Shown: positions 1-64,000 of the stretch, one piece after another | Layout of the letters: each line of letters begins with the position of its first letter | How positions within the stretch are numbered: the stretch's first letter is position 1 | Source: Vallitaleaceae bacterium 9-2 | GTDB taxonomy: Bacteria; Bacillota; Clostridia; Lachnospirales; Vallitaleaceae | NCBI GenBank assembly: GCA_038396585.1 | Contig: CP121691.1 | Span: 1,550,001 to 1,614,000, forward strand | Direction of reading: 5' to 3' | DNA: 64,000 nt | Translations under genes and position numbers: made by a program | The notes under the pieces: generated by a model | Seen by the model: only the letters and a program-made list of their open reading frames with translations | Told to the model about the DNA's origin: nothing | Databases searched by the model: none

Positions 1-224
1 ATGAGCGAATCACAATTCAAGAAGCGCATATCCTTGGCATTCCTCTTATCGGTATCGTAGATACAAACTGTGATCCAGAAGAGATTGATTATGTAATTCC
101 TGGTAATGATGATGCAATTCGTGCGGTTAAGCTTATTACTTCAACAATGGCTAATGCTGTTATCGAAGCAAATCAAGGTGCACAAATGAATGTTGATGAA
201 GAGGCAGAAGTACCAGCTGAATAA
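1..224 (+). CDS. rpsB: 30S ribosomal protein S2, C-terminal part (partial at window start)
   Basis: The reading frame enters the window open (first full codon at base 3) and stops at 222-224. The visible about 73 residues begin [17 protein letters not shown] and continue with an IVDTNCDP segment, the conserved S2 region in which the protein packs on 16S rRNA in the small subunit. They then run through DAIRAVKLI and end in a short acidic tail typical of clostridial S2. The following gene is tsf, and rpsB-tsf is a near-universal bacterial pair. A perfect palindrome followed by Ts lies 43 bases after the stop, so the two genes may be partly uncoupled. Only the N-terminal part is missing, and it lies outside the window rather than being truncated. 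Confidence 0.95.
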
Positions 225-266
225 GTTCATAACATTTGATATCAGGTTATGTATAATATAAAACTG

Positions 267-296
267 AATGCTTCAACATATGTTGAAGCATTTTTA
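267..296 (+). terminator. Intrinsic terminator after rpsB
   Basis: Bases 267-292 form a perfect 26-base palindrome (13-bp arms, practical stem about 11 bp around AACATATGTT) followed by a TTTT run. It lies between rpsB and tsf and probably reduces read-through, as in other bacteria where tsf is expressed below rpsB. Confidence 0.7.
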
Positions 297-359
297 ATAC
301 ACATTATGTTTTTAATGGATTTTAATGAATATTAATGAATATATATGGAGGTAATGATT

Positions 360-1286
360 ATGGCAGTAACAGCAGCATTAGTAAAAGAATTACGTGAAAG
401 AACAGGCGCCGGAATGCTTGATTGTAAAAAAGCATTAACTGAGACTGACGGAAATATTGAACAAGCAATTGAAGTGTTACGTGAAAAAGGACTTGCAAAA
501 GCAGCTAAAAAAGCTGGCCGTGTTGCAGCAGAAGGTATGGTTGCGGCAAAAGTATCTGATGATCATAAATCAGCAGTTCTTGTTGAAGTTAACTCTGAAA
601 CAGACTTTGTAGCAAAAAATGAGAAGTTCCAAGTATATGTTGGACAAGTTGCTGATCAAGCAATGAAAACGACTGCAGCAGACATTGATGCTTTCTTGGC
701 AGAACAATGGATTGCAGATGAATCAAAAACAGTTCAAGATGAACTTAATGCTCAAATCGCAGTGATCGGGGAAAAACTTAGTATTCGTCGTTTTGAAAAA
801 GTAACAATCGACAATGGTGTAGTTGCTTCTTATATTCATGCTGGCGGAAAAATTGGGGTATTAGTTGAAGCTGCAACAGATGTTGTAAATGATGATGTTC
901 AAGAGGCTCTTCGTAATGTTGCTATGCAAATTGCAGCGTTGCCACCAGTATATCTTAGCCGTGATGAAGTGGATGCAGATTATATTGAATCAGAAAAAAA
1001 TATTCTTAAACAACAAGCAATTAATGAAAATCCAGATAAGCCAGAAAATATCATTGACAAGATGATTATCGGACGTTTAAATAAGCAATTAAAAGAAGTT
1101 TGTCTTCTTGATCAAACTTACGTAAAAGACAGTGATTTAACAGTGCAAAAGTACATTGATCAAGTTGGCAAGAATGCTGGTACATCAATTACATTAAAAT
1201 CTTATGTACGGTTTGAAACAGGCGAAGGTATAGAAAAGAAAGAAGAAAACTTCGCTGAAGAAGTTGCTAAACAAATGCAACAATAA
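360..1286 (+). CDS. tsf: Translation elongation factor Ts
   Basis: EF-Ts is the cytoplasmic guanine-nucleotide exchange factor that regenerates EF-Tu-GTP. The N-terminal UBA-like motif RTGAGMLDCKKAL is at residues 14-26, and the core TDFV motif that contacts EF-Tu is at residues 81-84. The 308-residue length matches full-length bacterial EF-Ts with both core subdomains and a C-terminal module. An in-frame ATG at 345 is part of the ribosome-binding sequence (ATGGAGG), so the start is placed at ATG 360, giving the standard MAVTAALVKELR N-terminus. The gene lies between rpsB and pyrH as usual, with hairpins on both sides. Confidence 0.97.
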   Translation: MAVTAALVKELRERTGAGMLDCKKALTETDGNIEQAIEVLREKGLAKAAKKAGRVAAEGMVAAKVSDDHKSAVLVEVNSETDFVAKNEKFQVYVGQVADQAMKTTAADIDAFLAEQWIADESKTVQDELNAQIAVIGEKLSIRRFEKVTIDNGVVASYIHAGGKIGVLVEAATDVVNDDVQEALRNVAMQIAALPPVYLSRDEVDADYIESEKNILKQQAINENPDKPENIIDKMIIGRLNKQLKEVCLLDQTYVKDSDLTVQKYIDQVGKNAGTSITLKSYVRFETGEGIEKKEENFAEEVAKQMQQ

Positions 1287-1310
1287 TTTGAACTGAAATT
1301 GTTGTCTTAG

Positions 1311-1340
1311 AGGAAGCACCTTGGTGTTTCCTTTAATTTT
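1311..1340 (+). terminator. Probable terminator after tsf
   Basis: A 10-bp stem (AGGAAGCACC with GGTGTTTCCT, one G-T pair) and a very short loop are followed by CTTTAATTTT. It lies 24 bases beyond the tsf stop. The T tract is interrupted, so termination may be partial and pyrH may be reached by read-through. Confidence 0.6.
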
Positions 1341-1390
1341 ATCTAGTAATATTGTAGGAATTATGATAAATTATAAATGTGAGGTGTACG

Positions 1391-2095
1391 ATGGAAAAGA
1401 CCCAAAAAGTGTTATTAAAATTAAGTGGAGAAGCCCTTTCAGGAGAGGCTGGAAAAAGCTTTTCTGAAAAAAATGTACTTGAAGTTGCAAGACAGGTGAA
1501 AGAACTCGTAGCCAAAGGTATTCAAGTTGGTATTGTTATCGGAGGCGGAAATTTTTGGCGAGGTCGGACCAGTGAAAATATGGACCGAACAAAAGCAGAC
1601 CAAATTGGAATGTTGGCAACGGTTATGAATTGTCTATATGCAGCTGAAGTCTTTAGAACCCTTGATTTAAAAACACTTGTAATGACTCCTTTTAAAGTAG
1701 GGCAGATGACAGTAGAATTTGACAAAGACTTATGTATGGAAAAACAAGAAGAAGGGGTTGTCACTTTTTTTGCCGGAGGCTTAGGGCATCCATATTTTTC
1801 AACGGACACAACAGCAGCATTACGTGCAATTGAAACAGAATGTGATATAATATTATTAGCAAAGAATATTGATGGTGTCTATGACTCAGATCCGAACACA
1901 AATGCAAATGCTACTAAATATGATCGCATTTCGTTAAAAGAAGTAATTGACCAAGAGTTGCAAGTTATGGATTTAACAGCAGCAATTATGTGCTTAGAGC
2001 ATAAAATCAATATGAAAGTTTTCTATCTAAATGATCAAGATAGTATTATCAACGCAATGAACGGTCAAAATAAGGGTACTTTAGTATACGTATAA
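1391..2095 (+). CDS. pyrH: UMP kinase
   Basis: The enzyme phosphorylates UMP to UDP with ATP in pyrimidine nucleotide synthesis; bacterial UMP kinases are hexamers of the amino-acid-kinase fold. Visible motifs are KLSGEAL near residue 10 (phosphate binding), the glycine-rich GGGNFWRGR segment, and the nucleotide-binding stretch containing DGVYDSDP. The 234-residue length is normal. A longer frame opens with GTG at 1379, but the ATG at 1391 sits just after a GAGGTG ribosome-binding site and gives the conserved N-terminus, so it is preferred. The gene is 15 bases upstream of frr and probably cotranscribed with it. Confidence 0.96.
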   Translation: MEKTQKVLLKLSGEALSGEAGKSFSEKNVLEVARQVKELVAKGIQVGIVIGGGNFWRGRTSENMDRTKADQIGMLATVMNCLYAAEVFRTLDLKTLVMTPFKVGQMTVEFDKDLCMEKQEEGVVTFFAGGLGHPYFSTDTTAALRAIETECDIILLAKNIDGVYDSDPNTNANATKYDRISLKEVIDQELQVMDLTAAIMCLEHKINMKVFYLNDQDSIINAMNGQNKGTLVYV

Positions 2096-2110
2096 TTTAG
2101 GAGGATATTT

Positions 2111-2665
2111 ATGGAGACAGTATTAAAAGAATATCAAGGGAAAATGGAAAAAACAATCCATGTGCTTGAGGAGGAATTTAATAGCATTCGTGCTGGTCGT
2201 GCAAACCCTCATGTACTTGATCAAATCAAAGTAGATTATTATGGACAACCATCATCGTTAAATCAAGTGGGTAACATTAGTGTTCCAGAGCCACGTTTGC
2301 TACAGATTCAACCATGGGACAAGACAATGTTGGCGGAAATTGAAAAAGCTATTAATATGTCAGACATTGGTATACATCCTCAAAATGATGGAACATGCAT
2401 CCGTCTATCTTTTCCGGAGTTGACTGAAGAACGACGTAAAGAACTGACAAAAGACGTGAAGAAAAAAGGGGAAGATGCAAAAATTGCTATTCGAAATGTT
2501 CGAAGAGATGCAAATGACCACTTTAAGCGTGAAGAAAAAGCAAGCAACATTACAGAAGATGATTTAAAAGAACTTGAAGATAAGGTTCAAACACTTACGG
2601 ATAAATTTATCAAAAAAATTGATGACCATGTTGCAAAGAAAAGCGAAGAAATCTTAAAAGTATAA
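2111..2665 (+). CDS. frr: Ribosome recycling factor
   Basis: The protein splits post-termination 70S ribosomes together with EF-G. At 184 residues it has the full family length. It shows the conserved FNSIRAGRANPHVLD segment near residues 23-37, the PEPRLLQIQPWD segment of the head domain, and LTEERRKELTK leading into the long helical C-terminus. An AGGAGG site precedes ATG 2111 at good spacing. The order pyrH-frr-uppS is the common bacterial arrangement and suggests one operon. Confidence 0.97.
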   Translation: METVLKEYQGKMEKTIHVLEEEFNSIRAGRANPHVLDQIKVDYYGQPSSLNQVGNISVPEPRLLQIQPWDKTMLAEIEKAINMSDIGIHPQNDGTCIRLSFPELTEERRKELTKDVKKKGEDAKIAIRNVRRDANDHFKREEKASNITEDDLKELEDKVQTLTDKFIKKIDDHVAKKSEEILKV

Positions 2666-2671
2666 AATAAG

Positions 2672-2687
2672 CCCCTCGAAAGAGGGG
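2672..2687 (+). other. GC-rich GAAA-tetraloop hairpin between frr and uppS
   Basis: A perfect 6-bp stem CCCCTC/GAGGGG is capped by GAAA, a GNRA tetraloop. No T tract follows (ATATTACTT), so it is not a standard terminator. It could be an mRNA-processing or stability element, or a partial attenuator separating translation-factor and isoprenoid genes. Confidence 0.5.
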
Positions 2688-2715
2688 ATATTACTTATGT
2701 TCTAGAGGTGAGAAG

Positions 2716-3450
2716 ATGGTGCCAAAACATATTGCATTAATTATGGATGGGAATGGACGCTGGGCAAAGTCAAAGGGCAAGCCCCGTACTTTTGGTCACA
2801 AACAAGGGAGCGAAACACTTAAGCAAATTTGTAAAGATGCGTATGACCTCGGAATTAAATACGTTACAGTTTATGCTTTTTCAACAGAAAACTGGCGACG
2901 TTCAAAAGAAGAGGTTTCTTTTTTAATGGGCTTATTGCGGCAGTATTTAAAAGAAAGTATACGAAATTCTCAAGAAAACAATATGCGGGTTCGTGTAATT
3001 GGACGACGAAGTGACTTAGATGATGATATTGTTCAAGCTATAGAAGCTTTGGAAGATGCCTCAAAAGATTTTGATGGGCTACAGCTACAAATTGCACTTA
3101 ATTATGGTGGAAGAGATGAGATCTTACGTGGTGTACACGGTGTGTTTCAACACCTTATTGATGCAGATGCGACGCAAGAGATTTCAAAAAAAGATTTATT
3201 ACTAGCAATGCAAGAATTAGATGAAGATAAATTTGCATACTATTTGGATACGGTAGGAATTCCTGATCCCGAACTATTGATTCGAACGAGCGGTGAACTG
3301 CGTACAAGCAACTTCTTGCTCTGGCAATTGGCTTACACGGAGTTTTATATTTCCGATGTATTATGGCCGGATTTTAATAAGGCAGAGTTAATAAAAGCTA
3401 TTGATGCATATAATCGAAGAGAACGACGATTTGGAGGGGCAAAAAAATGA
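2716..3450 (+). CDS. uppS: Isoprenyl transferase (undecaprenyl diphosphate synthase)
   Basis: The cis-prenyltransferase condenses isopentenyl diphosphate units onto farnesyl diphosphate, making the C55 lipid carrier for peptidoglycan and other wall polymers. The N-terminus carries HIALIMDGNGRWA with catalytic Asp11. The C-terminal signature ELLIRTSGELRTSNFLLWQ is present, with Leu-Arg-Thr where many homologues have Gln-Arg-Leu. The 244-residue length is normal. ATG 2716 follows a GAGGTGAGA ribosome-binding site. Its stop overlaps the cdsA start by four bases (ATGA), indicating translational coupling. Confidence 0.96.
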   Translation: MVPKHIALIMDGNGRWAKSKGKPRTFGHKQGSETLKQICKDAYDLGIKYVTVYAFSTENWRRSKEEVSFLMGLLRQYLKESIRNSQENNMRVRVIGRRSDLDDDIVQAIEALEDASKDFDGLQLQIALNYGGRDEILRGVHGVFQHLIDADATQEISKKDLLLAMQELDEDKFAYYLDTVGIPDPELLIRTSGELRTSNFLLWQLAYTEFYISDVLWPDFNKAELIKAIDAYNRRERRFGGAKK

Positions 3451-4256
3451 AGACACGTATATTATCTGCAATAGTTGCACTGCCTATTGTTATTTTGCCT
3501 CTTTATTTTGGGGGTTGGTTGACTACAGCCTTGATCTTGATTGCAATTTCCATTGGATTGTGGGAATTTAATCGGGCATTTAAGATGAATGAAGGGTTTA
3601 TTTATGGGCTTCAACTTGTGATGACAGTAGGGCTTTTTATTTTACAGCAACAACAGCGCTTGGAATATGTGTTCGTAAGCTTGGTGTTAATGGTTATATT
3701 ACCCTTTATTTATTATATTGTATGCTATCCAAAAGTTGAACTGCAAACAATTTTTATTGGAATGATTGGATACCTATATATATCCGTTATGATGAGCCAT
3801 ATTGTCCTGGTTCGTAACATGGAACAATATGGACATATTCTTATATGGCTAATATTACTTATATCTTTTGGAAGTGATACATTTGCCTATTTTTCAGGTG
3901 TCTTTTTAGGGAAACATAAGTTAGCTCCAAAACTAAGTCCTAATAAAACTATTGAAGGTGCCATTGGGGGAATTCTCGGTTCGGGGATTTTAACGACACT
4001 GTATACCTTCTTTTTATCATATACAAATACAGATATCAAAATGCATCATTTTATCGGATTTGCATTAATGGGTGTTATTGGGTCGATTTTTGGACAGTTT
4101 GGAGATATGGCTGCTTCTGCAATGAAAAGAGTGACAAAAATTAAAGACTTCGGTACACTAATCCCGGGACATGGAGGGATTGTTGACCGTATGGATAGTA
4201 TTATTTTTGTTGCGCCGTTTGTGTATTATGCATCAATGCTAATTTTATCCATGTAA
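3447..4256 (+). CDS. cdsA: Phosphatidate cytidylyltransferase (CDP-diglyceride synthase)
   Basis: This integral membrane enzyme makes CDP-diacylglycerol from CTP and phosphatidic acid, the entry point to phospholipid synthesis. The 269 residues include several hydrophobic helices, and the C-terminal family signature is clear: AMKRVTKIKDF followed by the PGHGGIVDRMD segment, which holds the metal-binding aspartates. The start overlaps the uppS stop, so the pair is coupled. About 70 bases without an obvious terminator separate it from dxr. Confidence 0.95.
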   Translation: MKTRILSAIVALPIVILPLYFGGWLTTALILIAISIGLWEFNRAFKMNEGFIYGLQLVMTVGLFILQQQQRLEYVFVSLVLMVILPFIYYIVCYPKVELQTIFIGMIGYLYISVMMSHIVLVRNMEQYGHILIWLILLISFGSDTFAYFSGVFLGKHKLAPKLSPNKTIEGAIGGILGSGILTTLYTFFLSYTNTDIKMHHFIGFALMGVIGSIFGQFGDMAASAMKRVTKIKDFGTLIPGHGGIVDRMDSIIFVAPFVYYASMLILSM

Positions 4257-4326
4257 ATGCACTGGATTATATGCTATCCAAATAGACATTACATAGGAAT
4301 TATAGGATAAAGAAGATGAGGTAAAG

Positions 4327-5502
4327 ATGAGAAAAAAAATTGGAATACTAGGCTCAACAGGCTCTATTGGTGTACAAACGCTTGAAGTCATTGATTTACA
4401 TGATACGTTTGAAGTGATTGCATTAACGGCAAATACCAATGTGGATCGGTTGTTTGAGCAATGTCAAAAATATAAACCAAAGCTTGTATCCGTTATGGAG
4501 TTTGAAAGTTATAAAAAGCTATGTCAACGACTAGAGCAAGAGAGCGATTTGGATATTGAGGTTCTTCACGGTATGGAAGGATTGATTGCGGCTGCAACAC
4601 ATCAAGAGATGGATATTTTGGTGACGGCAGTTGTTGGAATGATAGGGTTGGTCCCAACGATTGAAGCGATTAAAGCCCATAAAACAATAGCTCTAGCTAA
4701 CAAGGAAACACTAGTAACAGCAGGTGAAATCATTATGCCTTTGGCAAAGGCCAATAAGGTGGATATTTTACCGGTTGATAGTGAACATTCTGCAATTTAT
4801 CAAGCGTTACAGGGAAATTTATACACTAAGATTGAAAAAATAATTTTGACAGCTTCAGGAGGTCCTTTTCGAGGAAAGGATAGCCAGGCATTGAAAAAAA
4901 TGTCTATTGAAGAAGCATTGAAGCATCCGAATTGGGAGATGGGTGCCAAAATTACGATTGATTCGTCAACTATGATGAATAAAGGGCTTGAGGTTATTGA
5001 AGCAAAGTGGCTATTTGATGTCAAGCCGGAACAAATTGAAGTTATCGTTCACCCGGAAAGTATTGTGCATTCGATGGTGCAATACATTGATGGTTCAGTT
5101 ATGGCACAACTTGGCGTGCCGGATATGCGATTGCCAATACAATATGCATTATTTGAAACGCAACGAGAATCAATGCCTTATGAACGATTGGATCTAATAA
5201 AATTACAGCATTTAACATTTGAAAAACCGGACATGGATACATTTCGATGCTTAAAATTAGCATATATAGCGTTAGAATATGGAGGCGTAATACCAACGGT
5301 TCTTAATGCGGCTAATGAGTATATTGTATCTTTGTGTTTAAATAGAAAAATTCAATATTATAAAATTGCCGAGTACATAGAAGAAGTCATGAATGCATAT
5401 ATTAAAGAGTGCTATGATTCTAAGTTAGAATTGACGTTAGAACAGATTTTAGATGCCCAAAAGTGGGTGGAAAATTATATTGAAAGCAGGTGGCATACAT
5501 GA
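4327..5502 (+). CDS. dxr: 1-deoxy-D-xylulose 5-phosphate reductoisomerase
   Basis: The enzyme converts DXP to 2-C-methyl-D-erythritol 4-phosphate with NADPH, the committed step of the MEP isoprenoid pathway. It carries the N-terminal dinucleotide-binding motif GSTGSIGVQTLEV, the SGGPFRG loop, and the HPNWEMGAKITIDSSTMMN block holding metal and substrate residues. The 391-residue length fits the family. The start ATG follows AAGATGAGGTAAAG. It overlaps rseP by four bases. Together with uppS and ispG this run supplies precursors for the undecaprenyl carrier. Confidence 0.96.
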   Translation: MRKKIGILGSTGSIGVQTLEVIDLHDTFEVIALTANTNVDRLFEQCQKYKPKLVSVMEFESYKKLCQRLEQESDLDIEVLHGMEGLIAAATHQEMDILVTAVVGMIGLVPTIEAIKAHKTIALANKETLVTAGEIIMPLAKANKVDILPVDSEHSAIYQALQGNLYTKIEKIILTASGGPFRGKDSQALKKMSIEEALKHPNWEMGAKITIDSSTMMNKGLEVIEAKWLFDVKPEQIEVIVHPESIVHSMVQYIDGSVMAQLGVPDMRLPIQYALFETQRESMPYERLDLIKLQHLTFEKPDMDTFRCLKLAYIALEYGGVIPTVLNAANEYIVSLCLNRKIQYYKIAEYIEEVMNAYIKECYDSKLELTLEQILDAQKWVENYIESRWHT

Positions 5503-6602
5503 GTATTATTTTAGCATTATTTGTCTTTAGTTTTATTGTTTTTGTTCATGAATTTGGACATTATATATTTGCCCGACGAGGTGGCATTGCGGTGGAAGAA
5601 TTTGCAATAGGGATGGGACCTAAGCTTTTTGGGTTTGAAAGAAAAGGAACACAGTGGACCATTCGTTTGCTTCCTATTGGCGGATTTTGCCGTATGCATG
5701 GCGAAGATGGACAAGAAAGCCAAGAAATCGAAGACACACAAAATAAAAAAGAACTCAATGGGGGCGCATTTTACGAGAAATCGGTGGGTGTGAGGATTTC
5801 GACTATTTTTGGTGGCCCTTTATTTAATTTCATATTAGCGTTGTTGTTTTCATTTATTTATATCGGAATGACCACAACATATTCTAATGTGATAAGTGAA
5901 GTTCCCGAACAATTACCGGCATATGAGGCTGGGATTCGCCCGGGAGATGAAATTATATCCATTGATGGACATCGGATTCTACGCTCAACAGAAGCTAGAA
6001 TCTATATAAATATGCCCGCAGGAGACCCTCTAGATGTCAAGGTTCGACGTACTGAAAATGGAGATAAGAAAATACTGAATTTTACAGTTATTCCCCATGT
6101 GATCGAGCTAGATGAGACGGTTCCGCCAGAAGAAAGTGACAACTATTATGTCATCGGGGTCAACTATGAAAAAGTATCTAAAAATATATTGACAATTATA
6201 AAATATGGTGTATTAGAAGCAGCTTCTTGGATTAAAATCGTATTTTATTCTTTAGGTTTACTTGTTACAGGAGAAGTTTCTATGACCGCATTATCAGGTC
6301 CGGTGGCTATTGTTGATGAATTTAGTACAGGATATGAAGCGAGCTTAGCATATGGTATAAAAGCCGTTATTTCAAATATTGCATTTTTCATTGTATTACT
6401 AAGTGCAAACTTAGGTGTAATGAATTTATTGCCGATTCCGGCTTTAGATGGCGGACGTTTAATTTTTCTCTTCATAGAAGGTGTTCGTGGAAAGCCGTTA
6501 GCTCCGGATAAAGAAGGGTTTGTACATTTTATCGGTTTTGCTTTATTGATGTTGTTGATGGTCTTCGTGTTATTTAATGATATTCAGCGGTTGTTTAATT
6601 AA
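5499..6602 (+). CDS. rseP: RIP metalloprotease (site-2 protease, RseP/RasP family)
   Basis: This membrane zinc protease performs intramembrane cleavage of anti-sigma factors and signal-peptide remnants. The zinc motif HEFGH lies at residues 17-21 inside the first membrane helix. A PDZ domain follows at roughly residues 110-190, and the second catalytic motif, in the [12 protein letters not shown] segment, lies near the C-terminus. An in-frame GTG at 5490 exists, but ATG 5499 is correctly spaced after CAGGTGG and overlaps the dxr stop as ATGA, so it is chosen, giving 367 residues. This is shorter than B. subtilis RasP but within the clostridial range. Confidence 0.94.
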
Positions 6603-6625
6603 GAGTTGTCGGGAGGCTGATTCAA

Positions 6626-7690
6626 GTGGTTTTAAGAGATGAAACACGAAAAATTAAAATTGGTGATAAATATATTGGTGGAGGAAGTCCTATAGCTATC
6701 CAAAGTATGACCAACACCAAAACAGAAGATGTTGAAAAAACAGTAGCTCAAATTATTGCGCTTGAAGAAGCGGGATGTGATATTGTGCGAGTGGCAGTGC
6801 CAACAATGGAAGCGGCACAAGCAATTTCAAAAATTAAAGCTCAGATTCACATACCCCTTGTTGCCGATATTCATTTTGACTATCGATTAGCGCTTGAATG
6901 TGTTCGCCGTGGCATTGATAAAATCCGTATCAATCCGGGGAACATTGGGAGCCAAGAGCGTATTAAGGAAGTGGTTGATGCGTGTAGGGAACATAAAATA
7001 CCGATTCGAATTGGGGTAAATGGCGGGTCCCTTGAAAAACATATCCTAGAAAAGTATAAGCACCCAACAGCAGAGGCGCTTGTAGAAAGCGCTTTGTATC
7101 ATGTTCGAATTTTGGAGTCAATGGATTTTTATGATATAGCCATTTCAATTAAATCATCGGATGTATTGACAGCTGTAGAAGCTTATGAACGCATGGCGGA
7201 TGCAGTAAGCTATCCGTTGCACTTGGGTATTACTGAAGCTGGAACTAGAGAAAGTGGAACCATCAAATCTTCAGTTGGTTTAGGGGTTATGCTTTCAAAG
7301 GGGATTGGAGATACATTAAGAGTCTCCTTAACGAGTGACCCGGTAGATGAAATTCACGTAGCAAGAAAAATATTACAAAGTTTAAACCTATATCCAAGTC
7401 AGATTGAATTTATCTCTTGTCCGACATGTGGACGAACTTCAATCGACCTCATACGCATAGCCAGTGAAGTGGAAGAACGCCTGGCTCATATTAAGGTGCC
7501 CATCAAAGTGGCGGTTATGGGATGTGCAGTTAATGGACCAGGAGAAGCTAGAGAAGCTGATATTGGTATTGCTGGTGGCAATGGTGTGGGTCTGATTTTT
7601 AAAAAAGGAAAAATCATAGGAAAAGTTCCAGAGGATGAACTGGTGGAGGCATTAATCAAAGAAATAAATGTAATGATCGACAAAGTATAG
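6626..7690 (+). CDS. ispG: 4-hydroxy-3-methylbut-2-enyl diphosphate synthase (GcpE)
   Basis: This [4Fe-4S] enzyme converts MEcPP to HMBPP in the penultimate MEP-pathway step. The N-terminal TIM barrel contains [15 protein letters not shown] and IRINPGNIG. The iron-sulfur domain carries [11 protein letters not shown] and then [10 protein letters not shown], supplying the three cluster cysteines. The start is GTG 6626, nine bases after GGGAGG. The 354-residue length is typical of Firmicutes. It follows rseP by 23 bases and probably shares the dxr-rseP transcript. Confidence 0.96.
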
Positions 7691-7702
7691 AAGGTGAGCG
7701 TA

Positions 7703-10700
7703 GTGAGGAAAAATTTATTTGATGTATTTGAAGGATTAATTGTAAGTCCAGAAAGTCAAAGTTATGTAAAAGATGCAATGGTTTCTTCAATTGTGATGAA
7801 TAAGGAGCAAGGGACAGTCAGTATTTCCCTTGCTCTCACTACGATTATCCCTGCACAATATATTGAGCACTTAGAAGAAGCCATTTACCGACACTTGGGT
7901 TATCCAGAAGGTATAGCAATTCATATTAATGAGTCCTATCAATTGAATTATGAGTTGTCTTTAAAAGATTTGTATAAAGCATTTGAAGAAGGTTTACTAT
8001 ATAATCTTAAAAAAATCAACCCAGTTGGTGCTGCGGTTATTCGTAGTTCACAAGTAGATATCGGTGAAGCTGACCTAGTGTATCAGGTGAATAAGACAGG
8101 ATATCACTATATTAAAGATTTAAGCTTTGATGAAAAAATTGCAGTAATGTTTAAGCAGAAGTTTGACCGAACGATTGATATAGAAATCCTTGAAGATGAT
8201 GCAAATAGCCATATGTATCAAGAATTTATCCGTAATCGGGATTTGGAACAAAAGAATTTATTGAAAAAAAGAGACCGACATCTTCATATCGAAGAAAAAA
8301 TAGTCATTCAAGAAGAAGATATTACCCAAGAAACATACGAAAATTTAATTCTAGGGAAAAAACCTATTGTTGGTGAAGTATTAAAATTGAAAAATTTTGA
8401 TGAAGACACGACATATGCAAATATTGATGTTCAAGTCATTAGTAAACCCGATGCAAGGGAGCTTCGCGGGGGTAAGATGATTATGAAGTTTGATGTGACC
8501 GATTTTACGGACTCGATATCGGCAAAAGTTTTCGTGGAAAAGGATGACTATCCACGCGTCGAAGCTAATGTCAAAAAAAATAGTACGCTTCGTATACGTG
8601 GGCTATACAAATATGATGACTATGATCGTGCTAGAGTTTTTTTTGTCAATACAATCGAAACGATTGAAGCCAATCTTAAGATACAACGTAAGGATAATGC
8701 CAAAGAAAAACGTGTTGAGTTACACCTACATACACAAATGAGTGATATGGATGGGGTGATGAGTGTAAAAGACGGTATTAACCAAGCGATTGCATGGGGA
8801 CACAAAGCCATAGCTATCACCGATCATGGTGTCGTACAAGGGTATACAGATGCCTTCCATTGCGTACATGATGACAATATAAAGGTGCTCTATGGTGTTG
8901 AAGCTTATTTGATTGATGATCAAAAACCTGTAGGTTATCATCTGGACAATCGTTCCTTTGATGATGTGTTGATTGTTTTTGATATCGAGACAACAGGACT
9001 TCGGGCTCAGAAAGATCAGTTCACAGAGATTGGTGCCGTCAAAATAAAAAATGGAAAGATTGTCGATCGATTTTCTGAATTTGTCAATCCGGGTGTGTCG
9101 ATACCTCAACATATTCAAGAATTGACCCATATAACTAATGATACGGTAAAAGATGCACCACCGATTGAAGTTGTATTGCCTCAGTTTGTTGAATTTTGTG
9201 AAGGGGGAATTCTTGTTGCGCAAAATGCAGACTTTGATATGAGTTTTATTATTCATGCAATGCGTAACCTGGGCATTGACGAGCAGTTCACATATATAGA
9301 CACCCTAGAAATTGCTCGGCGCTTGTTTCCGGATTTGAAAAATTATCGTCTTAATACATTGGCGGAAGCTCTTGAAGTCAGACTAGTGCAACACCACCGT
9401 GCTGTGTACGATGCAGAGGCAACCGCAGGAATTTTGATTAAACTGATAGATATTCTTCGAAGTAAGGGTGTTGAGCGAATGAAGGATTTTCACACATTCG
9501 AAAAACAATACTTTGCAAGTTATAAGAAGTTAAGGCCATCACATGCGATAATTTTGTGTAAAAATAGAGAAGGGCTTAGAAATATGTATAAACTCATCTC
9601 TTATTCTCATACAGAAACTTTTTTCAAGCGTCCGTTGATTAGCAAGACAATGCTTGATAAACATCGTGAAGGGCTTGTATTAGGCTCGGCGTGTGAGGCG
9701 GGTGAGTTGTATCCACTTGTGCTTGAAGGACGCTCAGATGAGGCGATAAAGCGTATTATTGACTATTATGACTATTTGGAGATCCAACCGTCAGGTAACA
9801 ATGCGTTTATGATTGAAAATGGTAAAGTCAAAGATATCAAAGAAATCGAGGAAGTCAATCGACAAATTTGTGAACTAGGAGAGGCGAACAACAAACTGGT
9901 TGTAGCCACTTGTGATGTGCATTTTTTAAATCCTGAAGATGAAGTCTATCGACGGATTTTAATGGCTGGTAAAGGATTTAAAGATGCGGATAACCAGCCG
10001 CCGTTATATTTTAGAACAACCAATGAAATGCTTAGTGAGTTTGAGTATCTTGGTGAAGAAAAAGCCTTTGAAGTAGTGGTGACCAATACCAATCTTATTG
10101 CAGATTCACTTGAGTATATTGAGCCGGTTGAGCGAGATAAGTATCCACCGGTCATTGAAGGTTCAGAAAAAGAACTGGAAGAGATGTGTTATGCTAAGGC
10201 AAAAGCCATCTATGGCGAGCCACTTCCTGAGGTTGTCCAAGAACGCCTGGACCGTGAGCTTAACTCCATTATTAGCAACGGTTTTGCGGTTATGTATATT
10301 ATCTCTCAAAAGTTGGTAAAAAAATCCAATGATGACGGATACCTTGTTGGTTCAAGAGGTTCAGTTGGTTCTTCCTTTGTTGCAACCATGTCAGGTATCA
10401 CAGAAGTAAACCCATTATCGCCCCATTATGTGTGTCAAGAATGTAAATACAGCGATTTTGAATCTGAAGAAGTGAAAAAATATGCCGGAAGTTCAGGGGT
10501 TGATATGCCAGATAAAACCTGTCCAAAATGCGGTGCTCAATTATTAAAAGAAGGCCATGACATTCCCTTTGAAACGTTTCTTGGATTTAAGGGAAATAAG
10601 GAGCCGGATATTGACCTGAACTTTTCTGGGGAATATCAGGCCAAAGCACATAAATATACAGAAGTTCTCTTTGGAGAAGGTCATGTATTTAAAGCGGGGA

Positions 10701-12028
10701 CGATTGGTACATTGGCAGATAAAACAGCATATGGATTTGTTAAAAACTATTTTGATGAACGTGAAATCCAAGTCAAAGAGGCAGAAATTAACCGGATTAT
10801 TCAAGGATGTGTTGGTGTTCGAAGAACAACAGGACAGCATCCTGGTGGTATTATTGTTGTTCCAAAAGATCAAGAGATTTATACCTTTACACCGATTCAA
10901 AAACCTGCGAATGATCAAACTTCCGATGTTATAACGACGCATTTTGACTATCACTCCATCGACCATAATCTACTTAAACTTGATATATTAGGTCATGATG
11001 ATCCGACGATGATAAGGTTTTTAGAAGATATGACAGGGATAGATGCGACAAAGATACCTCTTGATGAACCAAAGGTGATGTCCTTGTTCCGTTCAGGAAA
11101 AGCTTTAGGGGTCAAACCAGAAGATATTGGAGGCATTACATTAGGTTCTTTGGGGATTCCTGAATTTGGTACAGATTTTGTTATGCAGATGTTAATTGAG
11201 ACACAACCAGCGACTTTTTCTGATCTGATTCGGATCTCTGGATTATCTCACGGAACAGATGTATGGACCAATAATGCCCAACAACTGGTCCAAGAAGGGA
11301 AAGCGATTATTTCCACAGTTATCTCTACGCGGGATGATATTATGACCTATCTTATTAATCAAGGACTAGACAAAGAGTTGTCTTTTACTATTATGGAAAG
11401 TGTACGTAAAGGGAAAGGACTTCGAGATGAGTGGGAAGCTCAGATGCGAAAGTTTGACGTGCCTGACTGGTACATCTGGTCGTGTAAGCAGATCAAATAT
11501 ATGTTCCCCAAAGCCCATGCAGCGGCTTATGTAATGATGGCTTATCGTATTGCCTATTTTAAAGTTTATTATCCACTAGAGTATTACACGGCCTTTTTTA
11601 GTATTCGTGCGTCAAACTTTGACTATGGATTGATGTGCAAAGGGAAAAGTGTTCTTGATGCACATATTCAAGATTATAAGAATCGCTTCAATGAATTAAC
11701 AAAAAAAGAAAAAGATATGATAAAAGATATGCGTATTGTTCAGGAGATGTATGCAAGAGGGTATGAGTTTTTACCGATTGATATATATCAAGTGGATGCA
11801 AAACGCTTCCGAATCATTGACGGTAAAATCATGCCATCGTTGTCATCGATTAATGGAATGGGAGAAAAAGCAGCAGAAGGTGTAGTTGCCGGTCGTGCAG
11901 GCGGAGAATTTTTATCCTTAGAAGATTTTAGACTTCGAACTAAAACCGGAAAATCTCTCATTGAACTGTTAAAAAGCGAAGAAATATTAAAAGGACTTCC
12001 AGAGACGAATCAGATGAGTTTGTTTTAA
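7703..12028 (+). CDS. polC: DNA polymerase III alpha subunit, Gram-positive PolC type
   Basis: This is the main replicative polymerase with built-in proofreading. Domain order: an N-terminal region, an OB-fold near residues 230-330, a PHP domain opening at VELHLHTQMSDMDG, and a DnaQ-like 3'-5' exonuclease inserted in it (VFDIETTGL with later HRAVYDAEATAG). A zinc-binding CQECKY/CPKCGAQ pair follows, then the polymerase palm with PDIDLNFSG and the C-terminal finger and HhH regions. At about 1441 residues it is full length. GTG 7694 lies within the ribosome-binding sequence, so GTG 7703, downstream of AGGTGA, is preferred. Presence of polC marks a Gram-positive lineage. Confidence 0.97.
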   Translation: MRKNLFDVFEGLIVSPESQSYVKDAMVSSIVMNKEQGTVSISLALTTIIPAQYIEHLEEAIYRHLGYPEGIAIHINESYQLNYELSLKDLYKAFEEGLLYNLKKINPVGAAVIRSSQVDIGEADLVYQVNKTGYHYIKDLSFDEKIAVMFKQKFDRTIDIEILEDDANSHMYQEFIRNRDLEQKNLLKKRDRHLHIEEKIVIQEEDITQETYENLILGKKPIVGEVLKLKNFDEDTTYANIDVQVISKPDARELRGGKMIMKFDVTDFTDSISAKVFVEKDDYPRVEANVKKNSTLRIRGLYKYDDYDRARVFFVNTIETIEANLKIQRKDNAKEKRVELHLHTQMSDMDGVMSVKDGINQAIAWGHKAIAITDHGVVQGYTDAFHCVHDDNIKVLYGVEAYLIDDQKPVGYHLDNRSFDDVLIVFDIETTGLRAQKDQFTEIGAVKIKNGKIVDRFSEFVNPGVSIPQHIQELTHITNDTVKDAPPIEVVLPQFVEFCEGGILVAQNADFDMSFIIHAMRNLGIDEQFTYIDTLEIARRLFPDLKNYRLNTLAEALEVRLVQHHRAVYDAEATAGILIKLIDILRSKGVERMKDFHTFEKQYFASYKKLRPSHAIILCKNREGLRNMYKLISYSHTETFFKRPLISKTMLDKHREGLVLGSACEAGELYPLVLEGRSDEAIKRIIDYYDYLEIQPSGNNAFMIENGKVKDIKEIEEVNRQICELGEANNKLVVATCDVHFLNPEDEVYRRILMAGKGFKDADNQPPLYFRTTNEMLSEFEYLGEEKAFEVVVTNTNLIADSLEYIEPVERDKYPPVIEGSEKELEEMCYAKAKAIYGEPLPEVVQERLDRELNSIISNGFAVMYIISQKLVKKSNDDGYLVGSRGSVGSSFVATMSGITEVNPLSPHYVCQECKYSDFESEEVKKYAGSSGVDMPDKTCPKCGAQLLKEGHDIPFETFLGFKGNKEPDIDLNFSGEYQAKAHKYTEVLFGEGHVFKAGTIGTLADKTAYGFVKNYFDEREIQVKEAEINRIIQGCVGVRRTTGQHPGGIIVVPKDQEIYTFTPIQKPANDQTSDVITTHFDYHSIDHNLLKLDILGHDDPTMIRFLEDMTGIDATKIPLDEPKVMSLFRSGKALGVKPEDIGGITLGSLGIPEFGTDFVMQMLIETQPATFSDLIRISGLSHGTDVWTNNAQQLVQEGKAIISTVISTRDDIMTYLINQGLDKELSFTIMESVRKGKGLRDEWEAQMRKFDVPDWYIWSCKQIKYMFPKAHAAAYVMMAYRIAYFKVYYPLEYYTAFFSIRASNFDYGLMCKGKSVLDAHIQDYKNRFNELTKKEKDMIKDMRIVQEMYARGYEFLPIDIYQVDAKRFRIIDGKIMPSLSSINGMGEKAAEGVVAGRAGGEFLSLEDFRLRTKTGKSLIELLKSEEILKGLPETNQMSLF

Positions 12029-12046
12029 AGAAAGGTGCAAAATACG

Positions 12047-12541
12047 ATGAAAAAGATTGATATTTATACAGACGGAGCATGTCGTGGTAACCCAGATGGA
12101 CCAGGAGGTTATGGCGCTGTGTTAAAATATAAAGATTCAGATGGCAAGGAACATGTCAAAGAATTAAGCGACGGATATTTAAATACTACGAACAATCGTA
12201 TGGAACTTATGGGGGTACTTTTTGCAATCAAAGCGTTAAAATCTCCATGTTCAATACGTGTACATACAGATTCTCAATATATTGTGAAAGCATTTAATGA
12301 AGGTTGGCTTAAGAATTGGATAAAAAACAATTGGCGACGAGGTAAGAAAAAAGAACCCGTTAAAAATCAAGACCTTTGGGAAGCGCTTGTTGAAGCTGTA
12401 AAGCCCCATCAAGTTGAGTTTATATGGGTTAAAGGCCACGACGGACATCCTGAAAATGAACGATGCGATGAACTGGCAACCCTTGCTGCGGATAACGAAC
12501 CACAAAAGGTGGATCAAGACAATCAAAGGAATATTTCTTAA
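12047..12541 (+). CDS. rnhA: Ribonuclease HI
   Basis: The enzyme cleaves RNA in RNA-DNA hybrids, for example lagging-strand primers and R-loops. All four catalytic carboxylates are visible: Asp9 (TDGACRGNP), Glu53 (NNRMEL), Asp75 (HTDSQY) and Asp141 (ENERCDELA); the catalytic-loop His131 is in VKGHDGH. It lacks an N-terminal hybrid-binding domain. A longer GTG frame from 12035 overlaps the AAAGGTG ribosome-binding site, so ATG 12047 is used, giving 164 residues. It follows polC by 18 bases and is likely cotranscribed. Confidence 0.95.
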   Translation: MKKIDIYTDGACRGNPDGPGGYGAVLKYKDSDGKEHVKELSDGYLNTTNNRMELMGVLFAIKALKSPCSIRVHTDSQYIVKAFNEGWLKNWIKNNWRRGKKKEPVKNQDLWEALVEAVKPHQVEFIWVKGHDGHPENERCDELATLAADNEPQKVDQDNQRNIS

Positions 12542-12628
12542 AAAAAAGGAAATTAACGGTTGTTGTTGTATATATAGAAGTATGTATTAATGGTTTTTGT
12601 GAATGAACATCTCAGTTAGGAGGTTGTT

Positions 12629-13636
12629 ATGAATTTACGAGAATTACAGGAAGAACGTGAGTTTGAAATTTTAAGCCCATATTCGTCATTTAGTCGAAAC
12701 AGTCGTGGACGAGAAGTGGAAGAGACACCTTGTGATATACGAACAGATTATCAAAGGGATCGAGATCGTATTTTACATTCCAAAGCTTTTCGCCGATTAA
12801 AGCATAAGACGCAAGTTTTTATCGCGCCGGAGGGTGATCATTATCGCACAAGGCTGACGCATACGCTAGAAGTGTCTCAAATTGCACGTACCATTGCTAG
12901 AGCATTACGTTTGAATGAAGACTTAACTGAGGCGATTGCCTTAGCACATGATTTAGGACATACGCCTTTTGGACATGCAGGGGAATATGCATTAAACCAA
13001 ATATCCGAATTGGGATTTAAGCATTACCGCCAGAGTATACGTGTTGTTGAAGTTCTTGAAAACAAAGGAAAAGGATTAAACCTCACCTGGGAAGTTCGGG
13101 ACGGAATTCTTAATCACCCAACAAAAGGTAAACCGGCAACATTAGAAGGAGCGATCGTTCGTTTATCAGATAAGATTGCTTACATTAATCATGACATTGA
13201 TGATGCTCTTCGTGGACACATCCTCAGTGAAAATGATTTGCCCAAAGCATTTACCGATGTTCTTGGATTAACATCTAAGGAGCGCATTAATATTATGGTT
13301 CATGATATTGTTACCAATAGTATGGATAAAGATAAAATCATCATGAGTGAGCATATTTTAAATGCAATGACAGGTATGCGACAATTTATGTTTGAAAATG
13401 TCTATATTGATTCAAAAGCAAAAGAACATGAAGAAAAAGCACAAAATATGTTGACACAGCTCTTTTTATATTTTAAGGAGCATACCCATTTGCTTCCGCC
13501 GGAGCTGCTTGTTATGATTGATGACAATGAGCCGGTTGAACGTGTTGTCAATGATTATATAGCAGGAATGACCGATCGATATGCTATTCGTAAATTTATG
13601 GATATTTTTGTCCCATCTTCATGGAAAGAACTTTAA
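12629..13636 (+). CDS. dgt: dGTPase-like HD-domain deoxynucleoside triphosphate triphosphohydrolase
   Basis: An HD-superfamily metal hydrolase predicted to remove triphosphate from dNTPs. It shows RTRLTHTLEVSQIARTI, supplying the first His, and ALAHDLGHTPFGHAGE, the HD pair and following histidine. A later RLSDKIAYINHDIDDA segment gives the last metal Asp. The 335-residue length matches the short dGTPase-like type common in Clostridia, where it sits directly upstream of dnaG as here. An AGGAGG site precedes the ATG. Substrate range is inferred from the family; physiological nucleotides were not established from sequence. Confidence 0.85.
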   Translation: MNLRELQEEREFEILSPYSSFSRNSRGREVEETPCDIRTDYQRDRDRILHSKAFRRLKHKTQVFIAPEGDHYRTRLTHTLEVSQIARTIARALRLNEDLTEAIALAHDLGHTPFGHAGEYALNQISELGFKHYRQSIRVVEVLENKGKGLNLTWEVRDGILNHPTKGKPATLEGAIVRLSDKIAYINHDIDDALRGHILSENDLPKAFTDVLGLTSKERINIMVHDIVTNSMDKDKIIMSEHILNAMTGMRQFMFENVYIDSKAKEHEEKAQNMLTQLFLYFKEHTHLLPPELLVMIDDNEPVERVVNDYIAGMTDRYAIRKFMDIFVPSSWKEL

Positions 13637-13701
13637 AATAGAGGTTAGAAGCTGTGATAATGCAGTTCACCTAAGTGAAAAAGAACGGAGAATGAAAGGT
13701 T

Positions 13702-15495
13702 ATGTTTTATCCTGATGAAATAATTGAAGAGGTGCGACTTCACAATGATGTTGTTGATGTCATCGGGGAATATGTACATCTTCAAAAAAAAGGGAGCTCA
13801 CATTTTGGGTTGTGTCCTTTTCATAATGAGAAAACCCCCTCATTTTCTGTGAGTAAAGATAAGCAAATGTATTATTGCTTTGGGTGTGGGGCTGGAGGCA
13901 ATGTTTTTAGCTTTATTATGGCCTATGAGAATTTTTCATTTGTTGAAGCGGTCAAACATTTAGCTGAACGGGCCCGGATAGAGTTGCCTGAGCCGGAAGT
14001 ATCCGAAGAAGTAAAAAAAGCGATTAATTATAAACAGCGTCTATATGATGCCAATCGCTTAGCCGCAAGATATTACTATATGCTATTACGCAAAGAGATA
14101 GGCAAGCATGCCTTGACATACTTAGAACAGCGACGCTTAAGTCCGGAAATTATGAAACAGTTTGGTCTAGGTTATGCATCTCAATTTCGAGATGATCTCT
14201 ATAAGCACTTGCAAAAGCAAGGGTTTTCCAATCAAGAACTCCTCGATTGTGGTTTGCTATTAGAAGATAAAAAACGACAAGGCGAATATTATGATCGTTT
14301 TTTTAATCGAGTGATGTTTCCGATTTTTGATGTACATGGAAAAGTGATTGCCTTTGGCGGACGTGTCATGGGAGATGGACAGCCAAAATATTTGAACTCT
14401 CCAGAGACCAAGCTGTTTGACAAGAGTAGAAATCTATATGGATTAAATATTGCAAGAAAATCAAGAGAAAATTATATGATTGTTGTTGAAGGGTACATGG
14501 ATGTTATTGCATTGCATCAGGCAGGATTTGATAATGCAATTGCATCGCTAGGGACGGCGTTCACTAGTGGACATGGCCAATTGATTAAACGTTACGTTGA
14601 TGAGGTGGTTATCGCCTTTGATAGTGATGGTGCGGGGGTCAATGCAGCACTGCGTTCGATTCCTATTTTAAAGTCTGCGGGCCTAATTGTTCGAGTACTT
14701 AATATGGAAACAGCCAAAGACCCGGATGAATTTATTCAAAATCAAGGAATTGAAGCATTTAACGAGCTACTTAAACATGCGACAGCAAGTTTTATGTTTG
14801 AAATCAAGCAATTAAGTAAACGTTTTGACTTGACTGATCCAGAATATAAGACGCGCTTTAGTGATGAAGTGGCTAAAAAGCTATTAACCATTGAAGGCAA
14901 AATCGAAAGAGATAATTATTTAGAAGCGATTGTTGCAGAATATAAAATGTCAAAAAATGGATTATATGAACTTATGGCCAAGCATGGGAATAATGTGGGG
15001 ATTGCTCAGCGAGAGCCAAATGTGTTATCAAAAGAGTTGAAAAGTGGTTCCCATAAAAAACGTGAAGAAGGCACTATTTTAGCTCAGAAGCAATTATTAG
15101 CCATTATTGTCTCTAACTATAAAATTTTTGCACATATAAAAGACATTATACAACCAGAATATTTCACACAAGATACCTTGCAAAAAGTAGCGTATATTGT
15201 GTTTGATATATATAATACTAAACAAGAAATAGAACCTGCTGATGTTATGCGTCGATTCACTCAAATTGAAGATCAAAAAATGATTGCGAATATCTTTAGC
15301 GAGGAGTTAAAAGTCGAGAATCAGCAGCAACTAGAAAAATTGTTAAACGACACCATAAGAAAGATCAAAGGTGATTATCTAGAGCAAAAACGCATGAATG
15401 TCAATGATCCTGCTGGATTAATGTCTCTAATTCAAGAAAAAAAAGCGTTACTTAATTTTTATCTTCACCTAGATGAAATCGATAGAAGGGATTGA
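13702..15495 (+). CDS. dnaG: DNA primase
   Basis: Primase synthesises RNA primers at the replication fork. The N-terminal zinc ribbon ligands are Cys38, His41, Cys59 and Cys62 ([13 protein letters not shown] and YYCFGCG). The catalytic core contains the Toprim motif [13 protein letters not shown] and the downstream FDSDGAG metal site. A C-terminal helical region for DnaB binding follows. The 597 residues are typical. The gene stops six bases before the rpoD start; dnaG-rpoD is the conserved macromolecular-synthesis pair. Confidence 0.96.
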
Positions 15496-15500
15496 AAAAC

Positions 15501-16580
15501 ATGGCAGCAGAAGAAAATGTAAAAAGTTTTGAAGCAAAAATCTTAGAATTGGTCGCAGTAGCTAAAACAAAGAAAAACGTTTTAGAATATAAAGAGATAG
15601 AGGCTAGATTCAAAGATGAAGAATTAGAACCGGATAAAATAGAGATTATCTATGAGGTTCTTGAAAAGAGCGGTATTGATGTATTAGGTGAGGTAGAAGA
15701 AGAGGAAGAAGAAGAAGAAAAAGAATTAGATTTATCGTTGCCGGAAGGAATTAACATTGATGATCCTGTGCGCATGTATTTAAAGGAAATTGGGAAAGTC
15801 CCTCTACTTACCGGTGAAGAAGAGATTGCGTTGGCAAAACGTATGGAAGCCGGGGATGAGATTGCAAAGCAACGGTTAGCGGAAGCAAACTTGCGTTTGG
15901 TTGTTAGTATAGCTAAACGTTATGTAGGACGTGGCATGCTCTTTTTAGATCTTATTCAAGAAGGTAACCTCGGTCTGATTAAAGCGGTTGAAAAGTTTGA
16001 CTATAATAAAGGTTTTAAGTTCAGTACGTATGCAACATGGTGGATTCGACAAGCGATTACTCGGGCTATTGCGGACCAGGCAAGAACAATCCGAATTCCG
16101 GTGCATATGGTCGAGACAATTAATAAGCTTATTCGTGTGTCACGACAACTCCTTCAAGAATTGGGTCGAGATCCGGTTCCAGAAGAGATTGCTGAAGAAT
16201 TAGATATGCCGGTGGATAAGGTTAGAGAGATCCTTAAAATTTCACAAGAGCCGGTATCGCTAGAGACACCGATTGGTGAAGAAGAAGATTCCCACTTGGG
16301 AGATTTTATACAAGATGATAACGTTCCGGTTCCGGCAGAAGCCGCAGCATTTACCTTGCTTAAAGAGCAATTGGTTGAAGTGTTAGATACATTGACTGAA
16401 CGCGAACAAAAAGTGTTACGTTTGCGCTTTGGGCTAGATGATGGTCGAGCAAGGACGCTAGAAGAAGTGGGTAAAGAGTTTAACGTTACTCGTGAGCGAA
16501 TTCGACAAATTGAAGCAAAGGCGTTAAGAAAACTGCGTCACCCTAGTCGAAGTCGAAAATTAAAGGATTATCTAGAATAA
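15501..16580 (+). CDS. rpoD: RNA polymerase primary sigma factor (sigma-A/RpoD)
   Basis: The housekeeping sigma factor. After an acidic stretch near residues 63-75 it shows region 1.2 ([16 protein letters not shown]), region 2 with [19 protein letters not shown] for -10 recognition and melting, region 3, and region 4.2 with [18 protein letters not shown] for -35 binding. The 359-residue length matches the short Firmicutes sigma-A lacking the large non-conserved insertion. TTG 15492 overlaps the dnaG stop, but ATG 15501 has better spacing from AGAAGGG and is preferred. A terminator hairpin follows. Putative promoters in this window (TTGACA/TTGAAA, 17 bases, TATAAT-like) fit this factor. Confidence 0.97.
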
Positions 16581-16587
16581 GTATGCA

Positions 16588-16625
16588 TAAAACCATGAAT
16601 GATAACTATTATTCATGGTTTTATT
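16588..16625 (+). terminator. Hairpin terminator after rpoD
   Basis: A 13-bp perfect stem (16588-16600 with 16611-16623, core AACCATGAAT/ATTCATGGTT) and a 10-base loop end in TTTTATT. It directly follows rpoD and closes the dnaG-rpoD unit. The T run is part of the stem, so efficiency is uncertain. Confidence 0.6.
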
Positions 16626-16640
16626 GAAAGTGGGGATTTT

Positions 16641-17348
16641 ATGGAAATTTCAAGACGTTTAGAATGGATTGCGTCATTTGTAAAACAAGGAGAACGCGTG
16701 GCAGATATAGGAACAGATCATGGATATATTCCTATATATTTGGCTCAAAATAAAACATCACCAAAGGTTATTGCGATGGATATTAACTTTGGACCTTTGG
16801 ATAAAGCAAAAAATAATATTCGTGCTTACCACCAGGAAGATATTGTAGAGGCACGGCTAAGTAATGGATTAATGACCCTTGATGAAGGGGAAGTCGATTG
16901 TATTATTATCGCCGGAATGGGTGGTCGCTTGATTGATCAGATATTACGGGAATCAAAAGAAAAATTGATGACATACAAACGGTGGATTATTTCACCGCAT
17001 AAAGATATAGATATCGTTCGAAAGACATTGCTTGAACTTGGCATTGCTATTATTGATGAAGATATGATGTATGAAGATGGGCATTATTACACAGTGCTTA
17101 TTGCGATTACAGACACAAAGGATGTGGCATATTTACCTTATTCACCTAATGAAAACCCATTATTTTTTGTCTATGGTAAGTGCCTGGTTACAAAAAAACA
17201 TCCATTGCTTTTGGAACAGCTCAAGATGAAAAACACTCGAGATAAGCAATTGATAGATATTTTAAAAGAAAAAGGAATCATTAATCGTATAGCAGAGCTA
17301 GAACATGATATAGTGATTCGAAATAAGGTGATTAAATGGATGCAATAA
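16641..17348 (+). CDS. trmK: tRNA (adenine(22)-N1)-methyltransferase TrmK
   Basis: This SAM-dependent methyltransferase modifies A22 in the D-arm of bacterial tRNAs. The Rossmann motif RVADIGTDHGYIPIYLA is near residues 18-34, and the family-specific IIAGMGGRLI follows. The C-terminal helical region is consistent with the coiled-coil tRNA-binding domain of TrmK. A longer frame would begin at 16599 inside the rpoD terminator; ATG 16641 with GTGGGGA upstream is the better start (235 residues). It overlaps the next gene by 13 bases. The placement after rpoD and before nif3 is conserved in Firmicutes. Confidence 0.92.
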   Translation: MEISRRLEWIASFVKQGERVADIGTDHGYIPIYLAQNKTSPKVIAMDINFGPLDKAKNNIRAYHQEDIVEARLSNGLMTLDEGEVDCIIIAGMGGRLIDQILRESKEKLMTYKRWIISPHKDIDIVRKTLLELGIAIIDEDMMYEDGHYYTVLIAITDTKDVAYLPYSPNENPLFFVYGKCLVTKKHPLLLEQLKMKNTRDKQLIDILKEKGIINRIAELEHDIVIRNKVIKWMQ

Positions 17349-18118
17349 CAGTTAAAGATATAATGGACTGTATTGAACGTCTTGCGCCCCAGGATTTAGC
17401 GCAAGATTATGATAATGTAGGATTATTAATTGGAGATTCAAAGCGACGGGTCAATAAAATTATAGTCGGTCTTGAAGTGACCAATAGTTTAATTGATGAG
17501 GCAATAAATAAGGCATGTGATATGATTGTTGTTCATCATCCGCTTATTTTTTCACCACTGAATAGAATCGTGGAACAAGATCCGATTGCGCATAAAGTTA
17601 TTCGATTAATCAAGGCAGATATTAATGTTTATGTTGCACATACGAACTTAGATATGGCTCAACATGGGCTAAATGATTATCTGTGTGAAGTACTGGACAT
17701 AAAGCCAAACATTGAAATAGGTTTTGAGCAAAACAGGTTACTTCGCATTTGTGATGTTAAGCAACAAGCCTTTAAACAGCTAGTTTGGCATGTGAAGGAG
17801 CGTTTAAACCTAGATACGATTCGCTATGTTGGGCATTTAGACAAACAAATTAAGCGCATTGGACTTTGCTCTGGAAGCGGGATGAGTTTTTTTGATATGG
17901 CTATCGAACAAGGTGTTGATGCGTATATCACAGGTGATCTAAAGTATCACGATGCGGTAAAAGCTATGGAGTTAGAAGTGCCAGTTATAGATGCCGGTCA
18001 TTATGGTACGGAGATTATCTGTCGACAACTTTTTGAAAACATTTTGAAGGAAAACTTTCAAGAGGATATTCAGATTTTTCAACACAATGCATTTTTAGAT
18101 CCAATTTGTACATTATGA
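17336..18118 (+). CDS. Nif3-like dinuclear metal center protein (YqfO family)
   Basis: A Nif3/DUF34 family protein with a two-metal site. Likely metal ligands are in HHPLIFS, HTNLDMA and DAGHYGTE, with a GSGMSFFDMA segment between. At 260 residues it lacks the PII-like insertion that lengthens B. subtilis YqfO, so it is the short form. It overlaps trmK by 13 bases and is presumably cotranslated with it. Proposed roles such as GTP cyclohydrolase I-like activity or a metal/NAD-related function are not settled for the family, so no specific reaction is assigned. Confidence 0.85.
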   Translation: MDAITVKDIMDCIERLAPQDLAQDYDNVGLLIGDSKRRVNKIIVGLEVTNSLIDEAINKACDMIVVHHPLIFSPLNRIVEQDPIAHKVIRLIKADINVYVAHTNLDMAQHGLNDYLCEVLDIKPNIEIGFEQNRLLRICDVKQQAFKQLVWHVKERLNLDTIRYVGHLDKQIKRIGLCSGSGMSFFDMAIEQGVDAYITGDLKYHDAVKAMELEVPVIDAGHYGTEIICRQLFENILKENFQEDIQIFQHNAFLDPICTL

Positions 18119-18152
18119 CGATGAGAACATTATACGCAGGAGGTATTTGAAG

Positions 18153-19832
18153 TTGACTTTGAAAATATTTTTAAAACATAATAATACAACCATTGAGGTT
18201 GAACAGGGGACATCTTTAAAAGAAATTGCAGCACAGGTAGAAGATGATTTTGATGCACCAATTACGCTAGCTATTGTGGATGGAAAATTAAAAGAAATCT
18301 ATAAGCAGGTTAAGTCGGATTGTGAAGTGGAATTTTTAGATTTAACGAATAAAGATGGATACCGAACATATCAGCGTTCGTTGACATTACTTTTTATTAA
18401 GTCATTGCGAGATGTATATCAGGGATATGGAATCAACCATGTCGATGTTCGGGTACAATTTACAATTCAACGTGGTTTGTATTGTGAAGTGCTTAATGTT
18501 GAAGAAAAACCTTTGACGCAAGAGATTATTAAAGAGATTGAAGATCGCATGAAAGCATATGTAGATGAAGATGCAGTGATATACAAAAGTACAGTAACCA
18601 CAAGCAAAGCGATTAAACTCTTTGCAAAACAAGGCATGAAGGATAAGGTCTGTTTATTAAAGTATCGTAGTGTTTCCAATACCAACATTTATGAGCTGGA
18701 TGGATTTTACGATTACTATTTTGGCTATATGGTTCCATCTTATGGAAAAATAGGAAAGTTTGAGTTGCACCCACACGATGAAGGGGTCATGGTTCAATAC
18801 GTATCAAAAGCTGAACCTAAAAAAGTCGCCCCATTTAAACCGGCACTTATGTTATTTGATACGCAAAAGGAAACTTCGCGTTGGGCGCAACTTATGGATG
18901 TAACTACTATAGGAGAATTAAATGAGCTTATTGCTGCAGGAGATATTAACGATTTACTTTTAGTGGCAGAAGCACTTATGGAAAAACGTATCGCATCAAT
19001 TGCTGATGAAATTGTTAACAATCAAAATAAAAAACGCTTTATTTTCATTGCAGGGCCGTCTTCATCAGGTAAGACAACTTTTGCACATCGCTTAGGTATC
19101 CAACTTCGTGCTTTTGGTATGAATCCGAAAACGATTTCACTGGATAATTACTTTGTAAATCGTGAGCAGACGCCATTGGATGAATACGGGAACTTTAATT
19201 TTGAAACGATTGATGCGATTGATCGTAAATTATTTAATGAAAACATGTTGGAGTTACTTGCTGGGCAGTCTGTGGATATTCCTCACTTTAACTTTATCTC
19301 TGGAAAGCGTGAATATCGTGACAATCCGATTGAACTAGGCGATAATGGTATTTTAATTGTAGAGGGGATTCATGGACTTAATGATATGCTTTCCTATGAT
19401 TTGCCAAAAGAAAATACATTTAAAATTTATATTAGTGCAATGACACAACTAAACTTAGACTATCATAATCGAATTCCGACGACGGATGGGCGCTTGTTGC
19501 GACGTATTGTTAGAGACTATCAATACAGAGGTGTTTCAGCGTTACAAACAATCCGTATGTGGGAATCCGTACGTCGTGGAGAAGAAAAATATATCTTCCC
19601 ATTTCAAGAAAAAGCAGATGTGATGTTTAACTCTGCCTTGATTTATGAAATTGCTGTACTTAAACAATATGCAGATCCTTTGCTCTATAGTATTCCTGAT
19701 GATTGTCCAGAACATATAGAAGCTAAGCGATTGATAAAATTCCTGGATTATATTCTTGGGGTCACAAGTGAACATATTCCTCAAAACTCACTCATTCGTG
19801 AATTTATTGGAGGAAGCTGTTTTAGAACATGA
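18153..19832 (+). CDS. TGS-domain / uridine kinase-like fusion protein
   Basis: The N-terminal about 65 residues resemble the TGS domain of threonyl-tRNA synthetase. A middle region resembles the ThrRS editing-type second domain, and the C-terminal half is a P-loop kinase with GPSSSGKTTF near residue 300 plus the uridine-kinase-like SLDNYFVNRE and DIPHFNFISGKR segments. This arrangement is known in Clostridia and annotated as nucleoside kinase, though the phosphorylated substrate is uncertain. Two TTG starts are possible; 18153 is nine bases after AGGAGG, 18147 only three, so 18153 is used. No aminoacylation core is present, so it is not a tRNA synthetase. Confidence 0.8.
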   Translation: MTLKIFLKHNNTTIEVEQGTSLKEIAAQVEDDFDAPITLAIVDGKLKEIYKQVKSDCEVEFLDLTNKDGYRTYQRSLTLLFIKSLRDVYQGYGINHVDVRVQFTIQRGLYCEVLNVEEKPLTQEIIKEIEDRMKAYVDEDAVIYKSTVTTSKAIKLFAKQGMKDKVCLLKYRSVSNTNIYELDGFYDYYFGYMVPSYGKIGKFELHPHDEGVMVQYVSKAEPKKVAPFKPALMLFDTQKETSRWAQLMDVTTIGELNELIAAGDINDLLLVAEALMEKRIASIADEIVNNQNKKRFIFIAGPSSSGKTTFAHRLGIQLRAFGMNPKTISLDNYFVNREQTPLDEYGNFNFETIDAIDRKLFNENMLELLAGQSVDIPHFNFISGKREYRDNPIELGDNGILIVEGIHGLNDMLSYDLPKENTFKIYISAMTQLNLDYHNRIPTTDGRLLRRIVRDYQYRGVSALQTIRMWESVRRGEEKYIFPFQEKADVMFNSALIYEIAVLKQYADPLLYSIPDDCPEHIEAKRLIKFLDYILGVTSEHIPQNSLIREFIGGSCFRT

Positions 19833-19855
19833 TGGGTTACTGAAGGAGGCTATAA

Positions 19856-20110
19856 ATGAAGATAACAAAATTAAAGAAACTATCAAATGGGCTATTTATT
19901 TTGAGTGTTATTTTTTCGGCAGGAGTATTATTTAAAAATTGGTTTGATCAGCGAAATCTTCCTGAAGGCGTATGTCCAATTGAAAATAATTCTGAATGGA
20001 TGATTGCTGCTATAAGTTTATTAGTGATAAGTTTTATTGTAACTTCAATTATAGATTATCGAATTAAGAAGCTTAATAAGGGGGAGAATCCGTTTGAGGG
20101 AGAAGATTAA
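19856..20110 (+). CDS. Small two-helix membrane protein, unknown function
   Basis: I do not recognise this 84-residue protein. It has a positively charged N-terminus, a hydrophobic helix at about residues 12-27, a short loop containing a single Cys near residue 40, and a second helix at about 49-66. The tail is charged and acidic at the end. A good ribosome-binding site (GAAGGAGG) precedes ATG 19856. Its end overlaps the MoxR ATPase start by 17 bases, so it appears to lead the MoxR-DUF58-transglutaminase operon and may work with those membrane proteins. Confidence 0.7.
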   Translation: MKITKLKKLSNGLFILSVIFSAGVLFKNWFDQRNLPEGVCPIENNSEWMIAAISLLVISFIVTSIIDYRIKKLNKGENPFEGED

Positions 20111-21035
20111 GCGATTAACGGAAAATATGGGGAAGGTAATTGTAGGAAAAGATGAGGTTATTGAGCTCATTACATTGGCATTTATGTGTAATGGACATGT
20201 GCTAATTGAAGATGTACCCGGCACGGGCAAGACAACACTTGCCCTTGCGTTGGCAAAATCCGTCGGTGGGCAATTTAGCCGAATATCTTGCACACCGGAC
20301 GTTATGCCATCAGATATTACAGGTTTTAGTATGTATAACCCAAAACATGAACGTTTTGAATATCATGAAGGGGCGATTATGGCCAATGTATTTTTGGCAG
20401 ATGAGATTAACCGTACGCCGCCTAAGACGCAATCGGGTCTTTTAGAAGCAATGGAAGAGCATCATGTGACGGTTGATGGCAAGCATTATGAGCTTCCATA
20501 TCCGTTCATGGTTATTGCAACACAAAATCCTGTAGAGTATTTAGGAACGTATCCGTTGCCAGAGGCTCAAATGGACCGCTTTATTATCAAAATGAATATT
20601 GGCTATCCAACGCTTGAAGAAGAACTTTTGATTATGGAGCGATTTAAAGATGATCATCCTTTAAAAGACTTACAACCAGTACTTTCTTTAGAAGAAGTAC
20701 AACAAATCCAACAAGATATTTTAAAGGTTAATATGGATCCAACAATTCAAAAATACATATTAAAACTAGTTCGACAAACCCGACAAGCCAAAGAGACCTT
20801 GCTTGGCATCAGCCCAAGAGGGAGTTTGTTTTTGGGACGCATGGCTAAAGCAAAGGCATATTTTTCTGGACGTCATTATGTGATTCCTGATGATGTCAAG
20901 AATGTGTTTATCCCGGTGTGTGCACATCGAATGATGATCAAACCGGAAATGAAATATGAAAATCAATCCAGTGAAGATATTCTTAGAGATATTCTAAAAA
21001 AAGTTGATGTTCCGGCAGGTGAGTTTATTGTATAA
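20094..21035 (+). CDS. MoxR family AAA+ ATPase
   Basis: MoxR ATPases act as chaperone-like partners for the maturation of protein complexes. Walker A is at residues 43-48 in EDVPGTGKTTL, Walker B is in VFLADEINRTPPKTQ, and the family segment LPEAQMDRF follows; the C-terminal lid domain is present. Start is TTG 20094, six bases after GGGGGAGAA and overlapping the upstream small gene. The downstream DUF58 and transglutaminase genes form the classic MoxR-DUF58-TgpA operon. Its client is unknown here. Confidence 0.9.
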   Translation: MREKIKRLTENMGKVIVGKDEVIELITLAFMCNGHVLIEDVPGTGKTTLALALAKSVGGQFSRISCTPDVMPSDITGFSMYNPKHERFEYHEGAIMANVFLADEINRTPPKTQSGLLEAMEEHHVTVDGKHYELPYPFMVIATQNPVEYLGTYPLPEAQMDRFIIKMNIGYPTLEEELLIMERFKDDHPLKDLQPVLSLEEVQQIQQDILKVNMDPTIQKYILKLVRQTRQAKETLLGISPRGSLFLGRMAKAKAYFSGRHYVIPDDVKNVFIPVCAHRMMIKPEMKYENQSSEDILRDILKKVDVPAGEFIV

Positions 21036-22239
21036 AAGATGGGGAGTCTATGGTATTACACTTATATGTAGTATGGTTTTTAACCGGAGTTATCCCGGCT
21101 ATATTTCTAGTGTACTTTTTTATAGCATATTAATGCTTCCGATCATTAGCCTGTTGCATATGGGGTTAACATATACCGTATTTGAACTGTCGCATGATGT
21201 GGATCAGCGATTTGTCTCTAAAGGAGATACGCTGACCTATCGATTGAGTTTGTATAACTCTAGTTATTTGATTTTAGCACCTATGCGCGTACATTATATC
21301 TCTTCTGAGGACTTATTCCATCTTGACAAGGCATCCCAAAGTGAGTGGTTTGTTATATATCCAAAATCACAGCAAGATCTTCATAAACAATTAACGTGTT
21401 TTTATAGAGGAAACTATCCCGTTGGTATTGACTATATTAAAATACAAGATTTTTTTGGTTTTTTTTCAATCGTATATAAAGAAATAGAACAGCATAAGAT
21501 TTTAGTCTATCCCAATCTTCTTGAATTTAAGTCGAGTGCTATTCGCCAAGTTCTAAGTGAAACAGCAGAGTCGATTGTTGGTCATGATATAACTAATTCA
21601 ACGGTGTTTACAGATATACGACAATATATGCCGGGTGATGCGCTCAATAAAATCCACTGGAAGCTCAGCGCAAAAAAGGGAACGTGGATATCTAAAGAAT
21701 ATACGGGGCATATTACAAATACGACCTATTTCTTTTTAGATACGTGTGACTTTGAACTCTCAAATGAACAAAGAGTCATTTATGAGGACTATATGATTGA
21801 AGGCTCTCTGGCGATGATCTATTCTTTTTTAAAAGAGCGTGTACATCTTAAGTTGTATTATGATTACCATGGAATTAACATGGTTGAGACAAAGCGACAA
21901 TCCGATTTTGACAAGTTTTACGATGTGTTTGCTCATTTGAGTTTTTATCACGAAAATGCATACTTTGATATGATTTCGAAAGTGATGGGACAAGACCATG
22001 AATCCGCGCACCTCATCTTTGCGACGCAGCAAATTCAACCCAATTTAGTGCACTATTGGGTTCAGCTAAAAAATCGTGGACATGAAATTACAGTCATCAT
22101 GGTTCCTGTGTCGAGGCTAAATCTTCAAAGGTTGAAAAATGTAAGTGACGAGAGATTGCTTCAAGTACTTAATAGTTCAAGCATTCCTATATATTCTATG
22201 GGCATAGATGAGGGTTCGCTAAGACTGGAGGTGTTCTGA
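21028..22239 (+). CDS. DUF58 domain-containing protein
   Basis: Two hydrophobic helices at the N-terminus (about residues 7-44) anchor the protein. The cytoplasmic remainder carries the DUF58 signature QYMPGDALNKIHWKLSAKKG. Its fold is related to VWA domains, and such proteins are the standard partners of MoxR ATPases. The open frame extends upstream to 21004, but TTG 21028 lies four bases after AGGTGAG and overlaps the MoxR stop, so it is the likely start, though not certain. The stop overlaps the ATG of the transglutaminase gene. No MIDAS motif is obvious, as is usual for DUF58. Confidence 0.82.
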   Translation: MYKRWGVYGITLICSMVFNRSYPGYISSVLFYSILMLPIISLLHMGLTYTVFELSHDVDQRFVSKGDTLTYRLSLYNSSYLILAPMRVHYISSEDLFHLDKASQSEWFVIYPKSQQDLHKQLTCFYRGNYPVGIDYIKIQDFFGFFSIVYKEIEQHKILVYPNLLEFKSSAIRQVLSETAESIVGHDITNSTVFTDIRQYMPGDALNKIHWKLSAKKGTWISKEYTGHITNTTYFFLDTCDFELSNEQRVIYEDYMIEGSLAMIYSFLKERVHLKLYYDYHGINMVETKRQSDFDKFYDVFAHLSFYHENAYFDMISKVMGQDHESAHLIFATQQIQPNLVHYWVQLKNRGHEITVIMVPVSRLNLQRLKNVSDERLLQVLNSSSIPIYSMGIDEGSLRLEVF

Positions 22240-24335
22240 TGGGAATACTTATTGTTTTAGTGTATTCAATGGTGGTGGTTATCTCAGCAACATTTGGCTA
22301 TGTGTTAAATGAGGTACAGCTTTTTTTTATTGTAGTTGGAGTATATGCTATCTATCGGGTCATTACAACATATAAAAAAGGTGTTGTCATATTTTTAGCA
22401 ACGGTTTTAAGTGTGTATATGGGCGCTTTGCTTTATTATTATCGACAAGAGCATGTGGAAAAACTTCTGCATCCGATTCGGGATTTTTTTAATGTATACT
22501 ATTATTCGGTACGATTAGATGGATATTATATTAATACTTTTTATCAAGCCATTTTAATGGGCAGTATTAGTTTGATACTTTTTTTTGTCTATCATTTTTT
22601 TTATCGAAGAAAAAGATTGCAAGGCGTTCCTATTATTTTAGGGTTTGGGGTTATTTTCATAGCATTTTTTTCAGATATGTTAACCAGCTCAAAAGATTAC
22701 CGTAGCTTTATAATTTTTGTGATAGGAAGTATCGTGTATTATTTTGCCATCTATGCTTCGAGAAATATTGAAAATATTCAACGAAGGCAAAGATATTATT
22801 TTTATGGAATGGGCATAATTTTTGCAATTGGCATTGTAGGTTCAAGTATGTTGTGGAATCATTACTTTCCAAGTCCTTTTGAAAAAAAAGTGACATCATC
22901 TGGTCAAAGCAGTCGTTCTGGAGATATTGATGAGCTGACATTTCAATTTGAACGGACCATTATTGAAAAAATATCGGATGACACATATCAGATAAATGAT
23001 TCTTTTGAACATGAAGGTATTGCTTTATTTTCTGTGAAGGCAAACACATTAAAATATTATATGACGGACAGTTATGATATATATCAAGATGGGATATGGA
23101 CGCAGTCAGAACAAGATATAGAGCCAGTGGTAGTAGAGTTTGATGACAATATTCATACGCGAGAAACGGTTGAGATTACTTATGGCAATATTCGAACGAA
23201 TCGCTTGTTGGTAAGCCCTTACTGGGATACTATACATATTTCTGAGGATATGCAAGCTTTTTTTGATGAAGAGCAGGTATATCAGCGTGGTTTTAATTAT
23301 ACGTTAGAGGCTGTCATTCCAAAATATAGAACAAATGTTTGGATGCAAGCGATTATGCAAGGTGAAAAGGCACAAGATGTCCAAAAAATTGAAGGATACA
23401 TGCAATTGCCAGAGCAAAGCGAACGTATTCAAACACTGGCAACGGAGATTACATCTGAGGCAACAACAAATTATGAAAAAGCACGACAAATTGAAGCGTA
23501 TCTGTCATCAACGTATACTTATAACGAAGAACCCCAGTATTTGGGTACATCGGATATGGTTCAGGAATTTTTGTTTGAAGCGGAAGAAGGCTTTTGTCAA
23601 CAATTTGCCTCGTCAATGGTTCTAATGATGCGAAGTGTAGGTATACCTTCACGCTTTGTTGTAGGATATGTCCTCGATATGGAAGCATATGAAGATATTC
23701 CGGATTCGTTAATGTATTCATATGGAGAGATTCCGGATGAAAAAATTATATATGACCATAACGCCCATGCATGGGTTGAAAGCTATTTTCCAGGTGTTGG
23801 TTGGGTGCAATTTGAGCCTACTGCAGGACAAAGCTTTTACTCATCAGATGAATCGGATACACTTGACATTAGGCAATATCAACAGATAGGGCGTGAAGGT
23901 GATAGCACATGGATAAACCGTACGGTAATAATTTGGGTGAGTATTGGTGTCATTATAGTCTGTATGGCAGTAGGTTTAATTCTTCTTATACAACGTCGCT
24001 ATGCCAATAGAACCAACTATATAAAGCGTCTGTTACTAGATTATCAAGTATATCTGCTCTATGTACAAGACGCGTCTAGAAAAAAAGAACCGGGAGACTC
24101 GATACGTGAGTTTATAGAGCATCTCTATAAGGAGTTGCCATCATTACGCTATCGGTCAAAAGATTTTCTTGAAACCTTAGAGAAAGCATTCTATAATAGG
24201 GATGTACCGACCCTAGAAGAAGTTGAAGTATTTGAACAAGAAATTCAACACATGAAAAAAAGGGCAAAGCGACGTTTACCTGTGTTGACTTATTATAAAA
24301 AGCAAATTATTGAAATGATGACATATTATAGATAG
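22239..24335 (+). CDS. TgpA-like membrane transglutaminase-domain protein
   Basis: The N-terminal about 200 residues hold several membrane helices. An external region with a papain-like transglutaminase core follows, then another helix near residues 565-590 and a cytoplasmic tail. The catalytic Cys453 is in EGFCQQFASS and His510 in HNAHAWVES. The third triad position, usually Asp in FDPT, reads FEPT (Glu526). The protein ends the MoxR-DUF58 operon with one-base overlap. In other bacteria TgpA-type proteins are linked to envelope processes, but the substrate is unknown. Activity could be protease-like or cross-linking. Confidence 0.85.
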   Translation: MGILIVLVYSMVVVISATFGYVLNEVQLFFIVVGVYAIYRVITTYKKGVVIFLATVLSVYMGALLYYYRQEHVEKLLHPIRDFFNVYYYSVRLDGYYINTFYQAILMGSISLILFFVYHFFYRRKRLQGVPIILGFGVIFIAFFSDMLTSSKDYRSFIIFVIGSIVYYFAIYASRNIENIQRRQRYYFYGMGIIFAIGIVGSSMLWNHYFPSPFEKKVTSSGQSSRSGDIDELTFQFERTIIEKISDDTYQINDSFEHEGIALFSVKANTLKYYMTDSYDIYQDGIWTQSEQDIEPVVVEFDDNIHTRETVEITYGNIRTNRLLVSPYWDTIHISEDMQAFFDEEQVYQRGFNYTLEAVIPKYRTNVWMQAIMQGEKAQDVQKIEGYMQLPEQSERIQTLATEITSEATTNYEKARQIEAYLSSTYTYNEEPQYLGTSDMVQEFLFEAEEGFCQQFASSMVLMMRSVGIPSRFVVGYVLDMEAYEDIPDSLMYSYGEIPDEKIIYDHNAHAWVESYFPGVGWVQFEPTAGQSFYSSDESDTLDIRQYQQIGREGDSTWINRTVIIWVSIGVIIVCMAVGLILLIQRRYANRTNYIKRLLLDYQVYLLYVQDASRKKEPGDSIREFIEHLYKELPSLRYRSKDFLETLEKAFYNRDVPTLEEVEVFEQEIQHMKKRAKRRLPVLTYYKKQIIEMMTYYR

Positions 24336-24344
24336 GAAGAGAAC

Positions 24345-25154
24345 ATGGAAAAAAAATTAGTATTATTTGATGTGGATGATACCATTATTGATCATGGGGC
24401 GCCAAAATCAATTATACCCGAAGAAACAACATATGCCATTAATGCACTTAAAGAAAAAGGATACTGCGTTGGATTAGCTACTGGACGAAGTTTTCACCAT
24501 ATTACCTATGTTATGAAAGCACTTGATTTAAATACGGCGGTAAGCTTTGGCGGACATCTTGTTACCCATCAGGGTGAAGAGATTTTTAAACAGCCGATTG
24601 ATCGAGATGAATCAAAACGGTTAATCAAGAAGATTTTTCGAACACCGTTTCCTATGTTAGCTATTGATGAAAAAAATATTTATATTAAAGATTTTTTTGG
24701 TCGTCTTCGTAAAGAACTATTCCGCCGTGAAAACATTTTGGAGGGCGAAGAACCTGTGACGCGCTTAACGCCTTTGAAAAAGCTTGACACGACACCAAGA
24801 GATTATTTAAGCATGATGATTTTTAGACAAAATATGCTGGATTCTACAGACTATCAAAAACTAGATTTTAATGCTTGGGGGAAAAAGGGCTTTGAAGTCT
24901 ATGCAAAAGGTGTATCTAAGTTATCAGGGATACAGTTTTTAGCTAATCATTTGGAGATTCCTATGAATCAAGTGTATGTGTTTGGGGATAGTTATAATGA
25001 TTTGCATATGCTTAAGCATATTGAAAATTCAGTTGCCGTTGGTAATGGTGTAAAGGAAGCTAAAGAAGTTGCATCGTATGTATCTCCTCCCATTAGCGAA
25101 GGTGGTATTTTAACAGCATGTTATCACTTAGGACTTTTGGAGGAAAAAGCATGA
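24345..25154 (+). CDS. HAD superfamily Cof-type hydrolase
   Basis: A cytoplasmic phosphatase of the HAD IIB (Cof) group, most often acting on sugar phosphates or pyridoxal phosphate. The nucleophile and acid are Asp9 and Asp11 in LFDVDDTI. A C2-type cap follows, and the C-terminal metal motif is VFGDSYNDLHML. Length of 269 residues is normal. It lies nine bases after the transglutaminase gene and overlaps the DUF368 gene as ATGA, so translation is coupled to that gene. The substrate cannot be deduced from sequence. Confidence 0.85.
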   Translation: MEKKLVLFDVDDTIIDHGAPKSIIPEETTYAINALKEKGYCVGLATGRSFHHITYVMKALDLNTAVSFGGHLVTHQGEEIFKQPIDRDESKRLIKKIFRTPFPMLAIDEKNIYIKDFFGRLRKELFRRENILEGEEPVTRLTPLKKLDTTPRDYLSMMIFRQNMLDSTDYQKLDFNAWGKKGFEVYAKGVSKLSGIQFLANHLEIPMNQVYVFGDSYNDLHMLKHIENSVAVGNGVKEAKEVASYVSPPISEGGILTACYHLGLLEEKA

Positions 25155-26059
25155 CAAAATTTTTACTGTTTCTTAAAGGATTATTTATGGGAGCGGCAGA
25201 TATTATTCCTGGCGTTTCAGGTGGAAGTATTGCCCTTATTACAGGAATATATGAGGATTTTCTTGAAGCCATACATTCCATTAACATCGACGTAGTCAAA
25301 GATATTTTTTCAGGTAAGATAATAAAAGGAATCAAGCGTATTCATTGGGACTTTTTACTACCATTATTTTTAGGCATCCTTACAGCAATTTTTACAATGG
25401 CAAAGTTAATGCACTATTTACTGGAGACTTATGAATTATATACATGGAGCCTCTTTTTCGGATTGATACTTGCTAGTGCATTTGTTATTAGTAAACAATG
25501 GGAAATGGAAAAAACCCGTTTTGTAATTTTTGTATTTGGTGGAATCCTTTCTTTTATCATTGTTGGCTTGGTACCTATACAGACACCCGAAGCGCTATGG
25601 TTTATTTTTCTTGCGGGAGTGATTGCTATTTGTGCGATGATTCTACCAGGAATATCGGGAGCGTTTTTATTACTGATTATGGGAAAGTACCACTATATTA
25701 CAGGGATATTAAAAGATCCGTTTCGTATGGACCATATAGTTGTTTTGATCGTTTTTGCTTTAGGCTGTGGTGTTGGAATCATAGGATTTTCAAGAGTCTT
25801 AAGGTGGGTGTTACATCGCTGGCATAAGGGAACGTTGGCTTTTTTAACAGGGATGATGTTAGGGAGTCTTCGAAGAATATGGCCGTATAAGGTGATTTTG
25901 GAAGAAGAAATATTGGGAGACAAAGTTATTATACTTAAAGAGGCAGCTGTATTTCCATGGCAAATTGAAGGAAATTATCTTTTGAGTTTTCTTTTTATAC
26001 TGATTGGAATGTTGCTTATACTGGGTCTGGATAAATTCTCAAAGAATAAAATGGGTTAA
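25151..26059 (+). CDS. DUF368 polytopic membrane protein (undecaprenyl phosphate translocase-type family)
   Basis: The protein is highly hydrophobic with about eight helices. It carries the internally repeated family motif: GAADIIPGVSGGSIALITG near the N-terminus and MILPGISGAFLLLIMG in the middle. DUF368 members (PopT) have been implicated in recycling undecaprenyl phosphate across the membrane, which fits nearby uppS-type metabolism but is inferred from the family. The open frame starts at 25118, but ATG 25151 follows TTTTGGAGG at good spacing and overlaps the HAD stop as ATGA, giving 302 residues. Confidence 0.85.
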   Translation: MTKFLLFLKGLFMGAADIIPGVSGGSIALITGIYEDFLEAIHSINIDVVKDIFSGKIIKGIKRIHWDFLLPLFLGILTAIFTMAKLMHYLLETYELYTWSLFFGLILASAFVISKQWEMEKTRFVIFVFGGILSFIIVGLVPIQTPEALWFIFLAGVIAICAMILPGISGAFLLLIMGKYHYITGILKDPFRMDHIVVLIVFALGCGVGIIGFSRVLRWVLHRWHKGTLAFLTGMMLGSLRRIWPYKVILEEEILGDKVIILKEAAVFPWQIEGNYLLSFLFILIGMLLILGLDKFSKNKMG

Positions 26060-26062
26060 CGG

Positions 26063-26091
26063 TTGAAAAAACCTGACTTCGGGTGTATAAT
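26063..26091 (+). promoter_or_regulatory. Sigma-A promoter of the 6S RNA candidate
   Basis: TTGAAA (26063-26068), exactly 17 bases, then TATAAT (26086-26091). Transcription would start near 26098-26100, just at the 5' end of the structured RNA. It lies right after the DUF368 stop and has no downstream reading frame to serve. Confidence 0.75.
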
Positions 26092-26099
26092 AGGCATAT

Positions 26100-26275
26100 A
26101 AAAGATACCTGAGATGTACGATACTCTCGATATTTTGAACCTACATATTGAATATGGGAATCTTATATTTTATCATTGATGCCATGCCTTAAGTGGAAGG
26201 CAGATGTGATAGTGCGGATACCCACCTAGCTACGCTAGGGATCAAAATTCGGGAAACGGCATTTTGGGTTGTAAA
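26100..26275 (+). ncRNA. ssrS: 6S RNA candidate
   Basis: A non-coding stretch of about 176 bases behind a strong promoter folds like 6S RNA, the sigma-A RNA polymerase decoy. The closing stem pairs 26107-26117 (ACCTGAGATGT) with 26259-26269 (GCATTTTGGGT), 11 bp including G-U pairs. A terminal arm uses TATCAT/GTGATA and GCCTT/AAGGC, and a small CCTAGC/GCTAGG hairpin lies in the 3' side of the central bubble. The 5' side carries TTTGAACCTACA and the 3' side GGATACCCACCT and CAAAATTCGGGAAACGG, which I recall from clostridial 6S RNAs. A hairpin terminator follows at 26289. Recognition is from memory and hand folding. Confidence 0.78.
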
Positions 26276-26288
26276 ATGATGAATAATA

Positions 26289-26320
26289 AAAGCTGCTTGA
26301 TAATCAAGCAGCTTTATTTT
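26289..26320. terminator. Bidirectional terminator between 6S RNA and aroA
   Basis: A perfect 12-bp stem (AAAGCTGCTTGA/TCAAGCAGCTTT) with a 3-base loop; TTATTTT follows on the plus strand and ATTATT on the minus strand (read from 26288 down). It separates the plus-strand RNA gene from the converging tyrA-aroA operon. Confidence 0.85.
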
Positions 26321-26325
26321 ATATA

Positions 26326-27603
26326 TTATACTAATAAATTTATATCCTCAAAAAATGAGGGATAGGAGATGTCAATGCATTGACTTGCATTAAGCTTAGA
26401 TGGCGTGGAAGCTGCTAATGCTGCAATAGTTAAACTCATAGCAATGCGATGATCATGATAGGACTCAAGTTCAGCACCAGACAATTGTTTTGTTCCTTCA
26501 ATAATCATACCATCTTCTGTAGCTTCAATATTGGCGCCCATCTTTTTAAGCTCTGTAACCATCGTATCAATACGATTGCTTTCCTTAACTTTTAATTCTT
26601 GAGCATCTTTAATATGCGTTTGGCCCTCGGCAAAACATGCCGCAACAGCAATTGCAGGGATTTCATCAATCAGTGTAGGGATAATGTCGCCACTAATGGT
26701 TGTACCTATAAGCTGACTAGAACGTACACGAATGTCTGCTCGGCGCTCTTCATTTAATGTTTGTTCATTGAGATATTCAATTGAACCATTCATCTGTTTT
26801 AACACTTTTATAATGCCATCACGTGTCGGATTGATTCCGACATTTTTTAGAATAATATCACTGTCAGGTAAAATCAATCCTGCAACTAGGAAATACGCTG
26901 CAGAGCTTATATCACCGGGAATATCTATGGATGTTGCTTCTAAGTAAGGATTAGGCTTAATTGTTACCTGAGTGTTTTGAGTGTGTATATCAGCTCCCAA
27001 TGACTTAAGCATTAACTCGCTATGGTTTCTTGAGAGACTTGGTTCAATAATAGTGGAAGTCTGATCGGCATAGAGTGTCGCCAAGAGAATACATGACTTC
27101 ACTTGAGCACTTGCAACCTTTGAATGATAGGTGATGCCATGAAGTTGACTTGGCTGTATGATTAATGGAGCAAGTCCATTGTTCGCCTTGGACGCAATAT
27201 TTGCACCCATGGATTTTAAGGGTTCAATAATACGATTCATGGGTCGTGTTTGAATGGAAGCATCTCCGGTTAGGGTGCTTGAAAAAGTCTGACCGGCAAG
27301 GATTCCAGAGAGTAGACGCATGGTGGTACCGCTATTTCCGACATCTAAGATAGTATCTGGAGCTTTTAGTCCGTGAAGACCTAGTCCTTCTAAAGTTAAT
27401 GTTGTCGGATTTTCAAAGTGCATTTGTACGCCCATATGCTTAAAAATCTGAGCAGTAGATAGACAATCAGCGCCATTTAAAAACCCTGAAATATGTGTAG
27501 TTCCTTTAGCTAGAGCGCCAAACATGATGGAACGGTGGGAGATGGATTTATCACCAGGTACTGTTACAGTACCATTAAGTTTTCCTACAGGATTAATCTG
27601 CAT
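26326..27603 (-). CDS. aroA: 3-phosphoshikimate 1-carboxyvinyltransferase (EPSP synthase)
   Basis: The enzyme joins shikimate 3-phosphate and phosphoenolpyruvate in the aromatic amino acid pathway. Conserved blocks: GDKSISHRS near the N-terminus, GNSGTTMRLLSG, SAQVKS, KESNRIDTM and DHRIAMSL. The longest frame begins with GTG 27612, but ATG at 27603 is correctly spaced after AAGGTGA, giving 425 residues. It is the second gene of a minus-strand unit with tyrA, 10 bases away, and ends at a bidirectional terminator. The pair is oriented against its neighbours. Confidence 0.95.
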   Translation of the reverse strand: MQINPVGKLNGTVTVPGDKSISHRSIMFGALAKGTTHISGFLNGADCLSTAQIFKHMGVQMHFENPTTLTLEGLGLHGLKAPDTILDVGNSGTTMRLLSGILAGQTFSSTLTGDASIQTRPMNRIIEPLKSMGANIASKANNGLAPLIIQPSQLHGITYHSKVASAQVKSCILLATLYADQTSTIIEPSLSRNHSELMLKSLGADIHTQNTQVTIKPNPYLEATSIDIPGDISSAAYFLVAGLILPDSDIILKNVGINPTRDGIIKVLKQMNGSIEYLNEQTLNEERRADIRVRSSQLIGTTISGDIIPTLIDEIPAIAVAACFAEGQTHIKDAQELKVKESNRIDTMVTELKKMGANIEATEDGMIIEGTKQLSGAELESYHDHRIAMSLTIAALAASTPSKLNASQCIDISYPSFFEDINLLV

Positions 27604-27613
27604 AGTGTTCACC

Positions 27614-28705
27614 TTAACTTTCTATTATTTTATAGTGTGCATTTTCAATGACGATAATAGCATTGGTCAGACTAAGTTCATCATAAAAAAGGATTTCAAG
27701 GACACCACCAAAATCTTCACGATTATTGTTGATGCCAATATTCTTAATACTGATACCTTGCTGACTTAAGCGAGTAGCAATATCAGCAATAACTCCCGTC
27801 TCATCATTGATATCAACAAATAAAGCGAGGGATTTGTCGATACTGCCTCTGGCTTTATTTTGAAAGGTATTTCTAAATCGTCTTGCTTGCTGAAAAAAAT
27901 CAAAAATGGAGACGTCATCTTCATCGGTGACTTGCTTACGGATTGCCTTAAGCTGATGGATATATGCATCAAGAATAGAAGTAATGGCTTCATGATTTGC
28001 CACACATATTTGTTGCCACATATCTGGAGAAGAAGATGCAATTCGTGTAAAATCTTTGAAGCCTCCAGCGGCTAGAGTGTACATTTCTTTTTCAGGTGTG
28101 TCAAGTGCCTCGACCATATTCACCAATGATGAAGCCAAAATATGCGGGACATGACTGATGGCAGCTACGATAAAATCATGTCGCACCGGATCAAGAAGCG
28201 TAGGAATAGCATGTAATGTTGCAACTAATTGCGACATGGAATCGATATATTTTTGAGGTGTGGAAGGCTCTGGGGTCAAAACATAATAAGCATTTTCAAA
28301 AAGCTCAGCTTTAGTGGCATCAAATCCTGATTGCTCAGAACCTGCCATGGGATGACCGCCAATAAAATAGCCGCTATATTCATATTTGGATAGAGCATCA
28401 TATATATCGTTTTTTGTACTTCCAACATCCGTTATGATAACATTTTCTTTTAGATAAGGTTTTATAGACTCAAAAAGTTGAATGTTGATATTGACAGGGC
28501 AGCATAAAACAATAAGGTCGCAATCTTCTAAATCTTTCCAATTATCTACCATAACATCAATTGCACCTACGTTTTTTGCCTGCATAAGTGCATCTTGATT
28601 ACGATTATATCCATAAATAGTTGCTGGATAATTGTATTTTTTTAAAGCGCGAGCAAGTGAGCCACCGATTAATCCGAGTCCGAGTATTCCTATTTTTGCA
28701 AACAT
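27614..28705 (-). CDS. tyrA: Prephenate dehydrogenase with C-terminal ACT domain
   Basis: The enzyme oxidatively decarboxylates prephenate to 4-hydroxyphenylpyruvate for tyrosine synthesis. The NAD-binding motif GILGLGLIGGSLARAL is at the N-terminus, the conserved GGHPMAGSEQSGF and ISHVPHILASSLV blocks follow, and the last about 70 residues form an ACT domain (ALFVDINDETGVIADIA), suggesting feedback by an amino acid. The frame opens farther upstream at 28783, but ATG 28705 follows an AAAGGA site and begins the Rossmann fold, so it is used (363 residues). A promoter lies about 40 bases upstream. Confidence 0.93.
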   Translation of the reverse strand: MFAKIGILGLGLIGGSLARALKKYNYPATIYGYNRNQDALMQAKNVGAIDVMVDNWKDLEDCDLIVLCCPVNINIQLFESIKPYLKENVIITDVGSTKNDIYDALSKYEYSGYFIGGHPMAGSEQSGFDATKAELFENAYYVLTPEPSTPQKYIDSMSQLVATLHAIPTLLDPVRHDFIVAAISHVPHILASSLVNMVEALDTPEKEMYTLAAGGFKDFTRIASSSPDMWQQICVANHEAITSILDAYIHQLKAIRKQVTDEDDVSIFDFFQQARRFRNTFQNKARGSIDKSLALFVDINDETGVIADIATRLSQQGISIKNIGINNNREDFGGVLEILFYDELSLTNAIIVIENAHYKIIES

Positions 28706-28745
28706 AGATATCCTTTCGTAGAACAGTGTGTTTAATATTACCCCT

Positions 28746-28774
28746 ATATTACATTTTTTTATTAGGCAAGTCAA
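28746..28774 (-). promoter_or_regulatory. Promoter of the tyrA-aroA operon
   Basis: On the minus strand, TTGACT (28774-28769), 17 bases, TAATAT (28751-28746). Transcription would start near 28739, about 35 bases before the tyrA ATG. No terminator-like attenuator or T-box is visible in this short leader. Confidence 0.6.
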
Positions 28775-28942
28775 TAAATTCATGCACTAAAGTGAAGACG
28801 GAATATTCTGACTATTAAAATAAAGAAGGAATTCTATTCATTATGTAGAATATTAAGAGTATTACCGAGAAATTTTGTTAAAATTCAACGAAACGCAATG
28901 CACAGTAATTTGTTCAAAAATCTTACGAATGGGGGAATCCTT

Positions 28943-31024
28943 ATGAAAATTTATTCATCCGAACAAATCCGTAACATTGTCCTTTTGGGACATGGTGGCG
29001 CAGGTAAGACAACACTTGCAGAAGCCATGGCCCGTGTTGCAAATGTCACCAAACGACAGGGAAAAGTAACTGATGGTAATACAATTAGCGATTTTGACAA
29101 GGAAGAAATCAAACGAGGTTTTTCAATCAATACCTCATGTATTCCACTTGAATGGGAAGAATGCAAAATAAATATTCTTGATACTCCGGGATATTTTGAT
29201 TTTGTCGGAGAAGCAAAGGAAGCGACTCGGGTAGCCGATAGCGCTATTATTGTTGTGTCCGGAAGATCAGGTGTTGAAGTAGGAACTGAGATTGCATGGG
29301 AACATGCAGATGAGATGGAGATTCCAAGAATGATTTTCGTCACCGATATGGATGATGATAAAGCAGATCTTCACAAAATACTTGAACAACTTCAGACATC
29401 TTTTGGAAAATGCATAGCACCTTTCCAAGTGCCTATACGTGAAGGTGATCATTTTGTTGGTTTTGTCAATGTCATTAAGATGGAAGGTCGAAAATTTGTT
29501 AAAGACCATGTAGAAGCATGTGATATACCACAAGCCCTAAAAGCGGAGATTGAACCTATTCGAGAGATGATTCTTGAAGCTGTAGCTGAAAGCGATGAAG
29601 AATTGATGGAAAAATACTTTGCAGGTGAAGAGTTTACATTGGAAGAAATCCAATCAGCACTTCACAATGGTGTCGTTGAAGGATCAATTGTACCTGTGTT
29701 ATGTGGATCGGGAATAAACACAACTGGCGTAGGCGTACTTATGTCCTCAATCAATAAGTATATGCCGGCACCAAAAGAAGAACATACGGAAGTGATTGGC
29801 GTTAATCCGAGCAACGAATCTGAAGAGATTCATGTGATTTGTGAGAAGGATCAACCCTCATCAGCGCTTGTATTTAAAACAATTATTGACCCTTATATTG
29901 GGAAAGTATCTTTATTTAGAGTGTATTCTGGAATTATTCGTAAAGATGATGTCTTACTCAATGCAAATAAAGAAGAAAATGAAAAAATTCCTCATATATA
30001 TCTATTAAGAGGAAAAGAACAAATTGAAGTGGATGAAATTCACGCAGGTGATATTGGAGCATTTGCAAAACTAAATAATGTCAGTACAGGCGATACGTTA
30101 TGCAACCCTGAACGACCGGTACGATTGCCCGGTATAACGTTCCCGGAATCTCTTGCATATCGTGCGATTGTTCCAAAGACCAAAGGTGATGAAGATAAAA
30201 TTGCATCTGGATTACATCGTTTAATGGAAGAAGATCCAACAATTAAGGTGTTTATGGATACAGAAAACCACCAAGAATTATTATATGGTGTGGGTGGTCA
30301 GCACCTAGAAATTATTACTAGCCGATTGGAAGAAAAATTCAAAGTCTCGGTAGAACTTCTTAAACCGAAGATTCCATATCGCGAGACAATAAAAGCGAAA
30401 GTGTCAGTGCGAGGCAAACACAAAAAGCAATCGGGAGGTCATGGACAGTACGGGGATGTTGTTATTGAGTTCGAACCGTCAGGAGACTTGGAGACACCAT
30501 ATGTTTTTGAGGAAAAAGTATTTGGTGGATCGGTTCCAAGAAATTATTTCCCAGCAGTGGAAAAAGGTTTGCAAGAGTCTGTAGGTAAAGGAGTCTTAGC
30601 TGGATATCCTTTTGTTGGATTAAAAGCAACCTTAGTGGACGGATCGTATCATCCTGTGGATTCATCAGAGATGGCTTTTAAAATTGCTACCCAAAATGCA
30701 TACAAGGAAGGGATTGCAAAAGCAAAGCCGACGTTACTTGAACCTATTGCATCGGTCAAGGTTTTAATCCCAGATGATTATATGGGTGATATTATGGGCG
30801 ATTTGACAAAGCGTCGAGGACGAGTTCTAGGAATGAATCCGATAAAAGGCAAACAAGAAATTGAAGCGGAAGTTCCAATGGGTGAAATGTATGGATATTC
30901 TACAGATCTTCGCTCATTGACCCAAGGGCGAGGCGTCTTTTCTTTGACCTTTAATCGTTATGAAGAGGCACCGCGAGAGGTTCAAGAAAAAGTAATTGCT
31001 GAACGCGAAAGCGATGAAGAGTAA
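28943..31024 (+). CDS. Elongation factor G-like translational GTPase
   Basis: A 693-residue GTPase with EF-G domain order I-V. Visible: the P-loop GHGGAGKTT near residue 17, switch II DTPGYFDF, a domain IV region with SGGHGQYGDV, and domain V ending in LTQGRGVFSLTFNRYE. The guanine-specificity motif, NKxD in true EF-G, reads VTDMDDDKAD, so this is the divergent FusA-like paralogue, not the housekeeping factor normally found with rpsL-rpsG-tuf. The longest frame starts at 28898; ATG 28943 follows GGGGGAA and is preferred. A terminator follows. Its exact role in translation is unknown. Confidence 0.85.
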   Translation: MKIYSSEQIRNIVLLGHGGAGKTTLAEAMARVANVTKRQGKVTDGNTISDFDKEEIKRGFSINTSCIPLEWEECKINILDTPGYFDFVGEAKEATRVADSAIIVVSGRSGVEVGTEIAWEHADEMEIPRMIFVTDMDDDKADLHKILEQLQTSFGKCIAPFQVPIREGDHFVGFVNVIKMEGRKFVKDHVEACDIPQALKAEIEPIREMILEAVAESDEELMEKYFAGEEFTLEEIQSALHNGVVEGSIVPVLCGSGINTTGVGVLMSSINKYMPAPKEEHTEVIGVNPSNESEEIHVICEKDQPSSALVFKTIIDPYIGKVSLFRVYSGIIRKDDVLLNANKEENEKIPHIYLLRGKEQIEVDEIHAGDIGAFAKLNNVSTGDTLCNPERPVRLPGITFPESLAYRAIVPKTKGDEDKIASGLHRLMEEDPTIKVFMDTENHQELLYGVGGQHLEIITSRLEEKFKVSVELLKPKIPYRETIKAKVSVRGKHKKQSGGHGQYGDVVIEFEPSGDLETPYVFEEKVFGGSVPRNYFPAVEKGLQESVGKGVLAGYPFVGLKATLVDGSYHPVDSSEMAFKIATQNAYKEGIAKAKPTLLEPIASVKVLIPDDYMGDIMGDLTKRRGRVLGMNPIKGKQEIEAEVPMGEMYGYSTDLRSLTQGRGVFSLTFNRYEEAPREVQEKVIAERESDEE

Positions 31025-31037
31025 TCTTTGCTAAATG

Positions 31038-31076
31038 TTGTGGGCTGTTTGGAGTGACTAAACAGCCCACAATTTA
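31038..31076 (+). terminator. Terminator after the EF-G-like gene
   Basis: A perfect 13-bp stem TTGTGGGCTGTTT/AAACAGCCCACAA with a 9-base loop is followed by TTTATG. It is very stable, but the T tract is short. Confidence 0.7.
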
Positions 31077-31113
31077 TGAGAGGAAAGATACTTAAGAGGA
31101 AGGAACATAAAAA

Positions 31114-32364
31114 ATGAAGGAACTTAAGTTATCCATGCAACTGACAAAAACCGAAAAAAGTTGGATTATGTATGATTGTGGTAATTCAGCATACTCATTG
31201 GCGATTACAACAGCACTGTTTCCGGTATATTTTGCGATGATGAAGCAAGGAAACAGTATGGACCTTGGGTATTTTAATACAATGGCGAGTATATGTGTTG
31301 CAATGCTTAGTCCAATTCTTGGAACAATTGCAGATTATAAAAACTTTAAAAAACGATTTTTTACTTTTTTTGCATTATTAGGTATATGTGTCACTGGATT
31401 ATTAGCGGTCATTCCAGAGGGGCAATGGCTTGTTTTAGCGATAGCCTATGTACTAAGCGCCATAGGATTTGCTGGTGCTAATATTTTTTATGATTCTTTT
31501 TTGGTGGATGTGACGGACAATGAACGTATGGATCGTGTATCATCTCAAGGGTTTGCATATGGATATATAGCCAGTGTCATCCCGTTTGTATTAACTTTAG
31601 TTGCAGTTTTTCTTCTTGGGATGGATAAGCAAATAGGATACCAATTAGGTTTTATCATTACAGCCCTTTGGTGGGGACTTTTTACGTTGCCATTACTTCG
31701 CAATGTCTCTCAGACACATTTTATAGAGCCGGAGGCAAAACCAATACAAAAAAGCTTCAAGCGTCTGTTTTTAACGTTTAAAAATATACGGCAATATAAA
31801 TTAGTGTTTACTTTTTTGATTGCCTATTTTCTTTACATCGATGGCGTGGATACCATCATCAAAATGGCTGTGCCCTATGCTCAAACAACCCTTGGTCTAG
31901 ACTCGATGGACACATTTATGCTCTTAGGTATTTTGTTAATTATCAATATCATTGCCTTTCCATGTGCGTTAGTCTATGGCATGCTTGCCAAACGTTTTAG
32001 TGCAAAAAAAATGATTGTGGTTGCGATTATGACTTATATAGGTACTACGTTTTTTGCTTACTTAATGACGGAACTTTGGCATGTATTTATTCTAGGAGGA
32101 CTTATTGGTTCTGCGCAAGGAGGAATACAAGCCCTTAGTCGTTCATACTATGCAAAAATAATACCTAAACATAAGTCCAATGAATTTTTTGGCTTTTATA
32201 ATATTTTTGGTAAGTTTGCAGCTATTATTGGACCGTTTATTATGGCGTTCACAACGACAGTAACAGGCAATGCAAGATATTCAATACTATCGATTGTCCC
32301 ATTGTTTGTTATTGGATTATTTGTTTTTACAACATTACCTTCTGAACCTCAAAATATGATATAA
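31114..32364 (+). CDS. MFS transporter, UMF1 (Atg22-like) family
   Basis: A 416-residue polytopic membrane protein with 12 predicted helices. The N-terminus carries YDCGNSAYSLAITTALFP, the family form of the DWANSAY signature shared by bacterial UMF1 transporters and fungal vacuolar Atg22. A long charged loop after helix 6 (about residues 205-225) separates the halves, as usual for MFS. It is preceded by a GAGGAAGGA site and followed within 24 bases by the DUF134 gene. Substrate unknown; amino-acid export is suggested only by the eukaryotic relatives. Confidence 0.82.
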   Translation: MKELKLSMQLTKTEKSWIMYDCGNSAYSLAITTALFPVYFAMMKQGNSMDLGYFNTMASICVAMLSPILGTIADYKNFKKRFFTFFALLGICVTGLLAVIPEGQWLVLAIAYVLSAIGFAGANIFYDSFLVDVTDNERMDRVSSQGFAYGYIASVIPFVLTLVAVFLLGMDKQIGYQLGFIITALWWGLFTLPLLRNVSQTHFIEPEAKPIQKSFKRLFLTFKNIRQYKLVFTFLIAYFLYIDGVDTIIKMAVPYAQTTLGLDSMDTFMLLGILLIINIIAFPCALVYGMLAKRFSAKKMIVVAIMTYIGTTFFAYLMTELWHVFILGGLIGSAQGGIQALSRSYYAKIIPKHKSNEFFGFYNIFGKFAAIIGPFIMAFTTTVTGNARYSILSIVPLFVIGLFVFTTLPSEPQNMI

Positions 32365-32387
32365 TATGGATGGAAGGAGTGAACATC

Positions 32388-32822
32388 ATGCCAAGACCGA
32401 CAAAATGTCGTAAAATAAGTTACGTGCCAAAGCACAAATATTTCAAGCCATCCGAAGTCGACGCCGTCGAAGAATATCAATTAAAATATGAAGAGCTTGA
32501 AGCCATGCGACTTAAAGACATAGAAAAACTCTCACAAGAACAAGCGGCTAAATTAATGCAAGTCTCACGTCAAACATTTCAAAATATCATTGAAAGTGCA
32601 AGATACAAAGTAGCCTTAGCGCTTGTTGAAGGCAAAGCGATTCGTATTGAAGGTGGTAACTATAAAATAAAGGAATGTAGGATACAATGCCTTCACTGTG
32701 GCAAAGAATATCGGCTAGAATATATGAGAGATAGACAATCGTGTCCAATGTGTGCTTCAAAAAAGATTCAATGTAAATCAAAAAAACAATGTTGTAAAAT
32801 TGCTGAACAAGAGCAAGCATAA
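32388..32822 (+). CDS. DUF134 (UPF0251) DNA-binding protein with C-terminal zinc-type cysteines
   Basis: A 144-residue protein. The first 90 residues match DUF134: PRPTKCRKISYVP, YEELEAMRLKDIEKLSQEQAAKLM and a sigma-70 region-4-like helix-turn-helix with SRQTFQNIIESARYKVALAL. The tail has CLHCG and CPMC pairs plus a CKSKKQCC end, probably a zinc ribbon. Such proteins are predicted transcription regulators, often near redox or metal genes; here the Fe-S regulator rrf2 follows. ATG 32388 is chosen over the in-frame ATG at 32370 because AAGGAGTGA lies directly before it. Targets are unknown. Confidence 0.82.
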   Translation: MPRPTKCRKISYVPKHKYFKPSEVDAVEEYQLKYEELEAMRLKDIEKLSQEQAAKLMQVSRQTFQNIIESARYKVALALVEGKAIRIEGGNYKIKECRIQCLHCGKEYRLEYMRDRQSCPMCASKKIQCKSKKQCCKIAEQEQA

Positions 32823-32850
32823 CTTATATATGTATTAGTTTATTAAATGG

Positions 32851-32889
32851 AAAGAGGCTTTAGCCAGAAGCTCTTTTCATTTTTTTTTG
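32851..32889 (+). terminator. Terminator after the DUF134 gene
   Basis: Stem AAAGAG(G)CTT/AAGCTCTTT with one bulged G and a 7-base loop is followed by TCA and a run of nine or more Ts. It ends the MFS-DUF134 unit just before the isc cluster promoter. Confidence 0.8.
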
Positions 32890-32907
32890 TTTTTATTTGG
32901 AAGATTC

Positions 32908-32936
32908 TTGACATATAAGAAAAAAGGTGATAATCT
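32908..32936 (+). promoter_or_regulatory. Promoter of the rrf2-iscS-iscU-mnmA cluster
   Basis: A perfect TTGACA (32908-32913), 17 bases, TAATCT (32931-32936). The transcript would start near 32943, directly in front of a dyad that may be the Rrf2 operator. Confidence 0.7.
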
Positions 32937-32945
32937 ATTTTTAGC

Positions 32946-32974
32946 TTAAATCCTAGTTATTTAGTAGGGATTAA
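32946..32974. promoter_or_regulatory. Dyad in the rrf2 leader, candidate autoregulatory operator
   Basis: TTAAATCCTA (32946-32955) and TAGGGATTAA (32965-32974) form an imperfect inverted repeat (8 of 10) with a 9-base spacer, lying between the start point and the ribosome-binding site. Rrf2 regulators commonly bind such A/T-flanked dyads at their own promoters. No binding evidence exists here. Confidence 0.5.
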
Positions 32975-32985
32975 GGAGGTGCGTT

Positions 32986-33429
32986 ATGAGACTGTCAACG
33001 AAAGGTCGATATGGGCTTCGTGCAATGCTTGATTTAGCTTTAAATTCCACAACAGATGTGGTATCCATTAAGAGTATTTCTGAGCGCCAAAGTATTTCAG
33101 AAAACTACTTGGAGCAAATTATTGCAACATTAAAAAAAGCAAAATTTGTGAAAAGTACCCGTGGAGCCAAAGGTGGATATAGTTTAAACAAAGATCCAAA
33201 AGAAATATCTGTTGGTGATATACTTCGTGCATTAGAAGGGGATCTAAACCCTGTCGATTGTATAGCAGTAAATGAAGATAAAGCTTGTGATGAATCGGAA
33301 ATGTGTGTGACCAAATACGTCTGGAAAAAGATTAGCCAAAGTATTAATGATGTTGTTGATCATATTACATTAGAAGATTTAATAAGGGAACAACATAAAA
33401 TTGACGAATTATTAAATGAAGAGGTGTAA
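32986..33429 (+). CDS. Rrf2 family transcriptional regulator (IscR-like)
   Basis: A 147-residue winged-helix regulator. The N-terminal MRLSTKGRYGLRAMLDLA is the Rrf2 signature, with the recognition helix around SENYLEQIIATLKKA and a wing with GAKGGYSL. Three cysteines, Cys92, Cys101 and Cys107, are arranged C-X8-C-X5-C, close to the IscR cluster-ligand pattern, suggesting it senses iron-sulfur status. It overlaps nothing but sits two bases before iscS and leads the cluster, so it very likely controls it. B. subtilis CymR, which lacks the cysteine set, is a related alternative. Confidence 0.9.
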   Translation: MRLSTKGRYGLRAMLDLALNSTTDVVSIKSISERQSISENYLEQIIATLKKAKFVKSTRGAKGGYSLNKDPKEISVGDILRALEGDLNPVDCIAVNEDKACDESEMCVTKYVWKKISQSINDVVDHITLEDLIREQHKIDELLNEEV

Positions 33430-33431
33430 AA

Positions 33432-34655
33432 ATGGAGAAAAAAATATACTTAGATCATGCGGCTACAACATCAACAAGACCTTCTGTTGTTGAAGCGATG
33501 TTACCATACTTCACAGAAGAATTTGGCAACCCGTCGAGTATCTATGAATTTGCGCAAAATGCAAAACAAGCAATTGATGATGCACGTCAGACGATTGCAA
33601 ATGCTATAGGTGCTGAATCAGCAGAAGTTTTTTTTGTGTCTGGAGGAACAGAAGCGGATAATTGGGCGATTTCAGGTGTCATTGAAAACTATGCAAAAAA
33701 AGGGAACCATATTATAACATCAAAAATCGAGCACCATGCAGTACTCCACACATGTGAATATCTTGAAAAAAAAGGATGCGAAGTGACGTATCTTGATGTA
33801 GATGCGAACGGTATGATTTCACTGGAAGAACTAGAAAATGCGATTAAAGAAAATACAGTGTTAATTACAATTATGTTTGCAAATAATGAAATCGGAACAA
33901 TTCAACCCGTTAAAGAGATTGGAGCAATTGCAAAAAAACATAACGTACTTTTCCATACAGATGCAGTGCAAGCGTTTACACATATTCCCATTAATGTCAA
34001 CGAAATGAATATTGACTTAATGTCATTAAGTGGTCACAAAATATATGGGCCCAAGGGTATTGGAGCCTTATACATTCGTAAAGGTGTTCGTATGAAAGCT
34101 TATATTCATGGAGGCGCCCAAGAACGCCGTCGTCGTGGTGGTACGGAAAATGTTCCGGCGATTGTAGGCTTTGGAAAAGCCGTTGCAGAAGCGATGCCAA
34201 AGTTAGAGAGCGAAGCGTCACGTGAAGCTAACCTTCGAGATTACTTCATACAAAAAGTCATAGATACGATTCCATATGTTAAACTTAATGGACATCCTAC
34301 ACATCGACTACCCAATAACGCCAATATCAGTTTTGAATTTATTGAAGGTGAATCCTTATTAATTATGTTAGATATGAAAAATGTGTGTGCGTCTTCAGGC
34401 TCGGCTTGTACATCAGGCTCACTTGATCCATCCCATGTGCTATTAGCCATCGGACTTCCACATGAGATTGCACATGGTTCCCTTAGGATAACACTTGGAG
34501 AAAAGACAACACAAGAAGAACTTGATTATGTGGCAGATGAACTCGTGACAATTGTTAAACGATTAAGAGAGATGTCACCTGTATATGAAGATTACACCCA
34601 AGAAAAAATTGAATCTGTCATTGAAACCAAGTATAATCTAACATCAAAAATATAG
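33432..34655 (+). CDS. iscS: Cysteine desulfurase
   Basis: This PLP enzyme removes sulfur from cysteine and passes the persulfide on to scaffold and thiolation enzymes. The PLP lysine is Lys203 in LSGHKIYGPKG, the active-site loop Cys326 is in SSGSACTSGS, and HIITSKIEHHAV is the conserved cofactor region. The N-terminus KKIYLDHAATT and 407-residue length match IscS/NifS group I. The gene lies between rrf2 and iscU and ahead of mnmA, so it probably serves both Fe-S assembly and tRNA 2-thiolation. Confidence 0.95.
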   Translation: MEKKIYLDHAATTSTRPSVVEAMLPYFTEEFGNPSSIYEFAQNAKQAIDDARQTIANAIGAESAEVFFVSGGTEADNWAISGVIENYAKKGNHIITSKIEHHAVLHTCEYLEKKGCEVTYLDVDANGMISLEELENAIKENTVLITIMFANNEIGTIQPVKEIGAIAKKHNVLFHTDAVQAFTHIPINVNEMNIDLMSLSGHKIYGPKGIGALYIRKGVRMKAYIHGGAQERRRRGGTENVPAIVGFGKAVAEAMPKLESEASREANLRDYFIQKVIDTIPYVKLNGHPTHRLPNNANISFEFIEGESLLIMLDMKNVCASSGSACTSGSLDPSHVLLAIGLPHEIAHGSLRITLGEKTTQEELDYVADELVTIVKRLREMSPVYEDYTQEKIESVIETKYNLTSKI

Positions 34656-34678
34656 GAAGAATAGAAAGGAACGATTCT

Positions 34679-35125
34679 ATGTATACAAAAAAAGTTATGG
34701 ACCACTTTACGAACCCAAGAAACATGGGTGAAATCGATCACGCAGATGGTGTAGGAACTGTTGGAAATGCAAAATGCGGTGATATTATGCGCATTTACCT
34801 TAAAGTTGAAAATGATATTATTCAAGACGTTAAGTTTAAAACTTTTGGTTGCGGCGCAGCAGTAGCAACAAGTAGTATTGCCACGGAACTTGTCATGGGA
34901 AAAACTATTGAAGAAGCGTTAAAAATAACTAATGATGCGGTTGTTGAAGCCTTAGATGGACTTCCAAAAGCAAAAGTGCATTGTTCATTATTAGCAGAAG
35001 AAGCTTTACATGCAGCTATATGGGACTATGCACAAAAGAATAATATTCAAATTGAAGGACTAGAGCCTCCACAAGATACAGATGACTATGATCACCATGT
35101 AGAAGAGGAAGATGATTTTGAATAA
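34679..35125 (+). CDS. iscU: Iron-sulfur cluster scaffold protein (IscU/NifU-N type)
   Basis: The scaffold on which Fe-S clusters are built. Ligand cysteines are Cys33 (NAKCGD), Cys58 (FGCGAA) and Cys102 (KVHCSLL). The first about 125 residues fit the NifU N-terminal domain. A 22-residue tail rich in Asp/Glu with two histidines ([12 protein letters not shown]) extends the usual length. The genes for HscA/HscB/ferredoxin that accompany Isc in proteobacteria are absent, which is normal for Clostridia. It overlaps mnmA by 14 bases. Confidence 0.93.
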
Positions 35126-36203
35126 AAAAGTTGTAGTAGGTATGTCCGGTGGGGTTGACTCATCGGTAGCTGCTTATTTATTAAAAAAGCAAGGCTATGA
35201 AGTCATAGGTGTTACGATGCAGATTTGGCAAGATGATGATCGGTCACTTATGGAAGAAAACGGCGGGTGTTGTGGGCTCTCAGCAGTTGATGATGCACGA
35301 CGTGTAGCTAATGTACTAGAAATTCCGTATTATGTCATGAACTTTAAGGAAGATTTTAAGCGGGATGTTATTGATTATTTTGTTAAAGAGTATAAGCAAG
35401 GGCGTACACCAAACCCTTGTATCGCATGTAATCGCTATGTGAAATGGGAGTCGCTATTGCAGCGAAGTATAGCCATTGGAGCTGATTATATAGCTACAGG
35501 GCATTATGCCAAAGTTGTTCAATTGGATAATGGGCGTTATACACTTAAAATGTCAAAAACAGCCAGAAAAGATCAAACGTATGCACTGTATAACCTGACG
35601 CAAGATCAATTAGCAAGAACGTTGATGCCCGTTGGGGACTATACTAAAGACGAGATTCGAGAGATTGCAGAAAATATTAGTGTGCGTATGGCGAATAAGC
35701 CAGATAGTCAAGAGATCTGTTTTGTTCCAGACAACGACTATGCAAAGTTTATTGAAGAGTATTCAGGAGATACATTTGAACCGGGTAATTTTGTCGATAC
35801 ACGTGGTAAAATTATTGGGCGACACAAAGGTATTGTTCACTATACGATTGGACAACGTAAGGGATTGGGTCTTAATTTGGGACGCCCAGGTTTCGTTGTG
35901 GATATTAATCCGGAAACAAAAGAAGTTATGGTCGGAACGGATGATGATGTATTTTCAAGTGGCTGTGTTGCAATGGATGTGAATTTAATGGCTGTAGAGT
36001 CAATTGAGGATGGACAGGAACTAACGGCCAAAATCAGATATTCCCACAAACCAGCTAAATGTAAAGTGCGTATACGTGAAGATCAAAAAATGGAATGCAT
36101 TTTTGAGGAAAAGCAGCGCGCGATTACACCGGGACAAGCCATTGTTTTATACGATGATGATGTCGTGGTTGGTGGTGGAACCATTATAAAACGTATTGAA
36201 TAA
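35112..36203 (+). CDS. mnmA: tRNA-specific 2-thiouridylase
   Basis: The enzyme thiolates U34 of the tRNAs for Lys, Glu and Gln using sulfur relayed from IscS. The PP-loop [15 protein letters not shown] is at the N-terminus. Catalytic cysteines are in NPCIACN and QEICFVPD, with a C-terminal beta-barrel after [12 protein letters not shown]. At 363 residues it is full length. It starts inside the end of iscU, so it is translationally coupled to the cluster that supplies its sulfur. It ends 18 bases from a converging gene, with no clear terminator. Confidence 0.96.
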
Positions 36204-36221
36204 TTCTCATGTAGCATAGAA

Positions 36222-37022
36222 CTATAAACGATGAAAGTAGGGTTTTCTTTTCACATAAGTTGTGAAATAAGAAAAGCCTGCTTTTTTTAATAGTTCTTTT
36301 CCTTCATCAAAATGACGCATAATATCTTTTGGGGTATGGGCATCTGAACCAAGAGTAATAAGTTCTCCACCAAGTTCCCTATAGCGCTTAAGGATAGTGT
36401 ATGAAGGATGGGGTTGCCCAAGACCGTAGCGTATGCCGGAGGTATTCAGTTCGATACCTTTTCCATGCTGGATGATTGTAGCTAAAATAGAATCTAAAAG
36501 TTCGCTATAGTCTGGATAATGGATATGTTTATTTTCAAAATCACCATAGCGTATGACATAGTCTAAATGGGAATAGATATCATAATCTGTATAATGGGTT
36601 ACATTATAAAGCATATCTTCAAAATACGCTCTGTAACCTTGTTCTTGAGTTCTACCTTCAAAATATTTAGGGTCGAATGGGTCGACACCATCAGCCAAAT
36701 GATTTGAAGCGAGCACAAAATCAAAAGGATATTCCAGCGTTATCTTAGATAACTGAGGATATATATGGGGTTGAATTCCAAGTTCAATGCCAAAAAGCAG
36801 TTGGATTGTGTCAGCATACTGCGCTTTGTATTTTTTGAATTGCTGATAATATGCATTGATATCCAAGGTGAAATCAATACCGACATCTGGAAAATCGATA
36901 TCATGGTGTTCAGTAAAGCAAAGTCGCTTCATTTTTTTTTGAATGGCGGCTTCAATCATCTGTTGCATAGGGACATTACAGTCCCCACTAAAATCACTAT
37001 GTAAATGGTAATCAGCTAACAT
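36222..37022 (-). CDS. PHP-domain phosphatase, histidinol-phosphatase (HisJ/HisK) family
   Basis: A metal-dependent phosphoesterase of the PHP superfamily. Metal motifs: DYHLHSDFSGD near residue 4, FTEHHDIDFP, YSHLDYVIRY and LGSDAHTP. It is the length (266 residues) and type of monofunctional histidinol-phosphate phosphatase, the penultimate step of histidine synthesis. No other his genes are nearby, so a different phosphate substrate remains possible. The frame extends upstream to 37118, but ATG 37022 follows GAAAGGGG and starts the PHP motif immediately. Confidence 0.82.
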   Translation of the reverse strand: MLADYHLHSDFSGDCNVPMQQMIEAAIQKKMKRLCFTEHHDIDFPDVGIDFTLDINAYYQQFKKYKAQYADTIQLLFGIELGIQPHIYPQLSKITLEYPFDFVLASNHLADGVDPFDPKYFEGRTQEQGYRAYFEDMLYNVTHYTDYDIYSHLDYVIRYGDFENKHIHYPDYSELLDSILATIIQHGKGIELNTSGIRYGLGQPHPSYTILKRYRELGGELITLGSDAHTPKDIMRHFDEGKELLKKAGFSYFTTYVKRKPYFHRL

Positions 37023-37148
37023 GTTTTTTGTGCCCCTTTCTATATTTCGTGTTTTTAGTGAAAAACACAGCTTGTTTTTTGGTAAAAATGAACAGTTTTG
37101 ATTCACTAATTCTATCATAATTTACAGAAATTAGGAAGGAAGTATTTC

Positions 37149-37177
37149 TTGAATTCTTCTTTTATGAATGATAATAT
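37149..37177 (+). promoter_or_regulatory. Promoter of the Na/Pi symporter gene
   Basis: TTGAAT (37149-37154), 17 bases, TAATAT (37172-37177). Start would be near 37184, at the edge of a 20-bp palindrome. Confidence 0.55.
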
Positions 37178-37182
37178 AAGGA

Positions 37183-37202
37183 AGGACATGTTAACATGTC
37201 CT
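37183..37202. promoter_or_regulatory. Perfect 20-bp palindrome at the start site of the Na/Pi gene
   Basis: AGGACATGTTAACATGTCCT is fully self-complementary and begins five bases after the -10 element. No T run follows, so it is not a terminator. Position and symmetry suggest an operator for a dimeric repressor, or else a 5'-end mRNA-stabilising hairpin. Confidence 0.6.
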
Positions 37203-37247
37203 AAACACGTAACTAACGTAAAAATAACAAGATAACAGGAGAATGTT

Positions 37248-38921
37248 ATGACGACAGAAATGCTTCATGATGTATTGTTTCAACTATTTTCTTTTTTAGG
37301 TGGATTTGGTATGTTCCTTTATGGAATGCATATTATGGCTGAAGGACTTCAAATGTCTGCTGGTAAAAAGATGAAATCATTACTCGCCATGTTAACATCA
37401 AATCGCGTTATCGCTGTTGGACTAGGGGCACTTGTAACGGCAATTGTTCAAAGTAGTTCAGCAACGACGGTTATGGTTGTCGGATTTGTTAATGCAGGAC
37501 TGATGAATTTGTTTCAAGCAACAGGAATTATTATGGGTGCCAACATTGGTACGACAATTACTTCTTGGATTGTATCAAGTTCTGAATGGGCTGCTTTTTT
37601 AAAGCCGTCTGAAATTGCCCCTCTTGCAGTTGCAATTGGTGTATCATTGATGTTGTTTGGTAAAAATCAAACAAAAAAACAAGTTGGGGAAATAATTGTA
37701 GGGTTTGGTTTACTGTTTATCGGTTTAGAATTGATGAGCTCAGTCATTAAGCCTTATCGTGATAGTGATGTATTTAAACAAGCTTTTATTGTCCTTGGTG
37801 AAAATCCATTTTTTGGTGTCTTAGCCGGATTTGTAGTTACAGCGATTATTCAAAGTAGTTCGGCTTCAGTGGGTATACTACAGACATTAGCAATGAATGG
37901 TTTAGTTCCATGGGGGGCAGCTGTATATATTATCTTAGGACAAAACATTGGTACATGTGTGACAGCGATGTTATCAAGTATAGGAGCAAATAGAACTGCC
38001 AAACGTGCAGCTGTTGTACATTTACTCTTTAACTTGATTGGTACAATAGTCTTTGTCATAGGTACACTCATCTTCTTTAATTGGATCAATACATCGTTGG
38101 CCTCTGAAATTGTTAATGCGACAGATATATCGATTTTCCACACGATATTTAATGTGTCAAATACAATTATTATGTTCCCATTTGCTAAGTTTTTGGTTAA
38201 AGCGGCTGAACGTATTGTGCCTGGAACAGATGTATTGGATGAATCAGACGAGGCGATTACATTACGTCATTTAGATGAACGTATTTTAGAGACACCAAGC
38301 TTTGCGGTTGAAAACTCAATTAAAGAAGTTGTTCGTATGGGACGTATTGCCAAAGAAAATTTGATACTAGCTACAGAAGCACTTATACAAAAAGATATCT
38401 CAAAAATTGAGAAAGTTAAGGCGACAGAAAAAGATGTCAACAAACTAGACCAATTAATTACAGGATATTTGATTAAAATTAATAACACTCCGTTAACAGA
38501 ACGTCAGCAGCTCGTAGTGACCCATTTATTTAATTCGGTCAATGACATTGAACGTATTGGTGATCATGCAACCAATATTGTTGAATTGGCAGAATATAAT
38601 GTAAATAATGAGTTGGAATTTTCGGATATTGCCATCAAGGAATTGACAGAAATGTCCGAATATACCATTGAGACAGTTGAATATGCATTGTTAGCACGAG
38701 AAAATAATGATCAAAAATTAGTCAGTAAAGTGGAAGATCGTGAAGATGAAATTGATGCGATGGAAGAATCTTTACGTGAATCCCATATTCATCGATTATC
38801 TACATATGCGTGTCAGCCTCAATCAAGTGTTGTGTTTTTAGATGTCATTAGCAATTATGAACGTATCTCGGATCATGCGTTGAACCTGGCATACTATGTT
38901 AAAGATGAAGTCTTATTATAA
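37248..38921 (+). CDS. Na/Pi cotransporter family protein with PhoU-like domain
   Basis: The membrane half has two inverted repeats, each with a QSSSA motif: ALVTAIVQSSSATTVMV near residue 65 and FVVTAIIQSSSASVGIL near residue 203. These are typical of type II sodium-phosphate symporters (NptA/PNaS). The C-terminal about 210 residues are helical and resemble PhoU, which links such transporters to phosphate control. Length 557 residues. It stands alone behind its own promoter and palindrome. Ion and substrate specificity are inferred from family only. Confidence 0.88.
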   Translation: MTTEMLHDVLFQLFSFLGGFGMFLYGMHIMAEGLQMSAGKKMKSLLAMLTSNRVIAVGLGALVTAIVQSSSATTVMVVGFVNAGLMNLFQATGIIMGANIGTTITSWIVSSSEWAAFLKPSEIAPLAVAIGVSLMLFGKNQTKKQVGEIIVGFGLLFIGLELMSSVIKPYRDSDVFKQAFIVLGENPFFGVLAGFVVTAIIQSSSASVGILQTLAMNGLVPWGAAVYIILGQNIGTCVTAMLSSIGANRTAKRAAVVHLLFNLIGTIVFVIGTLIFFNWINTSLASEIVNATDISIFHTIFNVSNTIIMFPFAKFLVKAAERIVPGTDVLDESDEAITLRHLDERILETPSFAVENSIKEVVRMGRIAKENLILATEALIQKDISKIEKVKATEKDVNKLDQLITGYLIKINNTPLTERQQLVVTHLFNSVNDIERIGDHATNIVELAEYNVNNELEFSDIAIKELTEMSEYTIETVEYALLARENNDQKLVSKVEDREDEIDAMEESLRESHIHRLSTYACQPQSSVVFLDVISNYERISDHALNLAYYVKDEVLL

Positions 38922-38928
38922 AAATAGC

Positions 38929-38956
38929 TTGAAATTTCACTAAGAATTGTTATAAT
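38929..38956 (+). promoter_or_regulatory. Promoter of the cggR-pgk-tpiA-gpmI operon
   Basis: TTGAAA (38929-38934), 16 bases, TATAAT (38951-38956). The start point would be near 38963, inside the left arm of the hairpin that ends the upstream gene. About 85 bases of leader carry the CggR-type operator. Confidence 0.65.
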
Positions 38957-38959
38957 TAT

Positions 38960-38989
38960 GAGAGAGATAATTGTTCTCTCTCTTTTTTT
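38960..38989 (+). terminator. Terminator of the Na/Pi gene, fused to the cggR promoter
   Basis: Perfect stem GAGAGAGA (38960-38967) / TCTCTCTC (38975-38982) with a 7-base loop is followed by seven Ts. It would stop transcripts coming from the Na/Pi gene. Transcripts from the cggR promoter begin within the left arm and keep only part of the stem. Confidence 0.85.
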
Positions 38990-38998
38990 GTAGAGAAA

Positions 38999-39032
38999 GG
39001 GACTTAATTTGTTCGCTGGGACTTAATGGTCC
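38999..39032. promoter_or_regulatory. CggR-type operator
   Basis: Two GGGACTTAAT direct repeats (38999 and 39018, 19 bases apart), the second closed by GGTCC (39028-39032). This follows the layout of the B. subtilis CggR operator, which has two GGGAC half-sites about 20 bases apart downstream of the promoter and a TGTCC end. It lies just before the cggR ribosome-binding site. Confidence 0.75.
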
Positions 39033-39047
39033 TACAAGGAGAAAGAT

Positions 39048-40088
39048 ATGTTTCCCAAAATGACATTGTTATATAAAATAATCCCAAAAGAAATGGATAT
39101 TCTTAAACGTAGATATTATATGTTAGCAACAATTTATTCGGTTCAACCGATTGGACGGCGTATGATTGCAGCAAAGTTAAATATCGGTGAGAAGATAGTA
39201 CGCTCAGATATTGAGTTTTTTCGTAAAGAAGGCTATGTAAATGTTTCAACTAGTGGTATGATATTAACAGAGGCTGGTATCAATCTTTTAGATCAATTAA
39301 AAGAACTTATGAATGAACTTGAAGGCATTAAACGGTTACAAGAACAGCTAAAAACGGTGTTTGGTTCTACAGATATTCATGTGGTTTCCGGTAACTCAGA
39401 TGAGGATCCACAAGCCCTTGGCAACATTGGACGAAGTGCTGCAAAATTATTGCAATCACTTATTACGAATACATCTGTGGTGGCTATAACCGGGGGCCAT
39501 ACGATGAAAAGTGTTGTAAAATATATTCAGCCCAATAATCAATCCTTAGAAGAAATGTTTGTCGTTCCGGCAAGAGGAAGCTTAGGCAATAATGTTGAGA
39601 CACAAGCCAATACACTGGTTGAAGAGATGGCTAAAAAAATCGGCTGCCACTATAAATTGTTGAATTTACCGGATAATTTAAGTGAAAAAGCCATTATTAG
39701 CGTTTCAAAGGACCCAAAAATCAGCCAGGTCATTGAACAAATAAAAAAAGCAAATATTATTGTGTTTGGAATTGGTAATGCAGAGAAAATGGCCTATCGA
39801 CGTGATTTAAATAAAGCAGTAATTGATGTGCTAACTGAGCGTAAAGCTGTGGCTGAGGCTTTGGGCTATTACTTTAATAAGCAAGGACAGATTGTATATG
39901 ACTCTAAGACAATCGGTTTTCATTTAGATGAACTTAAGAAAAATGTTCACCCTATTGCAGTCGCAGGGGGAGAGAGTAAGGCGCTGGCGGTTTTATCCGT
40001 AAGGCATTTTATTCAAAATGGAAGTATTGTCCTTGATGAAGGTTGTGCAAGAAAGGTATTAATGTTATCCAAAGAACTAAATTTATAG
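39048..40088 (+). CDS. cggR: Central glycolytic genes regulator (SorC/DeoR family)
   Basis: A repressor of lower glycolysis released by fructose 1,6-bisphosphate. The N-terminal about 90 residues are a winged helix-turn-helix ([32 protein letters not shown]), and the C-terminal domain is the sugar-phosphate-binding SorC fold with [11 protein letters not shown] and [17 protein letters not shown]. Length 346 residues. Start ATG 39048 follows AAGGAG. The gene heads pgk-tpiA-gpmI, and the operator described at 38999-39032 precedes it. In B. subtilis gapA follows directly; here pgk does. Confidence 0.93.
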
Positions 40089-40110
40089 ATTAACTTTTAG
40101 GAGGAAAATT

Positions 40111-41310
40111 ATGTTAAACAAAAAATCAGTAGACGATATTCAGGTAAAAGGAAAAAAAGTACTCGTACGTTGTGACTTTAATGTACCAATTAAAGAAGGG
40201 GTTATTACAGACCTTAACCGCTTGAATGGAGCTTTACCTACAATTAAAAAATTAGTAGGAGATGGTGGAAAAGTTATTCTTTGTTCTCATATGGGAAAAC
40301 CAAAAGGAGAACCAAAACCTGAGTTATCCTTAGCACCGGTTGCAAAAAAGTTAGCTGAACTTTTAGGGCAAGACGTTGTTTTTGCGGCAGATGATACTGT
40401 TGTAGGCGACAATGCAAGAAAAGCAATTGATGCAATGCAAGATGGAGATATCGTTTTATTAGAAAATACACGTTACAGAGCAGAAGAAACAAAAAATGGG
40501 GAAGCATTTAGCAAAGACTTGGGTTCACTTGCGGATATTTTTGTAAATGACGCTTTTGGAACAGCTCACCGTGCGCACTGCTCTAATGTTGGAGTAACAG
40601 AATTTGTTGATACATGTGTTGTTGGATATTTAATGCAAAAAGAAATTGATTTCCTTGGAAATGCCGTTGCAAATCCAAAGCGTCCATTTGTAGCTATTTT
40701 AGGAGGCGCTAAAGTATCAGATAAGATTAATGTTATCAATAACTTGCTTGACAAGGTAGATACACTAATTATTGGTGGTGGAATGGCATACACTTTCTTA
40801 AAAGCACAAGGATTTTCAATTGGTAAATCATTATTAGAAGAAGATAAAATGGACTATGCTCTTGAAATGGTTAAAAAAGCAAAAGAAAAAGGTGTTAACT
40901 TATTGCTTCCTACAGACCATATTGTTGCAACAGAATTTAGTAATGATGCGCCATTTAAAGAAGTTGAAGATGCAGGCGAAGGTATAACAGGGGACTACAT
41001 GGGACTTGATATAGGTTCACAAACGATTGCAAAATATGCAGCAGCTGTTAAAGATGCAAAAACAGTTGTATGGAATGGTCCAATGGGTGTATTTGAAATG
41101 GAAAACTTTGCAAAAGGAACTAAAGCAATTGCTCAAGCATTAGCTGAAACCGATGCAACAACAATTATTGGTGGTGGCGACTCAGCAGCAGCGGTTAATA
41201 TCTTAGGCTTTGGTGACAAGATGACACACATCTCAACAGGTGGTGGAGCGTCATTAGAATTTTTAGAAGGAAAAGAGTTGCCAGGTGTAGTTGCGGCAGA
41301 TGATAAATAA
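40111..41310 (+). CDS. pgk: Phosphoglycerate kinase
   Basis: The enzyme transfers phosphate from 1,3-bisphosphoglycerate to ADP in glycolysis. N-terminal [11 protein letters not shown], the [19 protein letters not shown] substrate region, [11 protein letters not shown] and the C-terminal nucleotide segment [11 protein letters not shown] are all present. At 399 residues it is full length. An AGGAGG site precedes the ATG. It follows cggR by 22 bases with no gapA in between, and precedes tpiA by 38 bases. Expected to be CggR-controlled. Confidence 0.97.
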
Positions 41311-41348
41311 AACAACTTATAAACGAGGAATTTGAAAGGACAAAACTT

Positions 41349-42095
41349 ATGAGAAAAATGATTATTGCAGGAAACTGGAAAATGAATAAAACACCTAAAG
41401 AAACAGTTGAATTAATTAATGAATTGATTCCTTTAGTAAAAACAGAAGAAGCAGATGTGGTTTTTTGTGTGCCAGCAGTATCGTTAATGGTTGCAACAGA
41501 TTTAACAAAAGATACGAACATTGAAATCGGTGCTCAAAACATGTATTTTGAAGAAAATGGAGCATACACTGGTGAAATCGCACCAAATATGTTGACAGAA
41601 ATCGGTGTAAAATATGTAGTTATCGGTCATTCAGAGCGCCGCGAATATTTTGCAGAAACAAATGAAACCGTTAACAAAAAAGTGCTTAAAGCTATTGAGC
41701 ATGACCTTGTACCTATTCTTTGCTGTGGAGAATACCTTGAGCAACGTCAACAAGGCGTTACAATCGACTTGATTCGTCAACAAATCAAAATCGGATTAAA
41801 AGATGTTCAACCAGAAGATGCAAAAAAAGTTGTCATTGCTTATGAGCCAATCTGGGCAATAGGAACAGGCGTTACTGCAACAAGTGACCAAGCGGAAGAA
41901 GTATGCGCTGCAATTCGTGAATTATTAGTAGAGCTATATGGACAAGCAGTTGCAGACGAAGTACGCATTCAGTATGGTGGTTCAGTGAATGCCGCAAATG
42001 CAGCAGAATTATTTGCAAAACCAAACATTGATGGCGGTCTTGTTGGTGGAGCAAGTTTAAAAGCGGATTTTGGAAAAATTGTCAACTATAAATAG
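41349..42095 (+). CDS. tpiA: Triosephosphate isomerase
   Basis: The enzyme interconverts dihydroxyacetone phosphate and glyceraldehyde 3-phosphate. The motifs are GNWKMNK (lysine), VIGHSERR (catalytic His), and [11 protein letters not shown] (catalytic Glu and loop 6), with GGSVNAANA at the phosphate site. The 248-residue length is standard. ATG follows AAAGGAC. It lies between pgk and gpmI, in the common Firmicutes order. Confidence 0.97.
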
Positions 42096-42139
42096 TTTGC
42101 TCTATAAGTGGATTAATTTATAGAAAAGGAGCAAAAGAT

Positions 42140-43684
42140 ATGAATAAGAAAACTACAGTTTTAATGATCCTTGACGGATATGGAATGAATGAACGTGAAG
42201 AAGGCAATGCAGTGGCAAAAGCAACTACGCCAAACCTTGATAACATGAAAGTAACATATCCATTTGTAAAAGGATATGCTTCAGGGATGGATGTCGGTTT
42301 GCCTGACGGACAAATGGGAAACTCAGAAGTTGGACATTTAAATATTGGTGCCGGACGTATTGTGTACCAAGAATTAACACGTATAACAAAATCAATTGCA
42401 GATAGGGATTTCTTTGAAAACCCTGCATTTTTAGCTGCAGTCGATAACGCTAAAAAACATGATAGTGCTTTGCATCTATGGGGCTTACTATCCGATGGTG
42501 GCGTTCATAGTCACAATGCACACCTTTATGCATTATTAGAATTAGCAAAGCAACAAGGACTTGAAAAAGTATATGTGCATTGTATGCTAGACGGACGTGA
42601 TACACCACCTACATCAGGACGTGGGTATGTAACTGAGCTTCAGTCAAAAATTGATGAAATTGGTGTTGGGAAAATTGCTACGGTTATGGGTCGATATTAT
42701 GCAATGGACCGTGATAATCGATGGGAACGTACCCAACTGGCTTATGATGCCATGACTAATGGAAAAGGTGTACATGCATCAGATGCAGTTCAATGTGTTG
42801 CAGACAGTTATGCAAACAATGTGAATGATGAGTTTGTTCTTCCGACAGTGATTACTGAAGATAGCAAGCCTGTTGGAACCGTTAATGAAAATGACAGTGT
42901 TATTTTCTTTAACTTTAGACCGGACCGTGCACGTCAGATTACGCGACCATTTTGTGAAGAAGACTTCACAGGGTTTGAGCGTCAAAAAGGATTCATGCGT
43001 TTAACATATGTTTGCTTTACCAATTATGATATTACAATTCCAAATAAATTGGTTGCTTATGAAAAAGTTTCTCTAGAAGGAACATTAGGTGAGTATTTGG
43101 CAAGTCTTGGTAAAACGCAATTACGACTTGCGGAGACAGAAAAGTATGCTCATGTGACCTTTTTCTTTAATGGTGGAGTTGAAGAGCCAAATGAAGGAGA
43201 AGAGCGCGTGCTTGTGCCCTCACCTAAAGTGGCGACTTATGATTTGCAACCAGAGATGAGTGCAGCAAAAGTTGGAGAAAACCTTGTCAATGCCATTAAC
43301 TCAGGAAATTATGATTTGATTGTAGTAAACTTTGCAAATCCAGACATGGTTGGTCATACTGGAATTGAATCTGCAGCCGTTAAAGCAGTTGAAGCTGTCG
43401 ATGCTTGTGTTGGAGATGCGGTTGAAGCAATTAAAAACAATGGCGGAACAATGTTTGTATGTGCAGATCATGGTAATGCAGAACAACTTATTGACTATAC
43501 AACACATGAAGCCTTTACAGCCCATACAATCAATCCGGTACCGTTTATTCTAGTGAATGCAGATGCAGGCGTATCCTTACGTGAAGGTGGAAAGCTTGCT
43601 GATATAGCACCAACACTACTTGACATCATGAATATTGATAAACCAAAAGAAATGACAGGTGAAAGCTTGCTTATTAAAGGGTAA
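42140..43684 (+). CDS. gpmI: 2,3-bisphosphoglycerate-independent phosphoglycerate mutase
   Basis: This manganese enzyme of the alkaline phosphatase superfamily converts 3- to 2-phosphoglycerate. The N-terminal LMILDGYG gives the first metal Asp, the catalytic Ser is in GNSEVGHLNIGAGR, and CADHGNAEQ and HTINPVPFILV supply the remaining metal ligands. Length 514 residues. AAAGGAGC precedes the ATG. It is the last gene of the CggR cluster before a terminator; eno, usually next, is displaced by about 3.1 kb. Confidence 0.97.
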   Translation: MNKKTTVLMILDGYGMNEREEGNAVAKATTPNLDNMKVTYPFVKGYASGMDVGLPDGQMGNSEVGHLNIGAGRIVYQELTRITKSIADRDFFENPAFLAAVDNAKKHDSALHLWGLLSDGGVHSHNAHLYALLELAKQQGLEKVYVHCMLDGRDTPPTSGRGYVTELQSKIDEIGVGKIATVMGRYYAMDRDNRWERTQLAYDAMTNGKGVHASDAVQCVADSYANNVNDEFVLPTVITEDSKPVGTVNENDSVIFFNFRPDRARQITRPFCEEDFTGFERQKGFMRLTYVCFTNYDITIPNKLVAYEKVSLEGTLGEYLASLGKTQLRLAETEKYAHVTFFFNGGVEEPNEGEERVLVPSPKVATYDLQPEMSAAKVGENLVNAINSGNYDLIVVNFANPDMVGHTGIESAAVKAVEAVDACVGDAVEAIKNNGGTMFVCADHGNAEQLIDYTTHEAFTAHTINPVPFILVNADAGVSLREGGKLADIAPTLLDIMNIDKPKEMTGESLLIKG

Positions 43685-43697
43685 TAGAAAACCCATA

Positions 43698-43726
43698 TTG
43701 ACAATATTATGAAGTCATACTACAAT
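43698..43726 (+). promoter_or_regulatory. Strong promoter upstream of the MBOAT gene
   Basis: TTGACA (43698-43703), 17 bases, TACAAT (43721-43726), close to consensus. The start point (about 43733) falls in the left arm of the gpmI terminator hairpin. About 96 bases remain to the MBOAT ATG. Confidence 0.7.
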
Positions 43727-43728
43727 GG

Positions 43729-43765
43729 TAAGGATATTCAAAGCATTTGGATATCCTTATTTTTG
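43729..43765 (+). terminator. Terminator of gpmI, fused to the MBOAT promoter
   Basis: Stem AAGGATAT (43730-43737) / ATATCCTT (43751-43758) with a 13-base loop is followed by ATTTTTG. It closes the cggR operon. Because the preceding promoter starts within the left arm, the new transcript keeps only part of the stem. Confidence 0.75.
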
Positions 43766-43828
43766 TGCTACTCAACGTTACCTTAATAATGATGATGGGT
43801 AGTAAAAATCTTGATAATTGGAGTAATT

Positions 43829-45241
43829 ATGGTCTTTTCAAGTTTGTTTTTCATATTTCTATTTTTACCAATATGTTTATTTTTATATTATATAATTCCT
43901 TCGAAAAAGTGGAAAAATGGTGTGCTCATTGTTTCTTCGCTTGTTTTTTATGCGTGGGGAGAGCCGGTATGGGTTGTTCTACTGTTATTTAGCTCGGTCG
44001 TAGACTATATTCATGGACGCATAGCTCAACGTTATCTACATCGATGGCAAAGTACAGCAGCATTAATTTCTTCGCTTATAATTAACCTAGGTATTCTAAT
44101 CTTATTTAAATACTCTGGAATGCTTGCCAACACACTAGATACTTTATTTGGCTTGTCACTAAATTTCACAGGATTTTCCTTGCCAATAGGTATATCTTTT
44201 TATACGTTTCAGACAATATCCTATGTGTTTGATGTATATCGTGGAGAAGTAAAAGCGCAAAAATCTTTTTGGAAGTTTTTAATGTTCGTATCCTTATTCC
44301 ACCAACTTGTGGCAGGTCCTATTGTGCGTTATAAAGACATCGCTAAAGAAATAGAGACACGTTCTTTTTCTGTTGAACAATTTGGAGAAGGCGTTCGTCG
44401 ATTTATTATCGGACTTGCAAAAAAAGTGTTATTTGCTAATACAGCAGGTGCATTAGCAACGAACTTTTTAGATGGACAGTTAGGTGAACTAAGTATGGGT
44501 GGCCACTGGTTTGGAATGACCTTGTTTGCGCTGCAAATATATTATGATTTTTCAGGATACTCAGACATGGCCATTGGGCTAGGACGTATGTTTGGATTCA
44601 CCTATCAGGAGAACTTTAATTATCCTTATATTTCAAAAAGTGTCACTGAATTTTGGCGCCGCTGGCATATGTCCTTAGGGAGCTTTTTTAGAGACTATTT
44701 ATATATTCCCTTGGGCGGGAACCGTCGATTTCAATTTCGCAATTTATTTATTGTATGGTTTTTGACCGGATTATGGCATGGTGCAAGCTGGAACTTTGTC
44801 CTGTGGGGGTTATATTATGGAGCGTTAAGTGCTTTTGAAAAAATCCTGAGGTGGATTTTTAAATCCTTTCGACTTCCGGCAATGTTTAATTACTTATATA
44901 TGTTTGCAGTGACAATTTTTGGTTGGACGTTGTTTTATTATGAGGACTTATATCGTGGGATAAGATTCATGCAAGGGTTGGTTAATGTGAACTTTCTTTG
45001 GGATACAACGACAGAAGTTATGCTCATGAATAATGCATGGTTTTTATTTGCTGCACTGATTGGAATGACACCTATAGTGATGCTTACCCTTAAAAAGATT
45101 GAGGCGGTTATAACCAAAAGCTTATTTAGACCGATATACTCAGTAGTACTATATCCTCTATCAATTATTACAGTATTTATTGTGGCATTTATCATACTTA
45201 TTGGACAGACATATAATCCATTTTTATATTTTAGATTTTAG
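43829..45241 (+). CDS. MBOAT family O-acyltransferase (AlgI/PatA-like)
   Basis: A polytopic membrane acyltransferase of 470 residues. It carries PIGISFYTFQTISYVFDVYRG, the QIYYDFSGYSDMAIG block and the catalytic His317 in GLWHGASWNF. AlgI-type MBOAT proteins move acetyl groups across the membrane onto extracellular polysaccharides or wall polymers. The adjacent DHHW gene is the usual extracytoplasmic partner. TTG 43811 begins a longer frame, but ATG 43829 after TTGGAG is preferred. The target polymer is unknown; no synthase genes are near. Confidence 0.9.
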   Translation: MVFSSLFFIFLFLPICLFLYYIIPSKKWKNGVLIVSSLVFYAWGEPVWVVLLLFSSVVDYIHGRIAQRYLHRWQSTAALISSLIINLGILILFKYSGMLANTLDTLFGLSLNFTGFSLPIGISFYTFQTISYVFDVYRGEVKAQKSFWKFLMFVSLFHQLVAGPIVRYKDIAKEIETRSFSVEQFGEGVRRFIIGLAKKVLFANTAGALATNFLDGQLGELSMGGHWFGMTLFALQIYYDFSGYSDMAIGLGRMFGFTYQENFNYPYISKSVTEFWRRWHMSLGSFFRDYLYIPLGGNRRFQFRNLFIVWFLTGLWHGASWNFVLWGLYYGALSAFEKILRWIFKSFRLPAMFNYLYMFAVTIFGWTLFYYEDLYRGIRFMQGLVNVNFLWDTTTEVMLMNNAWFLFAALIGMTPIVMLTLKKIEAVITKSLFRPIYSVVLYPLSIITVFIVAFIILIGQTYNPFLYFRF

Positions 45242-45256
45242 ATTTGAGGCGAACGT

Positions 45257-46666
45257 ATGAGACGGCATTTAGCAAAACATTGGATTCTTATAATTTTATT
45301 TGTGACTATATTGTATGGACTAGGAGCCATGACTTTATTGTCCACAAACACAAGCGAAGTGTCTGAACTTGAAAACAGGCAATTAGCGTCATTTCCAAAA
45401 TTGAATAGAAAAGATCTTCTTAGTGGAAGGTATTTTCAAGGAATTACAGATTATTATGCTGACCATTTTACCCATAGAGAGAGGCTGCTTATGGTTAGTA
45501 AAACCATTGAAGCATATAGAGGAACACAAGGCGAGGATCAAGTAGAGATAGTCTTAGCATCTAATGAAGATGCATATAATCCACCCATAGAAGTACAAGA
45601 GGTTGTAATGCACCAAGAAGAGCATAAGCCTATTAGCAGTGTGTATGACTTGAATCAACGTGTGGTGAACTTTGCTTCAGAAGATATTGAGCGTTTTTCA
45701 GATATGAATCCTTTAGAAGTAGAAGAAGTTGATAACGACAAAATATTAGAACAGTTAAAGATTACCGATGATGATACGTTGGTTGGACAGCGCAAAAATA
45801 GTTTATTGATTATTGAAGATACGATTTATGAGATTTTTGGATACTCCAATAGCGCATGTGAATATTATGCATCAGCTATTAACCAATTTGCTGAAAGTTT
45901 TGATGATCAGATGAGTGTCTATTCTATTGTTGTACCTAGTCATATTGAATTTTTAAAAAGTGAAAAATACCGTAGTCTAGCGGATTCTCAAGCAGATGCA
46001 ATTAATGCCATTAACCAAGCGTTTATCGACCCCATTATTCCTGTACATATTTATGATGCGTTAGGAGAACATATTGATGAATATCTATATTTTCGATCAG
46101 ACCATCACTGGACCGCTCTAGGCGCTTACTATGCATATACGGTATTTGCTGACAAAATTGGGGACAATGCCTATGGGTTGGATCAGTTTGAAAAAACAGA
46201 AATCGAAGGCTTTTTAGGATATCTATATAATAAAAACTTTAATCGTAATGTAAAAAGTAATCCTGATACGGTTGAAGTGTATCATCCTTTTGTTGAATCA
46301 GAATATACAATAACAACTCAGGGTAACCGGACAATCAACCTTGATTTGATTAACATGAATTATGCCAAAAAAAGTAATAAATATATGGTGTTTTTAAGTG
46401 GGGATAATCCACTAGCTGTTATCGATACAAACCTTGATAATGGACGAAAAATACTCGTATTTAAAGATTCCTATGGAAATGCGTTTGTACCGTATTTAAC
46501 ATCACATTATGATGAAATTCATATCATTGACCCAAGGCATTATAAAAAAGGGGCTGTAACCTATGCAAAAGAGCAGGGGATTGATGAAGTTCTCTTTTTA
46601 AATTCCGCGGTAGTTGTCGCTGGGAACAAAGGATTTTCTAATCATATCAAACGTGTTTCTTATTAA
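45257..46666 (+). CDS. DHHW family protein (AlgJ/AlgX-like)
   Basis: A 469-residue protein with one N-terminal membrane anchor (residues about 9-29) and an extracellular domain. The family motif Asp282-His283-His284-Trp285 is in FRSDHHWTALGA, and a later FKDSYGNAFVPYL holds the SGNH-like serine region. Such proteins complete O-acetylation of exopolysaccharide together with MBOAT proteins. A charged region around residues 90-170 has no assignment. It starts 15 bases after the MBOAT gene, so the two form an operon. Confidence 0.87.
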   Translation: MRRHLAKHWILIILFVTILYGLGAMTLLSTNTSEVSELENRQLASFPKLNRKDLLSGRYFQGITDYYADHFTHRERLLMVSKTIEAYRGTQGEDQVEIVLASNEDAYNPPIEVQEVVMHQEEHKPISSVYDLNQRVVNFASEDIERFSDMNPLEVEEVDNDKILEQLKITDDDTLVGQRKNSLLIIEDTIYEIFGYSNSACEYYASAINQFAESFDDQMSVYSIVVPSHIEFLKSEKYRSLADSQADAINAINQAFIDPIIPVHIYDALGEHIDEYLYFRSDHHWTALGAYYAYTVFADKIGDNAYGLDQFEKTEIEGFLGYLYNKNFNRNVKSNPDTVEVYHPFVESEYTITTQGNRTINLDLINMNYAKKSNKYMVFLSGDNPLAVIDTNLDNGRKILVFKDSYGNAFVPYLTSHYDEIHIIDPRHYKKGAVTYAKEQGIDEVLFLNSAVVVAGNKGFSNHIKRVSY

Positions 46667-46709
46667 GAATTTAAATGCGTAGTATATCTTGAGTAAAATA
46701 ATAAAAAAC

Positions 46710-46737
46710 TTGAATTTTTTTGTTTTACTGATATACT
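46710..46737 (+). promoter_or_regulatory. Promoter of eno
   Basis: TTGAAT (46710-46715), 16 bases with a T-rich spacer, TATACT (46732-46737). The 5' leader of about 65 bases contains a dyad at 46748-46766. Confidence 0.55.
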
Positions 46738-46747
46738 TGAATAGTAA

Positions 46748-46766
46748 GTGTTATGACATATAACAC
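46748..46766. promoter_or_regulatory. Dyad in the eno leader
   Basis: GTGTTAT (46748-46754) and ATAACAC (46760-46766) with a 5-base centre, perfect 7-bp arms, starting about 10 bases after the -10 element. No T run follows. It may be an operator or a leader hairpin; it does not match the CggR site. Confidence 0.5.
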
Positions 46767-46798
46767 AATGAATAGAAGTTTATAATTTACATGGTTGA

Positions 46799-48124
<1,326 letters not shown>

Positions 48125-48134
48125 AAAAAAAGTA

Positions 48135-48163
48135 TTGAAAAGGGTTCTGCTTTATGCTAGAAT
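48135..48163 (+). promoter_or_regulatory. Promoter of secG
   Basis: TTGAAA (48135-48140), 17 bases, TAGAAT (48158-48163). It starts 10 bases after the eno stop; no terminator separates eno from it, so secG can also be reached by read-through. Confidence 0.65.
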
Positions 48164-48193
48164 ACTACTGTTGTTATTTTAGGAGGTGTAATC

Positions 48194-48442
48194 ATGGGAA
48201 CAATGTTGGTTATCATTAAAGTACTCTATGTACTTGTATGTATAGCGCTTATCGGAGTTGTATTATTTCAACAAGGTAAGACAGCAGGTTTATCCGGAGC
48301 TATTGCCGGTGCAGGTGAATCATATTGGGGAAAGAACAAAGCAAGATCAATGGAAGGCGGCTTACATAAGCTGACTGTAATATTGTCTGTTGTGTTTATC
48401 TTCATGACCATGTTGATTAACATACTTGCAGAGATTGGATAA
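48194..48442 (+). CDS. secG: Preprotein translocase subunit SecG
   Basis: The small auxiliary subunit of the SecYEG channel. The 82 residues contain two membrane helices (about 4-23 and 55-77) joined by a loop with the family pattern VVLFQQGKTAGLSGAIAGAG. A strong AGGAGGTG site precedes the ATG. A robust terminator lies about 78 bases after the stop. In Firmicutes secG is commonly followed by rnr and smpB; here two surface-protein genes are inserted between. Confidence 0.92.
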   Translation: MGTMLVIIKVLYVLVCIALIGVVLFQQGKTAGLSGAIAGAGESYWGKNKARSMEGGLHKLTVILSVVFIFMTMLINILAEIG

Positions 48443-48519
48443 ATCATCAATCACCATTCATTGTCCATGACTACGGCGAATGAGATACTGGTGAACAATT
48501 ACATAATAAAGTAAAGAGT

Positions 48520-48552
48520 AAGGCTATATCTTTTTTGATATAGCCTTTTTTA
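48520..48552 (+). terminator. Terminator after secG
   Basis: A perfect 11-bp stem AAGGCTATATC/GATATAGCCTT with a TTTTTT loop and a following TTT-TTA tract. A strong, typical intrinsic terminator. Confidence 0.92.
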
Positions 48553-48620
48553 TTCTTCCCTAGTATATTTTTAGGAAATATATTATAATTAATGTAAAAG
48601 GTTGAAGGAGAATATGAATT

Positions 48621-49733
48621 ATGGGAAGAATGATGAAAGGGAGCATCATCGCTGTTTTGTGCCTGATTTTTTCAATGACAGTTGCACATGGGGTTCAAGA
48701 GCCTAGTCAATGGGCTGTAACAGAAGTAGAGTCTGCGATTCAGGCAAATATCATACCTGAACAATTTCAAAACAATTATCAACAAAATATTAAACGACAT
48801 GAATATGTTCTACTTGCACTGAGCATATATGAAAGTACATCAAAAAGGATTGAGGTGACAAAACAACATCCTTTTTATGATGTTATTGACCATCCGTATG
48901 AAGAAGACATTGTTAAGGCATATGCGGCAGGTCTTATTCGTGGCAATGGGGATGGAACATTTAACCCGGATGGGGAAATAACCCGTCAAGAAATTGCTTC
49001 GTTGGTTGTTCATCTGATAAAAAATCTGAATAGTTCCCTCGAGGTTAAAACAGAAGGTGTGCCGATATATGCCGATCAAGAGATGATTGCGCCATGGGCA
49101 TATGAGTATATTGCATATTGCTATGAACAAGGGATTATCAAAGGTACAGGTATGGATAGTCAAGGAAGACCAATCATCAATCCTAGGGGAAAGGCAACAC
49201 GTGAAGAAGCAATCGTCTTATTATATCGTTTATTTAATAATGAAGGGATAATGCATGAGAATTCATTGGGAACGGTGGAGGTTATTGATCCGATTCGTTC
49301 TTTAGAGTCTCAACGTATATTTATGCAGACAGATTTAATCCAAGATTTTGCATGGAATTTTGACAAGGACATAGCTCGACATGTTCAGCAACTAAGTCAG
49401 GAACAAGCATATACGTTATTGACAATAGATGAGACGTCACTTATTTTAGAACTGCCTCAACAGGCGAGCCTATCCTTAGCGATAGTCAATGATGTACGCT
49501 TATATAATCTTTCGTTTTTATTTTATGATGTTCAGGCAGAAAAAATCTTCAAAGAGACTGTTTCTAAGCGTATCGAACAACAGTCCTTATGGACTGCTTA
49601 CGAACAGCTAAAAGAACAATTAAAAGTACAAGAGAGTGCAACAATACGTATTGACAATCGGTATACGCTTTTTGGACAAAAGGATGAAGTTGTAGAGAAT
49701 ATGTACCATATTGAACTAAGAGAAAACAAATAG
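48621..49733 (+). CDS. Secreted SLH-domain protein
   Basis: A 370-residue exported protein with a signal peptide (cleavage after about residue 24). At least two surface-layer homology repeats are clear: FYDVIDHPYEEDIVKAYAAG followed by GNGDGTFNPDGEITRQEIAS, and a second with WAYEYIAYCYEQGIIKG and NPRGKATREEAIVLLYRLF; a degenerate repeat precedes them. SLH modules anchor proteins non-covalently to pyruvylated wall polymers. The last 150 residues have no recognised domain. It lies 12 bases before the large VWA protein gene, so the two are probably made together. The upstream -10-like TATAAT (48584-48589) lacks a good -35. Confidence 0.85.
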   Translation: MGRMMKGSIIAVLCLIFSMTVAHGVQEPSQWAVTEVESAIQANIIPEQFQNNYQQNIKRHEYVLLALSIYESTSKRIEVTKQHPFYDVIDHPYEEDIVKAYAAGLIRGNGDGTFNPDGEITRQEIASLVVHLIKNLNSSLEVKTEGVPIYADQEMIAPWAYEYIAYCYEQGIIKGTGMDSQGRPIINPRGKATREEAIVLLYRLFNNEGIMHENSLGTVEVIDPIRSLESQRIFMQTDLIQDFAWNFDKDIARHVQQLSQEQAYTLLTIDETSLILELPQQASLSLAIVNDVRLYNLSFLFYDVQAEKIFKETVSKRIEQQSLWTAYEQLKEQLKVQESATIRIDNRYTLFGQKDEVVENMYHIELRENK

Positions 49734-49745
49734 GAGGGGAATCGG

Positions 49746-52424
49746 ATGAGGAAAAATGCAAACAAAAAAATAATTGCATGGATGATGAGCTTTTTAATAT
49801 GTATACTAGGGATGCAAGTGGACAGCTTAGCAGGCAATGTCAATGTGAATGTATATGATTATAAGACGATTCAAGGCTATAGCCTAGGAGATGCGGGAGC
49901 CTTTGGAATATTTGCCAATACTTATGAAATCGCTGGCTCGATTGAGTCGAATTTTGCGGCGCAGACGTTTATTCGCCAAGGAAATCATACCGTTGGGACT
50001 AAACTCAACAATGGAGTGGCGGGTAATACGGAAACCTACCTATATGTAGGCAACTTTGATGAACTTACCAATGCAGGAATAAATAGTGAATGGGTAGGTC
50101 CTATGAATCTTAATGCACCTGTCAGTGTGTTTAGCGTAGGCGAAGATTATGCAGTTGAAAAAAAAGCGGATGGAAAATATTATATTCGTGTACCCAATCA
50201 TTCCATTGAAAACAAAATATCTGACCACCCGATAGAAGTTCTTGATAATTCCAATAGAACATTTGATGTTCAGATGGTACAAAGTCTTCGTCGCCTGGAA
50301 GCAGTTGCGCATAATTATATGCAGCTTGAAGCGACAGCTGGAACGATGTTTGATCGCTCTAGTTGGAACCAAAACAGTGAAGGTGTCAATCTAGAAGATG
50401 GAGTTAATGTTTTTCATATTGATGTTATGGATTTAACCAAATATCAAGACCGATCCTTTGTGTTTGATAATATTCACCGAGCAACCCAAGTCATCATTAA
50501 TGTGAATATTCCAAGAGATTATGAAGAAACAGTTGTGTTGCGAAAGAATATGGATGCACTATCTGTCTATAGTGAAGAGGTTGGAAAAATTCTTTGGAAC
50601 TTTGGGGATTTTGACGGAACGATTGAAATCGGAGCAATGCGTGGAACGGTTTTAGCACCAAATGCTAGAATAATAGGTTCTTCAAGCGCAACAGCAGGAA
50701 GCCTTATAGGAGAATATGTATACACACAAGGAACACATTATAAAAATGATTTTGTAAAGGGAGATTTTGAATTTGAGATTCCCACATTTGACTATAAAGC
50801 GACATTTGCAATGGATAAAACAGTAAATCCTTCGATTCTTGAGATGGATTTAGAGAATCCGGAGCTAAATACGATAGAAATCAACTATGAATTAAGTTTT
50901 GACCCTGTTCCGGCAGATGTTGTCCAGATAGCAAAACAAAAAGAAGTTGTATTAATTATCGATACCTCGGGAAGTATGGAGTGGGACATTCATGGAGATG
51001 AAACACATCAATATGCAAAGCAGCGGATGACTATCGCAAAAAATGCAGCCCACCTTTTTTTGGACTCCATGGCAGAAGATGAAAATACACAAGTTGGTAT
51101 TGTGAGTTTTTCAACCAATGCTTCGGTACGTTCTGAGATTAAAAACGTTGCAGACAATTTGCAAAACTTAAAAGGAACAATTAATCAATTGCGCTCTGGA
51201 GGCGGAACTAATATAGGCGATGGACTTCGTTTGGCAAAAAGCATGTTAAATAATGGGAATGATGCTGAAAAGTATGTTGTTTTCTTAGGAGACGGGAAGC
51301 CGACGGGATTTTCTTATGAGCGATATTATACCGACTGGCAAAGTCCGCGGGTCAACTTATTAGTAAATAATCGACGCTGGGAGAGAATGCGCCTATCAGA
51401 TGTTGACTATTATTATGGAGCCGGTGAGACCGAAAAAACATTGGTCAATAGCGGTCAACTTGATTATGGTAACTATGCTTCTGATTATGCGCGCGTCATG
51501 TCCGGTGCACTAGATACCCAACAGATTAAAGGATATTACATTGGCTTTACAAAAGATGCAGATGTAGAAGGCTTGATATTAGACAGTGATACAAAAAACA
51601 GTAGCTTCCATTATGCAGAAACAGCCAATGACTTGGAAAAAATATATCAAGAGATTGCTAATGAGATTAAGTCTTCGGTATATTTACAAGATATTATCTT
51701 TGAAGAAACGCTGCCCCATGGATTAAAAATTAAGACGATTAATTATTTATCCGATGAACCCAAATTATCGCGTATATCTGAAGACAAAAAAGAGATTCAT
51801 GCAGAATTTGGTAATAGAATCTATGTTCTTAACGATGAGCAGACAGCATATGTAGCAGATCCGATACGATTTAGCATGATTGTAGATGTTGCGTCTACAG
51901 GAGACTATATTATAGGAGCAAATAATAGTTCGGCATTTCATTATATTGATTTTGATACATCCCCAGGACACCAATACTTTGATGAAATCGCTTTTAAAGC
52001 GGTTATGAAAAACACAGATAATGTACTTACTATTGATACGCACTTAGATGCACCTACAAATCTTGTGGAAGCAGATAATGATGGCGTATATATACGAGCG
52101 ACAAGCCAATACTTTGATATTGCAGGGGTTTATGCGACTTATTCTACGTCGGACGATATTAATGCACAAGACTATGAACGCGATCAAGCCACTGGTAATA
52201 GCTGGCCTGCCATTAATCCTGCGACCCCTGATAATGTGTATAACGCTACGGAGGCAGACCCGGATAATAATCCGGACACACCAGCGCCGGCAGATGTTGT
52301 TATCGGACAAATCCCTGTGAATAAAACAGGATATTATACGGTTTATGCAGTGGACATCTATGGAAACTACACAATACAGACAGTTTATATCATTGTAAAA
52401 ATTGATTTGCCAGATATAATTTAA
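49746..52424 (+). CDS. Secreted choice-of-anchor A / VWA-domain surface protein
   Basis: An 892-residue exported protein with a signal peptide (about residues 1-30). Residues roughly 30-345 resemble the choice-of-anchor A domain (GDAGAFGIFANTYEIAGSIE, ILWNFGDFDG, GTVLAPNARIIGS). A VWA domain follows, with MIDAS residues from Asp406 in DTSGSM, Thr in GGTNIGDGL and Asp in LGDGKPTG. The last 250 residues are beta-rich and lack an LPXTG motif, a membrane helix and SLH repeats, so the anchor is missing. The upstream SLH protein may supply it. Likely an adhesin or matrix component; the ligand is unknown. Confidence 0.8.
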   Translation: MRKNANKKIIAWMMSFLICILGMQVDSLAGNVNVNVYDYKTIQGYSLGDAGAFGIFANTYEIAGSIESNFAAQTFIRQGNHTVGTKLNNGVAGNTETYLYVGNFDELTNAGINSEWVGPMNLNAPVSVFSVGEDYAVEKKADGKYYIRVPNHSIENKISDHPIEVLDNSNRTFDVQMVQSLRRLEAVAHNYMQLEATAGTMFDRSSWNQNSEGVNLEDGVNVFHIDVMDLTKYQDRSFVFDNIHRATQVIINVNIPRDYEETVVLRKNMDALSVYSEEVGKILWNFGDFDGTIEIGAMRGTVLAPNARIIGSSSATAGSLIGEYVYTQGTHYKNDFVKGDFEFEIPTFDYKATFAMDKTVNPSILEMDLENPELNTIEINYELSFDPVPADVVQIAKQKEVVLIIDTSGSMEWDIHGDETHQYAKQRMTIAKNAAHLFLDSMAEDENTQVGIVSFSTNASVRSEIKNVADNLQNLKGTINQLRSGGGTNIGDGLRLAKSMLNNGNDAEKYVVFLGDGKPTGFSYERYYTDWQSPRVNLLVNNRRWERMRLSDVDYYYGAGETEKTLVNSGQLDYGNYASDYARVMSGALDTQQIKGYYIGFTKDADVEGLILDSDTKNSSFHYAETANDLEKIYQEIANEIKSSVYLQDIIFEETLPHGLKIKTINYLSDEPKLSRISEDKKEIHAEFGNRIYVLNDEQTAYVADPIRFSMIVDVASTGDYIIGANNSSAFHYIDFDTSPGHQYFDEIAFKAVMKNTDNVLTIDTHLDAPTNLVEADNDGVYIRATSQYFDIAGVYATYSTSDDINAQDYERDQATGNSWPAINPATPDNVYNATEADPDNNPDTPAPADVVIGQIPVNKTGYYTVYAVDIYGNYTIQTVYIIVKIDLPDII

Positions 52425-52441
52425 ACTGTTACAATAGAAAA

Positions 52442-52466
52442 AAAGAGCACCGTCAGGGTGCTCTTT
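52442..52466. terminator. Hairpin after the VWA gene
   Basis: Perfect stem AAAGAGCACC/GGTGCTCTTT with a 5-base loop. On the plus strand only TTT-GCCC follows; on the minus strand a longer T run lies beyond the stem. It probably acts in both directions, more weakly on the plus strand. Confidence 0.65.
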
Positions 52467-52498
52467 GCCCGTTAGCAAAAACGAAAAGGAGTGCATAT

Positions 52499-54676
52499 AT
52501 GTACGAACAAAGAAAAGACATTTTACAAGATCATAAAAAACGTAAAAAAATTCTCATGGATATTATATCCAGTAATGAATATAAACCTTTGAAGCTCAAA
52601 GGATTTAAAATACTACTTGGCCTTGATGACCAAGAGGTAAAAGAACTGGAGTTTTTATTAAACGAGCTTGTTACCGAAGGAAAACTCATTGTAACAAATA
52701 AACAAAAATATATTCTCAATGAAGATAAAAACTATTTGGTGGGCACATTTGTCTCCCATCCCAAGGGCTTTGGGTTTGTTGAGATTGAAGGACGGGATGA
52801 TGATATATTTATCCCAGTGGATTTTACCAACGGGGCTTTTCATGGTGACACGGTATCGGTAAACATTAAAGTAGAAAAGTCCGGTGAGCGTCGTGAAGAA
52901 GGGGAAGTTGTTCAAGTTCTTAAGCGTGGAATTGATACGCTTATTGGGACGTTTCAAAAAAGTAAAAATTTTGGTTTTGTTGTTCCGGATCATAAAAAAC
53001 TGACCAAAGATATATTTATACAAAATGGAAAAACCAATGGTGCCGTTAATGGACATAAGGTTGTTGTGAAGATACTTAACTGGGGACGTGAAGGTAAAAA
53101 TCCAGAAGGTGTTGTTATGTCGATTATTGGACATATCAATGATCCTGAGACAGAGATTAAATCCATAATGATGGCCTATGGTCTAGCGACAGAGTTTTCT
53201 CAAGAGTTGATGGAAGAAGTCAAGCAGGTGCCGGATCAATTAACCCAAGAGATGATTGACCAAGAAGGTCATCGAGAAGACTTGCGTCAAGAGATGACGG
53301 TGACCATTGATGGTAAAGATGCCAAAGACCTGGATGATGCGATTACCTTAAAGAAAATATCCAAGGGGTTTGAACTTGGCGTTCATATTGCCGATGTGAC
53401 GCATTATGTGCGAGAAGGGTCAGCCCTTGATCAGGAAGCTTTAGAGCGCGGCACAAGTGTGTATTTGGTGGACAGGGTTATACCGATGTTACCCCATCGC
53501 TTGTCCAACGGGATATGCTCTCTTAATGCGGGAGAAGACCGGTTTGCCCTAAGTTGTATTATGGAAATTGACCAAAAAGGAAAAGTAAAAAAACATCGAG
53601 TGGTTGAGACCATTATCAATGTGAATGAGCGCATGAATTATGATGATGTCAAACAAATTCTGGTGGACCATGATCTTGAATTGAAAAAGCGATATCATCA
53701 GCAGATGGACATGTTTAAAACGATGGAAGAACTACAGAAGATTTTGCAAGAGCGTAGACGTCAACGTGGCTCCATTGAATTTGATTTTCCAGAGGCTAAG
53801 TTCAACCTAGATGACAAAGGAAGAATTGTTGATATCTATCCATATGAACGGAGTGTAGCGACCAAGGTTATCGAGGAGTTTATGCTTTTGGCTAATGAAA
53901 CGATTGCAGAAGAGTTTCACTGGCAAGAGATTCCTTTCCTCTATCGAAGCCATGAAGAACCCGATCCAGAAAAGATTCGTAACTTAACGGAGTTTATCCG
54001 TAACTATGGCTATAAATTAAAAGGAAAGGAACTTGAACCGCATCCCAAGGAGATTCAAAAACTTTTGGTTGAGATCGAAGGAAGCGAACAAGAGACTATC
54101 ATTAGTCGATTAGCTCTTCGATCTATGAAACAGGCGAAGTATACAACTACAAGTGATGGACATTTTGGTTTGGCAACGGACTATTATACTCATTTTACTT
54201 CGCCGATCAGACGGTATCCGGATTTGCAGATCCATCGTATTATTAAGGATGTCATCAATGGACGTTTGGATGACAGGCGCTATGAGCATTATGAAGATAT
54301 TATGGATAAGGTCGCGGCACAGACATCCAAATTAGAACGACGTGCTGAGGAAGTTGAACGGGAAGTATCGAAGTTCAAAAAAGCAGAATATATGGAAGAT
54401 AAAATCGGACAGATGTTTCGTGGTGTTATCAGTGGCTTGACCAACTGGGGAATATATGTGGAACTTCCTAATACCATCGAGGGATTGATTCCGATGAATC
54501 GATTGACCGACGATTACTATAATTATGATGAAAAACACATGACGCTGATTGGAGAACGTAGTGGACGAATCTTTAGGTTAGGCGAACCTGTTATAGTAGA
54601 AGTCCTATCCGTGGATAAGCGCATGCGTACCATTGATTTTGGCATTCTCTATGAAGATGTCGACGACGAAGAGTAA
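52499..54676 (+). CDS. rnr: Ribonuclease R
   Basis: A processive 3'-5' exoribonuclease that degrades structured RNA and takes part in trans-translation. Domains in order: an N-terminal helix-turn-helix-like region, two cold-shock domains (about residues 75-220), the RNB catalytic domain with TIDGKDAKDLDDAI holding the catalytic aspartates and FTSPIRRYPDLQIHR, then an S1 domain near residues 635-715. The protein ends soon after S1 without the long basic tail of E. coli RNase R. Length 725 residues. AAGGAG precedes the ATG. The conserved rnr-smpB-ssrA order follows. Confidence 0.95.
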   Translation: MYEQRKDILQDHKKRKKILMDIISSNEYKPLKLKGFKILLGLDDQEVKELEFLLNELVTEGKLIVTNKQKYILNEDKNYLVGTFVSHPKGFGFVEIEGRDDDIFIPVDFTNGAFHGDTVSVNIKVEKSGERREEGEVVQVLKRGIDTLIGTFQKSKNFGFVVPDHKKLTKDIFIQNGKTNGAVNGHKVVVKILNWGREGKNPEGVVMSIIGHINDPETEIKSIMMAYGLATEFSQELMEEVKQVPDQLTQEMIDQEGHREDLRQEMTVTIDGKDAKDLDDAITLKKISKGFELGVHIADVTHYVREGSALDQEALERGTSVYLVDRVIPMLPHRLSNGICSLNAGEDRFALSCIMEIDQKGKVKKHRVVETIINVNERMNYDDVKQILVDHDLELKKRYHQQMDMFKTMEELQKILQERRRQRGSIEFDFPEAKFNLDDKGRIVDIYPYERSVATKVIEEFMLLANETIAEEFHWQEIPFLYRSHEEPDPEKIRNLTEFIRNYGYKLKGKELEPHPKEIQKLLVEIEGSEQETIISRLALRSMKQAKYTTTSDGHFGLATDYYTHFTSPIRRYPDLQIHRIIKDVINGRLDDRRYEHYEDIMDKVAAQTSKLERRAEEVEREVSKFKKAEYMEDKIGQMFRGVISGLTNWGIYVELPNTIEGLIPMNRLTDDYYNYDEKHMTLIGERSGRIFRLGEPVIVEVLSVDKRMRTIDFGILYEDVDDEE

Positions 54677-54708
54677 AGATGTAGAATTTAGTAATAAAAC
54701 TGTAATAT

Positions 54709-54761
54709 CAGAACACTTGCATTTTGAGGTGAGTATGCTATAATAAAATGCACGTGTTCTG
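54709..54761. promoter_or_regulatory. 17-bp inverted repeat bracketing the smpB promoter
   Basis: Left arm 54709-54725 (CAGAACACTTGCATTTT) and right arm 54745-54761 (AAAATGCACGTGTTCTG) match at 16 of 17 positions. Between them lie 19 bases containing TATAAT (54739-54744); a TTGCAT -35 (54717-54722, 16-base spacing) lies in the left arm. The start point falls in the right arm. A third AACA-type element (GTGAACA) follows at 54769-54775. It is best read as an operator or processing hairpin; there is no T run. Confidence 0.65.
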
Positions 54762-54803
54762 ACACGTTGTGAACATGTAAAGATAGATAAGGTGGTGAAC
54801 ATA

Positions 54804-55277
54804 TTGGCTAAATCAAAAGATGCCTATCGTTTAGTAGCACAAAACAAAAAAGCATATCACGACTATTTTGTCGAAGAAAAATTTGAAGCCGGTATTGTTC
54901 TTGCTGGAACTGAGGTAAAGTCTATGCGACAAGGAAAGGCTTCAATTAAAGAAAGCTATGTCCGTATTCGCAACAAAGAAGTCTTTATCCAGGGAATGCA
55001 CATAACGCCTTATGAAAAGGGTAATATCTTTAACAAAGATCCATTGCGTGAGCGTAAGCTCTTACTTAACCGTTATGAGATTAATAAGCTTGAAGGCGCT
55101 ATTGCGACGAAAGGTTATACCTTAATGCCGCTAAAAGTATACCTCAAGGGAAGTCTCATGAAGGTCGAGATTGGCCTATGCAAGGGTAAGAAAATCTATG
55201 ACAAACGTCAAGATATTGCAAAAAAAGATCAACGTAGAGCTGCCGAAAAAGACTTCAAGGTGAAAAACCTATATTAA
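54804..55277 (+). CDS. smpB: SsrA-binding protein SmpB
   Basis: SmpB carries tmRNA to stalled ribosomes. The conserved N-terminal [20 protein letters not shown], the [19 protein letters not shown] core and the basic C-terminal tail ([13 protein letters not shown]) are present. A longer frame begins at GTG 54792, inside the AAGGTGGTG ribosome-binding site; TTG 54804 gives the standard short N-terminus and 157 residues. tmRNA begins 28 bases after the stop, so the protein and its RNA are neighbours, as in many Firmicutes. Confidence 0.96.
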
Positions 55278-55305
55278 ATCTTTTGGGTAAAAAGCTTGCC
55301 AGTAC

Positions 55306-55653
55306 GGGGGTGTACTGGTTTCGACGGGGATTTTGAAGTCAGGGAAGCCATTCGCAGTTCCGGCGTCTGCGTCAACAAGCTGGAAAATATTTAAACGCTG
55401 AAGATAATAATTTAGCATTCGCAGCCTAAGGCTGCGTGTCAGCCTCTAATCACCCGCTGTTAGAGAATCTGGCATCGACTTTGCGGGGCACTTGCATGCC
55501 TAAGCTTTGCGGCTTGTAAAGACTATCATGAAGCTACTGAAGCGATAAGCCTGTCGGCCGGCGTATCGTAGAGGGAATGTCAAAAGACCAACTATAATGG
55601 TAGAAGTCTGATGGACGGATTTTCGGACAGGGGTTCGATTCCCCTCACCTCCA
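55306..55653 (+). ncRNA. ssrA: Transfer-messenger RNA (tmRNA)
   Basis: The acceptor stem pairs GGGGGTG (55306-55312) with CACCTCC (55646-55652), discriminator A at 55653. The 5' segment reads TGTACTGGTTTCGACGGGG and the 3' T-arm GGGGTTCGATTCCCC, both tmRNA hallmarks. The tag frame at 55397-55429 starts at resume codon GCT and encodes AEDNNLAFAA followed by TAA. The genome has CTA after the discriminator, so CCA is not encoded and must be added after transcription. Pseudoknot regions lie between the tag and the 3' half. Length about 348 bases. A terminator follows. Confidence 0.96.
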
Positions 55654-55661
55654 CTATCTAT

Positions 55662-55702
55662 ATCCCTGCCCACCTTAAAATTAAGATGGACAGGGATTTT
55701 TT
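55662..55702 (+). terminator. Terminator after tmRNA
   Basis: An imperfect stem built from ATCCCTG.CCA.CTTAA and TTAAG.TGG.CAGGGAT is followed by TTTTTT. It lies immediately downstream of ssrA. Confidence 0.88.
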
Positions 55703-55749
55703 CGAACTCAAGTATATATTGTAATCTATAAAGAGAGTGTGAGACGAGA

Positions 55750-56919
55750 ATGAAAATACGCGTGCCGAGTTATTACAAGGAGTTTAAATGCATAGCATCA
55801 GCATGTGAAGATACTTGTTGTGCAGGGTGGGATGTTGTAATTGATGCTAAAACCTATCAGGCCTATCAGAATATGGACGGTGCCTTTGGAGAACGCTTAA
55901 GAAACAAGATGATTGTTGATAAAGAAGGTGACAACATTTTTGTTTTAGATGGTATACGATGTCCGTTTTTAGATAAGGAGAATTTGTGTGACATACATAA
56001 AAATCTTGGAGAACAGTATCTTTGCCACACATGTAAGCAATATCCACGATATAGAGAAGAGTTTTTTGGCTTAAGAGAAATGGGGATTTCCTTATCTTGT
56101 CCTGAAGCGGCAAGAATAATACTAAGAAATCCTGCAGGAATTGAATTTGAACTTAGCGAAGATAGTGCGGTTTCTAAAGAGCTAAATGAGGGAGAAGAAG
56201 ATATATTGCAGGAGTTTTTTCGGTGCAGAGAGACTATTTTTCAAATCCTAGAGACCAAGGATATGCCCTTAGGGATTAGAGCAGCGATTGTGCTTAAGTT
56301 TGTACAAGAGATTCAAGATAGAATAGATTTTAGTGAACTGAATGTCTTGCCTGAACTTAGACAAAAATATGAAGATAGTCACTTTATTTCGGAATTGGTT
56401 CAAAAATTATGTGCTTTTATGGGAGCAGATGACATAAAGTATCATAACGTACATGCGTATTTTAATACATACAGTAAGTTAGAGCATATCAACAGCGAGG
56501 ATCCCTTAGAGCTCAATAGGATTTTAAGTATATACTGGACAAGTACTAGAGCAGGTCAAGGGCTTTATATTCAAAAGCATAAAGAATTTAATTGGTATTA
56601 CATGCAGAAGATGGATGCATTTGAAAAGATTTTGGTGTATTTTGTCTATAGGTATTTTATGAAGTCGTTTTACGACTATGATATGTTATCAAAAATTAAA
56701 GTGGCACTGATGAGTACAATTATGGTTAAAGAACTGGCTGTCATAAGGTGGATAGAGAAGGGAGAGCTGAGTGAAAGTGATATGGTAGACATAAGTCATA
56801 CGTATTCAAAAGATATCGAACACTTAGAAGAGAATATAGAAACTTTAGCGACAATTTTTGAAACAGAGGACGTATATACTGTTGATAAAATTATAGAAAC
56901 CTTGATACATGAATTTTAA
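55750..56919 (+). CDS. FliB family lysine N-methylase-like protein
   Basis: A 389-residue protein with the cysteine pattern of flagellin lysine-N-methylase FliB: Cys14, Cys19, Cys23 and Cys24 followed by AGWD, then CPFLDKENLCDIH, and CHTCKQYPR. These cysteines are thought to bind an Fe-S cluster or zinc. FliB methylates flagellin lysines in Salmonella, and Firmicutes homologues are annotated likewise. No flagellin gene is in the window, although cheY and cheA lie 7 kb downstream. Methylation of another surface protein is possible. The start ATG 55750 follows GAGAGTGTGAGACGAGA. Confidence 0.82.
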   Translation: MKIRVPSYYKEFKCIASACEDTCCAGWDVVIDAKTYQAYQNMDGAFGERLRNKMIVDKEGDNIFVLDGIRCPFLDKENLCDIHKNLGEQYLCHTCKQYPRYREEFFGLREMGISLSCPEAARIILRNPAGIEFELSEDSAVSKELNEGEEDILQEFFRCRETIFQILETKDMPLGIRAAIVLKFVQEIQDRIDFSELNVLPELRQKYEDSHFISELVQKLCAFMGADDIKYHNVHAYFNTYSKLEHINSEDPLELNRILSIYWTSTRAGQGLYIQKHKEFNWYYMQKMDAFEKILVYFVYRYFMKSFYDYDMLSKIKVALMSTIMVKELAVIRWIEKGELSESDMVDISHTYSKDIEHLEENIETLATIFETEDVYTVDKIIETLIHEF

Positions 56920-57027
56920 GTTGAGCAGACAAGACTATCATTTTCAAAAAACTAGAAAAAATATGGAATTTACGATAAAATAGTATCAACTATAAAATAT
57001 TCTATAAAAGTAATCCGAGGTTATTTA

Positions 57028-58203
57028 ATGATCAATAAAATGTTTAGTAAAACACCCAACGTATATTCTTATGACATAACAGAAGAAAACATTCAGCAAA
57101 TTGGGAAAAACATTAAAGCAATCAATTATAAACGATTAGTGATATTTAGTTTTTTAACAATGGTATTAGAAGTTCTGCTAATTGTGTTTAATGATATCCC
57201 GGCTTTGACAAATCAAAAACATGGAGAGGGAATTGATCAGGCATACTTTCTCTTGCATGGAATTATATTGATGACTAGTTTAACGGTACTTATTCTTCTT
57301 AAGGTCTATAATAATCGCCGTGATAGCTATGTGTTTGATTTTATTGCAGAAGGAACTATTTTCATAGGGATGACTTGCATGGCTTTTATTGGAGTACTAG
57401 ATCAGCTTGTTGTGGGACAGATTACATCCTATGTAACAATGTTGATTATCTGTGGTATTGCAATTCTTATCAAACCGCCCAAAAATTATATTGTCTATTC
57501 GATTCCGCACTTTATTTTTTTAATGCTAACATTTAAATTTCAACAAAACCCAAATATGCTAGTTGATGTTGCTGTCAATAGCACATTATATTACATGTGC
57601 GTTTTAGTTATATCAAAAATTGTATATGACAATCAAGTAGAACATATGCTTAAGAACATGATGCTTGAAGCATCAAACAAGCAGTTAGAATATCTATCTA
57701 ATTATGACCATCTTACAAATTTGTATAATCGGCGTTATTTTGAGTCAGTGATTATACAAGAGATTACCGATAATCCAGCTTATGCATCGAGAAATATTAT
57801 TGTTGGTATTATGGATATTGACCATTTTAAAAAGGTCAATGATGCCTATGGACATAAGGCTGGGGACAAGGTGCTTCAGGAAATTTCTAAGAGGATTAAA
57901 AAACACATAACAGGCAAAAATTCGTCATCAAGATGGGGAGGAGAAGAGTTTAGCTTTGTATTTATAGATATGACACGGGAGCAATGTCATACATTAGTCG
58001 AAGAACTTCGTGTTATAATTGAAGATATGATTGTCGAGTTTGAAAAATATTCGATTCGTATTACTTCGAGTTTTGGGTTGGCAAAACTTCAAGGCGTTAG
58101 GGAACAAGATGTGTCTATAGGATTTATACAAGCTGACAATGCTCTATATATTGCTAAGGAAAACGGAAGAAATTGTATACAATGGACAGATATTCAGTTG
58201 TAA
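57028..58203 (+). CDS. Membrane-bound diguanylate cyclase (GGDEF)
   Basis: The N-terminal half has about five or six membrane helices (residues about 35-200), and the C-terminal GGDEF domain begins at YDHLTNLYNRRYF near residue 228. The active site reads RWGGEEF, an active variant, and metal and substrate residues are in IMDIDHFKKVNDAYGHKAGD. It should make the second messenger cyclic di-GMP. I see no clear RxxD inhibitory site before the motif. The sensory input of the membrane part is unknown. It stands alone, between the FliB-like gene and GH16. Confidence 0.88.
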   Translation: MINKMFSKTPNVYSYDITEENIQQIGKNIKAINYKRLVIFSFLTMVLEVLLIVFNDIPALTNQKHGEGIDQAYFLLHGIILMTSLTVLILLKVYNNRRDSYVFDFIAEGTIFIGMTCMAFIGVLDQLVVGQITSYVTMLIICGIAILIKPPKNYIVYSIPHFIFLMLTFKFQQNPNMLVDVAVNSTLYYMCVLVISKIVYDNQVEHMLKNMMLEASNKQLEYLSNYDHLTNLYNRRYFESVIIQEITDNPAYASRNIIVGIMDIDHFKKVNDAYGHKAGDKVLQEISKRIKKHITGKNSSSRWGGEEFSFVFIDMTREQCHTLVEELRVIIEDMIVEFEKYSIRITSSFGLAKLQGVREQDVSIGFIQADNALYIAKENGRNCIQWTDIQL

Positions 58204-58258
58204 GAATATCTGACTAACAATAATACACTATAAACCAACAATTTTAGACTGATGATAT

Positions 58259-58313
58259 ACCCTCTATCTTTATATAATAGTTATATAACTTAAATCGAAT
58301 AGGGGGTTTTTTT
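58259..58313 (+). promoter_or_regulatory. Nested hairpin covering the GH16 ribosome-binding site
   Basis: An outer stem pairs ACCCTCTA (58259-58266) with TAGGGGGT (58300-58307), the latter containing the likely Shine-Dalgarno G run. An inner stem pairs TTATATAA (58270-58277) with TTATATAA (58281-58288). TTTTTT and the ATG follow. It could be a terminator-like or translation-blocking leader. A TATAAT at 58273-58278 could instead be a -10 box, which would remove the left arm from the transcript. Confidence 0.45.
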
Positions 58314-60968
58314 ATGAAAAAAATGGTGGTATTTTTGGTAAGCATTGCAATATGTTGGGGATTTATAGGTAATATAACTTTTGGGCAAGAGAATATTGAA
58401 TCGAGTAATGAGGTGACTGTTTATCCGCTTTCAGATCAAACAAATGATAGGTATTGGGTCCTAGATGAAAACTTATCCGATGAGTTCAACGACCAGGTAT
58501 TAAATATGGACAAATGGCAACCGATTCCATACACTTGGTCAGGAGCTTGGCGTTGGGAAGATAAGAATGTAAGTGTCTATGATGGTTCGCTTAGGCTAAG
58601 AGCGCAGTTTGACCAAAATACTCTATTAGATGAGACTCCAAATGGCTGGAGTAGCCATAATATGTATGATGGAGATTCAATAAATGGAGAATACATTACT
58701 TCAATCTATGGAGCTAGATCAGGAGATAATGCGTTGGTATATAGCAATTTTTTTCCAATATGGGTAAGAACGGATACGGTAATTGAAGGACTAGATCCAA
58801 CAAAAACATATCAATTTTCGGCATATATTAAAAAGAGTGGAAATCAACCTGTGACACAAATGTTTGCAGTCGATCCTTCAAACATTCAAACGGTGCGTAC
58901 AGAAGGTGTTCTAAATATTTATGAAAGTGTGGATTACGTAAAATATACAATGATAGATGTAACTCCCAGTCAAGACGGAAAATGTAAGATTGGATTTGAG
59001 GTGAAGGCAGATCCATATTCAAAAACGATTATTGATGATGTTTTTTTTGCAGAAGAAGGCACAAATACAAATTTGGCACCTAATTCGGGATTTGAAGATG
59101 TTACACCAATGAATTACTCTTCAGGTGGAATAATTAGTAGACAATCAATGAAGTATGGTTACATGGAGACACGTGCTCGAGGAGCACAGGTGTTACCGGG
59201 AACTTGTAGTGCTATATGGCTTTTAGGACGTACTCAACAGTGGGGGACAGAGATTGATGTCTTAGAGATTGGACAATCAGGTGTTGTCAATCAGATGGAG
59301 TATGCACTTCATACATTTAAGACGCCTAATTCTGTTTTAACTCCGATTCAAGATGTGAATCCGCACAGCTCGATTGGTATATATGATCCAAATACTGGAG
59401 AAGATGGTTTTAATCCTTCATCAGATTATCATGTATATGGTCTTGAATGGGGACCGGGATATCAGAATTTTTATATTGATGGAAAACTTAATGGACGCTA
59501 TTATTCATCAAGTGCAGGGCAAGAAGCGATTGCAGGAGATCCGGGATATGTCGGATGGCAAAAACAAACCGAGCATGCAGCTAATATGGATGCGATTCCT
59601 CAAAATTTATTATTGTCTTTAGGCTTACGTAATCCGTATTGGAATGTAGGAGACACAACTCCATTAGATACAGTGTTTGATGTTGATTATGTTCGAGTGT
59701 GGAGTAATGATAATCCAACAGCGACAGGAAATATTACAAGTATAAATGCAAAATATGGAAATATTGTTGTTCCATATGGAACAACAACAGAAGAACTTAG
59801 TACTAAAGTGGATAACATAGTTACAGTGATTCTTAATGATGACAAAGCGCTTGAAAATCAAAAGCATGTTCCGGTAATTTGGGATTTGACGGGATTTGAC
59901 GGGACACAAGAAGGCACTATCTATGAAATGACAGGAACGTTAACTGACCTTCCAGTAGGCGTAACAAATACCAATGGCATTACAGCTCAATTGCACATAT
60001 ATATCCAACCCAAACCATTTATAGTCGATAAGGATACCTTGCAAATACTTGTTAATAGAGTATATGTCGAAGAAGAGTATAAAAAAGATTCTTGGGAAAA
60101 TTATCAAATCAATAAAGGTGCGGCACAACTTATACTCGATTTGGAAAATCCAACAGTGATAGAAATTGAGCAAGCATATGAACAATTGATGTTGGCAATC
60201 AAGATGCTAGAGCGTTTGCCAAATCTAGAGGAACTTATTATTCAAGAATTTTATGAGGGGAACTATACATCGGTAAGTTGGAGTATATATTCTCAAGCAC
60301 TGAGCGAGGCGAAAGTGGTAAATTCAAATGAACAAGCAACAGCGCTCGAGATTGAAACAGCATATAATAATCTGAAAGTAGCGATGGATGGACTGGAACG
60401 GTTACCAATGGGAACAAACCTTATATTAGGCAAACAAGCAACGTCAAATGTAGCAATAGATTATAGTATGGCTGCTAGTGATGGAAGCATTGATGAAACC
60501 CTCGGATGGGGTCCAAGTAGTGATAAGAGTGTTTATACAACAATCAATGCAGGAGTGGAAACAGGAGGAAGTGATAATGGTTATGAACAATGGCCGGGAG
60601 CATACCTCCAATATGATTTTGGTGAAGAAAAGGCAGTCAAGCAAGTGGAGGTCTACCGATTCTGGTATAATACAAGTCTAGATACGGTAACGTTTAAAGA
60701 TTGTATTATTCAGTTAAGCACAGATTCGAATTTTGATCCGACGATGACAACAACAATTTTTGGTGGTGAAACAGGTCAAGACGTTATTATGGGAAGTGAT
60801 ATAGCACCCGATGGCTCGAATCGTAAGGCGCCTCAGATTATTACATTAGATACTCCTGTGCAAGCACGATATATTCGAATTATTGGAAAAGGACATTTCA
60901 ATCCATGGAATATAAATAGTGCACGAATGAGCTATTCTGAAATCAAAGTATTTGAAGCTAGTAAATAA
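58314..60968 (+). CDS. Secreted glycoside hydrolase family 16 protein with carbohydrate-binding modules
   Basis: An 884-residue exported protein (signal peptide about residues 1-25). The GH16 jelly roll starts near residue 40 and is interrupted at about residues 115-255 by a beta-rich, CBM4/9-like insert. The catalytic motif EIDVLE places the nucleophile at Glu313, Asp315 and the acid/base Glu318. After the catalytic domain come an Ig-like domain (about 470-565), two FIVAR-type helical repeats (about 570-700) and a C-terminal discoidin/CBM32-like domain (about 700-884). MKYGYMETRARGAQVLPGT resembles carrageenase/agarase-type members more than laminarinases, but the substrate is uncertain. Confidence 0.85.
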   Translation: MKKMVVFLVSIAICWGFIGNITFGQENIESSNEVTVYPLSDQTNDRYWVLDENLSDEFNDQVLNMDKWQPIPYTWSGAWRWEDKNVSVYDGSLRLRAQFDQNTLLDETPNGWSSHNMYDGDSINGEYITSIYGARSGDNALVYSNFFPIWVRTDTVIEGLDPTKTYQFSAYIKKSGNQPVTQMFAVDPSNIQTVRTEGVLNIYESVDYVKYTMIDVTPSQDGKCKIGFEVKADPYSKTIIDDVFFAEEGTNTNLAPNSGFEDVTPMNYSSGGIISRQSMKYGYMETRARGAQVLPGTCSAIWLLGRTQQWGTEIDVLEIGQSGVVNQMEYALHTFKTPNSVLTPIQDVNPHSSIGIYDPNTGEDGFNPSSDYHVYGLEWGPGYQNFYIDGKLNGRYYSSSAGQEAIAGDPGYVGWQKQTEHAANMDAIPQNLLLSLGLRNPYWNVGDTTPLDTVFDVDYVRVWSNDNPTATGNITSINAKYGNIVVPYGTTTEELSTKVDNIVTVILNDDKALENQKHVPVIWDLTGFDGTQEGTIYEMTGTLTDLPVGVTNTNGITAQLHIYIQPKPFIVDKDTLQILVNRVYVEEEYKKDSWENYQINKGAAQLILDLENPTVIEIEQAYEQLMLAIKMLERLPNLEELIIQEFYEGNYTSVSWSIYSQALSEAKVVNSNEQATALEIETAYNNLKVAMDGLERLPMGTNLILGKQATSNVAIDYSMAASDGSIDETLGWGPSSDKSVYTTINAGVETGGSDNGYEQWPGAYLQYDFGEEKAVKQVEVYRFWYNTSLDTVTFKDCIIQLSTDSNFDPTMTTTIFGGETGQDVIMGSDIAPDGSNRKAPQIITLDTPVQARYIRIIGKGHFNPWNINSARMSYSEIKVFEASK

Positions 60969-61061
60969 GGAGTGAATAATCCCAATCTATGGCATATGTG
61001 TGTAAACATGGTATAATGAAAAAGAATCAAGCAATTCAAAACACATATGGGAGGGATTATG

Positions 61062-62546
61062 ATGACGATGAACGATGTAATGAAAAAATTAAAGGTACGT
61101 GATGCAGATCTTGTTATATATGAAAGATCATATACGCAATACCAACACTGTCAACTCCAAATGATAAGACTGAATAAAGAAAAATATATTGTTATTATAG
61201 GAAATGGAGAACTTAAAGATCAACTGGAAGGTGAGATAAATGATGGGTACAAGTTATGCCCATTGACGCATCACAATCGTCTGGTGCTTAATAAATATTT
61301 TGAATTTACTAAACCGATGGCATTTGGGCACAAAGGTGCGACCATTGGATTAGGTGATCGCTTGGGACTTGCATCTTCAGGACATATTCAAGCTATTGTA
61401 GATAAAAGGATTCATCCTGTGTTAGCGCAACAAAGCATCCGTGAACTAAACTTAACGGATAGGACATATGCGGATGTTCTTGATGCGGCGTGTTTTGCGG
61501 TTTTCCAAGAAGGCTATACCGGAGGGTTTGGTGCAGATGGAGACCATTTAAAAAAGGAAGACGATATTCAAAAATCTATTGAGTTAGGTATTAGCATGCT
61601 CACGCTTGATTGCACAGACTATATTGATGAACGTTTTAGTGAGACAACAGAAGCAATAATTAGAGCAGGCTTTATGGAACTTTCACAGGAAAAGCGATCT
61701 TATTATGAAAGTAAATATTTAGACCAGACATTTAACATAGAAGGGACAGCGCTTCATTTTAATGAGATTAAGCTCATGAAGAATAGCTTAATCTATGGAA
61801 AAGCTATTGAGTATATGGAATATATTTATAGAACATATATCCAGACAGCAGACCGAGCTATAGATTTTGAAATATCGATTGATGAGACGATGACTCCGAC
61901 GACACCGGAAGCACATTTTTTTATAGCAAATGAACTGTATCAACATGGTATTGAAGTCAACAGTATGGCTCCCAGATTTATTGGAGAGTTTCAAAAGGCG
62001 ATTGATTATATCGGAGATCTCAATGCTTTTGAAGAAACCTTAATCGTTCATGCGCAGATAGCGGATTATTTTGGATATAAGTTGAGTATCCATTCGGGTA
62101 GTGACAAGTTCCGTGTGTTTAGTTTGATTGGAAAACACACTCATGGACGTTTTCATGTAAAAACAGCTGGAACAAATTGGCTAGAGGCAGTGCGCTTGGT
62201 TGCACAAGAAAATCCGGCACTATATCGAAAAATGCACATCTATGCATTAGAACATTTCCATGAAGCAAAACAGTATTATCATGTGACGACAGATATACAT
62301 GCGATTCAAGATATTCACCAGGTATCGGATATAGATTTGCCTGCATATATGGATGATGATAATGCAAGACAGCTTTTACATATTACTTATGGACTTTTGC
62401 TTCAGGCGAAAGATCAGAATCAAAATTTCATGTTCAAAAATGCGTTTTATAGAACGCTTGTAGAGAATGAAGATAAATATGCTCAGGGGTTAATAAAGCA
62501 TATTGGTAAGCATATCGCTTATCTTGGCATCAAAGAAAAAGAATAA
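61062..62546 (+). CDS. uxaE: Tagaturonate epimerase (UxaE family)
   Basis: The 494-residue protein resembles UxaE from Thermotoga, which epimerises D-tagaturonate and D-fructuronate in hexuronate breakdown. Shared blocks are GLGDRLGLASSGHI, PVLAQQSIRELN, FAVFQEGYTGGFGADGDHLK and HSGSDKFRVF. The start is ambiguous; ATG 61062, about six bases after GGGAGGG, is chosen over 61047. It follows the GH16 gene and may handle released uronic acids, though no kinase, dehydratase or transporter of the pathway is nearby. A terminator follows. Confidence 0.82.
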   Translation: MTMNDVMKKLKVRDADLVIYERSYTQYQHCQLQMIRLNKEKYIVIIGNGELKDQLEGEINDGYKLCPLTHHNRLVLNKYFEFTKPMAFGHKGATIGLGDRLGLASSGHIQAIVDKRIHPVLAQQSIRELNLTDRTYADVLDAACFAVFQEGYTGGFGADGDHLKKEDDIQKSIELGISMLTLDCTDYIDERFSETTEAIIRAGFMELSQEKRSYYESKYLDQTFNIEGTALHFNEIKLMKNSLIYGKAIEYMEYIYRTYIQTADRAIDFEISIDETMTPTTPEAHFFIANELYQHGIEVNSMAPRFIGEFQKAIDYIGDLNAFEETLIVHAQIADYFGYKLSIHSGSDKFRVFSLIGKHTHGRFHVKTAGTNWLEAVRLVAQENPALYRKMHIYALEHFHEAKQYYHVTTDIHAIQDIHQVSDIDLPAYMDDDNARQLLHITYGLLLQAKDQNQNFMFKNAFYRTLVENEDKYAQGLIKHIGKHIAYLGIKEKE

Positions 62547-62582
62547 AATGTAATATATATAATTTATTGTAAAATACTACTA

Positions 62583-62619
62583 GACACCCAACTTTAATCC
62601 AAGAAAAGTTGGGTGTTTC
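62583..62619 (+). terminator. Terminator after uxaE
   Basis: A 12-bp stem ACACCCAACTTT/AAAGTTGGGTGT with a 9-base loop ends in TTTCA. It lies 37 bases past the stop; the T tract is short. Confidence 0.8.
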
Positions 62620-63128
62620 AATGAAAACATAAGGGCTTCAACGTGACAAGTGTAAAAACTTGTGATAAAATATATAAATAAGTAAATACTATCATTGAAC
62701 TAAAAATAGGATAAAATCATCAAGGGGACATAAGTAATAACCAAAGCAAATGACAAGAGGGAGTGATTTGTTTGAAGGTACTTGTCAAATGGCAAGAGAG
62801 AATTAATAAGGTGGTTGTTATTCCATATTTTTCATATCAATTTTCTTTTTCCATATTCGATACGCAAATATATAAAATATAAGACGCACTTGAGTTGTTG
62901 AGTGAACGTCAATTTAACTGAACCTTTTTCTGCATGTAAAAAAGGCGGTGAATAATAAGAGGTAACGGATTGAGGAGAGTATTTTGGGGAGCGAAAGGTC
63001 AACAAATCATAGATAGACAATCTCTAAAATTCCGAGCTATTTTAAATTTCATGAAGCAATAGAGGAAAATTCTTTTCCTTTATTTCGTGTACATAAAATT
63101 CATCAAAATTAAGGATAGGAGGAAGAAA
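62620..63128. other. Intergenic stretch without a convincing gene
   Basis: About 510 bases between the uxaE terminator and cheY. I see no RNA family, repeat or long reading frame. A TTG frame near 62774 (about 37 codons, after GAGGGAGTGA) and a 62-codon minus-strand frame (62832-63020) lack supporting features. Weak hairpins occur at 62923-62945 (CCTTTTT/AAAAAGG) and 63063-63080 (AGGAAAA/TTTTCCT). It may hold the chemotaxis promoter and leader, or remnants of a lost gene. Confidence 0.5.
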
Positions 63129-63488
63129 ATGAAAAGGTTAATGATTGTAGATGATGCAGCGTTCATGCGAGCAACGATAAAAAGAATGCTTGATAGCCAT
63201 GAATATGAAGTGGTTGCTGAAGCTCCAGATGGAAGTGAAGCTGTAAAGCTATATAAACAGTATCAACCGGACATTACAACAATGGACATTACCATGCCGA
63301 ATATGACAGGAATTGAAGCGCTCAAAGCAATAAAGCTATATGATGCCAATGCAAAAATTGTTATGGTTACCTCGATGGGACAAGAAAGTTTTATTCGAGA
63401 GGCAATTATGAACGGAGCCTCTTCATTTATTGTTAAACCATTCCAAAAGGAGAAATTGTTAGAAGTATTAGATGGTATAACGAAATAG
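63129..63488 (+). CDS. cheY: Response regulator CheY-like
   Basis: A stand-alone receiver domain of 120 residues. The acidic pocket is Asp8-Asp9, the phospho-acceptor Asp53 is in TTMDITMPNMTG, and the switch residues Thr81 and Lys103 (VKPF) are in place. No output domain follows, matching CheY, which signals to the flagellar motor switch. The frame is open from 63087, but ATG 63129 lies after AGGAGG. The adjacent cheA start, ten bases downstream, supports a chemotaxis role, although stand-alone receivers also serve other pathways. Confidence 0.9.
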   Translation: MKRLMIVDDAAFMRATIKRMLDSHEYEVVAEAPDGSEAVKLYKQYQPDITTMDITMPNMTGIEALKAIKLYDANAKIVMVTSMGQESFIREAIMNGASSFIVKPFQKEKLLEVLDGITK

Positions 63489-63498
63489 GAGGAATAGC

Positions 63499-64000
63499 AT
63501 GAGTAAGTCGTATATAGATGAACCGATGACAGAAGCTTTTGTTTATGAGACCTCGCAAATCGTAGAGACATTGGAAGAGGTTATTATAGCTAGTGAAAAA
63601 GTAGGAATGTTTAGTGCGGAGTCCATCAATGAAATCTTTAGATTTATGCATACAATCAAGGGCTCTTCAGCAATGATGATGTTTAATGATATGAGTACTC
63701 TTGCACATCGTTTGGAAGATATATTTTATGTTATTCGAGAAGACATGGAGATATCTTATGATTTTACGGTGCTTATTGATTTAATATTGGAAAGCATTGA
63801 TTACTTTAAAATAGAATTGATGAAAGTGAAAAATGGGGAGAACCCCGATGGTGATCAATCTGTTTTATTAAGTCAAGTTTCAAGTTATTTAGAGGCAATA
63901 AAAACCCCGGATACGACCGTCGTAAAGCCAAAAGAAGAACCACAGCAAAAATATTATATCCGTCCAAACAAAAAAGACCAAAATGTTCAATGCTACCAGG
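63499..64000 (+). CDS. cheA: Chemotaxis histidine kinase CheA, N-terminal part (partial at window end)
   Basis: The frame from ATG 63499, preceded by AGGAGGAATAGC, is open to the window edge (about 167 residues seen). It begins with an HPt domain in which His51 is in MHTIKGSSAMM, the phosphorylation site of CheA, followed by LAHRLED and a Pro/Gln/Lys-rich linker. The kinase core, dimerisation and CheW-like domains would lie beyond the window. The pairing with cheY suggests a chemotaxis operon continuing to the right. Confidence 0.85.
   Translation, partial: MSKSYIDEPMTEAFVYETSQIVETLEEVIIASEKVGMFSAESINEIFRFMHTIKGSSAMMMFNDMSTLAHRLEDIFYVIREDMEISYDFTVLIDLILESIDYFKIELMKVKNGENPDGDQSVLLSQVSSYLEAIKTPDTTVVKPKEEPQQKYYIRPNKKDQNVQCYQ

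Follow-up and report, generated by a model that had tools for sequence, protein, structure and literature searches.

The inverted repeat that brackets the smpB-ssrA promoter of Vallitaleaceae bacterium 9-2 is probably a young quasi-palindrome that lies on an ordinary conserved promoter and has no dedicated operator function; we assign this reading a probability of roughly 0.55. The repeat lies in a 64,000-nucleotide stretch of contig CP121691.1, referred to as a whole as the window, and positions are numbered from its first letter. The features of the region are as follows.

52499..54676, plus strand: rnr (RNase R), the upstream neighbour, with Pfam domains RNB, CSD2, OB_RNB and S1
54691..54706, plus strand: conserved upstream element GTAATAAAACTGTAAT, a direct repeat (A)GTAAT-N5-TGTAAT located 26 nt before the -35 TTG
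54708..54725, no strand assigned: left arm of the inverted repeat, which holds the -35 box; 18/18 identical in the sister species G001, one change in the same-species genome G116
54717..54722, plus strand: -35 box TTGCAT, part of the left arm and separated from the -10 by a 16-nt spacer
54736..54744, plus strand: extended -10, TGCTATAAT
54745..54762, no strand assigned: right arm of the inverted repeat, which starts where the -10 ends and covers the presumed start point
54752..54767, plus strand: ACGTGT-TCTG-ACACGT, a small hairpin that overlaps the right arm and would lie at the 5' end of the smpB mRNA
54804..55277, plus strand: smpB, with a TTG start (Pfam SmpB, E 1.9e-60)
55306..55654, plus strand: ssrA (tmRNA)

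A gene for a VWA/adhesive-domain protein comes first in this region, followed by rnr, smpB, ssrA, an open reading frame in which no Pfam domain was detected, and genes for a GGDEF and a GH16 protein. Between the stop of rnr and the start of smpB there are 127 nt, and smpB and ssrA are presumably co-transcribed, since only 28 nt lie between them. An earlier reading made from the sequence alone had stated that no terminator follows rnr, and this was borne out: no plus-strand terminator-like site was detected in 54300-55900, where the two sites that were detected both lie on the minus strand. The repeat was rejected as an intrinsic terminator of rnr because no plus-strand site, with a GC-rich stem and then a T run, is present. 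A weak minus-strand terminator-like site was noted at 54767-54752, and no gene that would use it was seen. Elsewhere in the window, a 6S RNA gene lies at 26103-26274 (Rfam RF00013, 77.9 bits).

The -10 hexamer TATAAT (54739-54744) is preceded by TGC and lies in the centre of the repeat. The placement described in the sequence-only reading, with the arms overlapping the -35 and the start point and TATAAT central, agrees with the positions read directly in the sequence. Genome searches recovered smpB in 114/116 and 21/22 genomes, and 115 smpB upstream regions were collected, 35 loci from these searches and 80 further loci. One region was too short and 104 were distinct; TTG lies 15-18 nt before TATAAT in 39 of the distinct regions and is not so placed in the other 65/104. 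Of those 39 regions, 37 have a 16-nt spacer and 38 have the extended form TGnTATAAT. The recurrence of both characters indicates that the promoter is genuine and predates the genus, which upholds the earlier claim that the repeat brackets a real promoter. TTGCAT is also the most frequent TTG hexamer before TATAAT, accounting for 7/102 such sites in a 464-kb genome sample, and the core of the left arm can therefore be regarded as an ordinary -35 box. The start point of smpB-ssrA would lie at approximately 54750-54752, as judged from the spacing.

By its sequence, the smpB promoter qualifies as a sigma-A extended -10 promoter, in that a -35, TGnTATAAT and fixed spacing are present and conserved in orthologues. 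It shares the TTG box, the 16-nt spacer and the extended -10 with the sigma-A (housekeeping) class of extended -10 promoters in Firmicutes, and differs from an ordinary member in the 18-bp inverted repeat superimposed on it.

The repeat had been described with 17-bp arms (54709-54725 and 54745-54761) that match at 16 of 17 positions. This geometry was reproduced and one further outer pair was found, so that arms at 54708-54725 and 54745-54762 pair at 17/18 positions with 19 nt between them; the GTGAACA element said to follow is present at 54769-54775. In 9.28 Mb of sequence generated from a third-order Markov model, 2 repeats scored at least as high as the smpB repeat, equivalent to 0.1 per 464 kb. 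Symmetry by chance was rejected on this background, in agreement with the claim that the repeat is far longer than composition would produce. The real 464-kb sample (the 64-kb window and 20 other stretches at roughly even intervals) contains 24 repeats scoring at least as high, 16 of them terminator-like and 8, including the smpB repeat, not; long inverted repeats as such are therefore not rare in this genome. The smpB repeat is the only one of these 24 with TATAAT on either strand within it. If the 7 other non-terminator repeats were placed randomly, approximately 0.03 (7 x 102 x ~20 / 464,000) would be expected to coincide with any of the 102 TTG..TATAAT sites. A long imperfect inverted repeat with 21-nt arms, a 43-nt loop and a score of 12 was also observed at L151:10213-10297; it has TATAAT in the loop and adjoins a T or A run.

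Pairing of the arms declines quickly across the genus (g1). It stands at 17/18 here and at 16/18 in the same-species genome G116 (locus L039, to which L044 is identical in sequence), where an A to G change in the left arm breaks the DNA pair and leaves G-U in the RNA. In the sister species G001, whose SmpB is 97% identical, 14/18 positions pair: no position of the left arm or of the innermost 13 nt of the right arm differs, and the outer portion of the right arm reads TACAAA where this genome has TTCTGA, adjoining an 11-nt length difference near which the alignment is ambiguous. In G002 (SmpB 85% identical) the promoter is present and the repeat is absent. The sequence-only reading had named arms not conserved in close relatives as evidence against its proposal, and this is largely what the other three genomes from the genus display. 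It had also suggested looking in relatives for compensatory changes in the arms. None was found among the three repeat-bearing sequences of the genus, in which L039 has the one G-U and L010 has unpaired positions, and the change within the species disrupts a pair.

Identity to G001 is 15/16 in the upstream element, 18/18 in the left arm, 6/6 in the -10, 13/13 in the inner right arm and 8/13 in the spacer. The conservation of the arms can thus be explained by conservation of the promoter, since neighbouring promoter parts are conserved almost as well as the arms. The inferred youth of the repeat rests on three species of the genus, with the complete repeat in one species and a shorter form in its sister.

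In the preferred model, smpB-ssrA has a strong extended -10 housekeeping promoter to itself, and sequence comparison shows this promoter to be conserved far outside the genus. The left arm consists of the -35 box and its flank, and the right arm of the stretch from the -10 to the presumed start together with the first transcribed bases. The repeat most likely lengthened through mutation, such as template switching between imperfect arms, and would itself have no dedicated operator function. Template switching between inverted repeats yields clustered changes, according to the available parts of two reports (PMC8604942, PMC8794818). The smpB repeat resembles the quasi-palindromes attributed to this process, as outlined in those reports and in PMC7202029, in its imperfection and in the clustering of arm changes between relatives; the difference from G001 may be a gain here or a loss there. 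From the geometry, any effect of the long stem in RNA would be restricted to read-through transcripts from rnr, since RNA that starts at the smpB promoter does not include the left arm.

The earlier reading had proposed that an operator of this size points to regulation of ribosome rescue. In such a scheme, a dimeric or tetrameric repressor would bind both arms, loop or cover the promoter and repress smpB-ssrA, which we consider unlikely. Arms over the -35 and the start region occupy the classic position for a repressor, and the repeat lies far beyond what composition would give by chance. The smpB promoter of genus g3 is likewise bracketed by an inverted repeat, in a different register, which extends to 10 bp in L027, L035 and L037. 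The repeat is shorter in the other g3 loci, at 7 bp in L032 and L040 and 6 bp in L025. The g3 arms are CATTACTTGC/GCAAGTAATG, shorter in 3/6 loci.

The operator proposal was nevertheless not supported by the conservation of the repeat or by its recurrence. The sister species does not keep the outer arm, the third species has no such repeat, and no compensatory change was seen in the genus. A genome-wide search with the arm sequence at up to 3 mismatches gave 63 matches, including both arms, versus 45 for the reversed pattern. The two arms are the only exact matches, 51 matches carry 3 mismatches, and 10 non-self matches carry 1-2. Seven of these 10 lie in open frames of at least 368 codons and two in open stretches of 142-145 codons; the tenth (L007) lies where no open stretch exceeds 53 codons. 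TATAAT at the smpB spacing accompanies 0/10 of them, and the idea of an element repeated at further promoters was rejected as far as these 10 closest non-self matches show. The genome search that had been suggested for further promoter copies of the arms thus returned none in this set. The pattern CTTGCATTTT-N13-TATAAT has an exact match here only, and with up to 2 mismatches it occurs 28 times in the genome versus 14 for the reversed control.

Two further points stand against a repressor. The 6 neighbouring genes scanned include no DNA-binding regulator (one of them has no Pfam hit), and the arm centres are 37 bp apart, or approximately 3.5 turns, which would place the half-sites on opposite faces of the helix. 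LexA-type operators can be compared by the motif GAAC-N4-GTTC, and none was seen when the sequence was checked by eye. No inverted repeat of this kind at an smpB or tmRNA promoter is described in the titles and abstract beginnings of the literature surveyed. Regulation of an ssrA promoter as such is already known, from an AraC-type regulator in Aeromonas veronii, as stated in the available part of PMC12710916.

Bracketing was also assessed across the 39 promoters. The mean arm match is 5.74 within genomes versus 4.68 across genomes, and 0/200 shuffles reach 5.74. Because the promoters are related by kinship, the shuffle tests of arm matching overstate significance and are not clean probabilities. 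A score of 8 is reached by 6/39 promoters (L009, L010, L027, L035, L037 and L121). With g1 and g3 taken out, matching within genomes is still slightly higher (4.80 versus 4.47), a level that 6/200 shuffles reach. A general promoter-bracketing architecture around smpB is, on this comparison of sequences, possible but unproven.

The second proposal in the sequence-only reading concerned RNA. Read-through RNA from rnr would fold into a 17-bp hairpin and an RNase III-type cut would separate rnr from smpB-ssrA; in the version considered here, the hairpin may also shield the rnr 3' end. We regard this as improbable, although the predicted structure itself is strong: the claim that read-through RNA could form such a hairpin is supported by the in silico fold of 54700-54770, at -22 kcal/mol (z -3.47, with 0/200 shuffles as good). 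L039 retains the stem through the G-U pair, L010 can form an inner stem of 11-12 bp, and no plus-strand terminator-like site intervenes between rnr and smpB. Against it, wider folds are weaker, both here (54674-54815, z -1.81, 9/200 shuffles as good) and in relatives (L039, z -1.84, 7/200; L010, z -1.21, 22/200). The element is absent in G002 and occurs outside the genus in other registers only, and compensatory changes preserving the pairing, by which an RNase III hairpin may be recognized, were not found in the genus. Since smpB has its own conserved promoter, cleavage would also be unnecessary for its expression.

That processing of a common rnr-smpB transcript could link the output of RNase R and SmpB is plausible in kind, by analogy. 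Such a link has been described in S. pneumoniae, where the available part of PMC3534368 describes co-transcription of rnr and smpB with intergenic processing. The arrangement there resembles the present one in that rnr immediately precedes smpB and has the same orientation. It differs in that the two S. pneumoniae genes overlap and, in the same part of that report, no active smpB promoter was found, whereas here a 127-nt gap contains a promoter for smpB.

Upstream of the repeat, the 16-nt element is, from its sequence conservation, a better candidate for regulation than the palindrome. GTAAY-N5-TGTWAY lies exactly 26 nt before the -35 TTG in 7 genomes, 4 of g1 and the 3 smpB-bearing genomes of g8. 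Across 6 pairs of g1 and g8 genomes, identity is 13-14/16 in the element, 2-6/16 in the 16 nt upstream and 3-5/10 in the 10 nt downstream. The element is missing at the corresponding place from 12 other loci of the family aligned on the -35. Among the 115 upstream regions there are 16 instances of the looser pattern GTWAY-N5-TGTWAY, 10 of them at the fixed place and 6 elsewhere; the 10 represent 7 genomes, three counted twice, and L042 is misplaced in that count.

Searches of whole genomes defined no regulon. The strict pattern GTAAYANAAYTGTWAY has 1, 2, 1, 3, 3 and 2 matches in G000, G001, G002, G016, G013 and G009, and its reversed control has 1, 3, 0, 0, 3 and 0 in the same order; the pattern is thus not enriched over the control in these six genomes. 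The genes behind the other pattern matches, identified from translations, share no common theme (an RlmL-like methyltransferase in g8, a lipoprotein-like open reading frame here). The extended pattern GTWAY-N5-TGTWAY-N10-TTG-N19-TANNNT has one exact match each in G000 and G016, both at the smpB promoter. Allowing one mismatch adds one match in G000, and the reversed control gives 0 and 2 in G000 and G016. Because the pattern was derived from those sites, this result expresses rarity and is not independent proof. A separate observation is GTCATATAAGTGTAAC at G000:C1:1758064-1758117 (L191), which lies at equal distance before a promoter-like TATAAT ahead of a lipoprotein-like open reading frame; a similar site is present in G001.

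The element resembles the WalR box, whose consensus is given in the available part of PMC9210968 as TGTWAH-N5-TGTWAH. With its preceding base it reads AGTAAT-AAAAC-TGTAAT, with equal spacing and one mismatch to that consensus. It differs from the box in its first position, where T is replaced by A or G in 7/7 of the g1 and g8 genomes, such that the strict consensus is missed by one mismatch in each of the 7. One-mismatch matches are common, with 522 intergenic ones in C. difficile according to the same part of that paper, and the likeness is therefore weak evidence; binding of WalR to the element is not claimed here. In a broader form of this idea, an OmpR/WalR-type regulator would bind GTAAY-N5-TGTWAY, and some lineages would add a bracketing repeat for repression or for coupling to rnr read-through; we hold this combined scheme to be quite improbable.

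The small hairpin at the putative 5' terminus of smpB mRNA offers the least probable of the explanations. By this account, ACGTGT-N4-ACACGT would slow 5' decay of the smpB mRNA, and the larger repeat would be a by-product, because the right arm overlaps the hairpin. The 6-bp stem is identical in G000, G116 and G001 while the loop changes from TCTG to ACAA in G001, the hairpin alone is predicted to fold at -5.8 kcal/mol (-6.3 in L010), and the entire L010 leader is predicted to adopt it. This account is very unlikely, as the hairpin is absent in G002, the invariance of the stem wherever it is present affords no covariation, the whole leader here (54751-54803) favours a different fold at -11.7, and the fold of 54750-54830 is no better than shuffles (z -0.44).

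The preferred reading, a young quasi-palindrome on a conserved promoter, bears on how ribosome rescue is viewed in these organisms. If the palindrome were an operator, trans-translation in these clostridia would be regulated and not a standing activity. The evidence shifts regulatory interest from the palindrome to the 16-nt upstream element, which is conserved in both g1 and g8 at a constant spacing from the promoter. If an OmpR/WalR-type regulator does act there, ribosome rescue would be under specific transcriptional control in Vallitaleaceae, and the element offers a compact site at which regulation of smpB-ssrA can be tested directly.
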